A DNA stretch of 43,466 nt, taken from a virus. The stretch is from IMG/VR virus record IMGVR_UViG_3300036715_003744, positions 1 to 43,466 of that record; one strand, written 5' to 3'. The position numbers and the translations under genes were made by a program. Positions 1 to 43,466 of this stretch are shown here, piece by piece (the first letter of the stretch is position 1; the number at the start of each line of letters is the position of its first letter). The notes beneath the pieces are model-generated. The model was not told the DNA's origin. It saw nothing but the letters and a program-made list of their open reading frames with translations, and ran no database searches.

Positions 1-814
1 GCGTCCTTCAGTCGTCGGTCAGCGGCTTCCCGTTCAGGAAGTCGTTCGTTACCTGCTGCGACTCCTCGTCCGTCATGCTCGGCCGCGGGCGCAGGGCTGC
101 TCTCTCGGCTCGCTCCTTCTCCATGATCCGCCAGTTCTTGAGGGGCGGCCCCGAGAACTTCACGCTGGTCACCTTCGACCCGGGCGGCAGCATCGACAGA
201 AACTCCTGCAGGTTGCGCGGCTTCTCGGCGGGCGCGTTCGTCGGCGAGGAGTTGCTTGGCGATTCGGAGGGATTCGGCGAAGTCGACTCCGCGCTTTCCT
301 GCCTTGGCGAGTCGCTCTTTGTCGAGGTTGAGCTGGGCTTCTGCGTCATCGATATTCTCCCCGATGCCGGCCCCAAAGGTGAGGCCGGGCACGGTCTCGC
401 GAAGAACGGTTCCGTCCTCCTGCGTGACCTGCACCTCGACTGTGCGCTCTTCAACGGATATGCGCAACTCACGTACGAATCTTTCCAGCGCCGCCTTGTC
501 GTTTCCGTCGAGGGTGTATTCGTCACCGCTGACGTGGGTCCCAATGAAGTCGTGGGCGTCCATCTCGGTCATCGCCCTCCCGAAGGCCTCGATGATCTGG
601 TCGCCACCCGCATCGGTAAGCAGCGTGTTGAACGCTTTCAGCAGGTTGAGGTCGAGGCTGACGTGGAACTTCTGGGGGTGCTTCTCAAGGTACCGGTCGC
701 GCCCGTCCTTGGTCCAGAGGCCGGTGGCCTTCTCGACGTACATCTCGTTGAAGGCCTCGCTGGGCAGCCGCTTCGCCAGCGCCTCCTTCAGGTGCTCGGC
801 GATGGGGGTGTCGG
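1..814. repeat. Left copy of the 814-base terminal overlap (allele A)
   Basis: Every position x aligns with 42652+x without net insertion or deletion. About the first 97 and the last 215 bases are almost identical to the right copy, while the middle (about 98-600) differs at many positions. Both copies stop exactly at the window edges, which is expected if an assembler closed a circle through a locus with two alleles, and not expected for a genuine tandem duplication. Confidence 0.85.
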
Positions 815-3800
815 TGACCGGCTTGGCGTCGAGCTTCAGCGGGCCGCTGGGGGCCTTCAGGGGCTGCGCACCACGCTCCGCGCGCTGGGCTGGCGTCGCC
901 TTCTCGGCCGTGCTCTTCGCCTCATTCACCATCGCGGCCGAGGCGCGCAGCATGGTGGGGTTGTCCTTCGTGACGTGCTTGGGCTCGGCAACCGCGCCCG
1001 ACAGCTGAAAGCCCTGCAGCACCGGGTTTGCGTTGGCCTTGGCCAGGGCGGCGTCGAGCTGCTCCTGGGTGACGTTGGCGATGGCGAAGTCGCCCTTTAC
1101 CTTCGAGAGGGTGCCGTTCTGGAGCTCGGGTGCCGCGGCGAGGGCCTGCGCAGCCGCGGCGTAGACCGCGTCGCCCGACTTGTGGCCGCCCTGCTTGTCG
1201 TTGGCGTACTTCACGCCCTCGATGCTGATGGTGCCCACGGTCTTCGCGGTGGGCTCGATGCGGGCCCAGGCGCGGTCATTCAGCAGGCCCGACGTGGAGT
1301 CGTGGAAGAAGTCGCGCTCGAGCGCCGCCTTGCCCTCGGGGGTGGTGACGTCCTGCTCGTTGAGGCGCCTGGCCAACTCGGCGAAGACGGGTGACGTCTC
1401 GGCGTCGATGGTGCGCCCCTGCTTCGTGCCGGCGAGGGCCTCGTCGCCGCGGGCGACCACGATGGGTTGATCGGGGAAGAGCTCGGCCGCGGTCTTCTGG
1501 AAGTCCTGCACCGCGGTGCCGGTGAGGTGGCGCACCACCAGGGCGACGGTGCGCGCCTCGTCCTTCGACGCGCCCGAGTCGCGAAGCTGCTGCTCGAGCG
1601 CCTCGGTATGCCGGTTGAGCGTCTCGGCGTCGGCCTGGCTGCGCAGGGCCTCGTCGGCGATCCGCTGTGCCTGGTGCTCGATGGCCGCCGCCTGCTCGCC
1701 CTTGAGCTGGTTGGGCGTCAGCAGCTCGGGGTGCGTCGACGTGTCGCCGGCGAGCGCCTTCGCCGCTTCGCTGGTGCCGTAGGCGCGGTTGACCTGCTCG
1801 AGCGGGACCTCGACCCGGCCGCCCGAGGCAACGGCCTCAGCCAACTTGGCGGGCCCGTCCTCGCCCAGCAGCTTGGTGACCTCGGTGTCGAGCGCCTCGC
1901 CCTCGAGGCCCTTCTCCTGGAAGTACTTCGCCACGGCCGGGCCGTCGATGTGCAGCGCGGTGACGGGCGGCCCGCTTTTGCCGGTGACGCCCTCCATCAC
2001 CGTCGCCATGCCCTTCGGGTCGGCCTTGGCCGCCTCATGCTCGGAGGCCTTGAGGATCTGCTTCACCACGTCGCCGTTGCGCTGCTCGCGGCTGCGCACC
2101 AGCGCGGGCCCGGCGAGCGACAGCACGGAGCCGACGCCGCCCACAGCCAGGCCACCGAGCGCGCCCACCACGCCCGAGCGCCCCATCTCCTCGGGGTTCA
2201 GAATCGGGTGCTCGGGCAACTTGATGGTGGCCTTGGTCGCGTCGACCGCGGCTTGGGCGAGCGAGGTCTCGCCGGCGGCGACCTTCTCGGCTTCCTTGCG
2301 CAGCGCGCCCTTGTCGCCGCCCGCGACGCCCTCGGTGATGGCCGGGACAATCTCGTCGACCATTTCCTGCATGGTCTCCTCGAGGCCGTTCTCGGCGCCC
2401 GACTCGACCCACTGCTTGCCCGCCTTGGCCGCGGCGACGCGGAAGCGCGGGTTCGCCAGCATCAGCCGCTTGATTTCGCTAGCCCCGTCGGCGAGCAACG
2501 CTTCGCGCATGGGCCCGAGCGTCTTCAGCATGGCCCGCATCTCGAGCACCTCGAGGCCGGCCTTCAGGGCGCCCGCGATGATGGCGCCGCCGGCGGCTTC
2601 CTGCACGGTGAGCGAGCGCCCGTCCTCGAGCTTCAGGTCGCGGAGCTGCTCGTACGTGCTGCCCGTCTCAGTGCGGAAGCTGTACTCGAAGGTGCCCCAC
2701 GTGGCGCCTGTCTTGGCACCGAGCCGCATGCCCGCCGTTGCGCCCTTCATGGCGCCCTGGGGTGAACGGGTGGCGACGCCGCCCACGATGCCGCCGGCGA
2801 TGCCGAGCGCGGTGGACCCGGCGCTGGCGTCCTGCAGCACCGTCGGCAGCATCTCGACCATGCTGGTGACGGCCTGCGCTGCGTCGGCGGCGACGCGCCC
2901 GAGCTGACCCTCACCCAGGGCCCGCGGCCGCGCATCGAGCTTCAGGTCGTGGATCTGCGAGCGAAGCGCCAGCGTCTCGTCAGGCGTGGCGCCGCGCAGT
3001 TCGAGCAGCATCAGGTCGTGCATCAGCGCACTCGCCTGCTGGCCGGCCCGTTGCTCGTTGGTGCGCTCGCCCAGTTTCGTGCTGTCGATGGGGTGCAGCG
3101 GGTCGAAGGGCCCGGTGGCCTTGGCCGCGCGCTCGTCGACCAGCTCTTCGGTGTGCTTGGCCGCCTCCTCGCGCTTGTCCTTCTCCTCGAGGATGGTGCG
3201 GGCGGTCGCGAGGTCGGCCCCGTGGTCCTTCAGGAAGGCGGCGCGCTCGGCAGGGTCGGCCGCCATCGTGCCGGTCTCCCAGTCCTTGCGCACGAGCTCA
3301 CGCGCGACGCCCTCACGCACGTCGCGAATGGGCGAGTCGAGGCGCAGGCCGCCCTTGTACCCGGGCACCGTGGCGCGCAGCAGCGGGCCCAGGGCGAGGT
3401 CTTGGGCCACCCGCGCGGTCTCGATGGGGTGCGCGATGACGTTGCCCACCGCGTCACCGAGGGCCCTCAGGCTCTCGCTCAGGAAGCCGTGCTCGACGTC
3501 GGCAAGAATGACGGGCGCGATGGCGGGGTTGTCAACCGCCCATGCCTGCACCTCGGGCAGGGTCTGTTTGCGCCAGGTGTCGACGTCGAAGTTCGCCAGC
3601 GCCGCGGTGCGACGGAACTCGGGCAGATGCTGGCGCACCATGTCGACCTTCAGCCCCCAGCGGTCGGCGATGGCCAGCGCGGCCGCATCGTCTCCCATGC
3701 CAGCAGTCGGGTCGGGAATCTTCTGCAGCTGCCCGAAGGCGAACCTCAGCCGCTCGTCTTCGGCTTCCTTCTTGGCCAGGTATTCGGGCGAGTAGACGAG

Positions 3801-4073
3801 CGAGTCTTTCTTTTCTTCCTTCTGCTCGCCCTGGACCTGCCACGTCAGCATGCCCGTGGGACTGATGAAGTCGGCGGTGAGCGGCACCTCCTTGGGCATG
3901 AAGCCGTGCGACGACGTATCGGGCATCTGCGTCGGCTCGCCGCCGGGCTCGGTCGCTTTCGCGGGAGCGGGGGTCTCGTCGGCCAGGAATGCGTCAGGGT
4001 CAAACTCGTCGACAGAGGGCTCAGCAGCAGGCTCAGCCAGGAAGGCATCAGGGTCGAACTCGGGGTCGCTCAC
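1..4073 (-). CDS. Giant polyvalent ejection protein, N-terminal part (runs off window; continues at 43466)
   Basis: Reading frame open from a GTG at 4073 (GTGA overlap with the stop of the preceding gene) to base 1, about 1,357 codons, with no stop. The N-terminus is acidic and repeats DEFDPDAFLA-like units. Gly/Ala-rich hydrophobic stretches lie at about residues 390-440 and 625-657. Two tandem GGDEF-like regions follow: about 905-1015 (TSGLLNDRAW, GHKSGD, with KGDFA in place of GGDEF) and about 1125-1245 (SGDEY). The same sequence recurs at the right end of the window, so the true product is probably one 2,809-residue protein finishing at 38296. Position after the gp13/14/15-like internal virion genes fits a DNA-ejection protein. 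The domain assignment is by eye; enzymatic activity is unknown. Confidence 0.85.
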   Translation of the reverse strand, partial: MSDPEFDPDAFLAEPAAEPSVDEFDPDAFLADETPAPAKATEPGGEPTQMPDTSSHGFMPKEVPLTADFISPTGMLTWQVQGEQKEEKKDSLVYSPEYLAKKEAEDERLRFAFGQLQKIPDPTAGMGDDAAALAIADRWGLKVDMVRQHLPEFRRTAALANFDVDTWRKQTLPEVQAWAVDNPAIAPVILADVEHGFLSESLRALGDAVGNVIAHPIETARVAQDLALGPLLRATVPGYKGGLRLDSPIRDVREGVARELVRKDWETGTMAADPAERAAFLKDHGADLATARTILEEKDKREEAAKHTEELVDERAAKATGPFDPLHPIDSTKLGERTNEQRAGQQASALMHDLMLLELRGATPDETLALRSQIHDLKLDARPRALGEGQLGRVAADAAQAVTSMVEMLPTVLQDASAGSTALGIAGGIVGGVATRSPQGAMKGATAGMRLGAKTGATWGTFEYSFRTETGSTYEQLRDLKLEDGRSLTVQEAAGGAIIAGALKAGLEVLEMRAMLKTLGPMREALLADGASEIKRLMLANPRFRVAAAKAGKQWVESGAENGLEETMQEMVDEIVPAITEGVAGGDKGALRKEAEKVAAGETSLAQAAVDATKATIKLPEHPILNPEEMGRSGVVGALGGLAVGGVGSVLSLAGPALVRSREQRNGDVVKQILKASEHEAAKADPKGMATVMEGVTGKSGPPVTALHIDGPAVAKYFQEKGLEGEALDTEVTKLLGEDGPAKLAEAVASGGRVEVPLEQVNRAYGTSEAAKALAGDTSTHPELLTPNQLKGEQAAAIEHQAQRIADEALRSQADAETLNRHTEALEQQLRDSGASKDEARTVALVVRHLTGTAVQDFQKTAAELFPDQPIVVARGDEALAGTKQGRTIDAETSPVFAELARRLNEQDVTTPEGKAALERDFFHDSTSGLLNDRAWARIEPTAKTVGTISIEGVKYANDKQGGHKSGDAVYAAAAQALAAAPELQNGTLSKVKGDFAIANVTQEQLDAALAKANANPVLQGFQLSGAVAEPKHVTKDNPTMLRASAAMVNEAKSTAEKATPAQRAERGAQPLKAPSGPLKLDAKPVTDTPIAEHLKEALAKRLPSEAFNEMYVEKATGLWTKDGRDRYLEKHPQKFHVSLDLNLLKAFNTLLTDAGGDQIIEAFGRAMTEMDAHDFIGTHVSGDEYTLDGNDKAALERFVRELRISVEERTVEVQVTQEDGTVLRETVPGLTFGAGIGENIDDAEAQLNLDKERLAKAGKRGVDFAESLRIAKQLLADERARREAAQPAGVSVDAAARVEGDQREVLGAAPQELADHGEGASRESSPAPAAEHDGRGVAAGNERLPEREAADRRLKD
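8..349 (-). CDS. Embedded overlapping ORF, allele A (113 aa, +1 frame inside giant gene)
   Basis: A 113-codon frame lies wholly inside the giant gene, shifted +1. It begins at ATG 349 with a GGGGAG Shine-Dalgarno 7 bases upstream, both conserved in the other allele at 43001. The first third is Ser/Thr/Pro-rich. The rest looks like an ordinary folded protein (KPRNLQEFL, LPPGSKVTS, GPPLKNWR) and ends in LTDD. In my hand alignment of 46 codons in the second half, this frame keeps about 28 residues with about 9 synonymous changes, while the host frame keeps about 20 with about 1. That is what selection on this frame would give. No homologue is recognised. A +1 frameshift from the giant frame is an alternative, but no slippery site is seen. 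Confidence 0.6.
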   Translation of the reverse strand: MTQKPSSTSTKSDSPRQESAESTSPNPSESPSNSSPTNAPAEKPRNLQEFLSMLPPGSKVTSVKFSGPPLKNWRIMEKERAERAALRPRPSMTDEESQQVTNDFLNGKPLTDD

Positions 4074-5974
4074 GGGCCCAGCTTTCTGCGCACGGCAGCC
4101 GCGCGCGCGTCATTCGGGTTCTTCTCCAGCCATCTCATGCCGGCAGCGCGCGTCGCGTCAGCCGCCTTCGGTGTGGCGTGGGGCTTCGGAGGCGCGGCCG
4201 GGGCCAAGGTGGGGCCGGTAGGCGCGGCGGTGGGCGACAGGGCCTTGGTGCGCTCGAGCACCACCTTCTCTTCGGGCGTGAGAGGCACGGTGCCGGCGGG
4301 GCCCTTCGTGTCAAACCAGAAGGTGCGGGGATTGAGAATGGCTTCGCGCTGGAGGTCGGCCGCCATCTTCTCGCGCGTGGCCGTGTCGGGCGGCTTGTTG
4401 CCGTGCGCGTCGAGGTACTGCTGGTACTGCACGGCCGCTCGAGCACGCCAGGTGTCGGCCTGGTCCTGGTTCTTGGGCGGGACCGTCTTCGACTTCTTGT
4501 CGCCGAGGGCTTTCGAAATGTCCTTCTCGACGTCTTCGACGTACGAGTTGTAGTTCGTCGAGAGTCCCTTCTTCACCATGTCGGCGGCGATGCGCTGCTG
4601 CTTGGCCACCTCCATGCGCCCCTGATCGTCGACGGCCTTGCCCGCCACCCAGTGGTCGACGGTGGCCTTGACCTGCTCCTCGAGGGGGAGTGCCTGGAAC
4701 GTGGTGAGGGCCAGCCGATTGGCCGCTGCCTGTTCGCGCCGGGCGTCGGCCGCCTCTCGTCGGTCATCGGCGTTCAGCTTGCGCCAGCGGTCGTTCTCGA
4801 TGCGCTGATCGCGCTGCATCTGCAGGAGGAACTCGTTGTCGTTCTGGTGCAGCCAGGCGTAGGCCTTCGCCGGAATCTGCTGCTTGTCGACCTCAGCCCC
4901 GCGGGCGGCGTTGCGGTAGTTGTCGCGCACCGACACGAAGGCTTCGTGCTCGACGTGCAACTGCTTCTCGAGCAGGTCGCGCACCTCGCTGCGCCGGGCC
5001 TCGGGAATGGCGTTGAGCTTCTCGCGTGCTGCGTCGCCGTCGACATAGCCGGTTTCCTTGTTCTTCGAGGTGGCCACTATTTCGGCCACGGTCTTCTCGT
5101 CTTCGGCGCTCTTCAGCTGCTTGTGCTGGGCGAGCTCAGCGCGGGTGATGGCGGCGTGCACCTCGTCGGTGCCGGTGCCGATCCACTTCCTGTCGATCTC
5201 GAGACGCAGCTTCGCGTACTCGATGTCGTCGTGCTCGATGGCCGAGTAGATGGCTGCTTTGGCCGCGTCGGCCCGCACCTTCGCCTCGGCCGCGTCCGCC
5301 TGCTCCGGTGAGGTCGCGAGCTCGCGGGCCGACTTCACGGCGAGGCCCACCTTCACCCAGTTGAGTGGGTCGGCGTAGTCGTTGGCGACGCTGCGCACCG
5401 TCTCGCTCGAGAGCGCGGTGGACGCGGCCGTCTTCGCCTGCTCGAACTGGGTCGCCGCATGCTGCTCGACCTGCCGCCGGGCCGACTCGAGCGCCACCTG
5501 GCTGCGCATGTGGAACTCGGCGCGGGCCGCTTCCGGGAGCGTCTCGGCGATGGTGTCGCGGTCCTTGATGAGGCTGTCTAGTACCTCGGCGGACTTGGCG
5601 TGGGCGTCCTGGCCCTTCGTCGAGAGGTAGCCCGAGGTGTCGTATTTGCCGCCGTTGAAGGAGGCGTCGATCTGCTGCTGGGGCGACGCGTCGAAGGCGG
5701 CGTTGATTTGCCCCTGCGACGTGGAGTCGCCCTGCAGCCGCGAGGTGGTCGACTTCTCGAGGTTGGCCAGCCCCTCGGCCACCTTCATCTGGTTGGCCTT
5801 CTCGACGGCCTTGCGGTTGACGTCTTCGGCCGTATTGAGGGCGTTGTCGGCTGCGCCGCCCAGCTGCCCGAGGGCTTGGCCCACCTGGTCGTTGGCTTCG
5901 ACTCGCATCGGGCCCGGGCCCTGGTAGAGCGCCCCCTTCACCTGCACGTCTTGCTCGAGTTCCGGGACCTTCAT
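4070..5974 (-). CDS. Large internal virion protein (gp15-like), helical
   Basis: 634 residues from ATG 5974, which has a GGAGGA 5 bases upstream and overlaps the TGA of the gene before (TGATG). A GTG three bases earlier is possible but too close to the SD. The protein is highly charged and Ala/Gln/Glu-rich with long predicted helices throughout and a Pro/Ala-rich stretch near residues 570-600. There is no signal peptide or membrane span. No catalytic motif was recognised. Its place between the gp14-like gene and the giant ejection gene matches T7-type internal core proteins ejected with DNA. The assignment is by context and composition rather than by a specific motif. Confidence 0.6.
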   Translation of the reverse strand: MKVPELEQDVQVKGALYQGPGPMRVEANDQVGQALGQLGGAADNALNTAEDVNRKAVEKANQMKVAEGLANLEKSTTSRLQGDSTSQGQINAAFDASPQQQIDASFNGGKYDTSGYLSTKGQDAHAKSAEVLDSLIKDRDTIAETLPEAARAEFHMRSQVALESARRQVEQHAATQFEQAKTAASTALSSETVRSVANDYADPLNWVKVGLAVKSARELATSPEQADAAEAKVRADAAKAAIYSAIEHDDIEYAKLRLEIDRKWIGTGTDEVHAAITRAELAQHKQLKSAEDEKTVAEIVATSKNKETGYVDGDAAREKLNAIPEARRSEVRDLLEKQLHVEHEAFVSVRDNYRNAARGAEVDKQQIPAKAYAWLHQNDNEFLLQMQRDQRIENDRWRKLNADDRREAADARREQAAANRLALTTFQALPLEEQVKATVDHWVAGKAVDDQGRMEVAKQQRIAADMVKKGLSTNYNSYVEDVEKDISKALGDKKSKTVPPKNQDQADTWRARAAVQYQQYLDAHGNKPPDTATREKMAADLQREAILNPRTFWFDTKGPAGTVPLTPEEKVVLERTKALSPTAAPTGPTLAPAAPPKPHATPKAADATRAAGMRWLEKNPNDARAAAVRRKLGP

Positions 5975-6447
5975 CACATTCCTCCGAGGAAGCTGGTGAG
6001 GCCGTTAGCCATCTTCGAGAGCGCGCTGATGCCGTTGGCGTAGTCGTCGGCGTTGAGCTTGTCGGACGCCGCCTTCATCTGGAGCCCGTACTGATCAGCC
6101 GTGCGCCGGTACCCGAGCGCCTGCCGCACGGCATTGTTCTCGGCGTTCTGCGCGTTGAGCTCGGCGGTGAGCGCGGTCGAGGCCTGCTGCTCGGCCGGGG
6201 TACCCGACGACACATCGACCCCCGAGGCGGCATAGGCGGCCTTCTGGGCGCCGATGACCTGGCTGCCCCGCATGCGCTGCTGGCCGGCCGCGATGCCGCC
6301 CTGCTGCAGGGCGTCGACCGCGTTCATGTCCGCGCCCAAGCGCGCGCGCCGCATCTGCTCGTAGTTGGTGTCGAAGGCCTTGTGCTCGGCGTCGTTCGCC
6401 ATGGCGGCCTGCGGGAGAGCAAGAAGGAAGTCGAAAAGGCCAGACAT
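5974..6447 (-). CDS. Internal virion protein B-like (gp14-like)
   Basis: 157 residues. ATG at 6447 follows GAGGTAGGT. A short hydrophobic N-terminus (MSGLFDFLLALPQAA) leads into an Ala/Gln-rich helical protein carrying AAYAASGVDVSSGTP near residue 70. That signature is typical of podoviral internal virion proteins of the T7 gp14 class. The C-terminus is hydrophobic and Gly-rich (GLTSFLGG). The gene lies directly after the gp13-like gene and overlaps the start of the gp15-like gene, the usual order in the ejection module. It probably helps form the channel that carries DNA across the envelope (family knowledge). Confidence 0.65.
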   Translation of the reverse strand: MSGLFDFLLALPQAAMANDAEHKAFDTNYEQMRRARLGADMNAVDALQQGGIAAGQQRMRGSQVIGAQKAAYAASGVDVSSGTPAEQQASTALTAELNAQNAENNAVRQALGYRRTADQYGLQMKAASDKLNADDYANGISALSKMANGLTSFLGGM

Positions 6448-6454
6448 GGCGCAC

Positions 6455-6946
6455 CTACCTCAGGACGATGGGATGAAACGGCAGGCCCGCAGGGCCGACG
6501 GCCACGGGGTCGAGCACCTGAAAGCCGAGGGACCGCGCCGCGCCCAAGGCCTGCGTGTGCCGGGCGTCGACCACCTGGTGGAACTCCCCGAAGAGCGCGC
6601 GGAGTGGCTTGAGGATCTTCCTGCCCGCGCGCCAGAAAGTGAGCTTGTGCTGGTCGACGACCTTCGAGGTGAGCAGCCAGAAAATCGACTTCGAGGTCCC
6701 ACCCAGGAGCGAGTGCTTGAGCGGCGCGGTGCCCAGGCAGCACGCCAGCTTCCCGTCGAAGAGCACCGCCGCGCACCAGCCTCCGCGCTCCGACTCGACG
6801 ATGCTGTCGACCACGGCCCGCATGGGCGTCAGGCCCAACGCCGCGCACTCGGCCACGTCGGCCGCGCGCATCTGCTGCGCCAGCTCGAGCACGTGGGCCG
6901 AGGTCACCGGCACGAAATGGACATCAGCCGCCAACGTCGACCTCAC
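6455..6946 (-). CDS. Internal virion protein A-like (T7 gp13 / DUF2833-like)
   Basis: 163 residues from GTG 6946, overlapping the end of the tail-nozzle gene by 23 bases; an in-frame TTG at 6934 is a possible shorter start. The fold pattern resembles the small GNAT-like gp13 family: VTSAHVLELAQQMRAADVAE near the N-terminus, then VLFDGKLACCLGTAP and FWLLTSKVV strands, ending with VDARHTQALGAARSLGF. In T7 this protein is needed for virion morphogenesis. Acetyltransferase activity is not expected. Position after the tail tube genes supports the call. Confidence 0.65.
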   Translation of the reverse strand: MRSTLAADVHFVPVTSAHVLELAQQMRAADVAECAALGLTPMRAVVDSIVESERGGWCAAVLFDGKLACCLGTAPLKHSLLGGTSKSIFWLLTSKVVDQHKLTFWRAGRKILKPLRALFGEFHQVVDARHTQALGAARSLGFQVLDPVAVGPAGLPFHPIVLR

Positions 6947-9287
6947 GCGTCAGGCCGACGACGGTGACGGGCAGCGGGAGGGTCTGCCGCAGAATGGCCC
7001 GCGCATACCGGTCCCACGTGCCGTTGACGGGCACGACGATGAGCTGCGTCGAGTTCGCCGGGGGCAGGTAGCTGTCGGTCACCTGGCGCTGGCGCCACTC
7101 GGTGAGGTGGTCCTGGTCCTGCCCGGTGAAGAGCCCGCGCGCCTGGTCGACCTCCCAGCGCACCGAGACCACCTGCTTCTGGGCCTTGGCGACGTCGACG
7201 GCGTCGAGCGCGTCGAGCTCGCACTGGTAGAGCAGGCCCACGAACATGACGATGTCGGTGGTGGGCGCGTCGATGGCGTTGGCCACCGGCAGCTCGGGCA
7301 AGGTGATGGTGCCGCCCGAGACGATCATCGGGCCGTAGGGCGGGTTCCCGCGCGAGACCGCATACACGGGCAGCCCCTCGAGGTGGCCCAGGCCAGTGAG
7401 CGTCTGCGCGGGTGGCCCGCGGTACCGCAGACAGGCGTCGACCGCGGCGTCGTCCTCGGGCGAGTCGTTGCGCCGGCGGGAGTTCATGCACTCGACGTAG
7501 ACGCCACCCGGACGCTGCACGGCGAGGTACACCACGTCTTCGTCGACCTCAGGCACGCTGCAGACGCTGCGCACGGTGCCGGTGGTGGGGTGCTGCGCCC
7601 AGCCGTGCGAGCCCTGGCCGCGGTTGAAGGAGAGGCTCAGCAGGCGCCCGTCGGCGCGCACCGCCCACACCAGGCCCCACGGCTCGTCGGCGTAGCACCA
7701 GTCGATCAGGTTGCGCTTCGGGCTGGTCGCGTAGGGGGTCGCGTTGGCTGCGCTCTCGTTGCCGTGGAAGAGGTGCTGGGCCTGCGAGGTGAGGTCCACC
7801 CCGACGAGCCCCTGGGGAAAACTGGCGTTGGTGTCGGTGATGGCCGCGATGACGCTGCGCCCCTTCGACCCGACGTAGAGCACGCTGCCGCCGTCGACCA
7901 TCATCGGCGCCGGGACGCTGGCGTAGAACTGCGAGCCGCCCGGGAGCGTCAGCAGCACCTGGCCCCCGACGCCCTTCTCGATCTCCACCTGCGCCGAGAG
8001 GTTGGTGGGCGACATGGGTGCGCCCTGGGTCCCACCGATGAGCCAGCAGTTGGAGTCGGTCAGCGCCAGCAGGCGGTTCTTCGCTCCGATGAGGAAGCGA
8101 ATGGGGTCACGCTTGTTCGACGCGAGCTCGAAGGCGAGGGCCTGATCCTCGGTGGTGATGAGGTGCGAGTCGAAGTCGTTGTACGCACCGATGGACGACG
8201 CGAAGACCCACCCCGGCCGAAAGTAGCTGCCGGCGAAGATGCGGCGCTGCTGGAAGTAGGTCGAGGTGGCGAACGTGTCGACGAGCGTTGAGCCGTTCGG
8301 CTGCTTGCACTGGCGCGGGTCGGTGCCCTGGAGCGGCTGCAGCGCGTAGTTCGGCGCGTCGCCGATGTCCTTGAAGGTGAAGCTGTCGTCGCCGAGTCGC
8401 TGGTTGGTGGTCCCGACGAAACCGAAGAGCGTGCCGCGCCCGCGGTACACGTTGAAGCTCTGCACCACGCCGGTGGGCGTCGTGCCGATGGCGGGCCCTC
8501 TGTCCGACAGAATCAGCGTGCAGGGCCTGTCGTAGTAGCAGACGACCGGCTGCCCGTTGATGGGCAGAGCGCCGGACACCAGGGCGTAGCTGGCGACGTA
8601 CTTCGTGATGGGCACCGACAACGTCTCGACCAGACGGCCATCAGGCGTCTGGAGGTTGGCCGAAATGCGCCAGTCCCACTCGCGAGCCTGGTGCGTTGAG
8701 TCGGGGGTAAAGGGGTCGTTCGGCGCCGTGCCCCCAGGAGGAGGCGCCTGCAGTAAGTACCCGATGATCCCCATGTACCCGATGCCGGGCGCGTAGCTGA
8801 CGGCCTCGAGGGGCGCCCACGCGATGGCGTTGAACGACCAGCTGCCGTCGGCATTGTGGCGGAGCTCCTGCGGCGCCAGCTGCGGCGAGGTCAGCGTGAG
8901 CACGTCGCCCGACTGCACGTACTGCAGGCTCCAGATGTTGGCCTCAGTGTAGGGCGTCACCAGCTCGAGCGGCACGCCACCCGAGAGCACGGTGGCCCCC
9001 GCGGTGTGGAATCGCACGTAGTAGTGGCCGAACTCGAGCACGTACGACGTCGTCGAGTTGACGATGAAGGGGATGAGGCGCACGCCGGTGTTCGAGCCAC
9101 CGCTGTTCTTCGTCGCCCGAATGAAGCTGGTGCCGCCGCGCGAGACGGCCATGCCCTGCTTCGACGGGAAGAAGTTGAGCATGTAGCGCAGGCCGCGCGC
9201 GTAGGTCGGGAGGTCGTGGCGCCCCCACAGCTGCGGCGAGAGTTCGCCCCCATCGAAGGCGGCCTGTCGAATGAAGCGCGGGGCCAT
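6924..9287 (-). CDS. Tail tubular protein B-like nozzle protein
   Basis: 787 residues, starting at ATG 9287 after a GGGAG SD and three bases after the adaptor gene stop. The N-terminus carries the pattern AFDGGELSPQLWGRHDL followed by YARGLRYMLNFFPSKQG, characteristic of podoviral tail nozzle and stabilisation proteins. The rest is rich in beta-strand-like segments, consistent with a beta-propeller nozzle. Length is typical. It should sit below the portal-adaptor ring and form the distal tail tube. No receptor-binding region is evident, and fibre functions are encoded elsewhere (36385-37722). Confidence 0.8.
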   Translation of the reverse strand: MAPRFIRQAAFDGGELSPQLWGRHDLPTYARGLRYMLNFFPSKQGMAVSRGGTSFIRATKNSGGSNTGVRLIPFIVNSTTSYVLEFGHYYVRFHTAGATVLSGGVPLELVTPYTEANIWSLQYVQSGDVLTLTSPQLAPQELRHNADGSWSFNAIAWAPLEAVSYAPGIGYMGIIGYLLQAPPPGGTAPNDPFTPDSTHQAREWDWRISANLQTPDGRLVETLSVPITKYVASYALVSGALPINGQPVVCYYDRPCTLILSDRGPAIGTTPTGVVQSFNVYRGRGTLFGFVGTTNQRLGDDSFTFKDIGDAPNYALQPLQGTDPRQCKQPNGSTLVDTFATSTYFQQRRIFAGSYFRPGWVFASSIGAYNDFDSHLITTEDQALAFELASNKRDPIRFLIGAKNRLLALTDSNCWLIGGTQGAPMSPTNLSAQVEIEKGVGGQVLLTLPGGSQFYASVPAPMMVDGGSVLYVGSKGRSVIAAITDTNASFPQGLVGVDLTSQAQHLFHGNESAANATPYATSPKRNLIDWCYADEPWGLVWAVRADGRLLSLSFNRGQGSHGWAQHPTTGTVRSVCSVPEVDEDVVYLAVQRPGGVYVECMNSRRRNDSPEDDAAVDACLRYRGPPAQTLTGLGHLEGLPVYAVSRGNPPYGPMIVSGGTITLPELPVANAIDAPTTDIVMFVGLLYQCELDALDAVDVAKAQKQVVSVRWEVDQARGLFTGQDQDHLTEWRQRQVTDSYLPPANSTQLIVVPVNGTWDRYARAILRQTLPLPVTVVGLTREVDVGG

Positions 9288-9290
9288 GTG

Positions 9291-9914
9291 TCACTCCCTG
9301 ATGCGGACGGACTCGCCGTCGGACTCGTTGTCCTCCTGGCCGAACCTCGCGTCGTGGGCCATGGCCTGGTGCAGCGACTGGATCGCCATCTGCTGGGCGT
9401 TGGCGGCCAACTGAGGCTTCACAGGCAGCGACAGGCAGAGCTCGACAGCGAGTTGCCAGGCGACCGCCTGTGCGAAGGTGGCGGGCCAGAGCGCAGGCAC
9501 CGGAAGCTGCGCGACGTAGACGAGCTCGACCGTCACGCCCGTGCCGCCCCAGTCAGTCACCAGCACCTGGCTGGTGGCCTTGTCGTCGAGCTCGACCTCG
9601 AAGGGGATGCGGCCACCCGGGAGCGTCGGGTGCGTGCCCTGGTTCAGGTACAACGGGGTGAGACAGTCGGTGGGCAAGGCGTAGACATAGGTCCACCCGA
9701 GGCGCGTGAGCGACGTCGTGGACAGCACCTGCCGTCGGGTGGCGAAGCGCCAGGGGTATTGCTCGAGCAGCGAGTCGCGGGTCGCGGCGTAGACCGGGTT
9801 GACGGCCTGCGCCTGCGCAGTTGGCTCGGTCAGTGAGTCGATGGTCTCGCGCTGCCCGACGCGCAGCAGCGCGAGGTTCGCGACCTGCGCGTCGGTGAAG
9901 AGCGTGCGAGCCAT
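9291..9914 (-). CDS. Tail tubular protein A-like adaptor
   Basis: 207 residues, ATG 9914 after AAGGGG. The pattern of T7 gp11-like adaptors is visible: N-terminal ANLALLRVGQ, then a tract about AATRDSLLEQYPWRFATRR, and WTYVYALPTDCLTPLYL. The C-terminal helix region contains FAQAVAWQLAVELCLSLPV. The protein should form the ring joining the portal to the nozzle. It lies immediately upstream of the nozzle gene, the conserved order. The C-terminus is acidic (EDNESDGESV). Confidence 0.8.
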   Translation of the reverse strand: MARTLFTDAQVANLALLRVGQRETIDSLTEPTAQAQAVNPVYAATRDSLLEQYPWRFATRRQVLSTTSLTRLGWTYVYALPTDCLTPLYLNQGTHPTLPGGRIPFEVELDDKATSQVLVTDWGGTGVTVELVYVAQLPVPALWPATFAQAVAWQLAVELCLSLPVKPQLAANAQQMAIQSLHQAMAHDARFGQEDNESDGESVRIRE

Positions 9915-9925
9915 GGCCTACCCCT

Positions 9926-10285
9926 TCAGATGACGCTGTCGGACGGGGCGGCCGGCGTGACGGTGGGCAGCACGTTGACGGCCGGGCTGCTCGACGCCGG
10001 GCCCTCGTACGGCACCCAGGTGCGGCCGGGCTTCTCGTCGGTCACCTCGATGATGTCGCCCGGCTCGTAGTACTTCTCGCGGCGGTAGTGCGGCTGGGTC
10101 AGCGTGTACCGCTTGGTGCCCTTGTACTTCGGGTCCAGCGGGGGCGGCGTGCGCAGCTCGACGGCCGGCTGGCCGTTGGCCGCCACGCGCAGGGTGTCGT
10201 TCTCGCCCTGGAGCTTGCCAACCTGCGCCGCGAGCTCATCGAGCTTCGCCTGCATCTGCGCCATCATGTCGTCCTGCTTTGCCAT
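9926..10285 (-). CDS. Small protein with N-terminal coiled coil, head/tail region
   Basis: 119 residues. I chose ATG 10285 rather than 10291 because GAGG sits 7 bases before it. Residues about 5-35 form a coiled coil (MAQMQAKLDELAAQVGKLQG); the remainder is a short beta-rich stretch (KRYTLTQPHYRREKYYEPGD) with a Pro/Ala/Ser tail. No family is recognised. Its leader (10281-10309) is nearly identical to the one before the gene at 18936. The gene lies between the tRNA and the tail adaptor, so a minor virion or assembly role is likely (inference). Confidence 0.75.
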   Translation of the reverse strand: MAKQDDMMAQMQAKLDELAAQVGKLQGENDTLRVAANGQPAVELRTPPPLDPKYKGTKRYTLTQPHYRREKYYEPGDIIEVTDEKPGRTWVPYEGPASSSPAVNVLPTVTPAAPSDSVI

Positions 10286-10311
10286 GTGCATTCCTCAGGG
10301 ACTGCGGTGAG

Positions 10312-10383
10312 TAGCGGGGGCAGGACTCGAACCTGCGATCTTCGCCTTATGAGGGCGCCGAGATGCCACTTCTCTACCCCGCC
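10312..10383 (-). tRNA. tRNA with CAU anticodon (Met or Ile2)
   Basis: A 72-base cloverleaf can be folded by eye. The acceptor has 7 pairs (one G-U) and the D stem GAGA/TCTC has a loop containing GG. The anticodon stem GCGCC/GGCGA (4 of 5 pairs) carries loop CTCATAA, and the T stem GCAGG/CCTGC has loop TTCGAGT. The discriminator is A and no CCA is encoded. The CAU anticodon could be elongator Met or lysidine-modified Ile2; the body cannot settle this by eye. It lies inside the late operon between cement and coiled-coil genes. Confidence 0.88.
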
Positions 10384-10386
10384 AAA

Positions 10387-10412
10387 CGCCTGCGCCCCTT
10401 CGAGCGCAGGCG
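10387..10412 (-). terminator. Strong GC hairpin after cement gene, before tRNA
   Basis: Perfect 9-base-pair stem (CGCCTGCGC with GCGCAGGCG) and an 8-base loop, starting 8 bases after the cement-gene stop on the minus strand and followed by TTTGG. The short T run makes it at best a partial terminator. It may trim transcription after the highly expressed capsid genes, protect their mRNA 3' end, or assist tRNA 5' processing. Confidence 0.5.
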
Positions 10413-10420
10413 GTGAAGCA

Positions 10421-10903
10421 TCAGCCGATGAAGCCGCTGGTCTGCGGGTCCCACGCGATGCCCGCGGTGATGATGCCCGCGGTCATCGCGGCGCCGGCGA
10501 TCGTGTACTTGACGCCGACGTACCGCTGCAGGAGGCCGGGCTGCGGGTTGAGCCGCAGCTGGTAGCCCACCACGAGGGTGGCGAGCGCCAGCACCGAGGT
10601 CTCGTTGTTGACGGTGGGGTTCACGGTCAGCGCCGCGTCGTCGGCGTTGATGATCTGCGCCTGCAGGGTGCCCGCACCGCCCGAGGTGAAGGCCTGCAGC
10701 ACCTCGCAGAAGATGTGGAACAGCGCACCGCGGCCGGCGTCCTTGATGACCTGGCCGGGCTGGTACGACAGGCCGATGGTCTGGGGGATGTTGGGCTTGG
10801 TCGCCTGGCCCCACATGTCCATGACGTTGGTCGAGTTGTACGAGCCGATCGCCTGGGCCAGGTTCTGCTGGTCGGAGAGAATGTTCTGAACGTCGAGGAG
10901 CAT
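10421..10903 (-). CDS. Bbp16-like capsid cement protein
   Basis: 160 residues, ATG 10903 preceded by a purine-rich AAGGAAAAGGAAAA tract. The opening MLLDVQNILSDQQ and the beta-rich body (GALFHIFCEVLQAF, LQAQIINADDAAL, YQLRLNPQPGLLQRYVGVKY) match the Bbp16 family of capsid decoration proteins described for Bordetella phage BPP-1. It directly follows the major capsid gene, as in BPP-1. It should form trimers or dimers on the outside of the HK97-fold shell to stabilise it. Confidence 0.8.
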   Translation of the reverse strand: MLLDVQNILSDQQNLAQAIGSYNSTNVMDMWGQATKPNIPQTIGLSYQPGQVIKDAGRGALFHIFCEVLQAFTSGGAGTLQAQIINADDAALTVNPTVNNETSVLALATLVVGYQLRLNPQPGLLQRYVGVKYTIAGAAMTAGIITAGIAWDPQTSGFIG

Positions 10904-10941
10904 GGTGTTTTCCTTTTCCTTGGGTGGCTGCTGCGCCGAGG

Positions 10942-11934
10942 TCAGACGACCGGGGCTTCGGTGGGCAGGAGCGCGTCCGTCTCGCGGATCGGAATCCCGA
11001 GGAACGTGGTGATGGGCTGGCCGCCGACGTTCTCGATCTTCAGCGTCGAGTTGCGGACCGAGTCGAGCGCCTGCAGGTGCAGGTACGTCGCCACGGTGCG
11101 GTTCACGTAGAACGCGAGCCGCCCTTCGCCCGGCTTGAAGATCATGTGGTACGCCTTGATCATCGCGGTGATGATCAGGTTGCCGGTCGACAGCAGGTTC
11201 GACGTGTCGACGTTGGCGATGCGCACCACGTTGCGCCAGTCCTTGACGCAGAGCCCCAGCTTCCAGTTCCAGTTCGCCACGTAGGCGCGGAACTTCTTGC
11301 CGGTGCCGTCGTCCCAGGGCTGGATGCCCAGGTCATTCATCGTGATGCCGGCCTTCGACCCCTTCGGGTAGATGCCGAACACCGTCTCCGGGCCCCAGTT
11401 GATGAGCCAGATCGACGACTGGTCAGAGCCAGCCGCCGCGGCGTCGGCCTTGATGATCTGCGCGCCGGCGCCGTACGACGTGGTGCTGTCGAAGCGCGGC
11501 GAGAGCCCCATGAACTTCTCAGGGTTCGTCTTGGTCGAGTGGTAGAACATGCCCGTCTCGACTTCGTTCGACAGGGACGAAATGAAGGCCTTGTCCTCAC
11601 TCGAGCGGAACGCCGCCTCGTTGCCATTCAGCTTGGCGAGCTCGGCGTCGACCACCGACCAGCCTTCGAGCTGGCCGCAAGCCTCGTCGATCTGGTCAGT
11701 GCGGCTCTTCGAAGGCGCGACGCCTTCGTTGAACCGGCGCCACGAGACCGACGGGAGGCCGGTACGCGACGTGAATCGGTGCCCCGTGGGCAGGTTGCCC
11801 TCGAGGAAGGTGGCGTCCTGCAGAATCACGTTTCGCTGGGTGAGCAGCTCGACGATGTTGGCGATCGCGCCGCCGGGGTCAGTGCGCTTGATCTGATCGA
11901 TCAAGGTCGGGTTGTTTGCGTTGACAGTTGCCAT
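10942..11934 (-). CDS. Major capsid protein (BPP-1 Bbp17-like, HK97 fold)
   Basis: 330 residues, ATG 11934 with a GGAG SD 9 bases upstream. The sequence shows the usual pattern of this capsid family: N-terminal ANNPTLIDQIKR, GLPSVSWRRFNEGVAPSKS in the extended N-arm region, SSIWLINWGPETVFGIYPKG mid-protein, and YLHLQALDSVRNSTLKIE with GIPIRETDALL at the C-terminus. Length is normal. It is encoded between scaffold and cement genes, the BPP-1 order. Highly expressed late gene. Confidence 0.88.
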   Translation of the reverse strand: MATVNANNPTLIDQIKRTDPGGAIANIVELLTQRNVILQDATFLEGNLPTGHRFTSRTGLPSVSWRRFNEGVAPSKSRTDQIDEACGQLEGWSVVDAELAKLNGNEAAFRSSEDKAFISSLSNEVETGMFYHSTKTNPEKFMGLSPRFDSTTSYGAGAQIIKADAAAAGSDQSSIWLINWGPETVFGIYPKGSKAGITMNDLGIQPWDDGTGKKFRAYVANWNWKLGLCVKDWRNVVRIANVDTSNLLSTGNLIITAMIKAYHMIFKPGEGRLAFYVNRTVATYLHLQALDSVRNSTLKIENVGGQPITTFLGIPIRETDALLPTEAPVV

Positions 11935-11940
11935 TGCTCA

Positions 11941-12621
11941 TCACTCCTTCGGGAACATCGTGGGGTAGAGGTCCCGCTGCAGCTGCTCGTCGGGGGACAG
12001 GTTCGACTTCCCGGCGGCGTTCGACGTCCCGCCGATTCGGTCCTCTGCGCGCGCTTTCCCGATGGCCACGAAGGCCTTCACGAGGAGCGGGTGGTTTCCC
12101 AGGCCGGACTCGTTGAGCAGCTTCACGAGCGGCTCACCTCCGAAGTCCTTCACCGCGCGAACGGCCGCGGCCATGTTCGCGTCGAACTGCTTGCCGTCGG
12201 CGCCGGCGACCTCGGGGTCCGCCTTCACCTCGGTGACCCAGCCGGCGATCGTCTTCTGCTGCGCTTCCTGCTGCGCGGCCTGCGCCTGGCTCTGCACGCC
12301 GGCGTAGAAGTCGACGATCTTCTGCGCCTGCTCGGCCTTGACGCCCGAGTCGGCGACCAGCTTGCTGAAGCCCTCGACGGTGGCCTGGTCGGCGCCCGCG
12401 GGGAACTTGAGCGCGACGGGCTCGGGCGCCTTGTCCGCGGGCTTCGCGGCGTCAGCGGGCCTGGCCGCCTCACCAGCCGCCGCAGCGGGCGCTGGCGCGG
12501 CGGGGGCCTCGGCCGCGGGCGGAGCGCCCAGGAGGCTGTCGCTGGCGGCAGGGGGCGTGGCGGCGCTGGCAGGAGGGGGGCTGACAGGCACGGCGGGGGT
12601 CGTGGGGGCGGTGTCGCTCAC
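11941..12621 (-). CDS. Capsid scaffolding protein
   Basis: 226 residues from GTG 12621. The first 70 residues are almost only Ala, Pro, Ser and Thr. A long helical region (about 75-150, with QAQAAQQEAQQKTIAGW) precedes a C-terminal capsid-contact region ending YPTMFPKE. This acidic, helical, low-complexity make-up and position before the capsid gene define a scaffold. No protease triad is visible. Its start has no classical SD beyond GGG, is preceded by a short perfect hairpin (ACGACT/AGTCGT, about 12625-12639), and lies 19 bases after the repeated upstream element at 12641-12657. Confidence 0.75.
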   Translation of the reverse strand: MSDTAPTTPAVPVSPPPASAATPPAASDSLLGAPPAAEAPAAPAPAAAAGEAARPADAAKPADKAPEPVALKFPAGADQATVEGFSKLVADSGVKAEQAQKIVDFYAGVQSQAQAAQQEAQQKTIAGWVTEVKADPEVAGADGKQFDANMAAAVRAVKDFGGEPLVKLLNESGLGNHPLLVKAFVAIGKARAEDRIGGTSNAAGKSNLSPDEQLQRDLYPTMFPKE

Positions 12622-12631
12622 CCCACGACTG

Positions 12632-12952
12632 TCAGTCGTTGCGCGGACCCTTTCCGGAGAGGCGCTCTGCTTCGGCCGCGAGCAGCTGGTCGATGCGCCC
12701 CTTGGCGTCCTCGGCGATCATCTGGAAGTACTCGAGCCCCGCGGTCGCCTGGACCCGCATCATGAGCTCGCACCCGAAGTCGCGCCGCCCCACCATCTGG
12801 TCGCGCAGGTGCGGGTCGATGGTGGCCAGCGGGCTCCACACACCGGCGTCCTCGAGGAGCGAGAAGATGAGCCGGCGGCCACTGGGCGTCGACATCACGC
12901 TGCGCAGGTCAAGCTGACGGAGCTCGACGCGGAGATCCTCGCTGTCGCTCAC
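12632..12952 (-). CDS. Bbp19-like small head protein
   Basis: 106 residues from GTG 12952, overlapping the previous stop. The pattern SVMSTPSGRRLIFSLLEDAG followed by GRRDFGCELM and EYFQMIAED is that of the Bbp19-like phage family. The family's role is not well established; its place between portal and scaffold suggests head completion or assembly. The last codons contain the late-upstream element that precedes the scaffold start. Confidence 0.78.
   Translation of the reverse strand: MSDSEDLRVELRQLDLRSVMSTPSGRRLIFSLLEDAGVWSPLATIDPHLRDQMVGRRDFGCELMMRVQATAGLEYFQMIAEDAKGRIDQLLAAEAERLSGKGPRND
12641..12657 (-). promoter_or_regulatory. Late upstream element, copy before scaffold
   Basis: Minus-strand CCGGAAAGGGTCCGCGC ends 19 bases before the scaffold GTG. 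The 16-base core is identical to the copy at 36368-36383. Confidence 0.6.
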
Positions 12953-13233
12953 CGGCCGGCCAGCTTTCGTGCAGCCGCCGCGGTGTCGCTCAGTGGCGCG
13001 TCACCAGTGAACATCTCAGGGTAGCGATGGGCGTCGGGCTTTGGGCGCCCGATGCCGAACGTCGCGTTGCCCACGCTGCGCAGCTGGCTCCATAGGAAAT
13101 GCAGGAAGCGCCCGTCGTCGAGCGCCACCAGGCACACGTCGTTGCCCATGGGTCCGCCGTCGCGCACGTAGAGCACGAGGCCCTCGCCGAGTTCGCTGAC
13201 GACGGGAATCGGCGGGTTCAGCTGGGTCATCAT
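12949..13233 (-). CDS. Hypothetical protein between portal and Bbp19-like gene
   Basis: 94 residues beginning at ATG 13233 (a second ATG follows at 13230) and overlapping both neighbours by 4 bases. It has a beta-rich first half (GEGLVLYVRDGG, CLVALDDGRFLHFLW) and a polar Ala-rich C-terminus. No family is recognised. Tight translational coupling within the head operon argues for an assembly-related role. Confidence 0.75.
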   Translation of the reverse strand: MMTQLNPPIPVVSELGEGLVLYVRDGGPMGNDVCLVALDDGRFLHFLWSQLRSVGNATFGIGRPKPDAHRYPEMFTGDAPLSDTAAAARKLAGR

Positions 13234-14921
13234 TTGGCCCCCATGGCCTGCAGCATCGTGGTGAGCGCGTTGTTGCCCTCGGTGTCAGCCTGGCTCGCCG
13301 TCTTCGCCGTCTCGGCCGCCTGCTGCATCTGCGCCGCCTGCTGCTGCTGCTGCGCCATCTGCTGGCGCTGGGCGCGAATGGTGGCCACCTCTTCGTCGGT
13401 GCGCACGATGCCGGCGGGCACGCCCAGCATTTCGCTGTACTCGTCCACCGTGGCGTCGACGTCGAACTTGTCGAGGATCTCCGGCTTCACTGCGGCGACC
13501 TGCCCGATGAAGCCCGCCAGGCGCTCGATGCCGGTGGTACCCAAGAGCTTCTGGGCCTGGGCCATGATGCTGATGTACTCGACGCGCAGGGGCTTCCCGC
13601 TGAGCTCGGGCGGCGCCTTCGGCAGCTTGCCGCGGCGCTGGAGAATCCCGAAGACGCGGTCGACCAGCGGGTTCAGCAGTTCGTTCTGCAGGCGCTCGAG
13701 CACTGTGCCCAACTGCAGGAGCTTCTCCTCGCGGCGCTCGACGACTTCGCGCGCGGTCATTTCGCCGTCGGCCTGGGAGAGCATCAGCCAGAGGTCGGCG
13801 TAGTAGGCCGTCTTGATGCGCGTCTCGTGTTCCCGAATGGTGGCCTCGATGACCGCGGGCGCGTTCGAGTTGATTTCGTAGACGGGCGCGAGCGTTTGCC
13901 CGGGCATGGCCGTGTCGACGTAGTTGACGTCGCCTGGCAGCAGCGACACCCGCCGGTTCGAGAGGCTCGAGGGGCCACGCAGCGGCGGGTTGACGATCTT
14001 GTCGACCATCTGTGACTTGCGCTTCTCGGCCTGCTGCAGCGCACGGCAGTCGCCGAGCGCGTCCATGCCCGGCGAGTCGCCGTAGACGGACTCGCCCGAG
14101 ACGTCCCACCGGGGCGCACAGAAGGGCTTCTCCTCGTAGCCCGCGAGCCGCAGCGGCTTCGCGTCGATGCCCTCGCGTGAGCCGGTCGACTCGAACCACC
14201 AGGACAGCCAAGGCTTGCTGCGCGCGTCGAGGCGGTGCTTCGAGACGATGGGGTTCGGCTCGACCACGTGCACCACCTCGTGCCACTCGTCGAGGCTCCC
14301 GCGATCGAACGCGGCTTGCGCCTGAGCGCTGCACGCCTCGCGGCCGAAGCGCTCGACCAGCTGCCCCACCGACATCTCGAAGGTGCGAAAGAGCGTATCG
14401 ACCTCGCCGCGCGCGGAGCTGGCGAGGAAGAACTGGCCGATCGGCAGCGAGTACCCGCGTACGGTGTCGGCGTCATCGTCGTCGATGAACATCACCGCGG
14501 TGCCGTAGAGGCCGACGCCGGAATAGAGCGTGTGCAGGCAGTTGTAGAGGTTCGACTTCGCGAAGCAGAAGCGAATCTCCTCCTCGACGTCGCCGAGCCA
14601 CATCTTCGCGGCCTCGGTCATTTCGTCCTGCGTCCACCCGGTGATCAGCAGCCGGAACCAGGGCCTCGAGGGGCTGGTGATGCCGGCCATCATGCCCGCG
14701 GCCAGCGTGCGGAGCGCCCAGGTCGGCGTGCCGTTGACGATGGCCGAGTTCTTCTTGCTGCCGGCGGTGGCGCGGTCGCTCGTGAAGAAGCGGGCCCCGC
14801 GCGGCTTCACCTGGGCGGCGAGGTCCATCCAGTGAAAGCGCCACTGAATCTGCTCCGACTTCAGCGAGTCGAGCCGCTTCATCAGCCGCTTCTTGTCGCC
14901 CTGCGGCAGCATCGCGCTCAC
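13230..14921 (-). CDS. Portal / head-tail connector protein (T7 gp8-type)
   Basis: 563 residues from GTG 14921 (overlapping stop). Typical podoviral connector pattern: helical N-terminus with WRFHWMDLAAQVKPRGARFF, then NGTPTWALRTLAAGMMAGITSP, the SRPWFRL motif, VGLYGTAVMFI, and PAVIEATIREHETRIKTAYY before the long C-terminal helix. The tail is Gln-rich (QQMAQQQQQAAQMQQ). It forms the dodecameric ring through which DNA is packaged and ejected. Length is normal for the family. Confidence 0.88.
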   Translation of the reverse strand: MSAMLPQGDKKRLMKRLDSLKSEQIQWRFHWMDLAAQVKPRGARFFTSDRATAGSKKNSAIVNGTPTWALRTLAAGMMAGITSPSRPWFRLLITGWTQDEMTEAAKMWLGDVEEEIRFCFAKSNLYNCLHTLYSGVGLYGTAVMFIDDDDADTVRGYSLPIGQFFLASSARGEVDTLFRTFEMSVGQLVERFGREACSAQAQAAFDRGSLDEWHEVVHVVEPNPIVSKHRLDARSKPWLSWWFESTGSREGIDAKPLRLAGYEEKPFCAPRWDVSGESVYGDSPGMDALGDCRALQQAEKRKSQMVDKIVNPPLRGPSSLSNRRVSLLPGDVNYVDTAMPGQTLAPVYEINSNAPAVIEATIREHETRIKTAYYADLWLMLSQADGEMTAREVVERREEKLLQLGTVLERLQNELLNPLVDRVFGILQRRGKLPKAPPELSGKPLRVEYISIMAQAQKLLGTTGIERLAGFIGQVAAVKPEILDKFDVDATVDEYSEMLGVPAGIVRTDEEVATIRAQRQQMAQQQQQAAQMQQAAETAKTASQADTEGNNALTTMLQAMGAK

Positions 14922-15193
14922 GAGCCACCACCCAGCAGACTGCTCTTGCCGAGGCTGTCAGGGGTGACGCCCGTCGCCCCGCCGAGGAAGGTCTGCGCGC
15001 GGCCATTCATTCGCTGCTTCATCACCAGGCCACCGGCCGCCTCCTGCACGGCCCTGTCGCTAAGGTCGGGCGAGGTGAGGTTGAGCAGCAGCCGCCCGGT
15101 CGGGTCGTACGAGTTGGGGTTGTTCGGGTCCGTTGTGGTGGCGCTCCCGCCGTTACTGATGGTGGCCTTCGCGTCTGCGGTCGCTCCGCCCAT
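14918..15193 (-). CDS. Small hypothetical between TerL and portal
   Basis: 91 residues, ATG 15193. Ser/Thr/Asn-rich N-terminus (ISNGGSATTTDPNNPNSYD), a central helix (LSDRAVQEAAGGLVMKQRM) and a Gly/Ser C-terminus. No family is recognised. It overlaps the portal start by 4 bases. Similar small genes sit at this place in other podoviruses, but I cannot assign a function. Confidence 0.75.
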   Translation of the reverse strand: MGGATADAKATISNGGSATTTDPNNPNSYDPTGRLLLNLTSPDLSDRAVQEAAGGLVMKQRMNGRAQTFLGGATGVTPDSLGKSSLLGGGS

Positions 15194-15196
15194 GAT

Positions 15197-16528
15197 TCAC
15201 TCCTCAGTCTGTGCTGCGTGCGGGTCGTATTCGGTGACGCTCGTGACGCGCTTCTTCGAGTCGGCACCCGGAACGACAGGAAAGGCGAAGGTGCACGCGA
15301 GCGAGTCGCCGTGGTCGGGCGACGGCAGGCCGCGCTTGCGCATGTCGTCCTTCGACTCGAGCTGGAAGCGCCCGCGGGCGTTCGCGTACGAGTACCGGGG
15401 CGCGGTGAGGTCCCGCTGCAGCTCGACCGAGACAGGCACGCGGCCCGACGCCAGCCAGGTCGCCATCTCGCTCCATATCTCGGCGCGCTTGTTCTCGTAC
15501 CTCGGGTCGATGGCCTTGGAGCCGAAGTCGACGGGCATGACGCTGACGCCGAGCTGCTCGAGGCGGTCAACGACAGCCGCGCCCACGCCGCCCACGTCCA
15601 CCATGATGGCGTCGGGCTTCCACTTCGCCGCGGCCTCAGCCACGTGCGCCGCGGTATCCATCGTCGAGAGCCCGCGCAGGGTGCGCTGCTTGAAGCAGGC
15701 GAGGCCCTGGCGAGGCGTCAGCACCGTCGCGTCGTCGCCGTACCGAGCCACGTCGACGCCCAGCACCTTCGCCGCAAAGCTGTAGTCCTTCTCGGCGTAG
15801 ACGCGCTTCTCAGCCGCCAGCACCACCTCGAGCCGAATCAGGACGTCGTCGACGCTGGCGGCAAAGTCGCATTCGAACTCCTGGGCGAACTGCGACGCCG
15901 ACATTTCCCGGCGCGCCGCCTCGATTTCGGCGGGGGCGATGATGCCGGTGTCCTGGGCGCGCAGCAGGCCGCAACCCCACCCCTCCTCGCCGCGCGCGGC
16001 CCGGTGGTAGAGTTCGCTGAAGAGGTTCGTCCCTTTCGGCGTGCCGATGAAGCAGGCCCAGCCCTGGCGATCAGCGAGCGCGGGGCGAATGATTTCCGCC
16101 CACACGTGCGGGCGCATGTCGGCAACCTCGTCCAGTACGACGCCGTCGAAGTAGTTGCCGCGAAGGGCATCGGGGTTGTCGGCGCCGAAGAGCCGCACCA
16201 CGGCGCCGTTGGGCAGGCGCACGGAGCACTCAGACTCGTTGACCAGCACCCCGGGGATCGCCGACGAGAACTGGCGCAGGTACGGCCAGGCCACCGTCTT
16301 CGCCTGGCTGAGGAACGGGGCGATGTAGGCGAAGCGGCCGTTGGGTCTCACGCAGCACAGCGCCGCCAGCAGGAGTTCGATGACGGCGAAGACGGTCTTG
16401 CCCCCGCGCCGGTGCCAGACCAGCACCAGGAAGCGGAACGTCTCGCGCATGTCGTGCGCGACGGCCTGGTGCGCGAAGGGGGTGAACTTGAGGCGCACCT
16501 CGACCTGCTTGGGCACGAGCGCGCTCAT
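15197..16528 (-). CDS. terL: Terminase large subunit
   Basis: 443 residues. ATG 16528 overlaps the terS stop. Walker A HRRGGKT (residues 39-45) and Walker B VVLDEVAD (129-136) mark the ATPase, with CFIGTPKG as coupling motif. The C-terminal RNase H-like nuclease is indicated by LGVDVARYGDD, AIMVDVGGVGAAVVDRL and HGDSLACTFAF. It cuts and translocates concatemeric DNA into the prohead together with TerS and portal. Length is typical for this compact class. No intein or truncation is seen. Confidence 0.93.
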   Translation of the reverse strand: MSALVPKQVEVRLKFTPFAHQAVAHDMRETFRFLVLVWHRRGGKTVFAVIELLLAALCCVRPNGRFAYIAPFLSQAKTVAWPYLRQFSSAIPGVLVNESECSVRLPNGAVVRLFGADNPDALRGNYFDGVVLDEVADMRPHVWAEIIRPALADRQGWACFIGTPKGTNLFSELYHRAARGEEGWGCGLLRAQDTGIIAPAEIEAARREMSASQFAQEFECDFAASVDDVLIRLEVVLAAEKRVYAEKDYSFAAKVLGVDVARYGDDATVLTPRQGLACFKQRTLRGLSTMDTAAHVAEAAAKWKPDAIMVDVGGVGAAVVDRLEQLGVSVMPVDFGSKAIDPRYENKRAEIWSEMATWLASGRVPVSVELQRDLTAPRYSYANARGRFQLESKDDMRKRGLPSPDHGDSLACTFAFPVVPGADSKKRVTSVTEYDPHAAQTEE

Positions 16529-16908
16529 GAGCCACCAGGCTTCGACTTCGCGTACGGGTCGATCACGTTGATGGTGACCGAGCCCTCGTGCTGCACGCGG
16601 TCGGTGAAGTCGGCGTTCGACTTGCCGAGCAACTCCGAGGCCTTGAGGCGGACCTCGTACTTCAGCTGCCGGTCCTCCATGGTCGCGGTCCAGAAGGCCT
16701 GGCGCTCTTCGCGGCTGGCGATGCGAGCGCCCTTCGCGGGTGCCTGACGCGCGTCGATCGCCGCGCGCACCTTAGGGTTCCTCAGGAGCTGCGAACCCAT
16801 GACGGCGCACGCCGCATCGCCACCCCGGTAGCCAGCAACCCGAGCAGCCTCGGTCGCGTTGCCGGTGTAGGCCTCGACGAAGGCCTGCTGTTTCGGGGTG
16901 AGCGCCAC
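16525..16908 (-). CDS. terS: Terminase small subunit
   Basis: 127 residues from GTG 16908. The N-terminal helix-turn-helix LTPKQQAFVEAYTGNATEAARVAGYRG and following RNPKVRAAIDARQ are the signature of the Terminase_2 family. I prefer this GTG because the family signature starts immediately after it and the repeated upstream element (16928-16944) lies 19 bases before it. No convincing SD is visible. It recognises packaging sites and stimulates TerL. Confidence 0.85.
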   Translation of the reverse strand: MALTPKQQAFVEAYTGNATEAARVAGYRGGDAACAVMGSQLLRNPKVRAAIDARQAPAKGARIASREERQAFWTATMEDRQLKYEVRLKASELLGKSNADFTDRVQHEGSVTINVIDPYAKSKPGGS

Positions 16909-16918
16909 GACACCAGAC

Positions 16919-17203
16919 TCAGCCCCGGCGCGGACACTTTCCGGGAGCGTGCCAGCCGAGCCGCTTGGCGTAGGCCAGGGCAGCCTTCCGCATGCGGTCG
17001 AGGGCCCGCTCGAGGTCCGGCAGCTCGTCGGCATCAGCGACGGCCATGGCCAGCACCAACCAGCGATCGCCGGGCGACTGGTCCGCCGGCGGGAGCGAGA
17101 CCGAGACGGGCTTCCGGTACCGGCGGCGCTTCTCGTGCGCCCAGCACATGCCCACGCGGCGTGCCTGCCGGTCGCACCCTTCGACGGAACAGAGGTCGCT
17201 CAT
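16919..17203 (-). CDS. Small zinc-finger-like protein
   Basis: 94 residues, ATG 17203. Cys/His spacing at the N-terminus (LCSVEGCDRQARRVGMCWAH) resembles the short treble-clef-like knuckles seen in phage HNH-associated or recruitment proteins. The rest is helical and basic (ALDRMRKAALAYAKRLGW). There is no HNH catalytic motif. It lies between the methylase and terS, and the element of 16928-16944 overlaps its 3' end. Nucleic-acid binding is likely (inference). Confidence 0.7.
   Translation of the reverse strand: MSDLCSVEGCDRQARRVGMCWAHEKRRRYRKPVSVSLPPADQSPGDRWLVLAMAVADADELPDLERALDRMRKAALAYAKRLGWHAPGKCPRRG
16928..16944 (-). promoter_or_regulatory. Late upstream element, copy before terS
   Basis: Minus-strand CCGGAAAGTGTCCGCGC, one mismatch to the scaffold copy, ends 19 bases before the terS GTG. 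Confidence 0.6.
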
Positions 17204-17216
17204 TCGTCGGGCTCCT

Positions 17217-17792
17217 TCACCGCGGCCACCGGAAGAACCTCGAGGTCGGGTCCGCCGCGCACCTGGGCGGGGGCCTATTGGTCGACGCGTGCAGCACCAC
17301 GGCCGTGTCGAAGGGTGCGCTCTCGCCGGCGTCGTTGGCGCCCTCGAAGTCGAGCCGCGAGTCGTGGAACTGCACGCCGGTGATGAGCCCCTCCCACCGG
17401 AGCCACAGCATGCGCGACTCGGGCACGTAGCTCGAGCTGCGCAGCTTCCCCGCGGCCGCGTCCCCCGACATCACCCAGCGGCGCCACCACTTCGAGCCGA
17501 CCCGTGCGGGCAGCACCATGCACACGACGGCGCGCTCGTGCATCGCCGCGTCGCGGGCCTTCTCGATCCACTGCCCCACCCCGCGCCCGTACGGCGGGTT
17601 GAGGAAGCCCGTCTCGCCCTCCCACGACTGGGCCAGTGAGTTGTCCTTCGGCGAGAAGAACCGCACGTGCTTGCGGTTCCGCTCGTGCGCAGCCAGGTCG
17701 ATGGTGAAGCACAGGTCAGCGTCGAGTGCCGCATAGAACTCGGGCGGGGTGCCGTAGTCCTGCTTCACCGAGGTCAGCAGCGCGCGGTTCAC
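17217..17792 (-). CDS. dam: Phage Dam-type DNA N6-adenine methyltransferase
   Basis: 191 residues. I chose GTG 17792, which overlaps the previous stop, giving the family start SVKQDYGTPPEFYAAL. The catalytic NPPY (GFLNPPYGRGVGQW) and CFTIDLAAHERNRKH are clear. It transfers methyl from SAM to adenine N6, probably protecting phage DNA from host restriction or marking it for packaging. The C-terminus ends in a basic SRFFRWPR. No cognate endonuclease is nearby, so this is an orphan methylase. Confidence 0.88.
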   Translation of the reverse strand: MNRALLTSVKQDYGTPPEFYAALDADLCFTIDLAAHERNRKHVRFFSPKDNSLAQSWEGETGFLNPPYGRGVGQWIEKARDAAMHERAVVCMVLPARVGSKWWRRWVMSGDAAAGKLRSSSYVPESRMLWLRWEGLITGVQFHDSRLDFEGANDAGESAPFDTAVVLHASTNRPPPRCAADPTSRFFRWPR

Positions 17793-17989
17793 GGGTACCC
17801 CTTGCACCACGAGCACTCGGCCTCGCAGCTTGAGCACGCGCCGGGCTTCGGCGCCAAGAGGATGGCGAGCTTCACCAACTGGCGCAGCTCGGCGAACTGC
17901 TCGGCGGTCAGGTGTGCCGAGTGACTGCGCGCGCACAGGTCGAGGTGCTCCACCCATTCCTCGGCGGTCGCCGGCTTCGCGTCACTCAT
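17789..17989 (-). CDS. Small Cys-rich hypothetical
   Basis: 66 residues, ATG 17989. Helical body (LTAEQFAELRQLVKLAILL) ending in a double CxxC knuckle (CSSCEAECSWCKG). A single zinc ion is plausible. It is coupled to both neighbours by short overlaps. No function can be assigned. Confidence 0.75.
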   Translation of the reverse strand: MSDAKPATAEEWVEHLDLCARSHSAHLTAEQFAELRQLVKLAILLAPKPGACSSCEAECSWCKGYP

Positions 17990-18269
17990 CGCGCACCTCG
18001 AGGTCGGGGTGGCAGTCGCGGCACCGCGGGCCGTCCTTCGAGTTGATCAGCACCTCGCCACGGCGCTCGCAGTCCGGACACGTGCCGCGGCCGAAGGTGG
18101 TGGGCCTGACGGGGGGGGCTTCAGCGACCTCGATGTAAGCATTCACCGAGGGAGTGGTGAGCGGTTTGCGTACCTGGGCGCGGGCCCGCCGGCGGACGGG
18201 GCGACGGTTCGGGGCGAGCAGCTTGGCCATCTCGCGCTGCAGGCGGTTGGCGGCTTCGAGGTAGCTCAT
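17982..18269 (-). CDS. Zinc-ribbon hypothetical
   Basis: 95 residues, ATG 18269 (4-base overlap with the previous stop). Basic helical N-terminus with an Arg-rich patch (RRPVRRRARAQVRK), then a C-terminal ribbon CPDC...CRDC near residues 65-85. The basic patch plus ribbon suggests nucleic-acid binding. No family name is recognised. Confidence 0.75.
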   Translation of the reverse strand: MSYLEAANRLQREMAKLLAPNRRPVRRRARAQVRKPLTTPSVNAYIEVAEAPPVRPTTFGRGTCPDCERRGEVLINSKDGPRCRDCHPDLEVRDE

Positions 18270-18625
18270 GACGCGAGACCCTTTCCGAGGAAGGCCGCGT
18301 GCGCTTCAGCCGCATGCGCCCGGTCGCACCACTTGGTCCGGTCGTCCTCGAGCCCGCTGAGCGCCTCCTTCACCGCCGCGAGCTCGACCTCGTTCTGCGC
18401 GAGGTTCGCCCGGAGCCGCTCGACCTCCCGCTGGGCCACGGCCGCCGCCGTCTGGGCGTCGAGCAGCTCGCCCTGTAGCTTCACGACCTGGTTGCGCAGC
18501 TTCGCCAGCTCGTGCTCGTCAGCGGTCAGCGACTGCTCCCCGCCCGTTCGCTCAAGCACGACGGCCGGGGCCGCGCACCGGAGGCAGCCCCAGTCCTGGC
18601 AGTGAATGCAGATGATGGCGCTCAC
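18266..18625 (-). CDS. Coiled-coil protein with N-terminal CxxC pair
   Basis: 119 residues, ATG 18625. CIHC...CLRC within the first 17 residues is a compact zinc site. Residues about 38-100 form a heptad coiled coil (ELAKLRNQVVKLQGELLDAQ onward). It probably dimerises. It is in the replication/packaging transition of the minus operon, with no known family recognised. Confidence 0.75.
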   Translation of the reverse strand: MSAIICIHCQDWGCLRCAAPAVVLERTGGEQSLTADEHELAKLRNQVVKLQGELLDAQTAAAVAQREVERLRANLAQNEVELAAVKEALSGLEDDRTKWCDRAHAAEAHAAFLGKGLAS

Positions 18626-18936
18626 GCGTCGAGCCCCTCTCCGTCGGCGTCGTCATCACCGTCGTCGGCGAACCCGGGCGCCGCCGTGACCTTCACCGAC
18701 ACCTCACGCTCGGTCAGCGTCAGCACCAGCGGCGGGCTGGCGGTCTCGTCGCGGTACACCTTGACGCCCAGCTGCTCGGCCAGCTGCAGCAGCACCGCCT
18801 TCGCCTGCTTCTCCTCGACGAGCGCGGCCACGCGAATGTCGCGCTTCTCGGCGTAGGTCTCGATCGCCGTGTCGAGTTCCGGGTGCTTCGGGGCTTCCAT
18901 GCCCGGCAGCTCGGTCTGCTTCTTCTTCGTTGCCAT
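18622..18936 (-). CDS. Small hypothetical, acidic C-terminus
   Basis: 104 residues. ATG 18936 is preferred over 18942 because GAGG lies 7 bases upstream. Lys-rich start (MATKKKQTELPGMEAPKHPE), helical middle, a beta-rich segment (PLVLTLTEREVSVKV) and a run of acidic residues at the end. Small phage proteins of this plan often sit near recombination genes, but the function is unknown. Its leader is nearly the same 29 bases as before the gene at 10285. Confidence 0.78.
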   Translation of the reverse strand: MATKKKQTELPGMEAPKHPELDTAIETYAEKRDIRVAALVEEKQAKAVLLQLAEQLGVKVYRDETASPPLVLTLTEREVSVKVTAAPGFADDGDDDADGEGLDA

Positions 18937-18938
18937 GT

Positions 18939-19481
18939 TCATTCCTCGGGGACTGCGTTGGTCACAGCTGCGTGAAGTGCGGCCACTGCATCGGCCGCGT
19001 GTTCGATGTCGGACTGTCGGCCCGGCCAGAGCGTCGTCAGCTCCGGGTACGTGGCCTCGACCACGGCGCGGACCTGTGCCTTGTCGGCGCTCGCGCTGCC
19101 GGTGATGAGCCGCTTGAGGTGCGCGGGCGCGAACTCGCGCACGGTCAGGTGCTGCGACGCGGCCACGGCGTCGACCAGCCCGCGCACCCGGCCCAAGGTG
19201 CTGATGGTCTGCATCGAGGTCTTGCCGAATGGGAGGGCCAGCCCCTCGGTCGCGAGGAGCGCGGGGCGCCCGTGGTACGCAATGAGGGTGAAGAGCTTCT
19301 CGGCGAGCCACGTGCACCGGCGCGCGGCGCCCTCGGTCTTGGTCCTGTCCTCGTCACCGGGCTTCGTGGCCCACACGCCGGTCTCGACGAAGTGCAGGTC
19401 GCCCTGGTGGAGTTGGCCGACCGCGAACCCGAAATGCGTGAGCGACGGGTCGAGCCCAATCACGATGCCGTCGGCGCTCAC
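18939..19481 (-). CDS. RuvC-like Holliday junction resolvase
   Basis: 180 residues from GTG 19481, which overlaps the stop of the 39-residue gene. RNase H fold motifs: GLDPSLTHFGFAVG with the first Asp, LATEGLALPFG with the Glu, and the C-terminal IEHAADAVAAL with the last acidic residue. It should resolve branched replication or recombination intermediates before packaging. Upstream in-frame ATGs exist but would overlap two genes; the GTG gives the canonical RuvC N-terminus. Confidence 0.82.
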   Translation of the reverse strand: MSADGIVIGLDPSLTHFGFAVGQLHQGDLHFVETGVWATKPGDEDRTKTEGAARRCTWLAEKLFTLIAYHGRPALLATEGLALPFGKTSMQTISTLGRVRGLVDAVAASQHLTVREFAPAHLKRLITGSASADKAQVRAVVEATYPELTTLWPGRQSDIEHAADAVAALHAAVTNAVPEE

Positions 19482-19597
19482 TTGGCGGCCGCCTTCGCCT
19501 TCGCGATGGCCTCGCGCAGCAGCCGCGCGAGCGTGTCGCGCCCCGCCTCCGGCCACGTGCGCACGTCGTAGAGCTTCGCCAGTTGGTCGGGGGTCAT
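19478..19597 (-). CDS. 39-residue hypothetical
   Basis: 39 codons from ATG 19597, sharing ATGA with the stop of the preceding gene and GTGA with the RuvC-like start. The perfect coupling on both sides and an SD-like AGGAG upstream support translation. The product is a single amphipathic helix with a Lys/Ala tail (EAIAKAKAAAK). Function unknown. Confidence 0.65.
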   Translation of the reverse strand: MTPDQLAKLYDVRTWPEAGRDTLARLLREAIAKAKAAAK

Positions 19598-19926
19598 CGT
19601 CGCTCCTGGGTACGGGCGCGCAGCTCGGCGCGGCCAATGAGGGTCAGCACGTCATTCAGCGTTCGCCCCGGCGCCTGCGCCCAGACCTCGACGTCGGGCC
19701 AGAACCACTCGTTGCCGGTGAGGGCCTTGGCCACCGCGTGCTCGGCCGCTAGGCAGGTCTCGAAGTCAGCGTCGTTCAGCGACCAGAGGGCGTCGTGCAA
19801 GTCGAAGGCGGTGGCGCCCTCGGCCTGTGGCGAGCAGATGTGCCCGGCCGCGTCGCGCGTCATGAAGGGCGACCACCCGCCGGCGAGCAGCACCTTCGCT
19901 CCGCGGAGTACTTCAACGGTCGTCAT
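19594..19926 (-). CDS. DUF6197-like protein
   Basis: 110 residues, ATG 19926, overlapping the helicase end by 14 bases. The pattern matches the DUF6197 family: AKVLLAGGWSP at the start, ATAFDLHDALWSL mid-protein, and APGRTLNDVLTLIGRAEL at the C-terminus. The family has no established role and is common in phages and actinobacteria. It lies between helicase and RuvC-like gene. Confidence 0.7.
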   Translation of the reverse strand: MTTVEVLRGAKVLLAGGWSPFMTRDAAGHICSPQAEGATAFDLHDALWSLNDADFETCLAAEHAVAKALTGNEWFWPDVEVWAQAPGRTLNDVLTLIGRAELRARTQERR

Positions 19927-21415
19927 CGTCGCCCCCGAAGAGGGACGCCTGGGGCTCAGACTCGACCCGCGCTGCGGGCTTCGGCTCCTCGAGCTTCTTC
20001 TGGAGTTCCCTTCGCCGCTTCGCCGCTTCGATCTGCTCGACCAGCTTCAGGTCGTTCTTCTCGCGGCGCTCGATGGCCTTCTCCTGCTGCAGGTTCACCT
20101 TCGAGCCCGCGGTCGGGCTGATGAGCCCCGCGGTCACGATGCGCTCGAAGGCGACGGTGACGCCGGCGGGCCCGAGCTCGTTCGCCTTGCCCGTGGTGCA
20201 CCGCAGCTCGTCGCCCTTCACCCATAGGCCGAAGAACAGGCGCACCCTGCGGGCGAGGGCCTGGCCACCAGCCAGGTCGAAGATGGTGGGGATCTCCCCC
20301 ATGCGCAGCGCCCCAACCGTGTGGGCGATGAGCGCGACGGGAATCTGCTCGCGCAGTGCGAAGTTGCGCAGCCGCCGGCCGAGTTCGCCGATGGCTTCGA
20401 ACTCCTTCTGGTTGCCCCCGCGGGTGCTGACATCGACCTCAGTCAGGTTGTCGACGTAGATGCCGCGCACGCCGAACTTCGCGCGCATGCGGGCCGCGCG
20501 GAGCAGCAGTTGGTCGGGCCGAATCGTGTCGCGCCGGTAGACGTGCAGGCGCTTCAGCAGCGGGTACGCGCGGGCGAAGGCCTCGTCGCACGCGGCCTTC
20601 TGCTCGGCCGTGCGCTTGCCCCACCCGACCTCGCGGAGCGGAATGCCCGTGTCGGCTGCCACCCAGCGCCGAATCACGTGGTCGGTGCCGTCCTCGAGCC
20701 CGAAGAAGCCGAGGTGCAGGTCGGGGTCGGCCTCGAGCTGGGCTCGAATCATCGAGTCGAGGACCGCGGTCTTGCCGACACCAGGCGCGGCGCCGAAGAC
20801 GGTGAGGCCCGGGGGCAGGCCGCCGATCTGGGCGTCGAGCACCGAGATGCAGGTGGGCAGCAGGCGCGACTTGCCCGCGGCCTCGGCGTTGTCCCAGGTG
20901 TCTTGCACCCCCATCACGTCGCCGGCGGCGTCTTCGTCGGGCGCCACGTCGCGGTTGATCTCCGAGGCGAGGGCCTCGAGCCGACCCGACACGCTGCCTA
21001 AATTGAACTCGCCGCTGCGCAGGTGGCGCACCTGCTCTTCGAGGGCTCGAGCGAGCGCGGCCGCGCGCACCAGCTGGCGCAGGTCGTCGGCCACGCTGGC
21101 GAGGCTCTCGCGCGTCAGCGTGCTGCGCGCCGCCAGGCCGTTGAGCTCCTCGACCTGCTCGGCGGTGAACCACTGGCGCTTGAAGCCGGCGCTGCCCACC
21201 GTGTCGGCCGTGACGGGCAGGTGGCGCTCGGCCTTGGCGCGGGCGATGGCCCAGGCCTTCCGGTGCAGCTCGAGCTGCAGGTCTTCGGCGGTGAGCCCCA
21301 GCGCCTCGAAGTCGCTCAGCGTCAGCCCAAGGTCGAGAGCGCCGCCCACCACCTTGGCCTCGAGCTCGGCCGCCGGCGGCCGCCCGGTCTTCGGGAATGC
21401 CAGCACGGTGCTCAT
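19913..21415 (-). CDS. Replicative DNA helicase (DnaB-like)
   Basis: 500 residues, ATG 21415. The N-terminal DnaB-like helical domain (about 15-110) is followed by a RecA-like core. Walker A GAAPGVGKT is at residues 208-216 and Walker B (GIYVDNLTEVD) at about 318-328. The long charged C-terminal tail contains a Lys/Arg/Glu helix and ends in DDDDR. It would unwind DNA at the fork after loading by the O-like initiator encoded just upstream. No primase domain is fused. Confidence 0.85.
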   Translation of the reverse strand: MSTVLAFPKTGRPPAAELEAKVVGGALDLGLTLSDFEALGLTAEDLQLELHRKAWAIARAKAERHLPVTADTVGSAGFKRQWFTAEQVEELNGLAARSTLTRESLASVADDLRQLVRAAALARALEEQVRHLRSGEFNLGSVSGRLEALASEINRDVAPDEDAAGDVMGVQDTWDNAEAAGKSRLLPTCISVLDAQIGGLPPGLTVFGAAPGVGKTAVLDSMIRAQLEADPDLHLGFFGLEDGTDHVIRRWVAADTGIPLREVGWGKRTAEQKAACDEAFARAYPLLKRLHVYRRDTIRPDQLLLRAARMRAKFGVRGIYVDNLTEVDVSTRGGNQKEFEAIGELGRRLRNFALREQIPVALIAHTVGALRMGEIPTIFDLAGGQALARRVRLFFGLWVKGDELRCTTGKANELGPAGVTVAFERIVTAGLISPTAGSKVNLQQEKAIERREKNDLKLVEQIEAAKRRRELQKKLEEPKPAARVESEPQASLFGGDDDDR

Positions 21416-21621
21416 CGGCGCACCTCACGGCCGGCGCAGTCGCGCACGACGCCCTGCGCGTCGTAGCGGGTGGCGTGAGGGTGCAGCGACCGCATGCGCA
21501 TGAAGCCGCAGTCAGGGCACTTGACGATGCCGCTGGCCTCGAAGCGCACAGAGCCCTGAATGGCCTTGCCTGGGTGCCGGCTCGAGGTGGTCAAGCGGTG
21601 CGAGACGACCGGGGTGCTCAA
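21412..21621 (-). CDS. Small single-knuckle hypothetical
   Basis: 69 residues, ATG 21621 (ATGA overlap). CPDCGFMRMRSLHPH supplies two Cys and two His that could bind zinc, with another Cys near the C-terminus. The short protein sits between initiator and helicase, so a helicase-loading accessory is possible, but no similarity is recognised. Confidence 0.68.
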   Translation of the reverse strand: MSTPVVSHRLTTSSRHPGKAIQGSVRFEASGIVKCPDCGFMRMRSLHPHATRYDAQGVVRDCAGREVRR

Positions 21622-22568
21622 TGGACACCGCCCGTCGCCGGCGCGTCGTCACCGAGCAGTTGCTCGAGCGTCTTCCGCCACTGCTTCTCGGCGCAGAAGG
21701 CGCCCCACGGGTACGGCACCGCGGGCTTGCCGTCGCGAATAGTCGATGCCCAGTACGAGTTCTCAAGCCAGGCGCACATCAGGCCTTCGATGTTCTGGTC
21801 CTGCTTCTCCGGGGGATGGTCGGGCCAGAGCTTCAGCCACGCCGCGAGGGTGCTGGCGCTGCGTCCCCAGTCGGGCTCTTCGTCGGGCGGGGCGACCTCC
21901 ATGCCCAACCCACCGGCCTCGACCGGCGCGGTGAGCTTGACCTGGCGGTGATCGAGGAACAGCGCGTGGAGCTTGCCGATGCGGCTGGGAGGGCGAGCAG
22001 CTTCGGCGAGGGCTGGGAGGCCGGGCAGGGCACCCTGCTTCGGCTTCTTGGCCTTCCTCGCGACCGGGGCCGGGCTGGTCTCTCCCTGCTCCCTGTTCCC
22101 TGTTCCCTGCTCCCTTCCCTGATCCTCTCCCTGTTCCCTGTTCCCTGTTCCTATCCTACCAGGAGCCCTCCTCGACTCCTCCGGGAAGGCTCCGGGAGGA
22201 TTCCGGGAAGGCTCGCGAATGTTCGCGAGTTTGATTCCGGGGGGTTGCGGCAGTCGAGACGCCGAAGGCTTGTCGATGCGCTGGTGGCGCTTCCAGCCGG
22301 TGATCAGGCCGTACTGGCTGCGCTCGGCCTCGTATAGCAGCACCGCGCCTTCCGAGTTGAGCTCGGCCAGGGCCCGGTCGATGACCTCGAGGCCGTCGCT
22401 GTCGTACGGGAAGAGCTGGCCGGCGAGGTACCGCGGGTCGGCGCGGAACCGGCCCTCGTCGTCGGCGCACGTCCACAGGCCGATGAAGGCCAGGCGCGTG
22501 TCGCGAGACAGGCGGCTGAGCGACTCGGACACCCAGAACTCGGGCTTCACCGATCGAATACGAGGCAT
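21618..22568 (-). CDS. O-like phage replication initiator
   Basis: 316 residues, ATG 22568. The opening MPRIRSVKPEFWVSESLSRL with TRLAFIGLWTCADDEGRF is the winged-helix pattern shared by phage replisome-organiser/O-like proteins. Residues about 113-162 are encoded by DNA repeats and form a low-complexity linker (GNREQGE units). The C-terminal part (ASTLAAWLKLWPDHP, NIEGLMCAWLENSYWAS) resembles helicase-recruiting ends. As in lambda O, the candidate origin lies within the gene. It is coupled to the next gene by ATGA. Confidence 0.75.
   Translation of the reverse strand: MPRIRSVKPEFWVSESLSRLSRDTRLAFIGLWTCADDEGRFRADPRYLAGQLFPYDSDGLEVIDRALAELNSEGAVLLYEAERSQYGLITGWKRHQRIDKPSASRLPQPPGIKLANIREPSRNPPGAFPEESRRAPGRIGTGNREQGEDQGREQGTGNREQGETSPAPVARKAKKPKQGALPGLPALAEAARPPSRIGKLHALFLDHRQVKLTAPVEAGGLGMEVAPPDEEPDWGRSASTLAAWLKLWPDHPPEKQDQNIEGLMCAWLENSYWASTIRDGKPAVPYPWGAFCAEKQWRKTLEQLLGDDAPATGGVH
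22081..22158. repeat. 7-bp tandem repeats inside initiator gene
   Basis: Two blocks of TCCCTGT-type units (GGGAACA on the coding strand), about ten copies with small interruptions. The unit length is not a multiple of three, so the repetition is at DNA level rather than for a repeated peptide. Adjacent to the 11-bp iterons; could be part of the origin or a simple slippage-prone tract. Confidence 0.75.
22180..22229. other. Candidate replication origin: three 11-bp iterons and a perfect palindrome
   Basis: Three head-to-tail 11-bp units, TCCGGGAAGGC (22180-22190), TCCGGGAGGAT (22191-22201) and TCCGGGAAGGC (22202-22212), run straight into a perfect inverted repeat CTCGCGAA-TG-TTCGCGAG (22212-22229). 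An ATTCCGGGG remnant follows at 22233. One helical turn per unit is typical of initiator iterons. Location within an O-like gene mirrors lambda ori. Function is inferred. Confidence 0.6.
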
Positions 22569-22581
22569 CGGTCGAGTCCGA

Positions 22582-22839
22582 TCAGGCCGCGGCGGAGGAG
22601 TCGGTGGCCGGCTTCGCCGCGAGCATCAGGCGCTGCTTGCGCACGGTGGCCTCACGGAAGGTCAGCAGGCCGCGGGCGGCCAGCGTCGCGACCAGGGCGC
22701 GCGCCTGCTGCACGCTGATGCCCAGCGCGGCGGCGAGCTCGGGGCTGCCCCAGTCGACCAGCCGGTCCTCAAACTGGCGAATGGCCTCGAGCGCCTGGGT
22801 GATGCGGGTGCCCTGAGGGGCGCGCGACAGGCCGCTCAT
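22582..22839 (-). CDS. Winged-helix DNA-binding protein
   Basis: 85 residues, ATG 22839 overlapping the previous stop (ATGA). Helix-turn-helix about residues 30-60 (GSPELAAALGISVQQARALV), then a wing (GLLTFREATVRKQRLML). The fold is MarR/IclR-like. It lies between the 68-residue gene and the initiator, and could regulate the minus operon or aid initiation. No ligand domain is present. Confidence 0.75.
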   Translation of the reverse strand: MSGLSRAPQGTRITQALEAIRQFEDRLVDWGSPELAAALGISVQQARALVATLAARGLLTFREATVRKQRLMLAAKPATDSSAAA

Positions 22840-23042
22840 GACTCGCTCCGGTAGTTGGCGCGGGCGCTGTCGAGGTCGGCGAGGCGCTCGTTCGTCCGCT
22901 CGGCGTAGAAGCCTTCGAACTGCTGAATGGTTTCTACGTCAGAAGCCGACAATTCCTGGACACCCCGGGCCTCGAGGCGGTTCAGGTAGAGACGGGCGGC
23001 GAGACTGCGGGGGGAATGGGCGGCGGTACGACTGGTCGGCAT
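22836..23042 (-). CDS. Small helical hypothetical
   Basis: 68 residues, ATG 23042. Basic N-terminus (HSPRSLAARLYLNRLEARG) and an acidic helical C-terminus (FEGFYAERTNERLADLDSAR). It is the first gene of the minus replication operon after the candidate att site, and shares ATGA with the winged-helix gene. Function unknown; an excisionase-like role cannot be excluded but no HTH is clear. Confidence 0.65.
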   Translation of the reverse strand: MPTSRTAAHSPRSLAARLYLNRLEARGVQELSASDVETIQQFEGFYAERTNERLADLDSARANYRSES

Positions 23043-23111
23043 GGACGACTCCGGGCAGGAGTCGCTTTCGAGAGAACCCTGGGGCTCAATCCCGACGACG
23101 CGCGTGCATAT

Positions 23112-23151
23112 GCTTGGGAAGCTCGTGCTCTACCAACTGAGCTACCACCGC
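23112..23151 (-). other. tRNA-Gly(CCC)-like 5' half, candidate attP core
   Basis: On the minus strand 40 bases match the first half of a bacterial tRNA: acceptor GCGGTGG, D arm GCTCAGTTGGTAGAGC, anticodon 5' stem CGAGC and loop TTCCCAA. The 3' anticodon stem fails after GC, the following T-arm-like tract is degenerate (ATTGAGC), and no acceptor partner exists. It lies in the 237-base gene-free gap (23043-23279) directly downstream of the integrase, which makes it the best att candidate. Nothing else was found in this gap. Confidence 0.5.
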
Positions 23152-23279
23152 AACGCGTGTCGAAGGGGTCGATTGGGCACCCTCGAGAGCGACTTATTGA
23201 GTTTTGTGCAGCGCGAAACACCCTAGCGTATGTGTAAGGCGCAGGTCAACGGAAGTTCAGTGCCATCACGCCACACTCG

Positions 23280-24482
23280 TCAGCGCGGCAGGCGCCACTT
23301 TGAGAGTTCGGCGGCGAGGCGCGCCATGGTTGGGTGGGTATAGACCTCTTCGGTAATCGACTCGATGCTGTGGCCCAGGGCGATCGAGATGCACAAGCGA
23401 TCGGCGCCGGCCTCGTGATGGAAGGTGGCGCACATGTGGCGCAGGTCGTACCAGCGCACGGGTTTCACCTGGACCACGCCCCACAGCCGGAAGTCGCACC
23501 GCGGGCAGTAGCGGGCCTCGCGCTTCCTGGTGGGCGCACCATCGACGTGCTCGGTGAAGCCGCACCCCTTCCGCCGGCACTTCCAGTCGACGCCCGTCAC
23601 CCCGACGCCGGCGGCCACCATGGCCGTGCGCAGGATGCGGGTGATCTTCGTGTTCTGTGACTGCAGCGAGCCGTCGAAGGAGTGACCGAAGACCAGGTCG
23701 CTCTTCGTGGTGGTGGCCGCGTCGAGTAGGTCGCACTCGATGGCCGGGTGCATCGGCAGGTCGCGGGTGGTGCCCGTCTTCGTCGTCTCGCGGTCGCGTG
23801 AACGACGCACGTGGATGACCCGGTTCGGGAAGTCGAGGTCGTCGACCCGGAGCGCGAACAGCTCACCCGGTCGCAGGCCAGTGTGCAGCGCGACGCGGAA
23901 GAGCAGGCGGCGATCCTCGCGCAGGTGGCGCTGCACCAGGGCAAGCTCCTCGAGCGTGAGGCCCTCGTACTTCCGTCGCGCCTCCTTCTTGCGCTTCACC
24001 AGGCCGAAGGGGTTGGGGCGATTCCAGCGCTGCGCGGCCGCGGCGTGGTCGACTACCATGCGCCCTACCCCGCGCAGCTTGTTCTTCGAGCTGGGCCCGT
24101 AGCCGGGCTGGCTGTCGATGAGTTCGGCCGCCATCGCCGCGGTGAGCGTCGCCTCGGTCTCGAGGTAGAGCGGCTTCAGCCGGCGGAGCAGGCGCTCCTC
24201 GTTGTCGGGCTGCACGCGCTTCGAGCGAATGTGCTCAAGCCAGGCTTCGGCCAGCTCGCCGAAGTACGGGAGCTCGACCACCGGCTCTTTGAGGTGACCC
24301 GCCAGTGCGAGGGCGAGCTGCTCGACGTCGATTCCCCCAACCTCACGCGCCACGGTGTGGCGCACTTCCAGACGACCCGTCTCCACGTGCTGCTCCGGAG
24401 GCTTCTCGGCAACGTCACGCGACGCTGGCGGCGGCTCACCCCTCCCGGTGAGGGGTCCAGTTCTATCTTTGGGGTCTGACAT
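23280..24482 (-). CDS. int: Tyrosine integrase with zinc-ribbon insertion
   Basis: 400 residues, ATG 24482 with GAGGAGG 4 bases before. Catalytic residues: Arg204 (HTGLRPGEL), Lys about 235, Arg348 in YDLRH, His371 (LGH) and nucleophile Tyr381 (EEVYTH). The core-binding domain lies at about 70-150. Between the Lys and box II is an insert with Cys302, Cys307, Cys326 and Cys329, a zinc ribbon not usual in phage integrases. It catalyses attP x attB recombination, making the phage temperate. Transcribed toward the candidate att site. Confidence 0.92.
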   Translation of the reverse strand: MSDPKDRTGPLTGRGEPPPASRDVAEKPPEQHVETGRLEVRHTVAREVGGIDVEQLALALAGHLKEPVVELPYFGELAEAWLEHIRSKRVQPDNEERLLRRLKPLYLETEATLTAAMAAELIDSQPGYGPSSKNKLRGVGRMVVDHAAAAQRWNRPNPFGLVKRKKEARRKYEGLTLEELALVQRHLREDRRLLFRVALHTGLRPGELFALRVDDLDFPNRVIHVRRSRDRETTKTGTTRDLPMHPAIECDLLDAATTTKSDLVFGHSFDGSLQSQNTKITRILRTAMVAAGVGVTGVDWKCRRKGCGFTEHVDGAPTRKREARYCPRCDFRLWGVVQVKPVRWYDLRHMCATFHHEAGADRLCISIALGHSIESITEEVYTHPTMARLAAELSKWRLPR

Positions 24483-24522
24483 TCAGCCTCCTCGCGGGTG
24501 AAAGGCGAGGAAGTACGAGGAG

Positions 24523-24738
24523 TTACTTCTTCGTCGCCGCTACCGCCGCAGCCCGGGCCCGTGCGTCGCGGAGATCCTCGATCGCCCAGGCCAGCAGCCC
24601 GGCCACGAACTTCGATCGGTTCTTCGCTTCCTCAAGCAGGCACTCGCGATCGAGCGCCTCCCAGAGGGCTTCAGGGAGGGCGACGGTCTTCGAGACGACG
24701 GTGCCCTGCAGGAGCGGGTTCGGTTTCGGCGGCGGCAT
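24523..24738 (-). CDS. Ribbon-helix-helix regulator
   Basis: 71 residues, ATG 24738. KTVALPEALWEALD then NRSKFVAGLLAWAIEDLRD is the ribbon-helix-helix (Arc/CopG) pattern. It is divergent from the plus-strand early operon and 40 bases upstream of the integrase, so it probably represses one or both promoters in the 24739-24932 gap. An Ala-rich tail follows. No antitoxin partner gene is visible next to it. Confidence 0.75.
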   Translation of the reverse strand: MPPPKPNPLLQGTVVSKTVALPEALWEALDRECLLEEAKNRSKFVAGLLAWAIEDLRDARARAAAVAATKK

Positions 24739-24932
24739 GCGGTCCTCGTACCTCCCAAACTGCGCGTTTTCGACTTCGTTTCGTTCTTAGTTGCATTCTA
24801 AACAACTTCTGCGCTATTTATAGTGGGCGGCCGCAGTTCGGTCGTACGGCGGGGCCGAAGGGTGGCGAGGGAGAGCGGCGCAGCAACGGGCCGAGCCGGG
24901 GAGCGACGACACGCAGCAAGGGGGAAGTACCC
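24739..24932. promoter_or_regulatory. Divergent control region
   Basis: This 194-base gap is the least GC-rich part of the genome. In the plus direction TTGCAT (24791-24796) and TATTTA (24815-24820) are separated by 18 bases, a plausible sigma70 promoter for the rightward operon. AGTTG/CAACT (24789-24807) forms an inverted repeat around the -35 element, a candidate operator for the ribbon-helix-helix protein. A TAGAAT in the minus direction could serve the regulator/int genes. Confidence 0.45.
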
Positions 24933-25238
24933 ATGACGAGAGAGACGAACTGGAAGCTCAGCCGCAGGAAGCTCGTGCTTCTGCGTGCGGTCCTGAACGA
25001 CGCGCACGCCAGCGATTCGCCGGTGCAGTCGCTGATTCGCAGCTACGGCGAGGCGCAGACCACGAACGAGGAGCTGACCGAGCTCTTCGCGGAGATCGAT
25101 GACCTGCTGCCTGAGGTCGGCTGCTGCTCAAGCGACGGCGATGGTCCATGCGAGGACTGCGAGCTGGCACGCGAACGCGACGACGCCGCACAGGAAGCGC
25201 TCGACTCCGACCGCCTGACGCTGGGGTCGTCATGGTGA
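24933..25238 (+). CDS. First gene of rightward operon, Cys-containing hypothetical
   Basis: 101 residues, ATG 24933 after AAGGGGGAAG. Helical N-terminal half (NWKLSRRKLVLLRAVLNDAH, ELTELFAEIDDLLPE) and a C-terminal Cys cluster (CCSSDGDGPCEDCE) that may bind zinc. No family is recognised. It overlaps the start of the nuclease gene, so it is translated with the recombination module. Confidence 0.75.
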   Translation: MTRETNWKLSRRKLVLLRAVLNDAHASDSPVQSLIRSYGEAQTTNEELTELFAEIDDLLPEVGCCSSDGDGPCEDCELARERDDAAQEALDSDRLTLGSSW

Positions 25239-26107
25239 CCGCGCCACTGAGCTGGGAGCAATACCGCGCCCTCGACGCGCTCAACTGGTCGAGGCTGAAG
25301 CACCTCGCGAAGTCGCCGGCGCACTACCACTGGGCGCTGACCGACACCGAGGACAACGATACGAAGTCGCTGCTGCTCGGTCGGGCGGTGCACGCGGCGG
25401 TGCTCGAGCCGAAGTACTTCAAGGAGCGCTTCACCATCTTCCAGGGCACGAAGCGCGGGAAGGCCTGGGACGAGTTCAAGGCGGCGGCCGAGCTCGAGGG
25501 CCAAGAGGTGTTGAGCTTGAAGGAGGCGCTGCACGTCAACGCGCTGGTGACCAGCGTGCGCCAGCACCCGGCGGCCTCGAGGCTGCTGGTCGGCGGCAAG
25601 CCCGAAGAGACGATTCAGTGGACCGCGTCGACGCCCCAGGTGCTCGACTTCCCCGCACGCATCTGGAAGGCGAAGGCTCGGCTCGACTACCTGTCGGCGA
25701 CGGCGATCGTCGACCTGAAGACGGCGAAGAGCGCGCACCCCGACGACTTTGCGCGCGACGCCTGGAACCTCGGCTACCTCGGTCAGGCCGCCTGGTACAC
25801 CGACGGCGTCAAGGCGGCGACCGGCCGCGCGCTCCCTTATTTCTTCGTCGTCGTCGAGAAGGCCGCACCCTTCGTGGTGTCGGTCTTCCAGCTGCCCGAC
25901 GACCTGATTGAACGCGGCCGCGAGCAGTACGTGAACCTGCTCGCCCGGCTGGCCCTCTGCGAGACCGAGAACCGCTGGCCCGGGTACGTCGACGGCATCG
26001 CGCCGCTCGAGCTGCCCCGCTGGGTCGAGCGCTCGGAAGACGAAGACCTCAGCGACAGCGACATCGAATTCGGCAGCACCACCACGGAGGAAGCACATGG
26101 ACTTTGA
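25232..26107 (+). CDS. PD-(D/E)XK recombination exonuclease (RecE/exoVIII-like)
   Basis: 291 residues from ATG 25232, inside the end of the previous gene. The order of motifs fits the RecE-type nuclease family: LNWSRLKHLAKSPAHYHWAL, LLLGRAVHAAVLEP, then the core KARLDYLSATAIVDLKTAKS (Asp and D-L-K) and YLGQAAWYTDGVKAATG. It should digest one strand of duplex ends to give 3' overhangs for annealing. No RecT/Beta partner is obvious; the next gene may belong to the same module. Confidence 0.85.
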   Translation: MVTAPLSWEQYRALDALNWSRLKHLAKSPAHYHWALTDTEDNDTKSLLLGRAVHAAVLEPKYFKERFTIFQGTKRGKAWDEFKAAAELEGQEVLSLKEALHVNALVTSVRQHPAASRLLVGGKPEETIQWTASTPQVLDFPARIWKAKARLDYLSATAIVDLKTAKSAHPDDFARDAWNLGYLGQAAWYTDGVKAATGRALPYFFVVVEKAAPFVVSVFQLPDDLIERGREQYVNLLARLALCETENRWPGYVDGIAPLELPRWVERSEDEDLSDSDIEFGSTTTEEAHGL

Positions 26108-26531
26108 CAAGCTGTTCCCGAATCGCTTCTTGAAGGCCGGCGAGTTCCAGGGCCGCGACGTGACGATGACCATCGCCAGCGTCGCCCTCGAGGAAATGGA
26201 CGGCGTGAAGGGTAAGGAGACGAAGGCGATCGTCTCGTTCAAGGAGCGCCCGAAGCAGCTCGTGCTCAACAAGACCAACGCCCTCTGCCTGAAGGCGATG
26301 TTCGGGCGGGAGACGAACGCCTGGGTCGGGAAGCGGGTCACGATGTGGCCGGCGCCGATTCAGTTCGAGGACCACGACCTGGCCATCAGGTTCCGCGGTT
26401 CGCCCGACCTCGAGGCCCCGGTGACGTTCGAGCTGAAGCTGGCCCGGAAGAAGCCCCGCCCCATGACCATGCAGAAGACCGTGGTCGGCGCGGCGCCCGC
26501 CCCTGCTGACGAGCCCGGGAGCGAAGGGTGA
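26097..26531 (+). CDS. Recombination-module protein, possible ssDNA-binding
   Basis: 144 residues, ATG 26097 overlapping the nuclease stop. The pattern MDFDKLFPNRFLKAGEFQG, then VTMTIASVALEEM, KQLVLNKTNALCLKAMFG and NAWVGKRVTMWPAP belongs to a family often encoded beside phage recombination nucleases and annotated as hypothetical. The all-beta pattern suggests an OB-like fold (inference). The C-terminus is Pro/Ala-rich and acidic, as in ssDNA-binding proteins. Confidence 0.75.
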   Translation: MDFDKLFPNRFLKAGEFQGRDVTMTIASVALEEMDGVKGKETKAIVSFKERPKQLVLNKTNALCLKAMFGRETNAWVGKRVTMWPAPIQFEDHDLAIRFRGSPDLEAPVTFELKLARKKPRPMTMQKTVVGAAPAPADEPGSEG

Positions 26532-26860
26532 GCGGCGAGAGCACCAGGTCGTGGCGTGCGCTGACCGCCGAGGCCTTCGCGAAGTACTACGCAGCGAAGG
26601 CGCGGGAGACCGCGCTGGTCGCCGAGCTGATGAACGCCGAGGACGATCTGCGCCGGCTGGGCGTGGAATTGAACGGCCACTACCGCGACCACACCAACGC
26701 CGACGCCAGCCCGTGCGCGTCGGGGTGCGGCTCCTGGGTGGTGCGCTCGGCGTGGGAGACGAAGCCGAAGTCGGCGACCTGCGACGAGTGCAAGACGAAG
26801 CAGGGCGAGGCCATCAAGAAGGACGCCGCCCTTGAGCGCGGTGAGGAGGTGGCATTTTGA
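26528..26860 (+). CDS. Small zinc-ribbon hypothetical
   Basis: 110 residues from GTG 26528 (GTGA overlap). Helical N-terminus (FAKYYAAKARETALVAELMN), then a ribbon with CASGC and CDEC near residues 60-85. The end is charged. It lies between the recombination protein and the DnaQ-like exonuclease. No function can be assigned. Confidence 0.75.
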   Translation: MSGESTRSWRALTAEAFAKYYAAKARETALVAELMNAEDDLRRLGVELNGHYRDHTNADASPCASGCGSWVVRSAWETKPKSATCDECKTKQGEAIKKDAALERGEEVAF

Positions 26861-27507
26861 GCGGCCTCATCGCGGTCATCGACCTGGAGACCACCGGGTT
26901 CGACCCCAAGAAGGACCTGGTCATCGAGGCGAGTTGGGCGCTGGTCGACGTCGACACCGCGCAGGTCGTCTCGCTGCAGTCGCGGCTCTTTCCTGCCGCA
27001 TCGAACGCGGCGGAGGCGGTCAATGGCATCGCACCGGCTCTCCTTCGGTACGCAGAGGGCCCCGCGGTCGTAGCGCTCGACGGAATCGAGGCGGTGCTGG
27101 CGCACAGCGCGGCCTTCGACTCGAGTTGGGGTGTCATCAAGACGACGGCGCCGTGGGTGTGCACGCTCGAGGACTGGGAATGGCCCCGCGCCACGACGGG
27201 CAAGAAACTGGTGGAAATCGCCCTCGCGCACGGCGTGGGTGTCGTCACGGCCCACCGCGCCTTCGCCGACGTGCTGACGCTCTGCCTCACGCTCGAGCGC
27301 GCGCACGCCATGAGGCCCCTGCGCGAGCAGCTCGACCAGGCGTTGACCCCGCGGAAGTCGTACGCCGCGCAGGTCTCGTACGACGACCGCGAGCTCGCGC
27401 GTGCCGCCGGGTTCCGTTGGGTGCCTGCGATGAAGACCTGGGTCAGGCGCATGACGGCCGAGGCCGCTGCAGCCCTGCCCTTCAAGGTCCGGGAGCTTGC
27501 CGGCTGA
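26857..27507 (+). CDS. DnaQ-like 3'-5' exonuclease with extra C-terminal domain
   Basis: 216 residues from TTG 26857, which overlaps the previous stop and has GAGGAGG 7 bases upstream; no ATG fits. DEDDh motifs: IDLETTGFD (Exo I), AHSAAFDSSW (Exo II) and TAHRAFADV (Exo III). A C-terminal stretch of about 40 residues (SYDDRELARAAGFRWVPAMKTW) resembles the DNA-binding addition seen in some primase or topoisomerase fusions. It probably trims or proofreads during replication or repair. Confidence 0.82.
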   Translation: MSGLIAVIDLETTGFDPKKDLVIEASWALVDVDTAQVVSLQSRLFPAASNAAEAVNGIAPALLRYAEGPAVVALDGIEAVLAHSAAFDSSWGVIKTTAPWVCTLEDWEWPRATTGKKLVEIALAHGVGVVTAHRAFADVLTLCLTLERAHAMRPLREQLDQALTPRKSYAAQVSYDDRELARAAGFRWVPAMKTWVRRMTAEAAAALPFKVRELAG

Positions 27508-27752
27508 AGAGGTGCGGAGGATCGCACCCACCGCGCAGGCCCGGGCGTCCCCCTCTCGTGCCGGCGCGGTCTTCACCTCCTTCCCCGCGCCGTCGGCATT
27601 TCGCCGGCGGGTCAACGCGGTGCCGTGGCGCGCAAGCGTCATTCCCGACTGGCCCGGTCGACGGCACGGGGCGCAGCACCGCGGGTCCTCCGACTTCTGA
27701 CGGAGAGACGAGGGCCCGCACTTTCTTTTCCCCGCATCACCCCGAGGTCGCA
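27508..27752 (+). promoter_or_regulatory. Structured untranslated leader before parB-like gene
   Basis: This 245-base gap is the only large break in the rightward operon. Perfect stems: GGTGCG/CGCACC (27511-27528) and GGCGCGG/CCGCGCC (27563-27591), whose loop contains TCACCTCCTT, identical to the 16S anti-SD. GTGCCGT/ACGGCAC (27620-27667) is mutually exclusive with GCGGTGC/GCACCGC (27617-27682), and CTCCG/CGGAG follows at 27688-27705. It may regulate the downstream start (SD GAGG at 27743-27746) or contain a promoter. GC-rich chance folding cannot be excluded. Confidence 0.4.
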
Positions 27753-29462
27753 ATGGCGAAGCAGCAGGCAGTGGAAGCGGAGCAGGTCACGGTCGACGAG
27801 GCGGTGCTGGCGGCGGGCGGTCAGCCGTCGAGCGACTTCCTCGAGGGGCTGAAGAAGGCCACCGGCCAGGCCGACAAGGAGGCGCGGGCCGAGGTCGCGG
27901 CCGAGCACTTCGACCGGCGCGCCAACGCGGCGACCCGGGCGGTGCTGCCCCTGCGGCAGCTTCGGTCGATGGCGCAGAATCCGCGCTCGAAGGTGGGCGA
28001 CGTGTCGGCCCTGGTCGCGTCCATCAACGCGAACGGCTTCATCGGCGCGCTGTCGGTGCGCGAGCTCGAGCCTAACGTGTTTGAGGTCTGGGCGGGCAAC
28101 CGGCGCCTGCAGGCGGCCATCGACGCGGGCCTCGAGGAGGTGCCCTGCGACATCTACGAGCTGACCGAGGTGCAGGCGCTCGAGTTGAACTTGACCGAGC
28201 AAATCAACCGGTCCGACCTCACGCCCCTCGAGGAAGGCCGGGCCTGCCGCGCGCTGCAGGAACTGTCGGGGTACTCGGTCGACCAGGTGGCGCAGAAGCT
28301 GGGCCAGTCGTCGAGCTGGGTGACGAAGCGGGTCGCGCTCTGCGGCCTGGCACCCGAGGCCCTGTCGGCGCTGGCGAAAGGTGAGCTGCAGCTGTCGGTC
28401 GCTCAGGCGCTGGCGGCCCTGCCCTCGCAGCGGCTGCAGGTCGAGGGCATGAAGGCGCTGGAGAACGAGCGCTGGCTCGACACGGTCGACAAGAAGCTCG
28501 AGCACCTGCGCACCAAGCTGTGCCAGCCGCTCAAGGGCGCGCCGTGGAAGCTGACCGACGACAGCTTCGCGGCCGGCGCCTGCAGCGCGTGCCCGCACAA
28601 CTCGGCCAATGCGACGATGCCGGGGCTCTTCGACTCGGGGAAGGCGACGCCGATGTGCGCCCTGCCCTCCTGCTTCGAGGACAAGGTGAAGGCCGTCTGG
28701 GAGAAGAAGACCACGAAGCTGAAGGCCCAGGGCGCGAAGGTGCTGGGCGTGGCTGAGTCGAAGAAGCTGTTCCGGTACAGCGACAACCTCGGTTACGGCT
28801 CGCGGTACGTCGAGGCGTCGGCGCCGGTCCAGGAGGACAAGCAGAAGCGCTCGTGGGCGCAGCTGGCGAAGGAACTGCCCGAGGAGGCGCGCCCGGTGGT
28901 GCACGTCGCACAGGACAGCGCGGGCAAGGTGCGCGAGCTGTACGTGAAGGACAAGGCGGTCGAGGCCATCGCCACGCACCTGAAGCTGGCGTGGGCGGTG
29001 AAGCACGAGGAGGCGACCGAGGCGAAGGCGGAGAAGAGCGACTCGAAGAAGGTGGCGGCCGAGCGGCTCGCTGGCGACACGCGCAAGAAGGTGCAGGTCG
29101 AGGTCATTAACGCGGTCGCGCTGCGGCTTGCGGAACAGTTCTCGCGCCCCGCCATTCAGCAGCTCGCTGAGTGGAACGCCGGCTACGAGGAGCAGGGCAT
29201 CGAGCAGTACTTCGCCGAGGTGATTCGCAAGAAGCGCCCGAAGGACTGGTTCAAGGAAGCCCCGCAGGCCGAGTTGCTTGCCTTCCTGTGGTGGGACCGG
29301 GCGAACGACAGCTGGTCGACCTACTCCGGTTTCGATGAGGAGTTCCTCGCCACCGCCAAGCGCTACGGGTTCAACGTCGAGAAGATGGTGGCGGCCAACC
29401 TGGCTGCGGCCGAACCCATCGACGACGAGAAGAAGCCGGCGAAGAAGGGAGGCAAGCGGTGA
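27753..29462 (+). CDS. ParB-like DNA-binding protein
   Basis: 569 residues, ATG 27753 after GAGG. ParB/Srx-type N-terminal domain at about 60-160 (LRQLRSMAQNPRSK, VWAGNRRLQAAIDAGLEEVPC, ALELNLTEQINRSDLTPLEEG), then a helix-turn-helix (YSVDQVAQKLGQSSSWVTKR). A Cys cluster follows (CSACPHNSAN, CALPSCFED), as in KorB/plasmid-type relatives. The C-terminus is Lys-rich. No ParA is encoded nearby, so plasmid-style segregation is not evident; a nuclease or transcription role is possible. Confidence 0.8.
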   Translation: MAKQQAVEAEQVTVDEAVLAAGGQPSSDFLEGLKKATGQADKEARAEVAAEHFDRRANAATRAVLPLRQLRSMAQNPRSKVGDVSALVASINANGFIGALSVRELEPNVFEVWAGNRRLQAAIDAGLEEVPCDIYELTEVQALELNLTEQINRSDLTPLEEGRACRALQELSGYSVDQVAQKLGQSSSWVTKRVALCGLAPEALSALAKGELQLSVAQALAALPSQRLQVEGMKALENERWLDTVDKKLEHLRTKLCQPLKGAPWKLTDDSFAAGACSACPHNSANATMPGLFDSGKATPMCALPSCFEDKVKAVWEKKTTKLKAQGAKVLGVAESKKLFRYSDNLGYGSRYVEASAPVQEDKQKRSWAQLAKELPEEARPVVHVAQDSAGKVRELYVKDKAVEAIATHLKLAWAVKHEEATEAKAEKSDSKKVAAERLAGDTRKKVQVEVINAVALRLAEQFSRPAIQQLAEWNAGYEEQGIEQYFAEVIRKKRPKDWFKEAPQAELLAFLWWDRANDSWSTYSGFDEEFLATAKRYGFNVEKMVAANLAAAEPIDDEKKPAKKGGKR

Positions 29463-29665
29463 TCACCGACGACTTCACCAAGACGAAGACCACCACCGAG
29501 AAGTGCCTGCGGTGCGGCGCCGAGCAGCCGGTCAAGACCTCAGTGCGCGCCGACGCGAGCGAGGCGTTCCTCGAGGCCGAGCACCGGGAACTGGTGCGGA
29601 TCTTCCAGGGCATGTCGCGCGCCGGCGAACTCTCGTGCTGCCGGTTCCCCATGGAGGCGCCGTGA
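29459..29665 (+). CDS. Small CxxC protein
   Basis: 68 residues from GTG 29459 (GTGA overlap). CLRCGAEQPVKTS near the N-terminus and a CC pair near the end could bind one zinc. A helix with many Glu residues separates them. Unknown function; translationally coupled to the ParB-like and MazG-like genes. Confidence 0.7.
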   Translation: MITDDFTKTKTTTEKCLRCGAEQPVKTSVRADASEAFLEAEHRELVRIFQGMSRAGELSCCRFPMEAP

Positions 29666-30027
29666 ACTTCGCCGACTACCAGATTGGGGCGTCGCGCACG
29701 CTTGCACGTCGGCCGCTCAGCGCGTACCAGCGCGCGGAACTCGACCAGAAGCTTGCGGTGATGGGGCTCGGTCTCGGCGGTGAGGCGGGCGAGGTGCTCG
29801 ACCTGCTCAAGAAGACGCTCGGGCACGGTCAGCCCCTCGACCTCGAGAAGGTGAAGAAGGAACTGGGCGACGTGCTCTGGTACGTGGCGGCGATCGCCAC
29901 GCTGCTGGGCCTCGAACTCGATGCCGTTGCTGAGGCGAACCTGGCCAAGCTCCGGGCCCGGTACCCCAACGGCTTCAGCGAGGCGGCCAGCGTCGAGCGC
30001 GTCGACGAGAAGGGAGCCCAGCCGTGA
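29662..30027 (+). CDS. MazG-like nucleotide pyrophosphohydrolase
   Basis: 121 residues from GTG 29662 (GTGA overlap). MazG signatures: GLGLGGEAGEVLDLLKK and KKELGDVLWYVAAIA give the acidic metal-binding residues EAGE and ELGD. It hydrolyses nucleoside triphosphates to monophosphates and pyrophosphate. In phages it may sanitise the pool or modulate (p)ppGpp (family knowledge). Length is normal for single-domain phage MazG. Confidence 0.85.
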   Translation: MNFADYQIGASRTLARRPLSAYQRAELDQKLAVMGLGLGGEAGEVLDLLKKTLGHGQPLDLEKVKKELGDVLWYVAAIATLLGLELDAVAEANLAKLRARYPNGFSEAASVERVDEKGAQP

Positions 30028-30158
30028 AGCGCGCCCTCTGCTGGCTCTTCGGCCACCGCACCCTGCCCGGCGTGTCGCGGCACCTGTCGATCCTTCACTG
30101 GTGCCCGAGGTGCAACCGCCTGGTCGCGGGCGAGCTCAGCGAGGAGCGCGGGCGATGA
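30024..30158 (+). CDS. 44-residue zinc-knuckle hypothetical
   Basis: 44 codons from GTG 30024, with 4-base overlaps on both sides. CWLFGHR at the start and HWCPRCNRLVAG in the middle suggest a zinc knuckle. Short, but coupling and conserved codon style support translation. Confidence 0.65.
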   Translation: MKRALCWLFGHRTLPGVSRHLSILHWCPRCNRLVAGELSEERGR

Positions 30159-30364
30159 ACAGCCCCACGGTGAGCAGCGCGACGGGCTGGCATCGATTTG
30201 CGGTGTCGGTCGAGGAGCACCGCATCTACGTCGAGACGGAGGCCGACGCGTACCGGTTGTTCGAGGTGCTCGCCCGGTACGAGAAGCTGCGGGCGGAGCA
30301 CGCGACGCTGCAGAAGGCATTCGCGCGGCAGGGCGTGGAACTCGAGCGAACGAGGGCGCGGTGA
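30155..30364 (+). CDS. Small coiled-coil hypothetical
   Basis: 69 residues, ATG 30155 (ATGA overlap). A beta-like start (WHRFAVSVEEHRIYVETE) and a helical C-terminus (LRAEHATLQKAFARQGVELE) with heptads. No family is recognised. Confidence 0.68.
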   Translation: MNSPTVSSATGWHRFAVSVEEHRIYVETEADAYRLFEVLARYEKLRAEHATLQKAFARQGVELERTRAR

Positions 30365-30525
30365 GCAACGCGATGACGATCAGGTTCATGGCGAGCCTGC
30401 TGGGATCGTTCCTTGCCGGCGGGCTGGTCGGGTGGCTCTGGCAGCTCGACCACGTCGTCTACCTCGAGGCGCGCTTAGACAAGTACCGCGACTACGTGCG
30501 CACGCTGGAGGGCAAGAACCCATGA
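30361..30525 (+). CDS. Small single-span membrane protein
   Basis: 54 residues from GTG 30361 (GTGA overlap). One hydrophobic span (FMASLLGSFLAGGLVGWLW) near residues 9-27 with a short basic N-terminus, then a charged soluble tail (ARLDKYRDYVRTLEGK). Inner-membrane location is likely. Function unknown. Confidence 0.65.
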   Translation: MSNAMTIRFMASLLGSFLAGGLVGWLWQLDHVVYLEARLDKYRDYVRTLEGKNP

Positions 30526-30755
30526 AGCGCAAGGTCACCGTCGATGTCTGCCCGCGGTGCAAGGGCGAGCACGTGGACCTGGTGCATGCCCCGCTCACCC
30601 GCGGGTCGGGCCCGTGGACGCACTGGGCGCTGTGTCCAGTGCTGGCCGAGCCGATTCTCTGGATGAGCAAGCCGATGACACTGTGGGGGCTGCTGCGCTC
30701 GCTGGAGACGTGGGTGCGGGTGTCGTACCTGCCGGTGCGCGGGGAGAAGCCATGA
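30522..30755 (+). CDS. Small CxxC hypothetical
   Basis: 77 residues, ATG 30522. VDVCPRCKGEHVDL gives a zinc knuckle; the rest is Trp/Leu-rich (WTHWALCPVLAEPILWMSKP). Similar small CPRC proteins are common in phage accessory operons. Unknown role. Confidence 0.7.
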   Translation: MKRKVTVDVCPRCKGEHVDLVHAPLTRGSGPWTHWALCPVLAEPILWMSKPMTLWGLLRSLETWVRVSYLPVRGEKP

Positions 30756-31309
30756 CTTACGCCGAATGCATCGCCGCCCTGTCCCGTCACCCGCGTGAGG
30801 CCGTGGTACTGGCCACCGTCGCGCACGTCGCGGAGGCGTCGCTGACGCTGTGCGGCGACAGAGCGCTGGCGGCCTGCGTCTGGGCGCTCGACTCGGCACG
30901 ACGCTGGGCGCTGGGTGAGGCTGAGGTAGAGGAATGTGAAGCCGCCTACGCCGCCGCTGCCTACGCCGGAGCCGTCTACGGAGCCGCCACCGCCTCCGCC
31001 GCCGCCGTCACCACCCACGCCGCCTCCGCCGCCTACGCCGCCCACGCCGCCACCCACGCCGCCACCCACGCCGCCGCCTACGGCGCCACCTACGTCGCCG
31101 AGTCGCGAGCCGCTCTCGTCGCCTCTCTCGGTGAGCCCCGCCAGTGGAGTCCGGTGCATCGCTTGGTCCGCTGCGGAATCGAGGTGGTGGTGGCTGGTGA
31201 ATACACCTGGGTCTGCACGGACGGCTGTCTCGGGTACGTCGAGGGCAGGCCGACCGAGGGCGCAGCGGCGGTGCTGTATGACGAGTGTCTGGAACTGGAG
31301 GCAGCATGA
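30752..31309 (+). CDS. Ala/His/Tyr-repeat protein (possible Imm5-like)
   Basis: 185 residues, ATG 30752. Residues about 64-115 are repeated YAA, HAA and THAA units encoded by GCC-rich repeats (30935-31085). The N-terminal helices (HVAEASLTLCGDRALAACVW, DSARRWALGEAEVEE) resemble putative Imm5-like immunity proteins, which carry similar Ala-rich HAA helices. The C-terminus is a short beta domain with Cys pairs (YTWVCTDGCLGYVEG). The relation is by pattern only. Confidence 0.7.
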   Translation: MTYAECIAALSRHPREAVVLATVAHVAEASLTLCGDRALAACVWALDSARRWALGEAEVEECEAAYAAAAYAGAVYGAATASAAAVTTHAASAAYAAHAATHAATHAAAYGATYVAESRAALVASLGEPRQWSPVHRLVRCGIEVVVAGEYTWVCTDGCLGYVEGRPTEGAAAVLYDECLELEAA

Positions 31310-31956
31310 AAGAGCGACCGATTCTTTTCAGTGGACCGATGGTGCGCGCCCTGCTCGCCGGCACGAAGACGCAGACGCGGCGCATCGTGAAGCCGCAGCC
31401 TCTGGTTGGCGACGGAGGTTGCTGGTTTCCAGAGCCACCGCGCAATCCGACTCATCGCGCACGGCACTACGCCAACGAAGCGCACATGGTGAGAGGCTTG
31501 CCCATCGACTTCTGCCCGTACGGTGCGCCCGGCGACCGACTGTGGGTGCGCGAGAGCATCAAGCGCGTGCCTGCCTCGTCTCCGATGTACGACGTGGCGG
31601 TCTACGTGGCCGATGGTGCCGAGACGCCGCTGGACTCGTGGGGCTGGCGGCGCGGCGTGTTGCCCGCCATCCACTGCCCGCGCGGCCTGTCGCGCATCAC
31701 GCTCGAGGTGACGGGCGTGCGCGTCGAGCGGCTGCAGGACATCAGCGAGGCTGACGCGATGGCCGAGGGCGTGGAGGCGTGGGGCTCCATCGGCTCCGAC
31801 CAACGCATACCCGGTCCCGGCTTCGACGGTGCGAAGCTGTCTGAGCAGCCGCATTGCCTGCCTTACGTGGCGCTCTGGGAGAACATCAACGGCGATGGCT
31901 CATGGGCGGTGAATCCGTGGGTGTGGGTTGTGGAGTTTCGGCGGGTGACGCCGTGA
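31306..31956 (+). CDS. ASCH-like domain protein
   Basis: 216 residues, ATG 31306 sharing ATGA with the previous stop. The start MKERPILFSGPMVRALLAGT with KTQTRRIVKPQP is characteristic of a phage family with an ASCH-like (PUA-fold) domain. GAPGDRLWVRES and the C-terminal YVALWENINGDGSWAVNPWVWVVEF complete it. The family probably binds RNA or modified nucleotides. It is the last gene of the rightward operon; no clear terminator follows (31957-32006). Confidence 0.82.
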   Translation: MKERPILFSGPMVRALLAGTKTQTRRIVKPQPLVGDGGCWFPEPPRNPTHRARHYANEAHMVRGLPIDFCPYGAPGDRLWVRESIKRVPASSPMYDVAVYVADGAETPLDSWGWRRGVLPAIHCPRGLSRITLEVTGVRVERLQDISEADAMAEGVEAWGSIGSDQRIPGPGFDGAKLSEQPHCLPYVALWENINGDGSWAVNPWVWVVEFRRVTP

Positions 31957-32006
31957 CTGGCCCGGTCGGGCGCTGGCGACGGGCAAGGTGCCGGACCTGG
32001 GTCGGC

Positions 32007-32330
32007 TTACTTCCCGGTGAGCTTCGAGACGAGGCTCGGCGCGAAGATGGCGACCCCGACGCCTACCAGCACCCCCACCGCGATCGTCACGATGAGCTCG
32101 GGCGCGGTCGGCGTGGGCGAGGTCTTCAGCTTCGCGTTCTCAGCCTTGAGCTGCTCGCGCTCCCGGGCCAGCTCGAGGCACCGGCCGGTCGAGAGCCAGC
32201 AGCCGCCCACCACCGACACCACGCCGGCGTCGGTGGCGAGGTCGGCGCGCTCGACGTCCACCACGTCTTGGGCTCGTGCCACCCCTCCAGACAGCACGAG
32301 CACCAGGGCGACGACGAGCGAGCGGGTCAT
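32007..32330 (-). CDS. Signal peptide plus C-terminal membrane span, spanin-like
   Basis: 107 residues. ATG 32330 shares ATGA with the previous stop. Signal peptide RSLVVALVLVLSGGVARAQD with an Ala-x-Ala site near residue 20, a periplasmic coiled coil (LAREREQLKAENAKLKT) and a C-terminal span (LIVTIAVGVLVGVGVAIFA). It has no lipobox. At the end of the lysis cassette it could act like a spanin. Two Cys (GCWLSTGRC) may form a disulfide. Confidence 0.7.
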   Translation of the reverse strand: MTRSLVVALVLVLSGGVARAQDVVDVERADLATDAGVVSVVGGCWLSTGRCLELAREREQLKAENAKLKTSPTPTAPELIVTIAVGVLVGVGVAIFAPSLVSKLTGK

Positions 32331-32554
32331 GGCGCCCTCGGCGGCCACTGCCAGGTCCCTCCCCTGGGAGTCTCCGACTCGTCGAGCATCACCGACGTGT
32401 TGAAGAACAGGCCCGAGGGGTTTAGCACGCACAACGACACGCACGTGTCGCCGAAGACCTCGGTGATGATCGCCGCTCGGGGCGCAGGCTTGTGGGTGCC
32501 GTCCGGGCTGCCGTGCGCACGGTAGTGGACGATTCGGCCGATGGTCGGAGTCAT
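32327..32554 (-). CDS. Small conserved phage protein
   Basis: 75 residues, ATG 32554. The pattern PTIGRIVHYRAHGS, AAIITEVFGDTCVSLCVLNP and TWQWPPR is common near phage lysis genes and probably forms a small beta barrel. Its role is not known to me. It is coupled to the spanin-like gene by ATGA. Confidence 0.78.
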   Translation of the reverse strand: MTPTIGRIVHYRAHGSPDGTHKPAPRAAIITEVFGDTCVSLCVLNPSGLFFNTSVMLDESETPRGGTWQWPPRAP

Positions 32555-32556
32555 GT

Positions 32557-33000
32557 TCAGGCGCCGCCCTTCAGCTCGGCGACGGCGCTGGCCTTGTCGG
32601 TGACGGCCGCGCTGGCACTGGCCCCGGCAGCGGTCGCGGCAGCGAGCTGGTCGTGCGAGGGCGAGCCGAGGGCGGGCATCGCGCGGCCGGTCAGGTAGCA
32701 GAGCAGTGCGACGGCGGTGAGCGCCAGCGACTGGAACAGCCCGGCGGGAATCATCGCGTAGAACTGGGTCAGCACGCCCAGCACCGTGCCGGCGAAGGTG
32801 AGCAGCGCCCCCTGCAGCTTGGGCGAGCCCGCAGTCAGGGCCGGGGGCGTGAGCGCGCCGCCGCCCAGCGAGGCGAGCGTCATGGCGACGATGGCGACGG
32901 GCGCCTGCAGGTTGGCGGGCAGCACGGGAGCCAGGGCCGCGACCGCGACACCGAGCACCGAGAGGACATGGGCAACGACGGGGGGAATCGACGGGGGCAT
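32557..33000 (-). CDS. Holin-like membrane protein
   Basis: 147 residues from ATG 33000 (GAGGT upstream). Four hydrophobic segments (about 8-25, 33-50, 62-82, 85-103) and a polar Ala/Ser C-terminal tail. It directly follows the endolysin gene. It would form the inner-membrane lesion that times lysis. The number of spans is larger than in classic class I-III holins, so a membrane-anchor role is also possible. Confidence 0.6.
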   Translation of the reverse strand: MPPSIPPVVAHVLSVLGVAVAALAPVLPANLQAPVAIVAMTLASLGGGALTPPALTAGSPKLQGALLTFAGTVLGVLTQFYAMIPAGLFQSLALTAVALLCYLTGRAMPALGSPSHDQLAAATAAGASASAAVTDKASAVAELKGGA

Positions 33001-33007
33001 GGTGACC

Positions 33008-33499
33008 TCAGGGCAAGACGGGTGGAACGCGGGGTGCGGCAGCCAGGGCATCGACGCTCCGGAAGCCGAGGAACTGAAACGAGCGGACCGGGTCGATGCG
33101 CACGCGGGCGTTGTGGGCGGCGGCGATGTCGGCCGTCAGCGTCGTGTGGTCGCCGCCGGCGGCCTCGAGCATGGTGCCGTCACCCAGGTCGAGGGCCACG
33201 TGCCAGGCGTGCTGAGGCGTGCCGTACAGGCGCAGCCGGAAGACCTCGTCGGGGCCCGGCTCCGGCAGCAGCTTGAAGAGGTGGTCGGCGCCCCACCACC
33301 AGCGTAGGTCATTGGCCCCGGCGCGCCACGCGGCCCAGTCAATGAGCCCGGCGCAGTCGAAGGCCTCGGGGCAGCCGGCGTCGGCGATCGGCTTGATGGC
33401 GCCGCCCACCACGTAGAAGTCCGAGCGCCCGGCCCAGATGTAGGGCACGCCCACCTTGCTCCGGGCGAACTCGACCAGCTTGTTGGCGAACTCGCTCAC
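33008..33499 (-). CDS. NlpC/P60-type endolysin
   Basis: 163 residues from GTG 33499. Cys49 in EAFDCAGLIDWAAWRAG, His100 in HAWHVALDLGDG and a polar third residue in EAAGGDH make the NlpC/P60 triad. It should cleave a peptide bond in peptidoglycan stems. There is no signal peptide, so export depends on the holin. Followed by the holin-like gene after 7 bases. Confidence 0.85.
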   Translation of the reverse strand: MSEFANKLVEFARSKVGVPYIWAGRSDFYVVGGAIKPIADAGCPEAFDCAGLIDWAAWRAGANDLRWWWGADHLFKLLPEPGPDEVFRLRLYGTPQHAWHVALDLGDGTMLEAAGGDHTTLTADIAAAHNARVRIDPVRSFQFLGFRSVDALAAAPRVPPVLP

Positions 33500-33864
33500 G
33501 GTGCGGCCCTAGGAATGCGCGCCTCGAACTCGCTGCGCAGGGAGCGCACCTGCTCGCGGTGTGCCTCGGCCTGCTGGTCCTGGCGGCGCTCCACGTGGTC
33601 GAGGCGCTGCTGTATCTGGGCGATGTCCTTCGCCTGCAGTCCTTGGGTCTGGCCGAGTGCCTGCTGGCCGTCGAGCAGCCGCTTCATGTCGGTGCGCATC
33701 TCAGCGCGCCACTCGGCGTCGGCGGCCTTGCGCTCGGCCTCGGCGCGGTCACCGCGGCCGAAGAGGCTCTTCGCCCAGAGAGTGACGAAGACGCTCACGA
33801 GAATGGACCCGGCCCAGCCGATAACGGACTGCAGCTCGACCGGCACGGCGGGCTCGGTGCTCAT
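33496..33864 (-). CDS. N-terminal membrane span and coiled coil
   Basis: 122 residues from ATG 33864 (SD GGAAGG 6 bases upstream; GTG 33867 possible). One membrane span (VIGWAGSILVSVFVTLWAKS), then a long charged coiled coil (about 40-118, with QRLDHVERRQDQQAEAHR). This plan fits an inner-membrane spanin subunit or a class III holin-like protein. It immediately precedes the endolysin. Confidence 0.68.
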   Translation of the reverse strand: MSTEPAVPVELQSVIGWAGSILVSVFVTLWAKSLFGRGDRAEAERKAADAEWRAEMRTDMKRLLDGQQALGQTQGLQAKDIAQIQQRLDHVERRQDQQAEAHREQVRSLRSEFEARIPRAAP

Positions 33865-34139
33865 CACTCGCCTTCCTTCATCAACAGCTCTTCGACCCGC
33901 CGGCTCGAGCGCAGCAGCTCGTGCAGCAGGCTGAGCTGCTCGGCGTCGGACTTGGTGAGGGCGTCGAGCACCTTGCCCTGGGACTCGAGCGCGAGCTCGT
34001 GCGCATCGACGCGGTCGTCGAGCTCGTTGATGGCGGGGGCGTGCGTGCCGTGCACGTGGGCCTTCAGCTCGGCGACCTCAGCCTTGAGCGCGAGGAAGTC
34101 GGCCATCGTCACGCCGTAGATTTGCGTCTCGCCGCTCAC
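33864..34139 (-). CDS. Coiled-coil hypothetical before lysis genes
   Basis: 91 residues from GTG 34139 (GTGA overlap). Helices with heptads throughout (ADFLALKAEVAELKAHVHGT, ELALESQGKVLDALTKSDAE). There is no membrane segment. It may oligomerise with the neighbouring membrane/coiled-coil protein. Confidence 0.7.
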   Translation of the reverse strand: MSGETQIYGVTMADFLALKAEVAELKAHVHGTHAPAINELDDRVDAHELALESQGKVLDALTKSDAEQLSLLHELLRSSRRVEELLMKEGE

Positions 34140-34753
34140 TGGTCCTCCGCCCTGTCGCCCGCGTAGACCCAGCACGTCTCGCCCGACATCGGGAATGGCG
34201 TCGGCTCGCACGAGCCGCTCAAGAAGGTACTGGGGTAGACGTTGAGTTCGCCGGGGTCGCCACCGTCGTCGGCCTTCACGCAGCCCCCGAAGCCAGCGTC
34301 GGTGTTCTTGCGGTAGCACTTCGGCGCGGCGCGGTTCGGGCGTACGGGAATCGCCGTACCCCAGAGCGCGCACACGGCGGGGCGACTAGCGCAGGTCGCG
34401 AGCGTGCATTGCGAGAGGTCGAGGAACTGGATGCACGCGAACGCGGTGTTCGAGGTCGGCAGCGACGGCGGTAGGAGCACCTCGCGGCCCGCGTCGGGAA
34501 GCACATTGACGAAGACGGGCAGGTCAGCCAGCTCGTATTTACTGACGGCGATACCCTGCCCAGCGGCGTACGCGCGGCAGTCGTCGGACACGCGCACGGG
34601 GCACGTCGCGGCGTGCGTCGGGCCTGCGATGCCAGCGTCCGCGAGGTCCTGCACGGTGATGCCGGGCGACGGCTGGTAGATGGTGTACGTGAGGCCCGCC
34701 ACCGTCACGGCAGCGAACGTCAGCACGAGCTGCGAGAGGCGCGCGCGATTCAT
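34136..34753 (-). CDS. Exported Cys-rich protein
   Basis: 205 residues; ATG 34753 overlaps the previous stop and has GAGG 5 bases upstream. A signal anchor (RLSQLVLTFAAVTVAGLTYT) is followed by a secreted domain with about ten Cys (ATCPVRVSDDCRAY, ACIQFLDLSQCTLATC, CYRKNTDAGFGGC, ESC-type pairs), implying disulfides in the periplasm or outside the cell. No family recognised. Third of three exported genes downstream of the tail fibre. Confidence 0.7.
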   Translation of the reverse strand: MNRARLSQLVLTFAAVTVAGLTYTIYQPSPGITVQDLADAGIAGPTHAATCPVRVSDDCRAYAAGQGIAVSKYELADLPVFVNVLPDAGREVLLPPSLPTSNTAFACIQFLDLSQCTLATCASRPAVCALWGTAIPVRPNRAAPKCYRKNTDAGFGGCVKADDGGDPGELNVYPSTFLSGSCEPTPFPMSGETCWVYAGDRAEDQ

Positions 34754-36027
34754 CGACACCTCGTCGGGTCGTTGTCGAAGCAGACCAGCTTCACCACTGC
34801 GTCAGGCTGGCCCGTCGTGCAGCCCGCGCCGTCGCAACCGATGCGCACGGTGTCCGCGCCCGCATTCCACGTCCGAGACTGCGCTGACGAGTTGCACGAG
34901 CCGTTGACACACGCACCGAGCGTGGTGCCGGTGAAGTAGGTCGCAACTCGACCCGTGCCGACGAAGGCGCTGGGCGCGTTTTGCGTCGATGTCGTGCCGT
35001 CGAACAAGAGGCCTTGGTACGTGCCGGGGAAATAGCTGTCGTCGTAGTGTGTGGCGTCGCGGAAGACGGTCACCGCGCGCCTAGAGGAGCCGGTGAAGTC
35101 GAACGTGGCCGAGTCGTGCACGAGGGTTGCTGCCTGCGAGTAGCCCGTGCCTGCGGCGGTCACCGGCAAGCCCGTGGGCACGTCCGCGCTCCGAGTCACC
35201 GCCACCGTCGTGGTGGGGATGTAGCTGGTGGCGTACGCGCCGACTTCAGCCTGTCCGCCCCAGACGTAGACGCTCTGCGCCGGGCGCGCGGTACCGCCAT
35301 TGTCGCGAGTGTCGTTGCCAATGAAGTTGGCCCCGCCTGCATTGGTGGTAGCTAATGCGCAACGAGTCCATGCCGTGGACGTGTACGCGCACGGCGTGCC
35401 CAGCGCGCTTGAGCCCCACGAGCCTACGTCAATCGTACCCGAGCCACTGACGCCCTTCACGAAAATGGAATACCCACAGAGTACGGAGGAGCACGCCGCA
35501 TTGGCGGTCGCAATTCGCACTGACACGTCGGTGCCTGCCGGGGTCGCGCTGAAGTCGATTTTTGCGGCTGTCGTGGCACCATCAGGGGCAACGGCTTGAT
35601 TGGCCGTGACGACCGGAGCAGTGCCCGCGCCAGCAATGACGTTCGACCATGCGGCGTTGCTGAGGTCCGCGCTCTGAATCGTGACGTTTGTCCGGCTCGA
35701 CTCCACCAGCAGCCCCAGTACGCCCGAGGGGTCGTAGCCCGGCATCACGCGGGGCTGATTCGTCGCGCACGTCACCAGGTCGCCGTTGGCGATGCTGGTA
35801 GCGCTCGTGCTCTTGAGGCAGGTACCGGTGCTGGCGCGTGTGAAGGTCAGCGTCTCGCCCTTCGCTCCCGTGGGCGTGGTGCAGGCGCAGGCGGTGCCCA
35901 TGTCGAGGCCGCTGGCGGGGGCGAATTCGAAGGAGGCGAGGGGGCGGCCAGTCGCCGGCGAGCTGAAGATGGGCCCGGCTGGGTTGGGGAACGACAGGGC
36001 CTGCGCGAGGACGAGGGCGAGCAGCAT
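34750..36027 (-). CDS. Exported carbohydrate-binding/receptor-type protein
   Basis: 425 residues, ATG 36027, three bases after the stop of the previous gene. A short signal-like start (MLLALVLAQALS) precedes a phage-fibre-like domain with SGVLGLLVESSRTNVTIQSA and WGGQAEVGAYATSYIPT, patterns frequent in phage tail receptor-binding proteins with lectin-like folds. About a dozen Cys are scattered through it. A tail-type protein with an export signal is unusual; it could decorate the cell surface or be a diverged tail spike. Confidence 0.7.
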   Translation of the reverse strand: MLLALVLAQALSFPNPAGPIFSSPATGRPLASFEFAPASGLDMGTACACTTPTGAKGETLTFTRASTGTCLKSTSATSIANGDLVTCATNQPRVMPGYDPSGVLGLLVESSRTNVTIQSADLSNAAWSNVIAGAGTAPVVTANQAVAPDGATTAAKIDFSATPAGTDVSVRIATANAACSSVLCGYSIFVKGVSGSGTIDVGSWGSSALGTPCAYTSTAWTRCALATTNAGGANFIGNDTRDNGGTARPAQSVYVWGGQAEVGAYATSYIPTTTVAVTRSADVPTGLPVTAAGTGYSQAATLVHDSATFDFTGSSRRAVTVFRDATHYDDSYFPGTYQGLLFDGTTSTQNAPSAFVGTGRVATYFTGTTLGACVNGSCNSSAQSRTWNAGADTVRIGCDGAGCTTGQPDAVVKLVCFDNDPTRCR

Positions 36028-36030
36028 GGC

Positions 36031-36348
36031 TCAGTTCGCCGAGGTGAGAATGAAGTCGCCCGTCGACGTGCTCGAGCGGCAGCTCATCACCTGGCCGAGC
36101 GCCGGCACTTGCAGCAGCAGCACCGTGCCGACCGGGAAGCGTTCCCCGGCGCTGGCGCAGGTCGACGCGTAGCAGACGAAGACGTCGGCGTCGGTGACCC
36201 TCATCAGGTACTGGCCGCCGGTGACGGTCTGGTTGGCTGAGCCACCAGAGGCGCAGTCGGTGAACTCGAAGCGGATGGCGGGTTGGATGCCAATACCGGC
36301 CAGTGCCACGGCCGCGAGGAGGACGAGGGACAGGGCGAGTGCGCGCAT
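36031..36348 (-). CDS. Small exported Cys-containing protein
   Basis: 105 residues. I chose ATG 36348 because the repeated upstream element (36368-36383) lies exactly 19 bases before it, as before terS and scaffold; ATG 36354 would add two residues. Signal peptide RALALSLVLLAAVALAGIG, then a beta-rich body with four Cys (FTDCASG, FVCYASTCAS, MSCRSS). First gene of the exported cassette. Function unknown. Confidence 0.72.
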   Translation of the reverse strand: MRALALSLVLLAAVALAGIGIQPAIRFEFTDCASGGSANQTVTGGQYLMRVTDADVFVCYASTCASAGERFPVGTVLLLQVPALGQVMSCRSSTSTGDFILTSAN

Positions 36349-36367
36349 GCCCATACACTCGGGGTGC

Positions 36368-36383
36368 GCGCGGACCCTTTCCG
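36368..36383 (-). promoter_or_regulatory. Late upstream element, copy before exported cassette
   Basis: Minus-strand CGGAAAGGGTCCGCGC, entirely intergenic, ends 19 bases before ATG 36348. Confidence 0.65.
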
Positions 36384-36384
36384 A

Positions 36385-37722
36385 CTACTGCGACTGTGCG
36401 GTGCGCTTGGCGATGACGGTCCAGTAGAAGCTGACGCTGGCCTCGCCGGTCACCACGACGTTGACGTTGGGGCTCGACGCCACCAAGGTGGCCGCGAGCG
36501 CGGTATCGCCCACGGTGGTCTGAATCCACTCAGACGCAACCGCGTACATGGTGAGCGTGCCGTCGAGGTTGCGCACGAGGGTGATGAACTTCCACCCGCC
36601 GCCGTTGCCACCACCCGAGCCCACCTTGCGGGCCACCACCGTCACCTCGATGACCTCGTTGGTGTTGGTCGCCGGCGTGATGATGAGCGCGGTGGTGGGC
36701 GTGGCGTCGGTCGTCTTGATGCTGGCGATCGCCGAAATCTGCTCGACCGAGCCGGTAAGGCCGTCCAGCTTCGCCTTGTCGGTCAGCGACATGAAGCCGT
36801 GCGAGACGCCGGCAACGGCGACCGCGTGCAACGTGCCGCCACCACGCGCTCCATGGCTGTGCGTGTGATCAGCACGCGCGAGACTCACCGAGGCGCCCGC
36901 GGCGCTGGTGGCGTCGGTGAGGTCGACGGCAGCCGCGGTCGAGATGTCGTGCTGGTGGTCGCTCCGGGCAAGCGTGGTCGCGACGCCGGCGCTGTTGGCG
37001 ATGACGCTCAGGGTGGTGGGCGCGGCGACCGACACCGCGTGCACGTGGTCGCTGCGGGCGATGCTGGTGGCAGTGCCTTCGGCTGCAGCGCCGCCGGCGA
37101 CGACGGCCCCAGCCACGGGCGCGGCGGTCGACACGTCGTGCTTGTGGTCGATGGGCGCGGCAAGGGTTGCAGTCCCTGCCGATGCCGCCGCCTTCGTCAC
37201 CTGACTCATCGCCCCTGCTGCGCCCCAGGCAACGGCGATGCCGCCCACACCGACGTTGATGCCGCCGAGGTTGCCGACCGACATCGTGTTTCCGGCGAGG
37301 TTCAGCCCGAGCCCCGCGACAATCGCGCCTACCGGAGGCCCGACGGATTCCAGCGCCGTGATGCGCCGACTGAGCTGCTGGTCGCGGAACACGGCCTCGT
37401 CGAGCGCCTGCTCATGGACGACAGGAGAGAACGAGCCCTGGGTGCGGAAGCTGGTCGCCTGCGTGTATGGGACGCTGCGCTGAATCAGCACGACGGAGCC
37501 GATGGGCGGGGCCGTGACGAAGGTGACGTTGCCGCCGCCGCTCGGCAGGTCGCCCGAGAGCGTGTAGGCGACCCCCTGTACCTGCAGCGTCTGCAGGCCA
37601 CCCGACAGCGTCAAGAAGACCTGGATTTCCGAGGGGAGCAGCGCGGAGAAGTTCAACGCGAAGACCGTGGCCACGCTGTTGCCGTTCCACGTGCTCGAGC
37701 TGGCTTCGTTCGTGACCGTCAT
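36385..37722 (-). CDS. Tail fibre protein with DHxH repeats
   Basis: 445 residues from ATG 37722. The N-terminal region (SVATVFALNFSALLPSEIQV, QRSVPYTQATSF) resembles the T7-type tail fibre attachment domain. The shaft is Ala/Gly/Val-rich and carries DHKH, DHVH, DHQH and DHTHSH at residues 192, 225, 255 and 285, spaced 30-33; such His motifs chelate iron in other phage fibres. The C-terminus is a beta-rich tip (KFITLVRNLDGTLTMYAV). A near-copy of the late upstream element lies 20 bases before the start. Confidence 0.82.
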   Translation of the reverse strand: MTVTNEASSSTWNGNSVATVFALNFSALLPSEIQVFLTLSGGLQTLQVQGVAYTLSGDLPSGGGNVTFVTAPPIGSVVLIQRSVPYTQATSFRTQGSFSPVVHEQALDEAVFRDQQLSRRITALESVGPPVGAIVAGLGLNLAGNTMSVGNLGGINVGVGGIAVAWGAAGAMSQVTKAAASAGTATLAAPIDHKHDVSTAAPVAGAVVAGGAAAEGTATSIARSDHVHAVSVAAPTTLSVIANSAGVATTLARSDHQHDISTAAAVDLTDATSAAGASVSLARADHTHSHGARGGGTLHAVAVAGVSHGFMSLTDKAKLDGLTGSVEQISAIASIKTTDATPTTALIITPATNTNEVIEVTVVARKVGSGGGNGGGWKFITLVRNLDGTLTMYAVASEWIQTTVGDTALAATLVASSPNVNVVVTGEASVSFYWTVIAKRTAQSQ

Positions 37723-37742
37723 GCCCTGCAGCGTCGACCCGC

Positions 37743-37758
37743 GCGCGGACCGGTTCCG
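37743..37758 (-). promoter_or_regulatory. Late upstream element, diverged copy before tail fibre
   Basis: Minus-strand CGGAACCGGTCCGCGC, two mismatches to the core, ends 20 bases before the tail fibre ATG, in the gap shared with the plus-strand membrane gene. Confidence 0.5.
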
Positions 37759-37817
37759 CAGCTGGCCTGAACGCCCGTCGCGTGGCGGGCGAGCTCGGGG
37801 CGTGGTGGGGTCCGACG

Positions 37818-38309
37818 ATGACCGCGCCGGCATCGCCTCCCTTTGATCCAAACGACTGGGTTGACGAGCGGACCGTAGATGGCGGTGATTGGTTCGTGCC
37901 AGATGACGAAGACTGGGTGGTCGAGGACGCGGGGCCGCCCGAGATCCCCGAGGGCTTCGACCTGGTCAATGAGCCAACTCCGAGGGTGGCCCCTACTGTC
38001 GTGGCGACTCGGCCGGACGAAGACGACTTCTTGGCCCTCTTCGTCGGGGCAATCGGGCTTGCGGGCGCGGCTACCGCTTGGCGACGTCGCAAGCCGATCG
38101 GGGTGGCGCTGAGGTCTGCCTGGTGGCGGACGTTTCTCGTTCTTCTGCCGTTCTGGGCGACTTGGCGGTTTGAAGCGATTCGAGACGAAGGAGACTACCG
38201 AGGCGCCGACATTCTCGTCGCCTACGGCTGGCAGTGCCTCGTGCTTCCCCTGCTCTGCGCGTTCGCAGTCCGCTGGGTGGCCCGAGGCGACTTCTCTATT
38301 CGCCGCTGA
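37818..38309 (+). CDS. Isolated membrane protein (moron candidate)
   Basis: 163 residues, ATG 37818 with GGGG 9 bases upstream. An acidic N-terminal domain of about 80 residues (DDEDWVVEDAG) is followed by three hydrophobic spans (FLALFVGAIGLAGAA, FLVLLPFWATW, CLVLPLLCAFAV). It is the only plus-strand gene in the late half, between divergent tail fibre and convergent giant genes. It overlaps the giant gene stop by 14 bases. This placement suits a prophage-expressed superinfection-exclusion or conversion gene (inference). Confidence 0.7.
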   Translation: MTAPASPPFDPNDWVDERTVDGGDWFVPDDEDWVVEDAGPPEIPEGFDLVNEPTPRVAPTVVATRPDEDDFLALFVGAIGLAGAATAWRRRKPIGVALRSAWWRTFLVLLPFWATWRFEAIRDEGDYRGADILVAYGWQCLVLPLLCAFAVRWVARGDFSIRR

Positions 38310-41300
38310 TCACGTCCTGCACTGCACGCAGGGGCGTCTGTGCCTTCCGGTCGCTCTCGCCGTAGAGCAGGCCCGAGGCCGCATCGAAGGGCCCGCGCAC
38401 CTCGCGGTCGCCGGAGACGGTGTCGTAGATGTACTTCCCGGTGCGCATCGGCTGGCTGATCGGCAGGTTGAGAATGGGCCCGAGCGCACGGAGGGCGGCC
38501 TCGACCTTCTTGTCTGGGTCCTTGTCGCTGGCGGCGGTGACGACGGCATCACCGATTGAATTGACCAGGCCGAGGAGCCCGCTCGAGCTTCGCTGCGTCA
38601 TGGGCTTGCCGCGGATCATCGCGTCGAAGGTGTTGCCCAGGTCGCCAGCGAAGGGGATCATGCTCAGGCCGGTGGTGAGCATCGTGCGCTCCGCCCACTC
38701 GTCGTACGGCTCGCCATCGTCCGGCCCCTTGCCGCGCAGCAGCGAGCCGATCAGCCCGATGGCCGTCATGTACCCGAGCGTGCGACCCATCGCCTGGACC
38801 TTCGAGAGCGGCTTCTCTCCCTCGAGCGTGGTCTGCAGGTTGGTCAACACCGTGTTCGTGACGGTCGAAAAGAACCCGTAGAACTGCAGGCTCGTGCCAA
38901 TGAAGCCGCGGTCGCGCACGACGCCGGCGGCATTGACTGCGCTGTGCATCGGGAAGAGCCGGCGCACCGTCTTGTCGGCCGCGTCGATGGCGCCCGCTTC
39001 GGCCTCACCTTCGCCGAGCGCCTGCAGGTAGCGACCCATCCAAATGGGCGTGGCAGTCGCCTTGTAGGTGGCCTCGATGAGCACGAAGGCGTGCTGGCGA
39101 ATCCATCGCAGCGGCGCCGCATTGAGCGGGCCCGTCTTCGTGAGGTCGTCAATCCTCCTGGTGAGGTCGCGCTGAATGGTGTCGTTCGCCGCGCGCATCG
39201 TGGCCGACTTCGCCTCAACTGCTTCGATAGCCGCCCAGGGCTTGGCGCCCTTGAACATCTCGAGCATGCCGCGGCTGAGGTACGAGAGCTTGAGCTCGCG
39301 GTCGAACGCCGCCGAAAGGATGGCGCTGAAGTCCTCGAAGAAGTTGGGCACCGAGTAGGCGAGCGCCGACATGGTGGTGTTGGCCCGGACCTTCCGCGCC
39401 AGCTTGAGCCAGTCGCCGGCGGCCTGCGAGCCCTCAACACCCGTCGCCGTGCCCACGTCTTTCGCCCAGCTGAGGAACTGCGCGGCTCGCGCCTGGCCGA
39501 GCGAATTCTTGAGGGTGGCCTGCACCCGCGGGTCGAGGATCAACCCGCCCACCGACATGAGGGCTTCGCGGTACGCCAGGTCGTGCACGTGCTGCGCGAG
39601 GTGCGTGGTGACGGCGCTGGGCTCAAGCTGAATGGGCCCGACGAAGCCCTCGACCCGGGCCTTCGTGTAGCCGTGGCTCGTCGTCGGCCGCGAGTACGAG
39701 GGGTCCATCATCTGCGACACCTGCGTCGCCGCCTGGTTCTCGCCGGCGGCGCTGACCCGCTTGTCGTAGATGGCCGGGAAGTACCCGCCGCTGAGCGTGC
39801 CGTTGGCCAGAGCGGTGGCCTGCTTCCCTACCCCTTCCGGCTTGAGCCCGGTGGTGCGCTCCTCGAGGGCCTGTGTCTCAGGCCAGAGCTTCTCGAAGGC
39901 GTCGTGTACCGAGTTGACCCAGGCGATTTCCTCGGCCGTCAGCTGCTGCAGGGCCTTCTGTAGTTGGTCGACCGTGAGGTTGCGCCCCTTCGTGAGGCGA
40001 TCGATGGACGACTCGTTGCCGGCGTTGAGCGCCATCATGAGCAGTTCGAAGCGCCGGGTCGGCGCCTCCATGCGCTGCAAGCCGTCGTTCACCTGGTGGC
40101 CCGGGAAGTACTTCGCCCCGTCGAAGAGCTCGCTGGCGGTCGCCGGCATCTTCTCGAAGGCGTGCAGAATCGGCACGGCGATGGACTTGTGCAGGTCAGC
40201 CGCGCGCTGCCGGGCCGACTCGATGGGCTTGAAGACGGCGCGATACCAGGCTGACTTGCGGGGGTCGACACCTTGAAGCACGCCGCCGAGCCAGTCCGTC
40301 ATCTCCTCAATTTTCAGCAGCGGCGCAGTGATGCGGCCGGGGAGCGCGGCCATCCACTGCAACACCGGCTCGGCCGAGACGCTCGACGACAACGGGCCTT
40401 CCTGCTTCTTGTACTTCGTGGCGTCGGCGATGAGCTCGGCGACTGTGGCTTCCTTGTCGACCCGCTTCCCCTCGATGAGCACCGTGCTGCGCTGACGTGC
40501 GGCCGCGCGGAGCTGCTCGAGCGCGTCGCGCACCATGCGCAGCTGACCCACGTCGACCTTCCGGTAGCTGTCGGCCTGCAGCGCTTCGAGCAGGCCCGGG
40601 AGCCACTCGGGGTCGCCGATCACCACCGCGTCACCGTTCATCTGGGCGACGGCCTGGGTGATGGCGGTGGCGTCGAGCTTCGAGGAGGCGTCGACCTCGC
40701 GGAAGCCCAGCCGCTCGACGATGAAGTCGACCGCGTTGAGGTACGCCGGCGAGGCCTTACCCAAGCGCTCCCGGGCCGTGTCCTTGGCCAGCTGCTTCGC
40801 CAGCGCCACCGTGCGGTCGCGCTCGTCGATGGCCTTCAACGTCTCGCGGTACCGGAAGGCGTTGAGCAGCTCGGTGCGCGCGGCTGCAGCAGCCTTGGTC
40901 CACTGCCCCTTCGCCGCGGCGGTGGCCTTCTCGGAGGCGGCCTTGCGCTCGTCGCGCAGCACCGTACCGGGCACCAGCTTACCGACCAGGGCGCGTTCGA
41001 TCATCAGCGCGGCGGCGCGCTTGAGGACCTCCACCGGTACCGTGTTGAGCGACGGGTCGCGCTTCTTGAGCGCCCGCCACTCGTCGAGGATCCGCTTCTC
41101 GGTGTAGGGGTTGAGGCCGCTGGCGACCAGGTGCTGCAGCTCCTGCCGGCGCTGGAAGATGCCGGGGTGCTGGGCCTGCATCTCGGCTTGTGCCTGCTGC
41201 TCGACCCACGTCTCCTTCGACGGCAGCTCGGCCAAGGCGGTGAGGAACGAAGCCGCGTCAGGGAACCCCGCCAGCTGGGCCACGTCGCTGACGTTCTCGC

Positions 41301-43466
41301 CGCTGGCCGCGGTCTTCAGGCCGGCGACCCGGCGCTTCCCCAGCACCTCCTGCACCTGGGCGCGGTTGAGCACGAAGGGCTCGGTCTTCAGCCCGGGCAG
41401 GTTGCCCTCGAGCAGTGCCTGGGCACGACGGCCCGGGAGCGCCTCGTACTCCTCACCGAAGGCAGCCCGGAGCTTCTTGAGCCCCGCCTTCCACCACGCC
41501 TCATGCACGCGCAGGGCGTCCTTGATGGCCGCCAGCTCGAGCGGTCGCGAGGCCTCGGTCACCGCATCGCGCTGGGCCTGCAGCTGCTCGGCGAAGGCCT
41601 GCTCGCTGACACCGGCCTCCTTCGCGGTGCTGAAAAGGCTGGGCCCCTGCTTCTTGCGCGCGGCCTCGAGCTCGTTCTCGCTGGCCAGCATGGCGTCGAA
41701 CACCCGCCGGAGGTCGTCGTTGAGCTTCTGCCCGGGCACGCCGGCGACGGTGCGGTAGATGCCCAGCAGCCACTGCTTCAGCCGCGTGAAGGCGCGCACC
41801 AGGTCGGCCTTGGGCGCCTTGCCCTCGAGCAGGTAGGCCTCGAAGCTGCGCGCGAAGGCCTCGTGGTGCTCGCGCTTGATGCCCTCTCGCGACTCGGCGC
41901 CGAGAGCCTTGAGGGTCGCGGCGTAGGTCTCCTTCACTCGCGCCGGGGCGTCGGGGCGCTCGGCCAGGCGGCCGTACAGCTCGAGCCAGGCGTGGGAGAT
42001 TTCATGCACCGCGGTCGACACGTCGGCCGACCTGTTCAGGAAGACCCGGACCACTTTCGCGGCCGCGTTGGCCTCGGGGATCTCCGTGTAGCCCTTGGGG
42101 ACGTTCTCCCCGTCCTGGTTGAGACGGTTCTTCTTGCCCAGAACGTTCGTGGCGAAGGCGTTGGCGCGGTCCTCCTTCACCGCCTTGTCGTACGACGACA
42201 GCGCGGCCTTGCCCTTTGCGCGCCGCATCTGCGCGTCGGGGCTGCCGTCATGTCCGTCCTCGCGCAGCTGCGTCAGCCCCGACTGGGGGTCGACCAGGTT
42301 GTGCTTATGGCCCCACTTCTGCGTCTGGTCCCACAGCGCCTGGTCGATAGTGAGCGCGCCCTCCCGCGCGCCCACCATGCCCTCGACGGCAATGCCGGGC
42401 CCGTCGTTGGTCACCCAGAGAAGGAATGCGCGCGCGGCCTTGCGCCGGAGCTCGAGCCGCTCCTTCGCTTCGACCAGGCGCTTGCCGACCGACAGCGCGG
42501 TCTCGCTGGCCTTGCGGTGGACCTTCTCTGCCTTGAAGCGGGAGACCGAGGCCGCGGCCTGCTCGAGGTCCCGCGGCCGATTGAAGCCTTGCTCGATTGC
42601 GTCACGCTCCTCGGCTCGGAGCGGGCCCTTCGACTCGCGCTCGGTGATGAGCGCGTCCTTCAGTCGTCGGTCAGCGGCTTCCCGTTCAGGAAGTCGTTCG
42701 TTACCTGCTGCGACTCCTCGTCCGTCATGCTCGGCCGCGGGCGCAGGGCTTCCTTCGCCTTGCGCTTCGCTTCCGACACTCGCCAGTTCTCGATCGGCGG
42801 CCCGATCATTTCGATGCTGGTCACCTTCGACCCCGGCGGCAGGCTTGCCAGGAACTCGTTCAGGTTCCGAGGTTTGTCGGCGGGCTCGCTCGTCGGCGAG
42901 GAGTTGCTTGGCGATCCGGAGGGACTCGGTGAAGTCGCGACCGCGCTTTCCTGCTGCGGCGAGTCGCTCTTTGTCGATGTTGAGCTGGGCTTCTGCGGCA
43001 TCGATATTCTCCCCGATGCCGGCCCCGAAGGTGAGGCCGGGCAGAGTCTCGCGAAGGACGTTGCCGTCTTCCTGCGTGACCCGCACCTCGAATCTGCGCG
43101 CGTCGACCTGGTAGCGCAAGTCGGCAATGAACCTTTTCAGCGCATCCTGATCGTTTCCATCGAGGGTGTACTCGTCACCACTGACATGGGTCCCGACGAA
43201 CTCATGAGCGCCGGCCGCTGCCATCACCTTGCCGAACCGCTCGATCACCTGGTCGCCACCCGCATCGGTAAGCAGCGTGTTGAACGCTTTCAGCAGGTTG
43301 AGGTCGAGGCTGACGTGGAACTTCTGGGGGTGCTTCTCGAGGTACCGGTCGCGCCCGTCCTTGGTCCAGAGGCCGGTGGCCTTCTCGACGTACATCTCGT
43401 TGAAGGCCTCGCTGGGCAGCCGCTTCGCCAGCGCCTCCTTCAGGTGCTCGGCGATGGGGGTGTCGG
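38296..43466 (-). CDS. Giant polyvalent ejection protein, C-terminal part (enters from window end)
   Basis: Open frame from 43466 to a stop at 38296; an internal ATG lies at 43395. Counting from the composite start it supplies residues about 1087-2809. It contains the second GGDEF-like region (SGDEY, composite about 1182) and a low-complexity linker over the embedded ORF. A zinc metallopeptidase motif HEISH (about 1574) with downstream EAFARSFEAYL is followed by long helical regions. The C-terminal end (FIGTSLQFYGFFSTVTNT, then MIPFAGDLGNTFD) resembles PLxRFG/large polyvalent-protein tails. Such proteins are injected with DNA and can defend or process it (family knowledge). Confidence 0.85.
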   Translation of the reverse strand, partial: DTPIAEHLKEALAKRLPSEAFNEMYVEKATGLWTKDGRDRYLEKHPQKFHVSLDLNLLKAFNTLLTDAGGDQVIERFGKVMAAAGAHEFVGTHVSGDEYTLDGNDQDALKRFIADLRYQVDARRFEVRVTQEDGNVLRETLPGLTFGAGIGENIDAAEAQLNIDKERLAAAGKRGRDFTESLRIAKQLLADERARRQTSEPERVPGKPAAGVEGDQHRNDRAADRELASVGSEAQGEGSPAPAAEHDGRGVAAGNERLPEREAADRRLKDALITERESKGPLRAEERDAIEQGFNRPRDLEQAAASVSRFKAEKVHRKASETALSVGKRLVEAKERLELRRKAARAFLLWVTNDGPGIAVEGMVGAREGALTIDQALWDQTQKWGHKHNLVDPQSGLTQLREDGHDGSPDAQMRRAKGKAALSSYDKAVKEDRANAFATNVLGKKNRLNQDGENVPKGYTEIPEANAAAKVVRVFLNRSADVSTAVHEISHAWLELYGRLAERPDAPARVKETYAATLKALGAESREGIKREHHEAFARSFEAYLLEGKAPKADLVRAFTRLKQWLLGIYRTVAGVPGQKLNDDLRRVFDAMLASENELEAARKKQGPSLFSTAKEAGVSEQAFAEQLQAQRDAVTEASRPLELAAIKDALRVHEAWWKAGLKKLRAAFGEEYEALPGRRAQALLEGNLPGLKTEPFVLNRAQVQEVLGKRRVAGLKTAASGENVSDVAQLAGFPDAASFLTALAELPSKETWVEQQAQAEMQAQHPGIFQRRQELQHLVASGLNPYTEKRILDEWRALKKRDPSLNTVPVEVLKRAAALMIERALVGKLVPGTVLRDERKAASEKATAAAKGQWTKAAAAARTELLNAFRYRETLKAIDERDRTVALAKQLAKDTARERLGKASPAYLNAVDFIVERLGFREVDASSKLDATAITQAVAQMNGDAVVIGDPEWLPGLLEALQADSYRKVDVGQLRMVRDALEQLRAAARQRSTVLIEGKRVDKEATVAELIADATKYKKQEGPLSSSVSAEPVLQWMAALPGRITAPLLKIEEMTDWLGGVLQGVDPRKSAWYRAVFKPIESARQRAADLHKSIAVPILHAFEKMPATASELFDGAKYFPGHQVNDGLQRMEAPTRRFELLMMALNAGNESSIDRLTKGRNLTVDQLQKALQQLTAEEIAWVNSVHDAFEKLWPETQALEERTTGLKPEGVGKQATALANGTLSGGYFPAIYDKRVSAAGENQAATQVSQMMDPSYSRPTTSHGYTKARVEGFVGPIQLEPSAVTTHLAQHVHDLAYREALMSVGGLILDPRVQATLKNSLGQARAAQFLSWAKDVGTATGVEGSQAAGDWLKLARKVRANTTMSALAYSVPNFFEDFSAILSAAFDRELKLSYLSRGMLEMFKGAKPWAAIEAVEAKSATMRAANDTIQRDLTRRIDDLTKTGPLNAAPLRWIRQHAFVLIEATYKATATPIWMGRYLQALGEGEAEAGAIDAADKTVRRLFPMHSAVNAAGVVRDRGFIGTSLQFYGFFSTVTNTVLTNLQTTLEGEKPLSKVQAMGRTLGYMTAIGLIGSLLRGKGPDDGEPYDEWAERTMLTTGLSMIPFAGDLGNTFDAMIRGKPMTQRSSSGLLGLVNSIGDAVVTAASDKDPDKKVEAALRALGPILNLPISQPMRTGKYIYDTVSGDREVRGPFDAASGLLYGESDRKAQTPLRAVQDVISGE
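42653..43466. repeat. Right copy of the 814-base terminal overlap (allele B)
   Basis: Partner of 1-814 (offset 42652). The outer parts are nearly identical and about 500 central bases are diverged. The giant frame is open through both versions. Confidence 0.85.
42660..43001 (-). CDS. Embedded overlapping ORF, allele B (113 aa)
   Basis: Same embedded frame as 8-349 in the second allele: ATG 43001, GGGGAG 7 bases upstream, identical stop. Differences from allele A in the folded half are conservative (V to I, L to I, R to K, Q to N) or synonymous (AAG/AAA, CCG/CCT, TTT/TTC, CCC/CCG). The last 25 residues are identical. Evidence for translation is comparative only. Confidence 0.6.
   Translation of the reverse strand: MPQKPSSTSTKSDSPQQESAVATSPSPSGSPSNSSPTSEPADKPRNLNEFLASLPPGSKVTSIEMIGPPIENWRVSEAKRKAKEALRPRPSMTDEESQQVTNDFLNGKPLTDD

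Follow-up and report, generated by a model that had tools for sequence, protein, structure and literature searches.

Putative overprinted genes in the +1 frame of phage polyvalent giants, mostly behind interchangeable domains

The window analysed here is the whole of a 43,466-nucleotide virus record (IMG/VR IMGVR_UViG_3300036715_003744). It carries a temperate podovirus-like phage with genes for a portal, a major head protein, tail proteins, a terminase, a DnaB-like helicase and an integrase, and with a tRNA-Met (cat) gene between structural genes (10311–10383, minus strand). Its two ends are 87% identical (bases 1–814 versus 42653–43466, outer parts matching), and the simplest account, which is an inference, is that a circular assembly graph was walked twice through a two-strain bubble. 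A giant polyvalent-type gene on the minus strand is divided between the ends: the N-terminal part occupies 3–4073, with a GTG start at 4073, and runs off the contig start, while the C-terminal part continues from the other end at 38296–43464. Joined at the overlap, the gene has about 2,809 codons. The C-terminal ~1,270 residues match phrog_9880 and share 25–28% identity with the giants of Pseudomonas phages AF, HU1 and UFJF_PfDIW6, Cobetia phage Carin1 and Bordetella phage BPP-1. The matching genes have a structural lysozyme or comparable gene on one side and tail genes on the other, a position that fits, without proving, a role as an internal virion protein that is ejected. The gene that precedes the giant frequently has a shared motif like R..G..PT...I..AY at its end (L004, L015, L037, L047, L128 and others), which may be a signal for virion assembly or docking; it is missing from the corresponding gene of the window.

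The HExxH (zincin-like) motif of the window giant, HEISH in the translation, is encoded at 41992–42006 (minus strand). A GGDEF-like domain with the motif SGDEY lies at 288–725 (minus strand), and a profile built from the window, L093 and L189 sequences retrieves the corresponding domains of L195 and L013. The same profile finds a first, degenerate GGDEF-like copy (KGDFA; 1074–1313, minus strand) as a weak match (domain score 9.5), which is also visible by eye. Pfam gave no GGDEF match for the window protein itself; its positional relatives L189 and L013 score above the cut-off. With GGDEF-like domains in tandem, the virion protein may carry a cyclic-nucleotide enzyme or decoy, an activity that is inferred only. 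Polyvalent proteins are many-domain proteins of phages and conjugative elements, as described by Iyer et al. 2017 (PMC5512222). Judged by their predicted products, the host giants are polyvalent proteins in that sense: the window giant is very long and combines an HExxH motif with GGDEF-like domains, and its relatives carry swappable effector-type domains.

Inside the giant gene, at the end of the second GGDEF-like domain or just behind it, begins an open reading frame of 113 codons in the +1 frame (8–349, minus strand; ATG 349–347, TGA 10–8). The ATG falls in the last helix region of the domain. A second allele, also +1 to the giant frame, is present at the other contig end (42660–43001, minus strand), and the two 113-residue products are 77% identical; the copies probably represent two strains and not a duplication within one genome. 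As the preliminary description had noted, a Shine-Dalgarno-like GGGGAG precedes the nested ATG by exactly 7 nt in both alleles (357–362 and 43009–43014, minus strand). The presence of such a frame means little by itself, because GC-rich giants often contain +1 and +2 ORFs of 90 to 280 codons by chance alone.

Comparison of the two alleles gives evidence of selection. From the residues KPRNL to the last difference (window positions 223–98), 25/42 residues (60%) are identical in the +1 frame, with 9 synonymous codon changes, and 17/41 (41%) in the giant frame, with 1 synonymous change; the preliminary description had put these values at about 61% with about nine, and about 43% with about one. 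As a null we placed the same 40 substitutions at random on sites of the same base in 20,000 draws. In the +1 frame 17/42 residues are changed, against 24.1 in the absence of selection (P=0.0006 for a count of 17 or lower), and its BLOSUM sum of 146, against an expected 76, was never reached. In contrast, the giant frame shows no constraint in this stretch (24/41 changed, P=0.78). Substitutions at giant codon positions 1, 2 and 3 number 13/14/29 upstream of the nested ATG and 19/13/8 from KPRNL to the stop (chi-square P=0.005), and the excess thus shifts from giant position 3 to giant position 1, which is the third position of the +1 frame. The earlier proposal that constraint swaps between the frames is borne out, and the KPRNL-to-stop part of the nested gene (8–223, minus strand) is the part constrained in +1. 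Two reservations apply to the test: it rests on only 40 substitutions, and the KPRNL boundary was picked post hoc in the preliminary description. A second pair, L056 and L064, gave substitution phases of 11/7/13, which do not decide the matter.

We looked for the same arrangement in related giants. The closest found, L093 and L189, belong to prophages of two genomes that fall in a single genus group, one that includes Archangium, and are 35–39% identical to the window giant over the C-terminal part; because of this relationship the phage host is probably a myxobacterium. L195, from the same order as those genomes, is 28% identical, and L013, an IMG/VR phage, 29%. All four carry a GGDEF-type domain at the corresponding place, directly followed by a +1 ORF of 69 (L093), 89 (L189), 110 (L195) or 66 (L013) codons with a purine-rich Shine-Dalgarno sequence ahead of its ATG. 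In the alignment the ATGs coincide at the end of the domain, apart from a shift of one codon in L013. Loss of the start or the ribosome binding site, or stops inside the frame, would have told against the dual coding first suggested for the window; the opposite was found, and all of these features are kept in the four relatives. The nested ATGs of the five giants, the window included, span the giant codon pairs GAT-GAC, TAT-GGG, TAT-GGC, CAT-GAA and GAT-GCC, at which the NAT codon is mostly a rare one: its share of all codons for its amino acid in the respective giant is, in order, 0.10, 0.04, 0.04, 0.04 and 0.24 (product ~1.5e-6). Pairwise comparison of the nested proteins across giants gave no significant similarity (best E about 1.5), and homology is for this reason claimed by position only, not by sequence. 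A shared pattern can be aligned by eye: a short helix, then a turn rich in P and G, and at the C-terminus a helix rich in T and E. In L189 a second +1 ORF of 81 codons (3741–3986, plus strand), with a helical model, follows directly after the first in the same linker.

To survey the family, we scored internal +1 and +2 ORFs with a start codon in 178 giants by codon usage trained on each locus's own long ORFs; the score expresses whether the shifted frame rather than the giant frame looks coding, with a threshold of >10. Redundant loci had been removed by hand, and some kinship remains (for example L056 and L064). The giants' own C-terminal parts and synonymous resampling with the giant protein fixed served as controls; other long ORFs were unusable, as stop-to-stop ORFs overrun neighbouring genes. 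Twenty coding-like nested ORFs exceeded the threshold, all in +1 and all before the HExxH domain, that is, 20 in 128k codons before it versus 0 in 212k codons after it. Ten resampling replicates of every giant yielded 0.0 +1 matches per replicate. The +2 frame gave 4 matches versus about 5.7 expected from the null. The Shine-Dalgarno match at 18 nested starts is better than at 736 other +1 ATGs of the same giants (P=4e-5). Matches are weak in L112, L148 and L199. Nested ORFs are also present in low-GC giants (L078 49%, L184 49%, L072 53%).

Throughout a set of 20 nested ORFs in which both window alleles are counted, the giant frame remains open, where it encodes a Gly/Ala/Pro/Ser-rich linker. 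Resampling the codons while keeping the nested protein unchanged puts the combined probability of an open giant frame at ~1e-19, a figure that is biased since nested ORFs were sought in open giants. At least 400 open codons lie upstream of HExxH in 145/164 family members. Because the frame stays open, it appears that the giant is read through and that the overlap is true dual coding. In the split giants L108, L122, L135, L166 and L172, inspection by eye found no obvious stand-alone copy of the nested gene. In L122 and L166 the HExxH part is a separate gene that starts ~100–150 codons upstream of the motif; in most relatives it is fused. In the L186 giant a strong +1 coding signal covers the first 161 codons of the stop-to-stop ORF that starts at 5371; the tail of the preceding gene is its most likely source.

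Nested ORFs are associated with particular domains. Pfam placed GGDEF, Zeta_toxin, GP88 and ART-PolyVal above cut-off and DUF7178 below cut-off in the relatives. A nested ORF lies behind the domain in 5/5 GGDEF-type giants and behind GP88 in both GP88-type giants, L080 and L184, where the starts agree within two codons and that of L184 reads AGGAGG-6-ATG. L072 and L010 have one behind a DUF7178-like domain, again with starts within two codons, and the L010 start has a perfect Shine-Dalgarno sequence (AAGGAGG-6-ATG). L077 and L010 share a start at the identical codon pair behind a further domain. L082 also has DUF7178-like sequence upstream, and L148 holds a weaker nested candidate. A zeta-toxin domain is encoded in the L077 giant at about 8828–9787 (plus strand; Pfam E=2e-40; among solved chains, PezT and Zeta come nearest), and a nested +1 ORF with GGGGAG-7-ATG follows directly, from 9788 onwards. 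In L060 the nested ORF and an extra domain lie together inside an insertion of roughly 270 codons that is absent from the giants L038 (85% identical) and L045 (76%). The counts are small and were put together after the fact. Putative nested +1 genes occur in at least about 18 of the 178 giants, in linkers of the N-terminal half and usually directly behind an interchangeable polyvalent domain.

The products themselves are orphans. None of those scanned convincingly matches a known family in Pfam, PHROGs or NCBIfam; antitoxin and immunity families gave no convincing match, and no HNH match was obtained. The L060 product has one weak PHROGs match, to a repressor family (E=0.0012). A match of allele B to phrog_4832 was rejected as too weak (E=0.03) and was missed by allele A. 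No close relatives emerged when IMG/VR was searched for exact peptides of the nested protein, the GGDEF stretch or the giant, and neither the nested ORF nor the giant's N-terminal part had a match among the phage DNA and protein sequences searched. AlphaFold predicts that residues 1–40 of the window protein are disordered and that about 41–110 form three helices with pLDDT near 80 (pTM 0.26). We claim no fold and made no fold search because the models are weak (pTM 0.26 and 0.48). The word 'filler', used in the preliminary description for the N-terminal 40 residues, is not supported as worded: the stretch is predicted as disordered, but nothing can be said about its role, because the conserved giant frame fixes its sequence. 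A lysis gene was set aside, as no transmembrane stretch was seen by eye in the nested product, and so was a homing element, for which the ORF is too small and lacks HNH.

These observations have to be set against several explanations. Gly-rich linkers in GC-rich DNA could yield long protein-like +1 ORFs by chance, as the frequency of such ORFs in GC-rich giants invites one to suppose, but resampling that preserved the giant protein never reproduced a +1 match, low-GC giants carry nested ORFs too, the +1 protein is conserved between the alleles where the giant frame is not, and start and Shine-Dalgarno sequence are conserved in position. We consider a composition artefact very improbable in general and, as far as sequence can decide, refuted for the window. 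Harder still to credit is a compensated frameshift, in which the +1 stretch would be a former part of the giant protein, flanked by two indels and now read in the wrong frame. It also predicts a local switch of the conserved frame; yet tblastn finds no in-frame version of the +1 product in the other giants of the set, and the conserved start and stop and the independent recurrence of the arrangement are not what it predicts. A programmed +1 frameshift, with ribosomes slipping near the end of the effector domain to make a shortened giant with a +1-encoded tail, would look alike downstream, and the selected +1 stretch indeed starts within the linker, some 43 codons beyond the ATG. It leaves unexplained, however, why the ATG falls on mostly rare NAT codons in five giants and why Shine-Dalgarno matches are enriched. 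A +1 stop just before the start in L184, L080 and L072 means that entry must lie downstream, and no shared slippery site was noticed, without a systematic search. Such slippage is improbable, if not quite as far-fetched as the two preceding accounts. By comparison, a translated, dual-coded gene is very probably what the window ORF is, a judgement founded on sequence evidence without expression data: the dual coding suggested in the preliminary description is supported by selection between the alleles, by the relatives and by recurrence in the family.

What kind of gene it is remains less settled. The nested genes may be real and have nothing to do with the neighbouring domain, as small virion, morphogenesis or regulatory proteins housed in linkers that tolerate overprinting. 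In favour of this are the Gly/Ala/Pro/Ser-rich character of the giant frame there, the lack of a common recognisable sequence among the products, and the cases L062, L112 and L151, which adjoin domains without assignment; composition alone, moreover, explains the same-strand phase-1 bias of long overlaps according to PMC2542354. It fits less well that, in divergent giants, the start is met again at an identical or almost identical point after each of several unrelated domains, that one nested ORF arrived with a domain insertion (L060), and that many linker-bearing giants have no nested ORF. We hold this explanation to be a serious possibility that falls somewhat short of an even chance.

Our preferred reading, towards which we lean without strong conviction when it is taken as a whole, is an overprinted gene with its own start whose product is a partner of the preceding domain. 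The nested gene would be translated from its own Shine-Dalgarno sequence and ATG inside the giant mRNA, giving a protein of ~113 residues with about 40 disordered residues followed by a small helical part, while ribosomes would also read on through this DNA in the giant frame, where it encodes a flexible linker. The product may be a dedicated partner of the preceding domain, and an inhibitor or a chaperone is the most plausible kind. It would hold that domain silent, or able to fold, in the cell that produces the phage, up to the ejection of the giant into the next host. The producing cell alone would need the partner, which would stay behind at ejection. Dual coding, the separate start, recurrence and domain association have statistical support from sequence, whereas the partner role is inferred: it is suggested because the nested ORFs are tied to domains, and we regard it as tentative. 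GGDEF and GP88 are not classical toxins, which counts against it; the zeta-toxin case in L077 would be the most telling one for a test of the role. More doubtful is the generalisation that polyvalent giants are built of cassettes, in which each effector domain is followed, within the linker, by an out-of-frame gene for its cognate inhibitor or chaperone. If true, domain and silencer would move together with the giant frame unbroken, a new format for effector-immunity pairs. The link to exchangeable effector-type domains in any case leads to a testable prediction of how phages with virion-borne effectors protect the producing cell, and the recurrence amounts to a set of natural replicates in which the origin and persistence of overprinted genes can be followed.

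Classical overprinted genes of phages include phiX174 E within D and lambda Rz1 within Rz. The nested ORFs resemble these as same-strand genes within genes, with their own ribosome binding site and a shifted frame, but they are not lysis genes, as no transmembrane or lipoprotein signal was seen by eye, and they recur in linkers of one giant protein family. In the actinobacteriophage ShiLan, an insertion in a DNA methylase gene contains an out-of-frame HNH endonuclease gene (PMC11855218). There, too, the insertion keeps the host frame open and contains, in a different frame, an entire gene that has a start of its own; the ShiLan host frame is predicted to form a loop, and the giant frame here a linker. 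Unlike that single homing endonuclease, the present products are many, unrelated orphans of 45–113 residues without HNH, placed in linkers of a polyvalent giant and tied to domain boundaries. Rpn toxins have an intragenic antitoxin, RpnS, a small product that restrains the larger one (PMC10327210). This gene-within-gene restraint is a model for the role proposed here, except that RpnS is an in-frame C-terminal fragment, whereas our products come from the +1 frame and are unrelated in sequence.

The giants match the polyvalent proteins of Iyer et al. 2017 (PMC5512222) in their HExxH, ART, GGDEF and other swappable domains, with a zeta toxin in one relative; in that article, the word 'overlapping' is absent and the sole 'reading frame' passage concerns small neighbouring genes. 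The literature searched, which leaves out most subscription journals, held no report of nested genes in polyvalent giants, and in ctEw122 (L010), an annotated public record for one of the positive cases, no gene is annotated inside the giant. Because gene callers mask everything inside a long ORF, conserved phage proteins would go unseen in giants, and the giant genes of related viruses probably encode more proteins than annotated. Out-of-frame genes inside phage genes are already known; to these, nested genes in polyvalent giants are a new addition.
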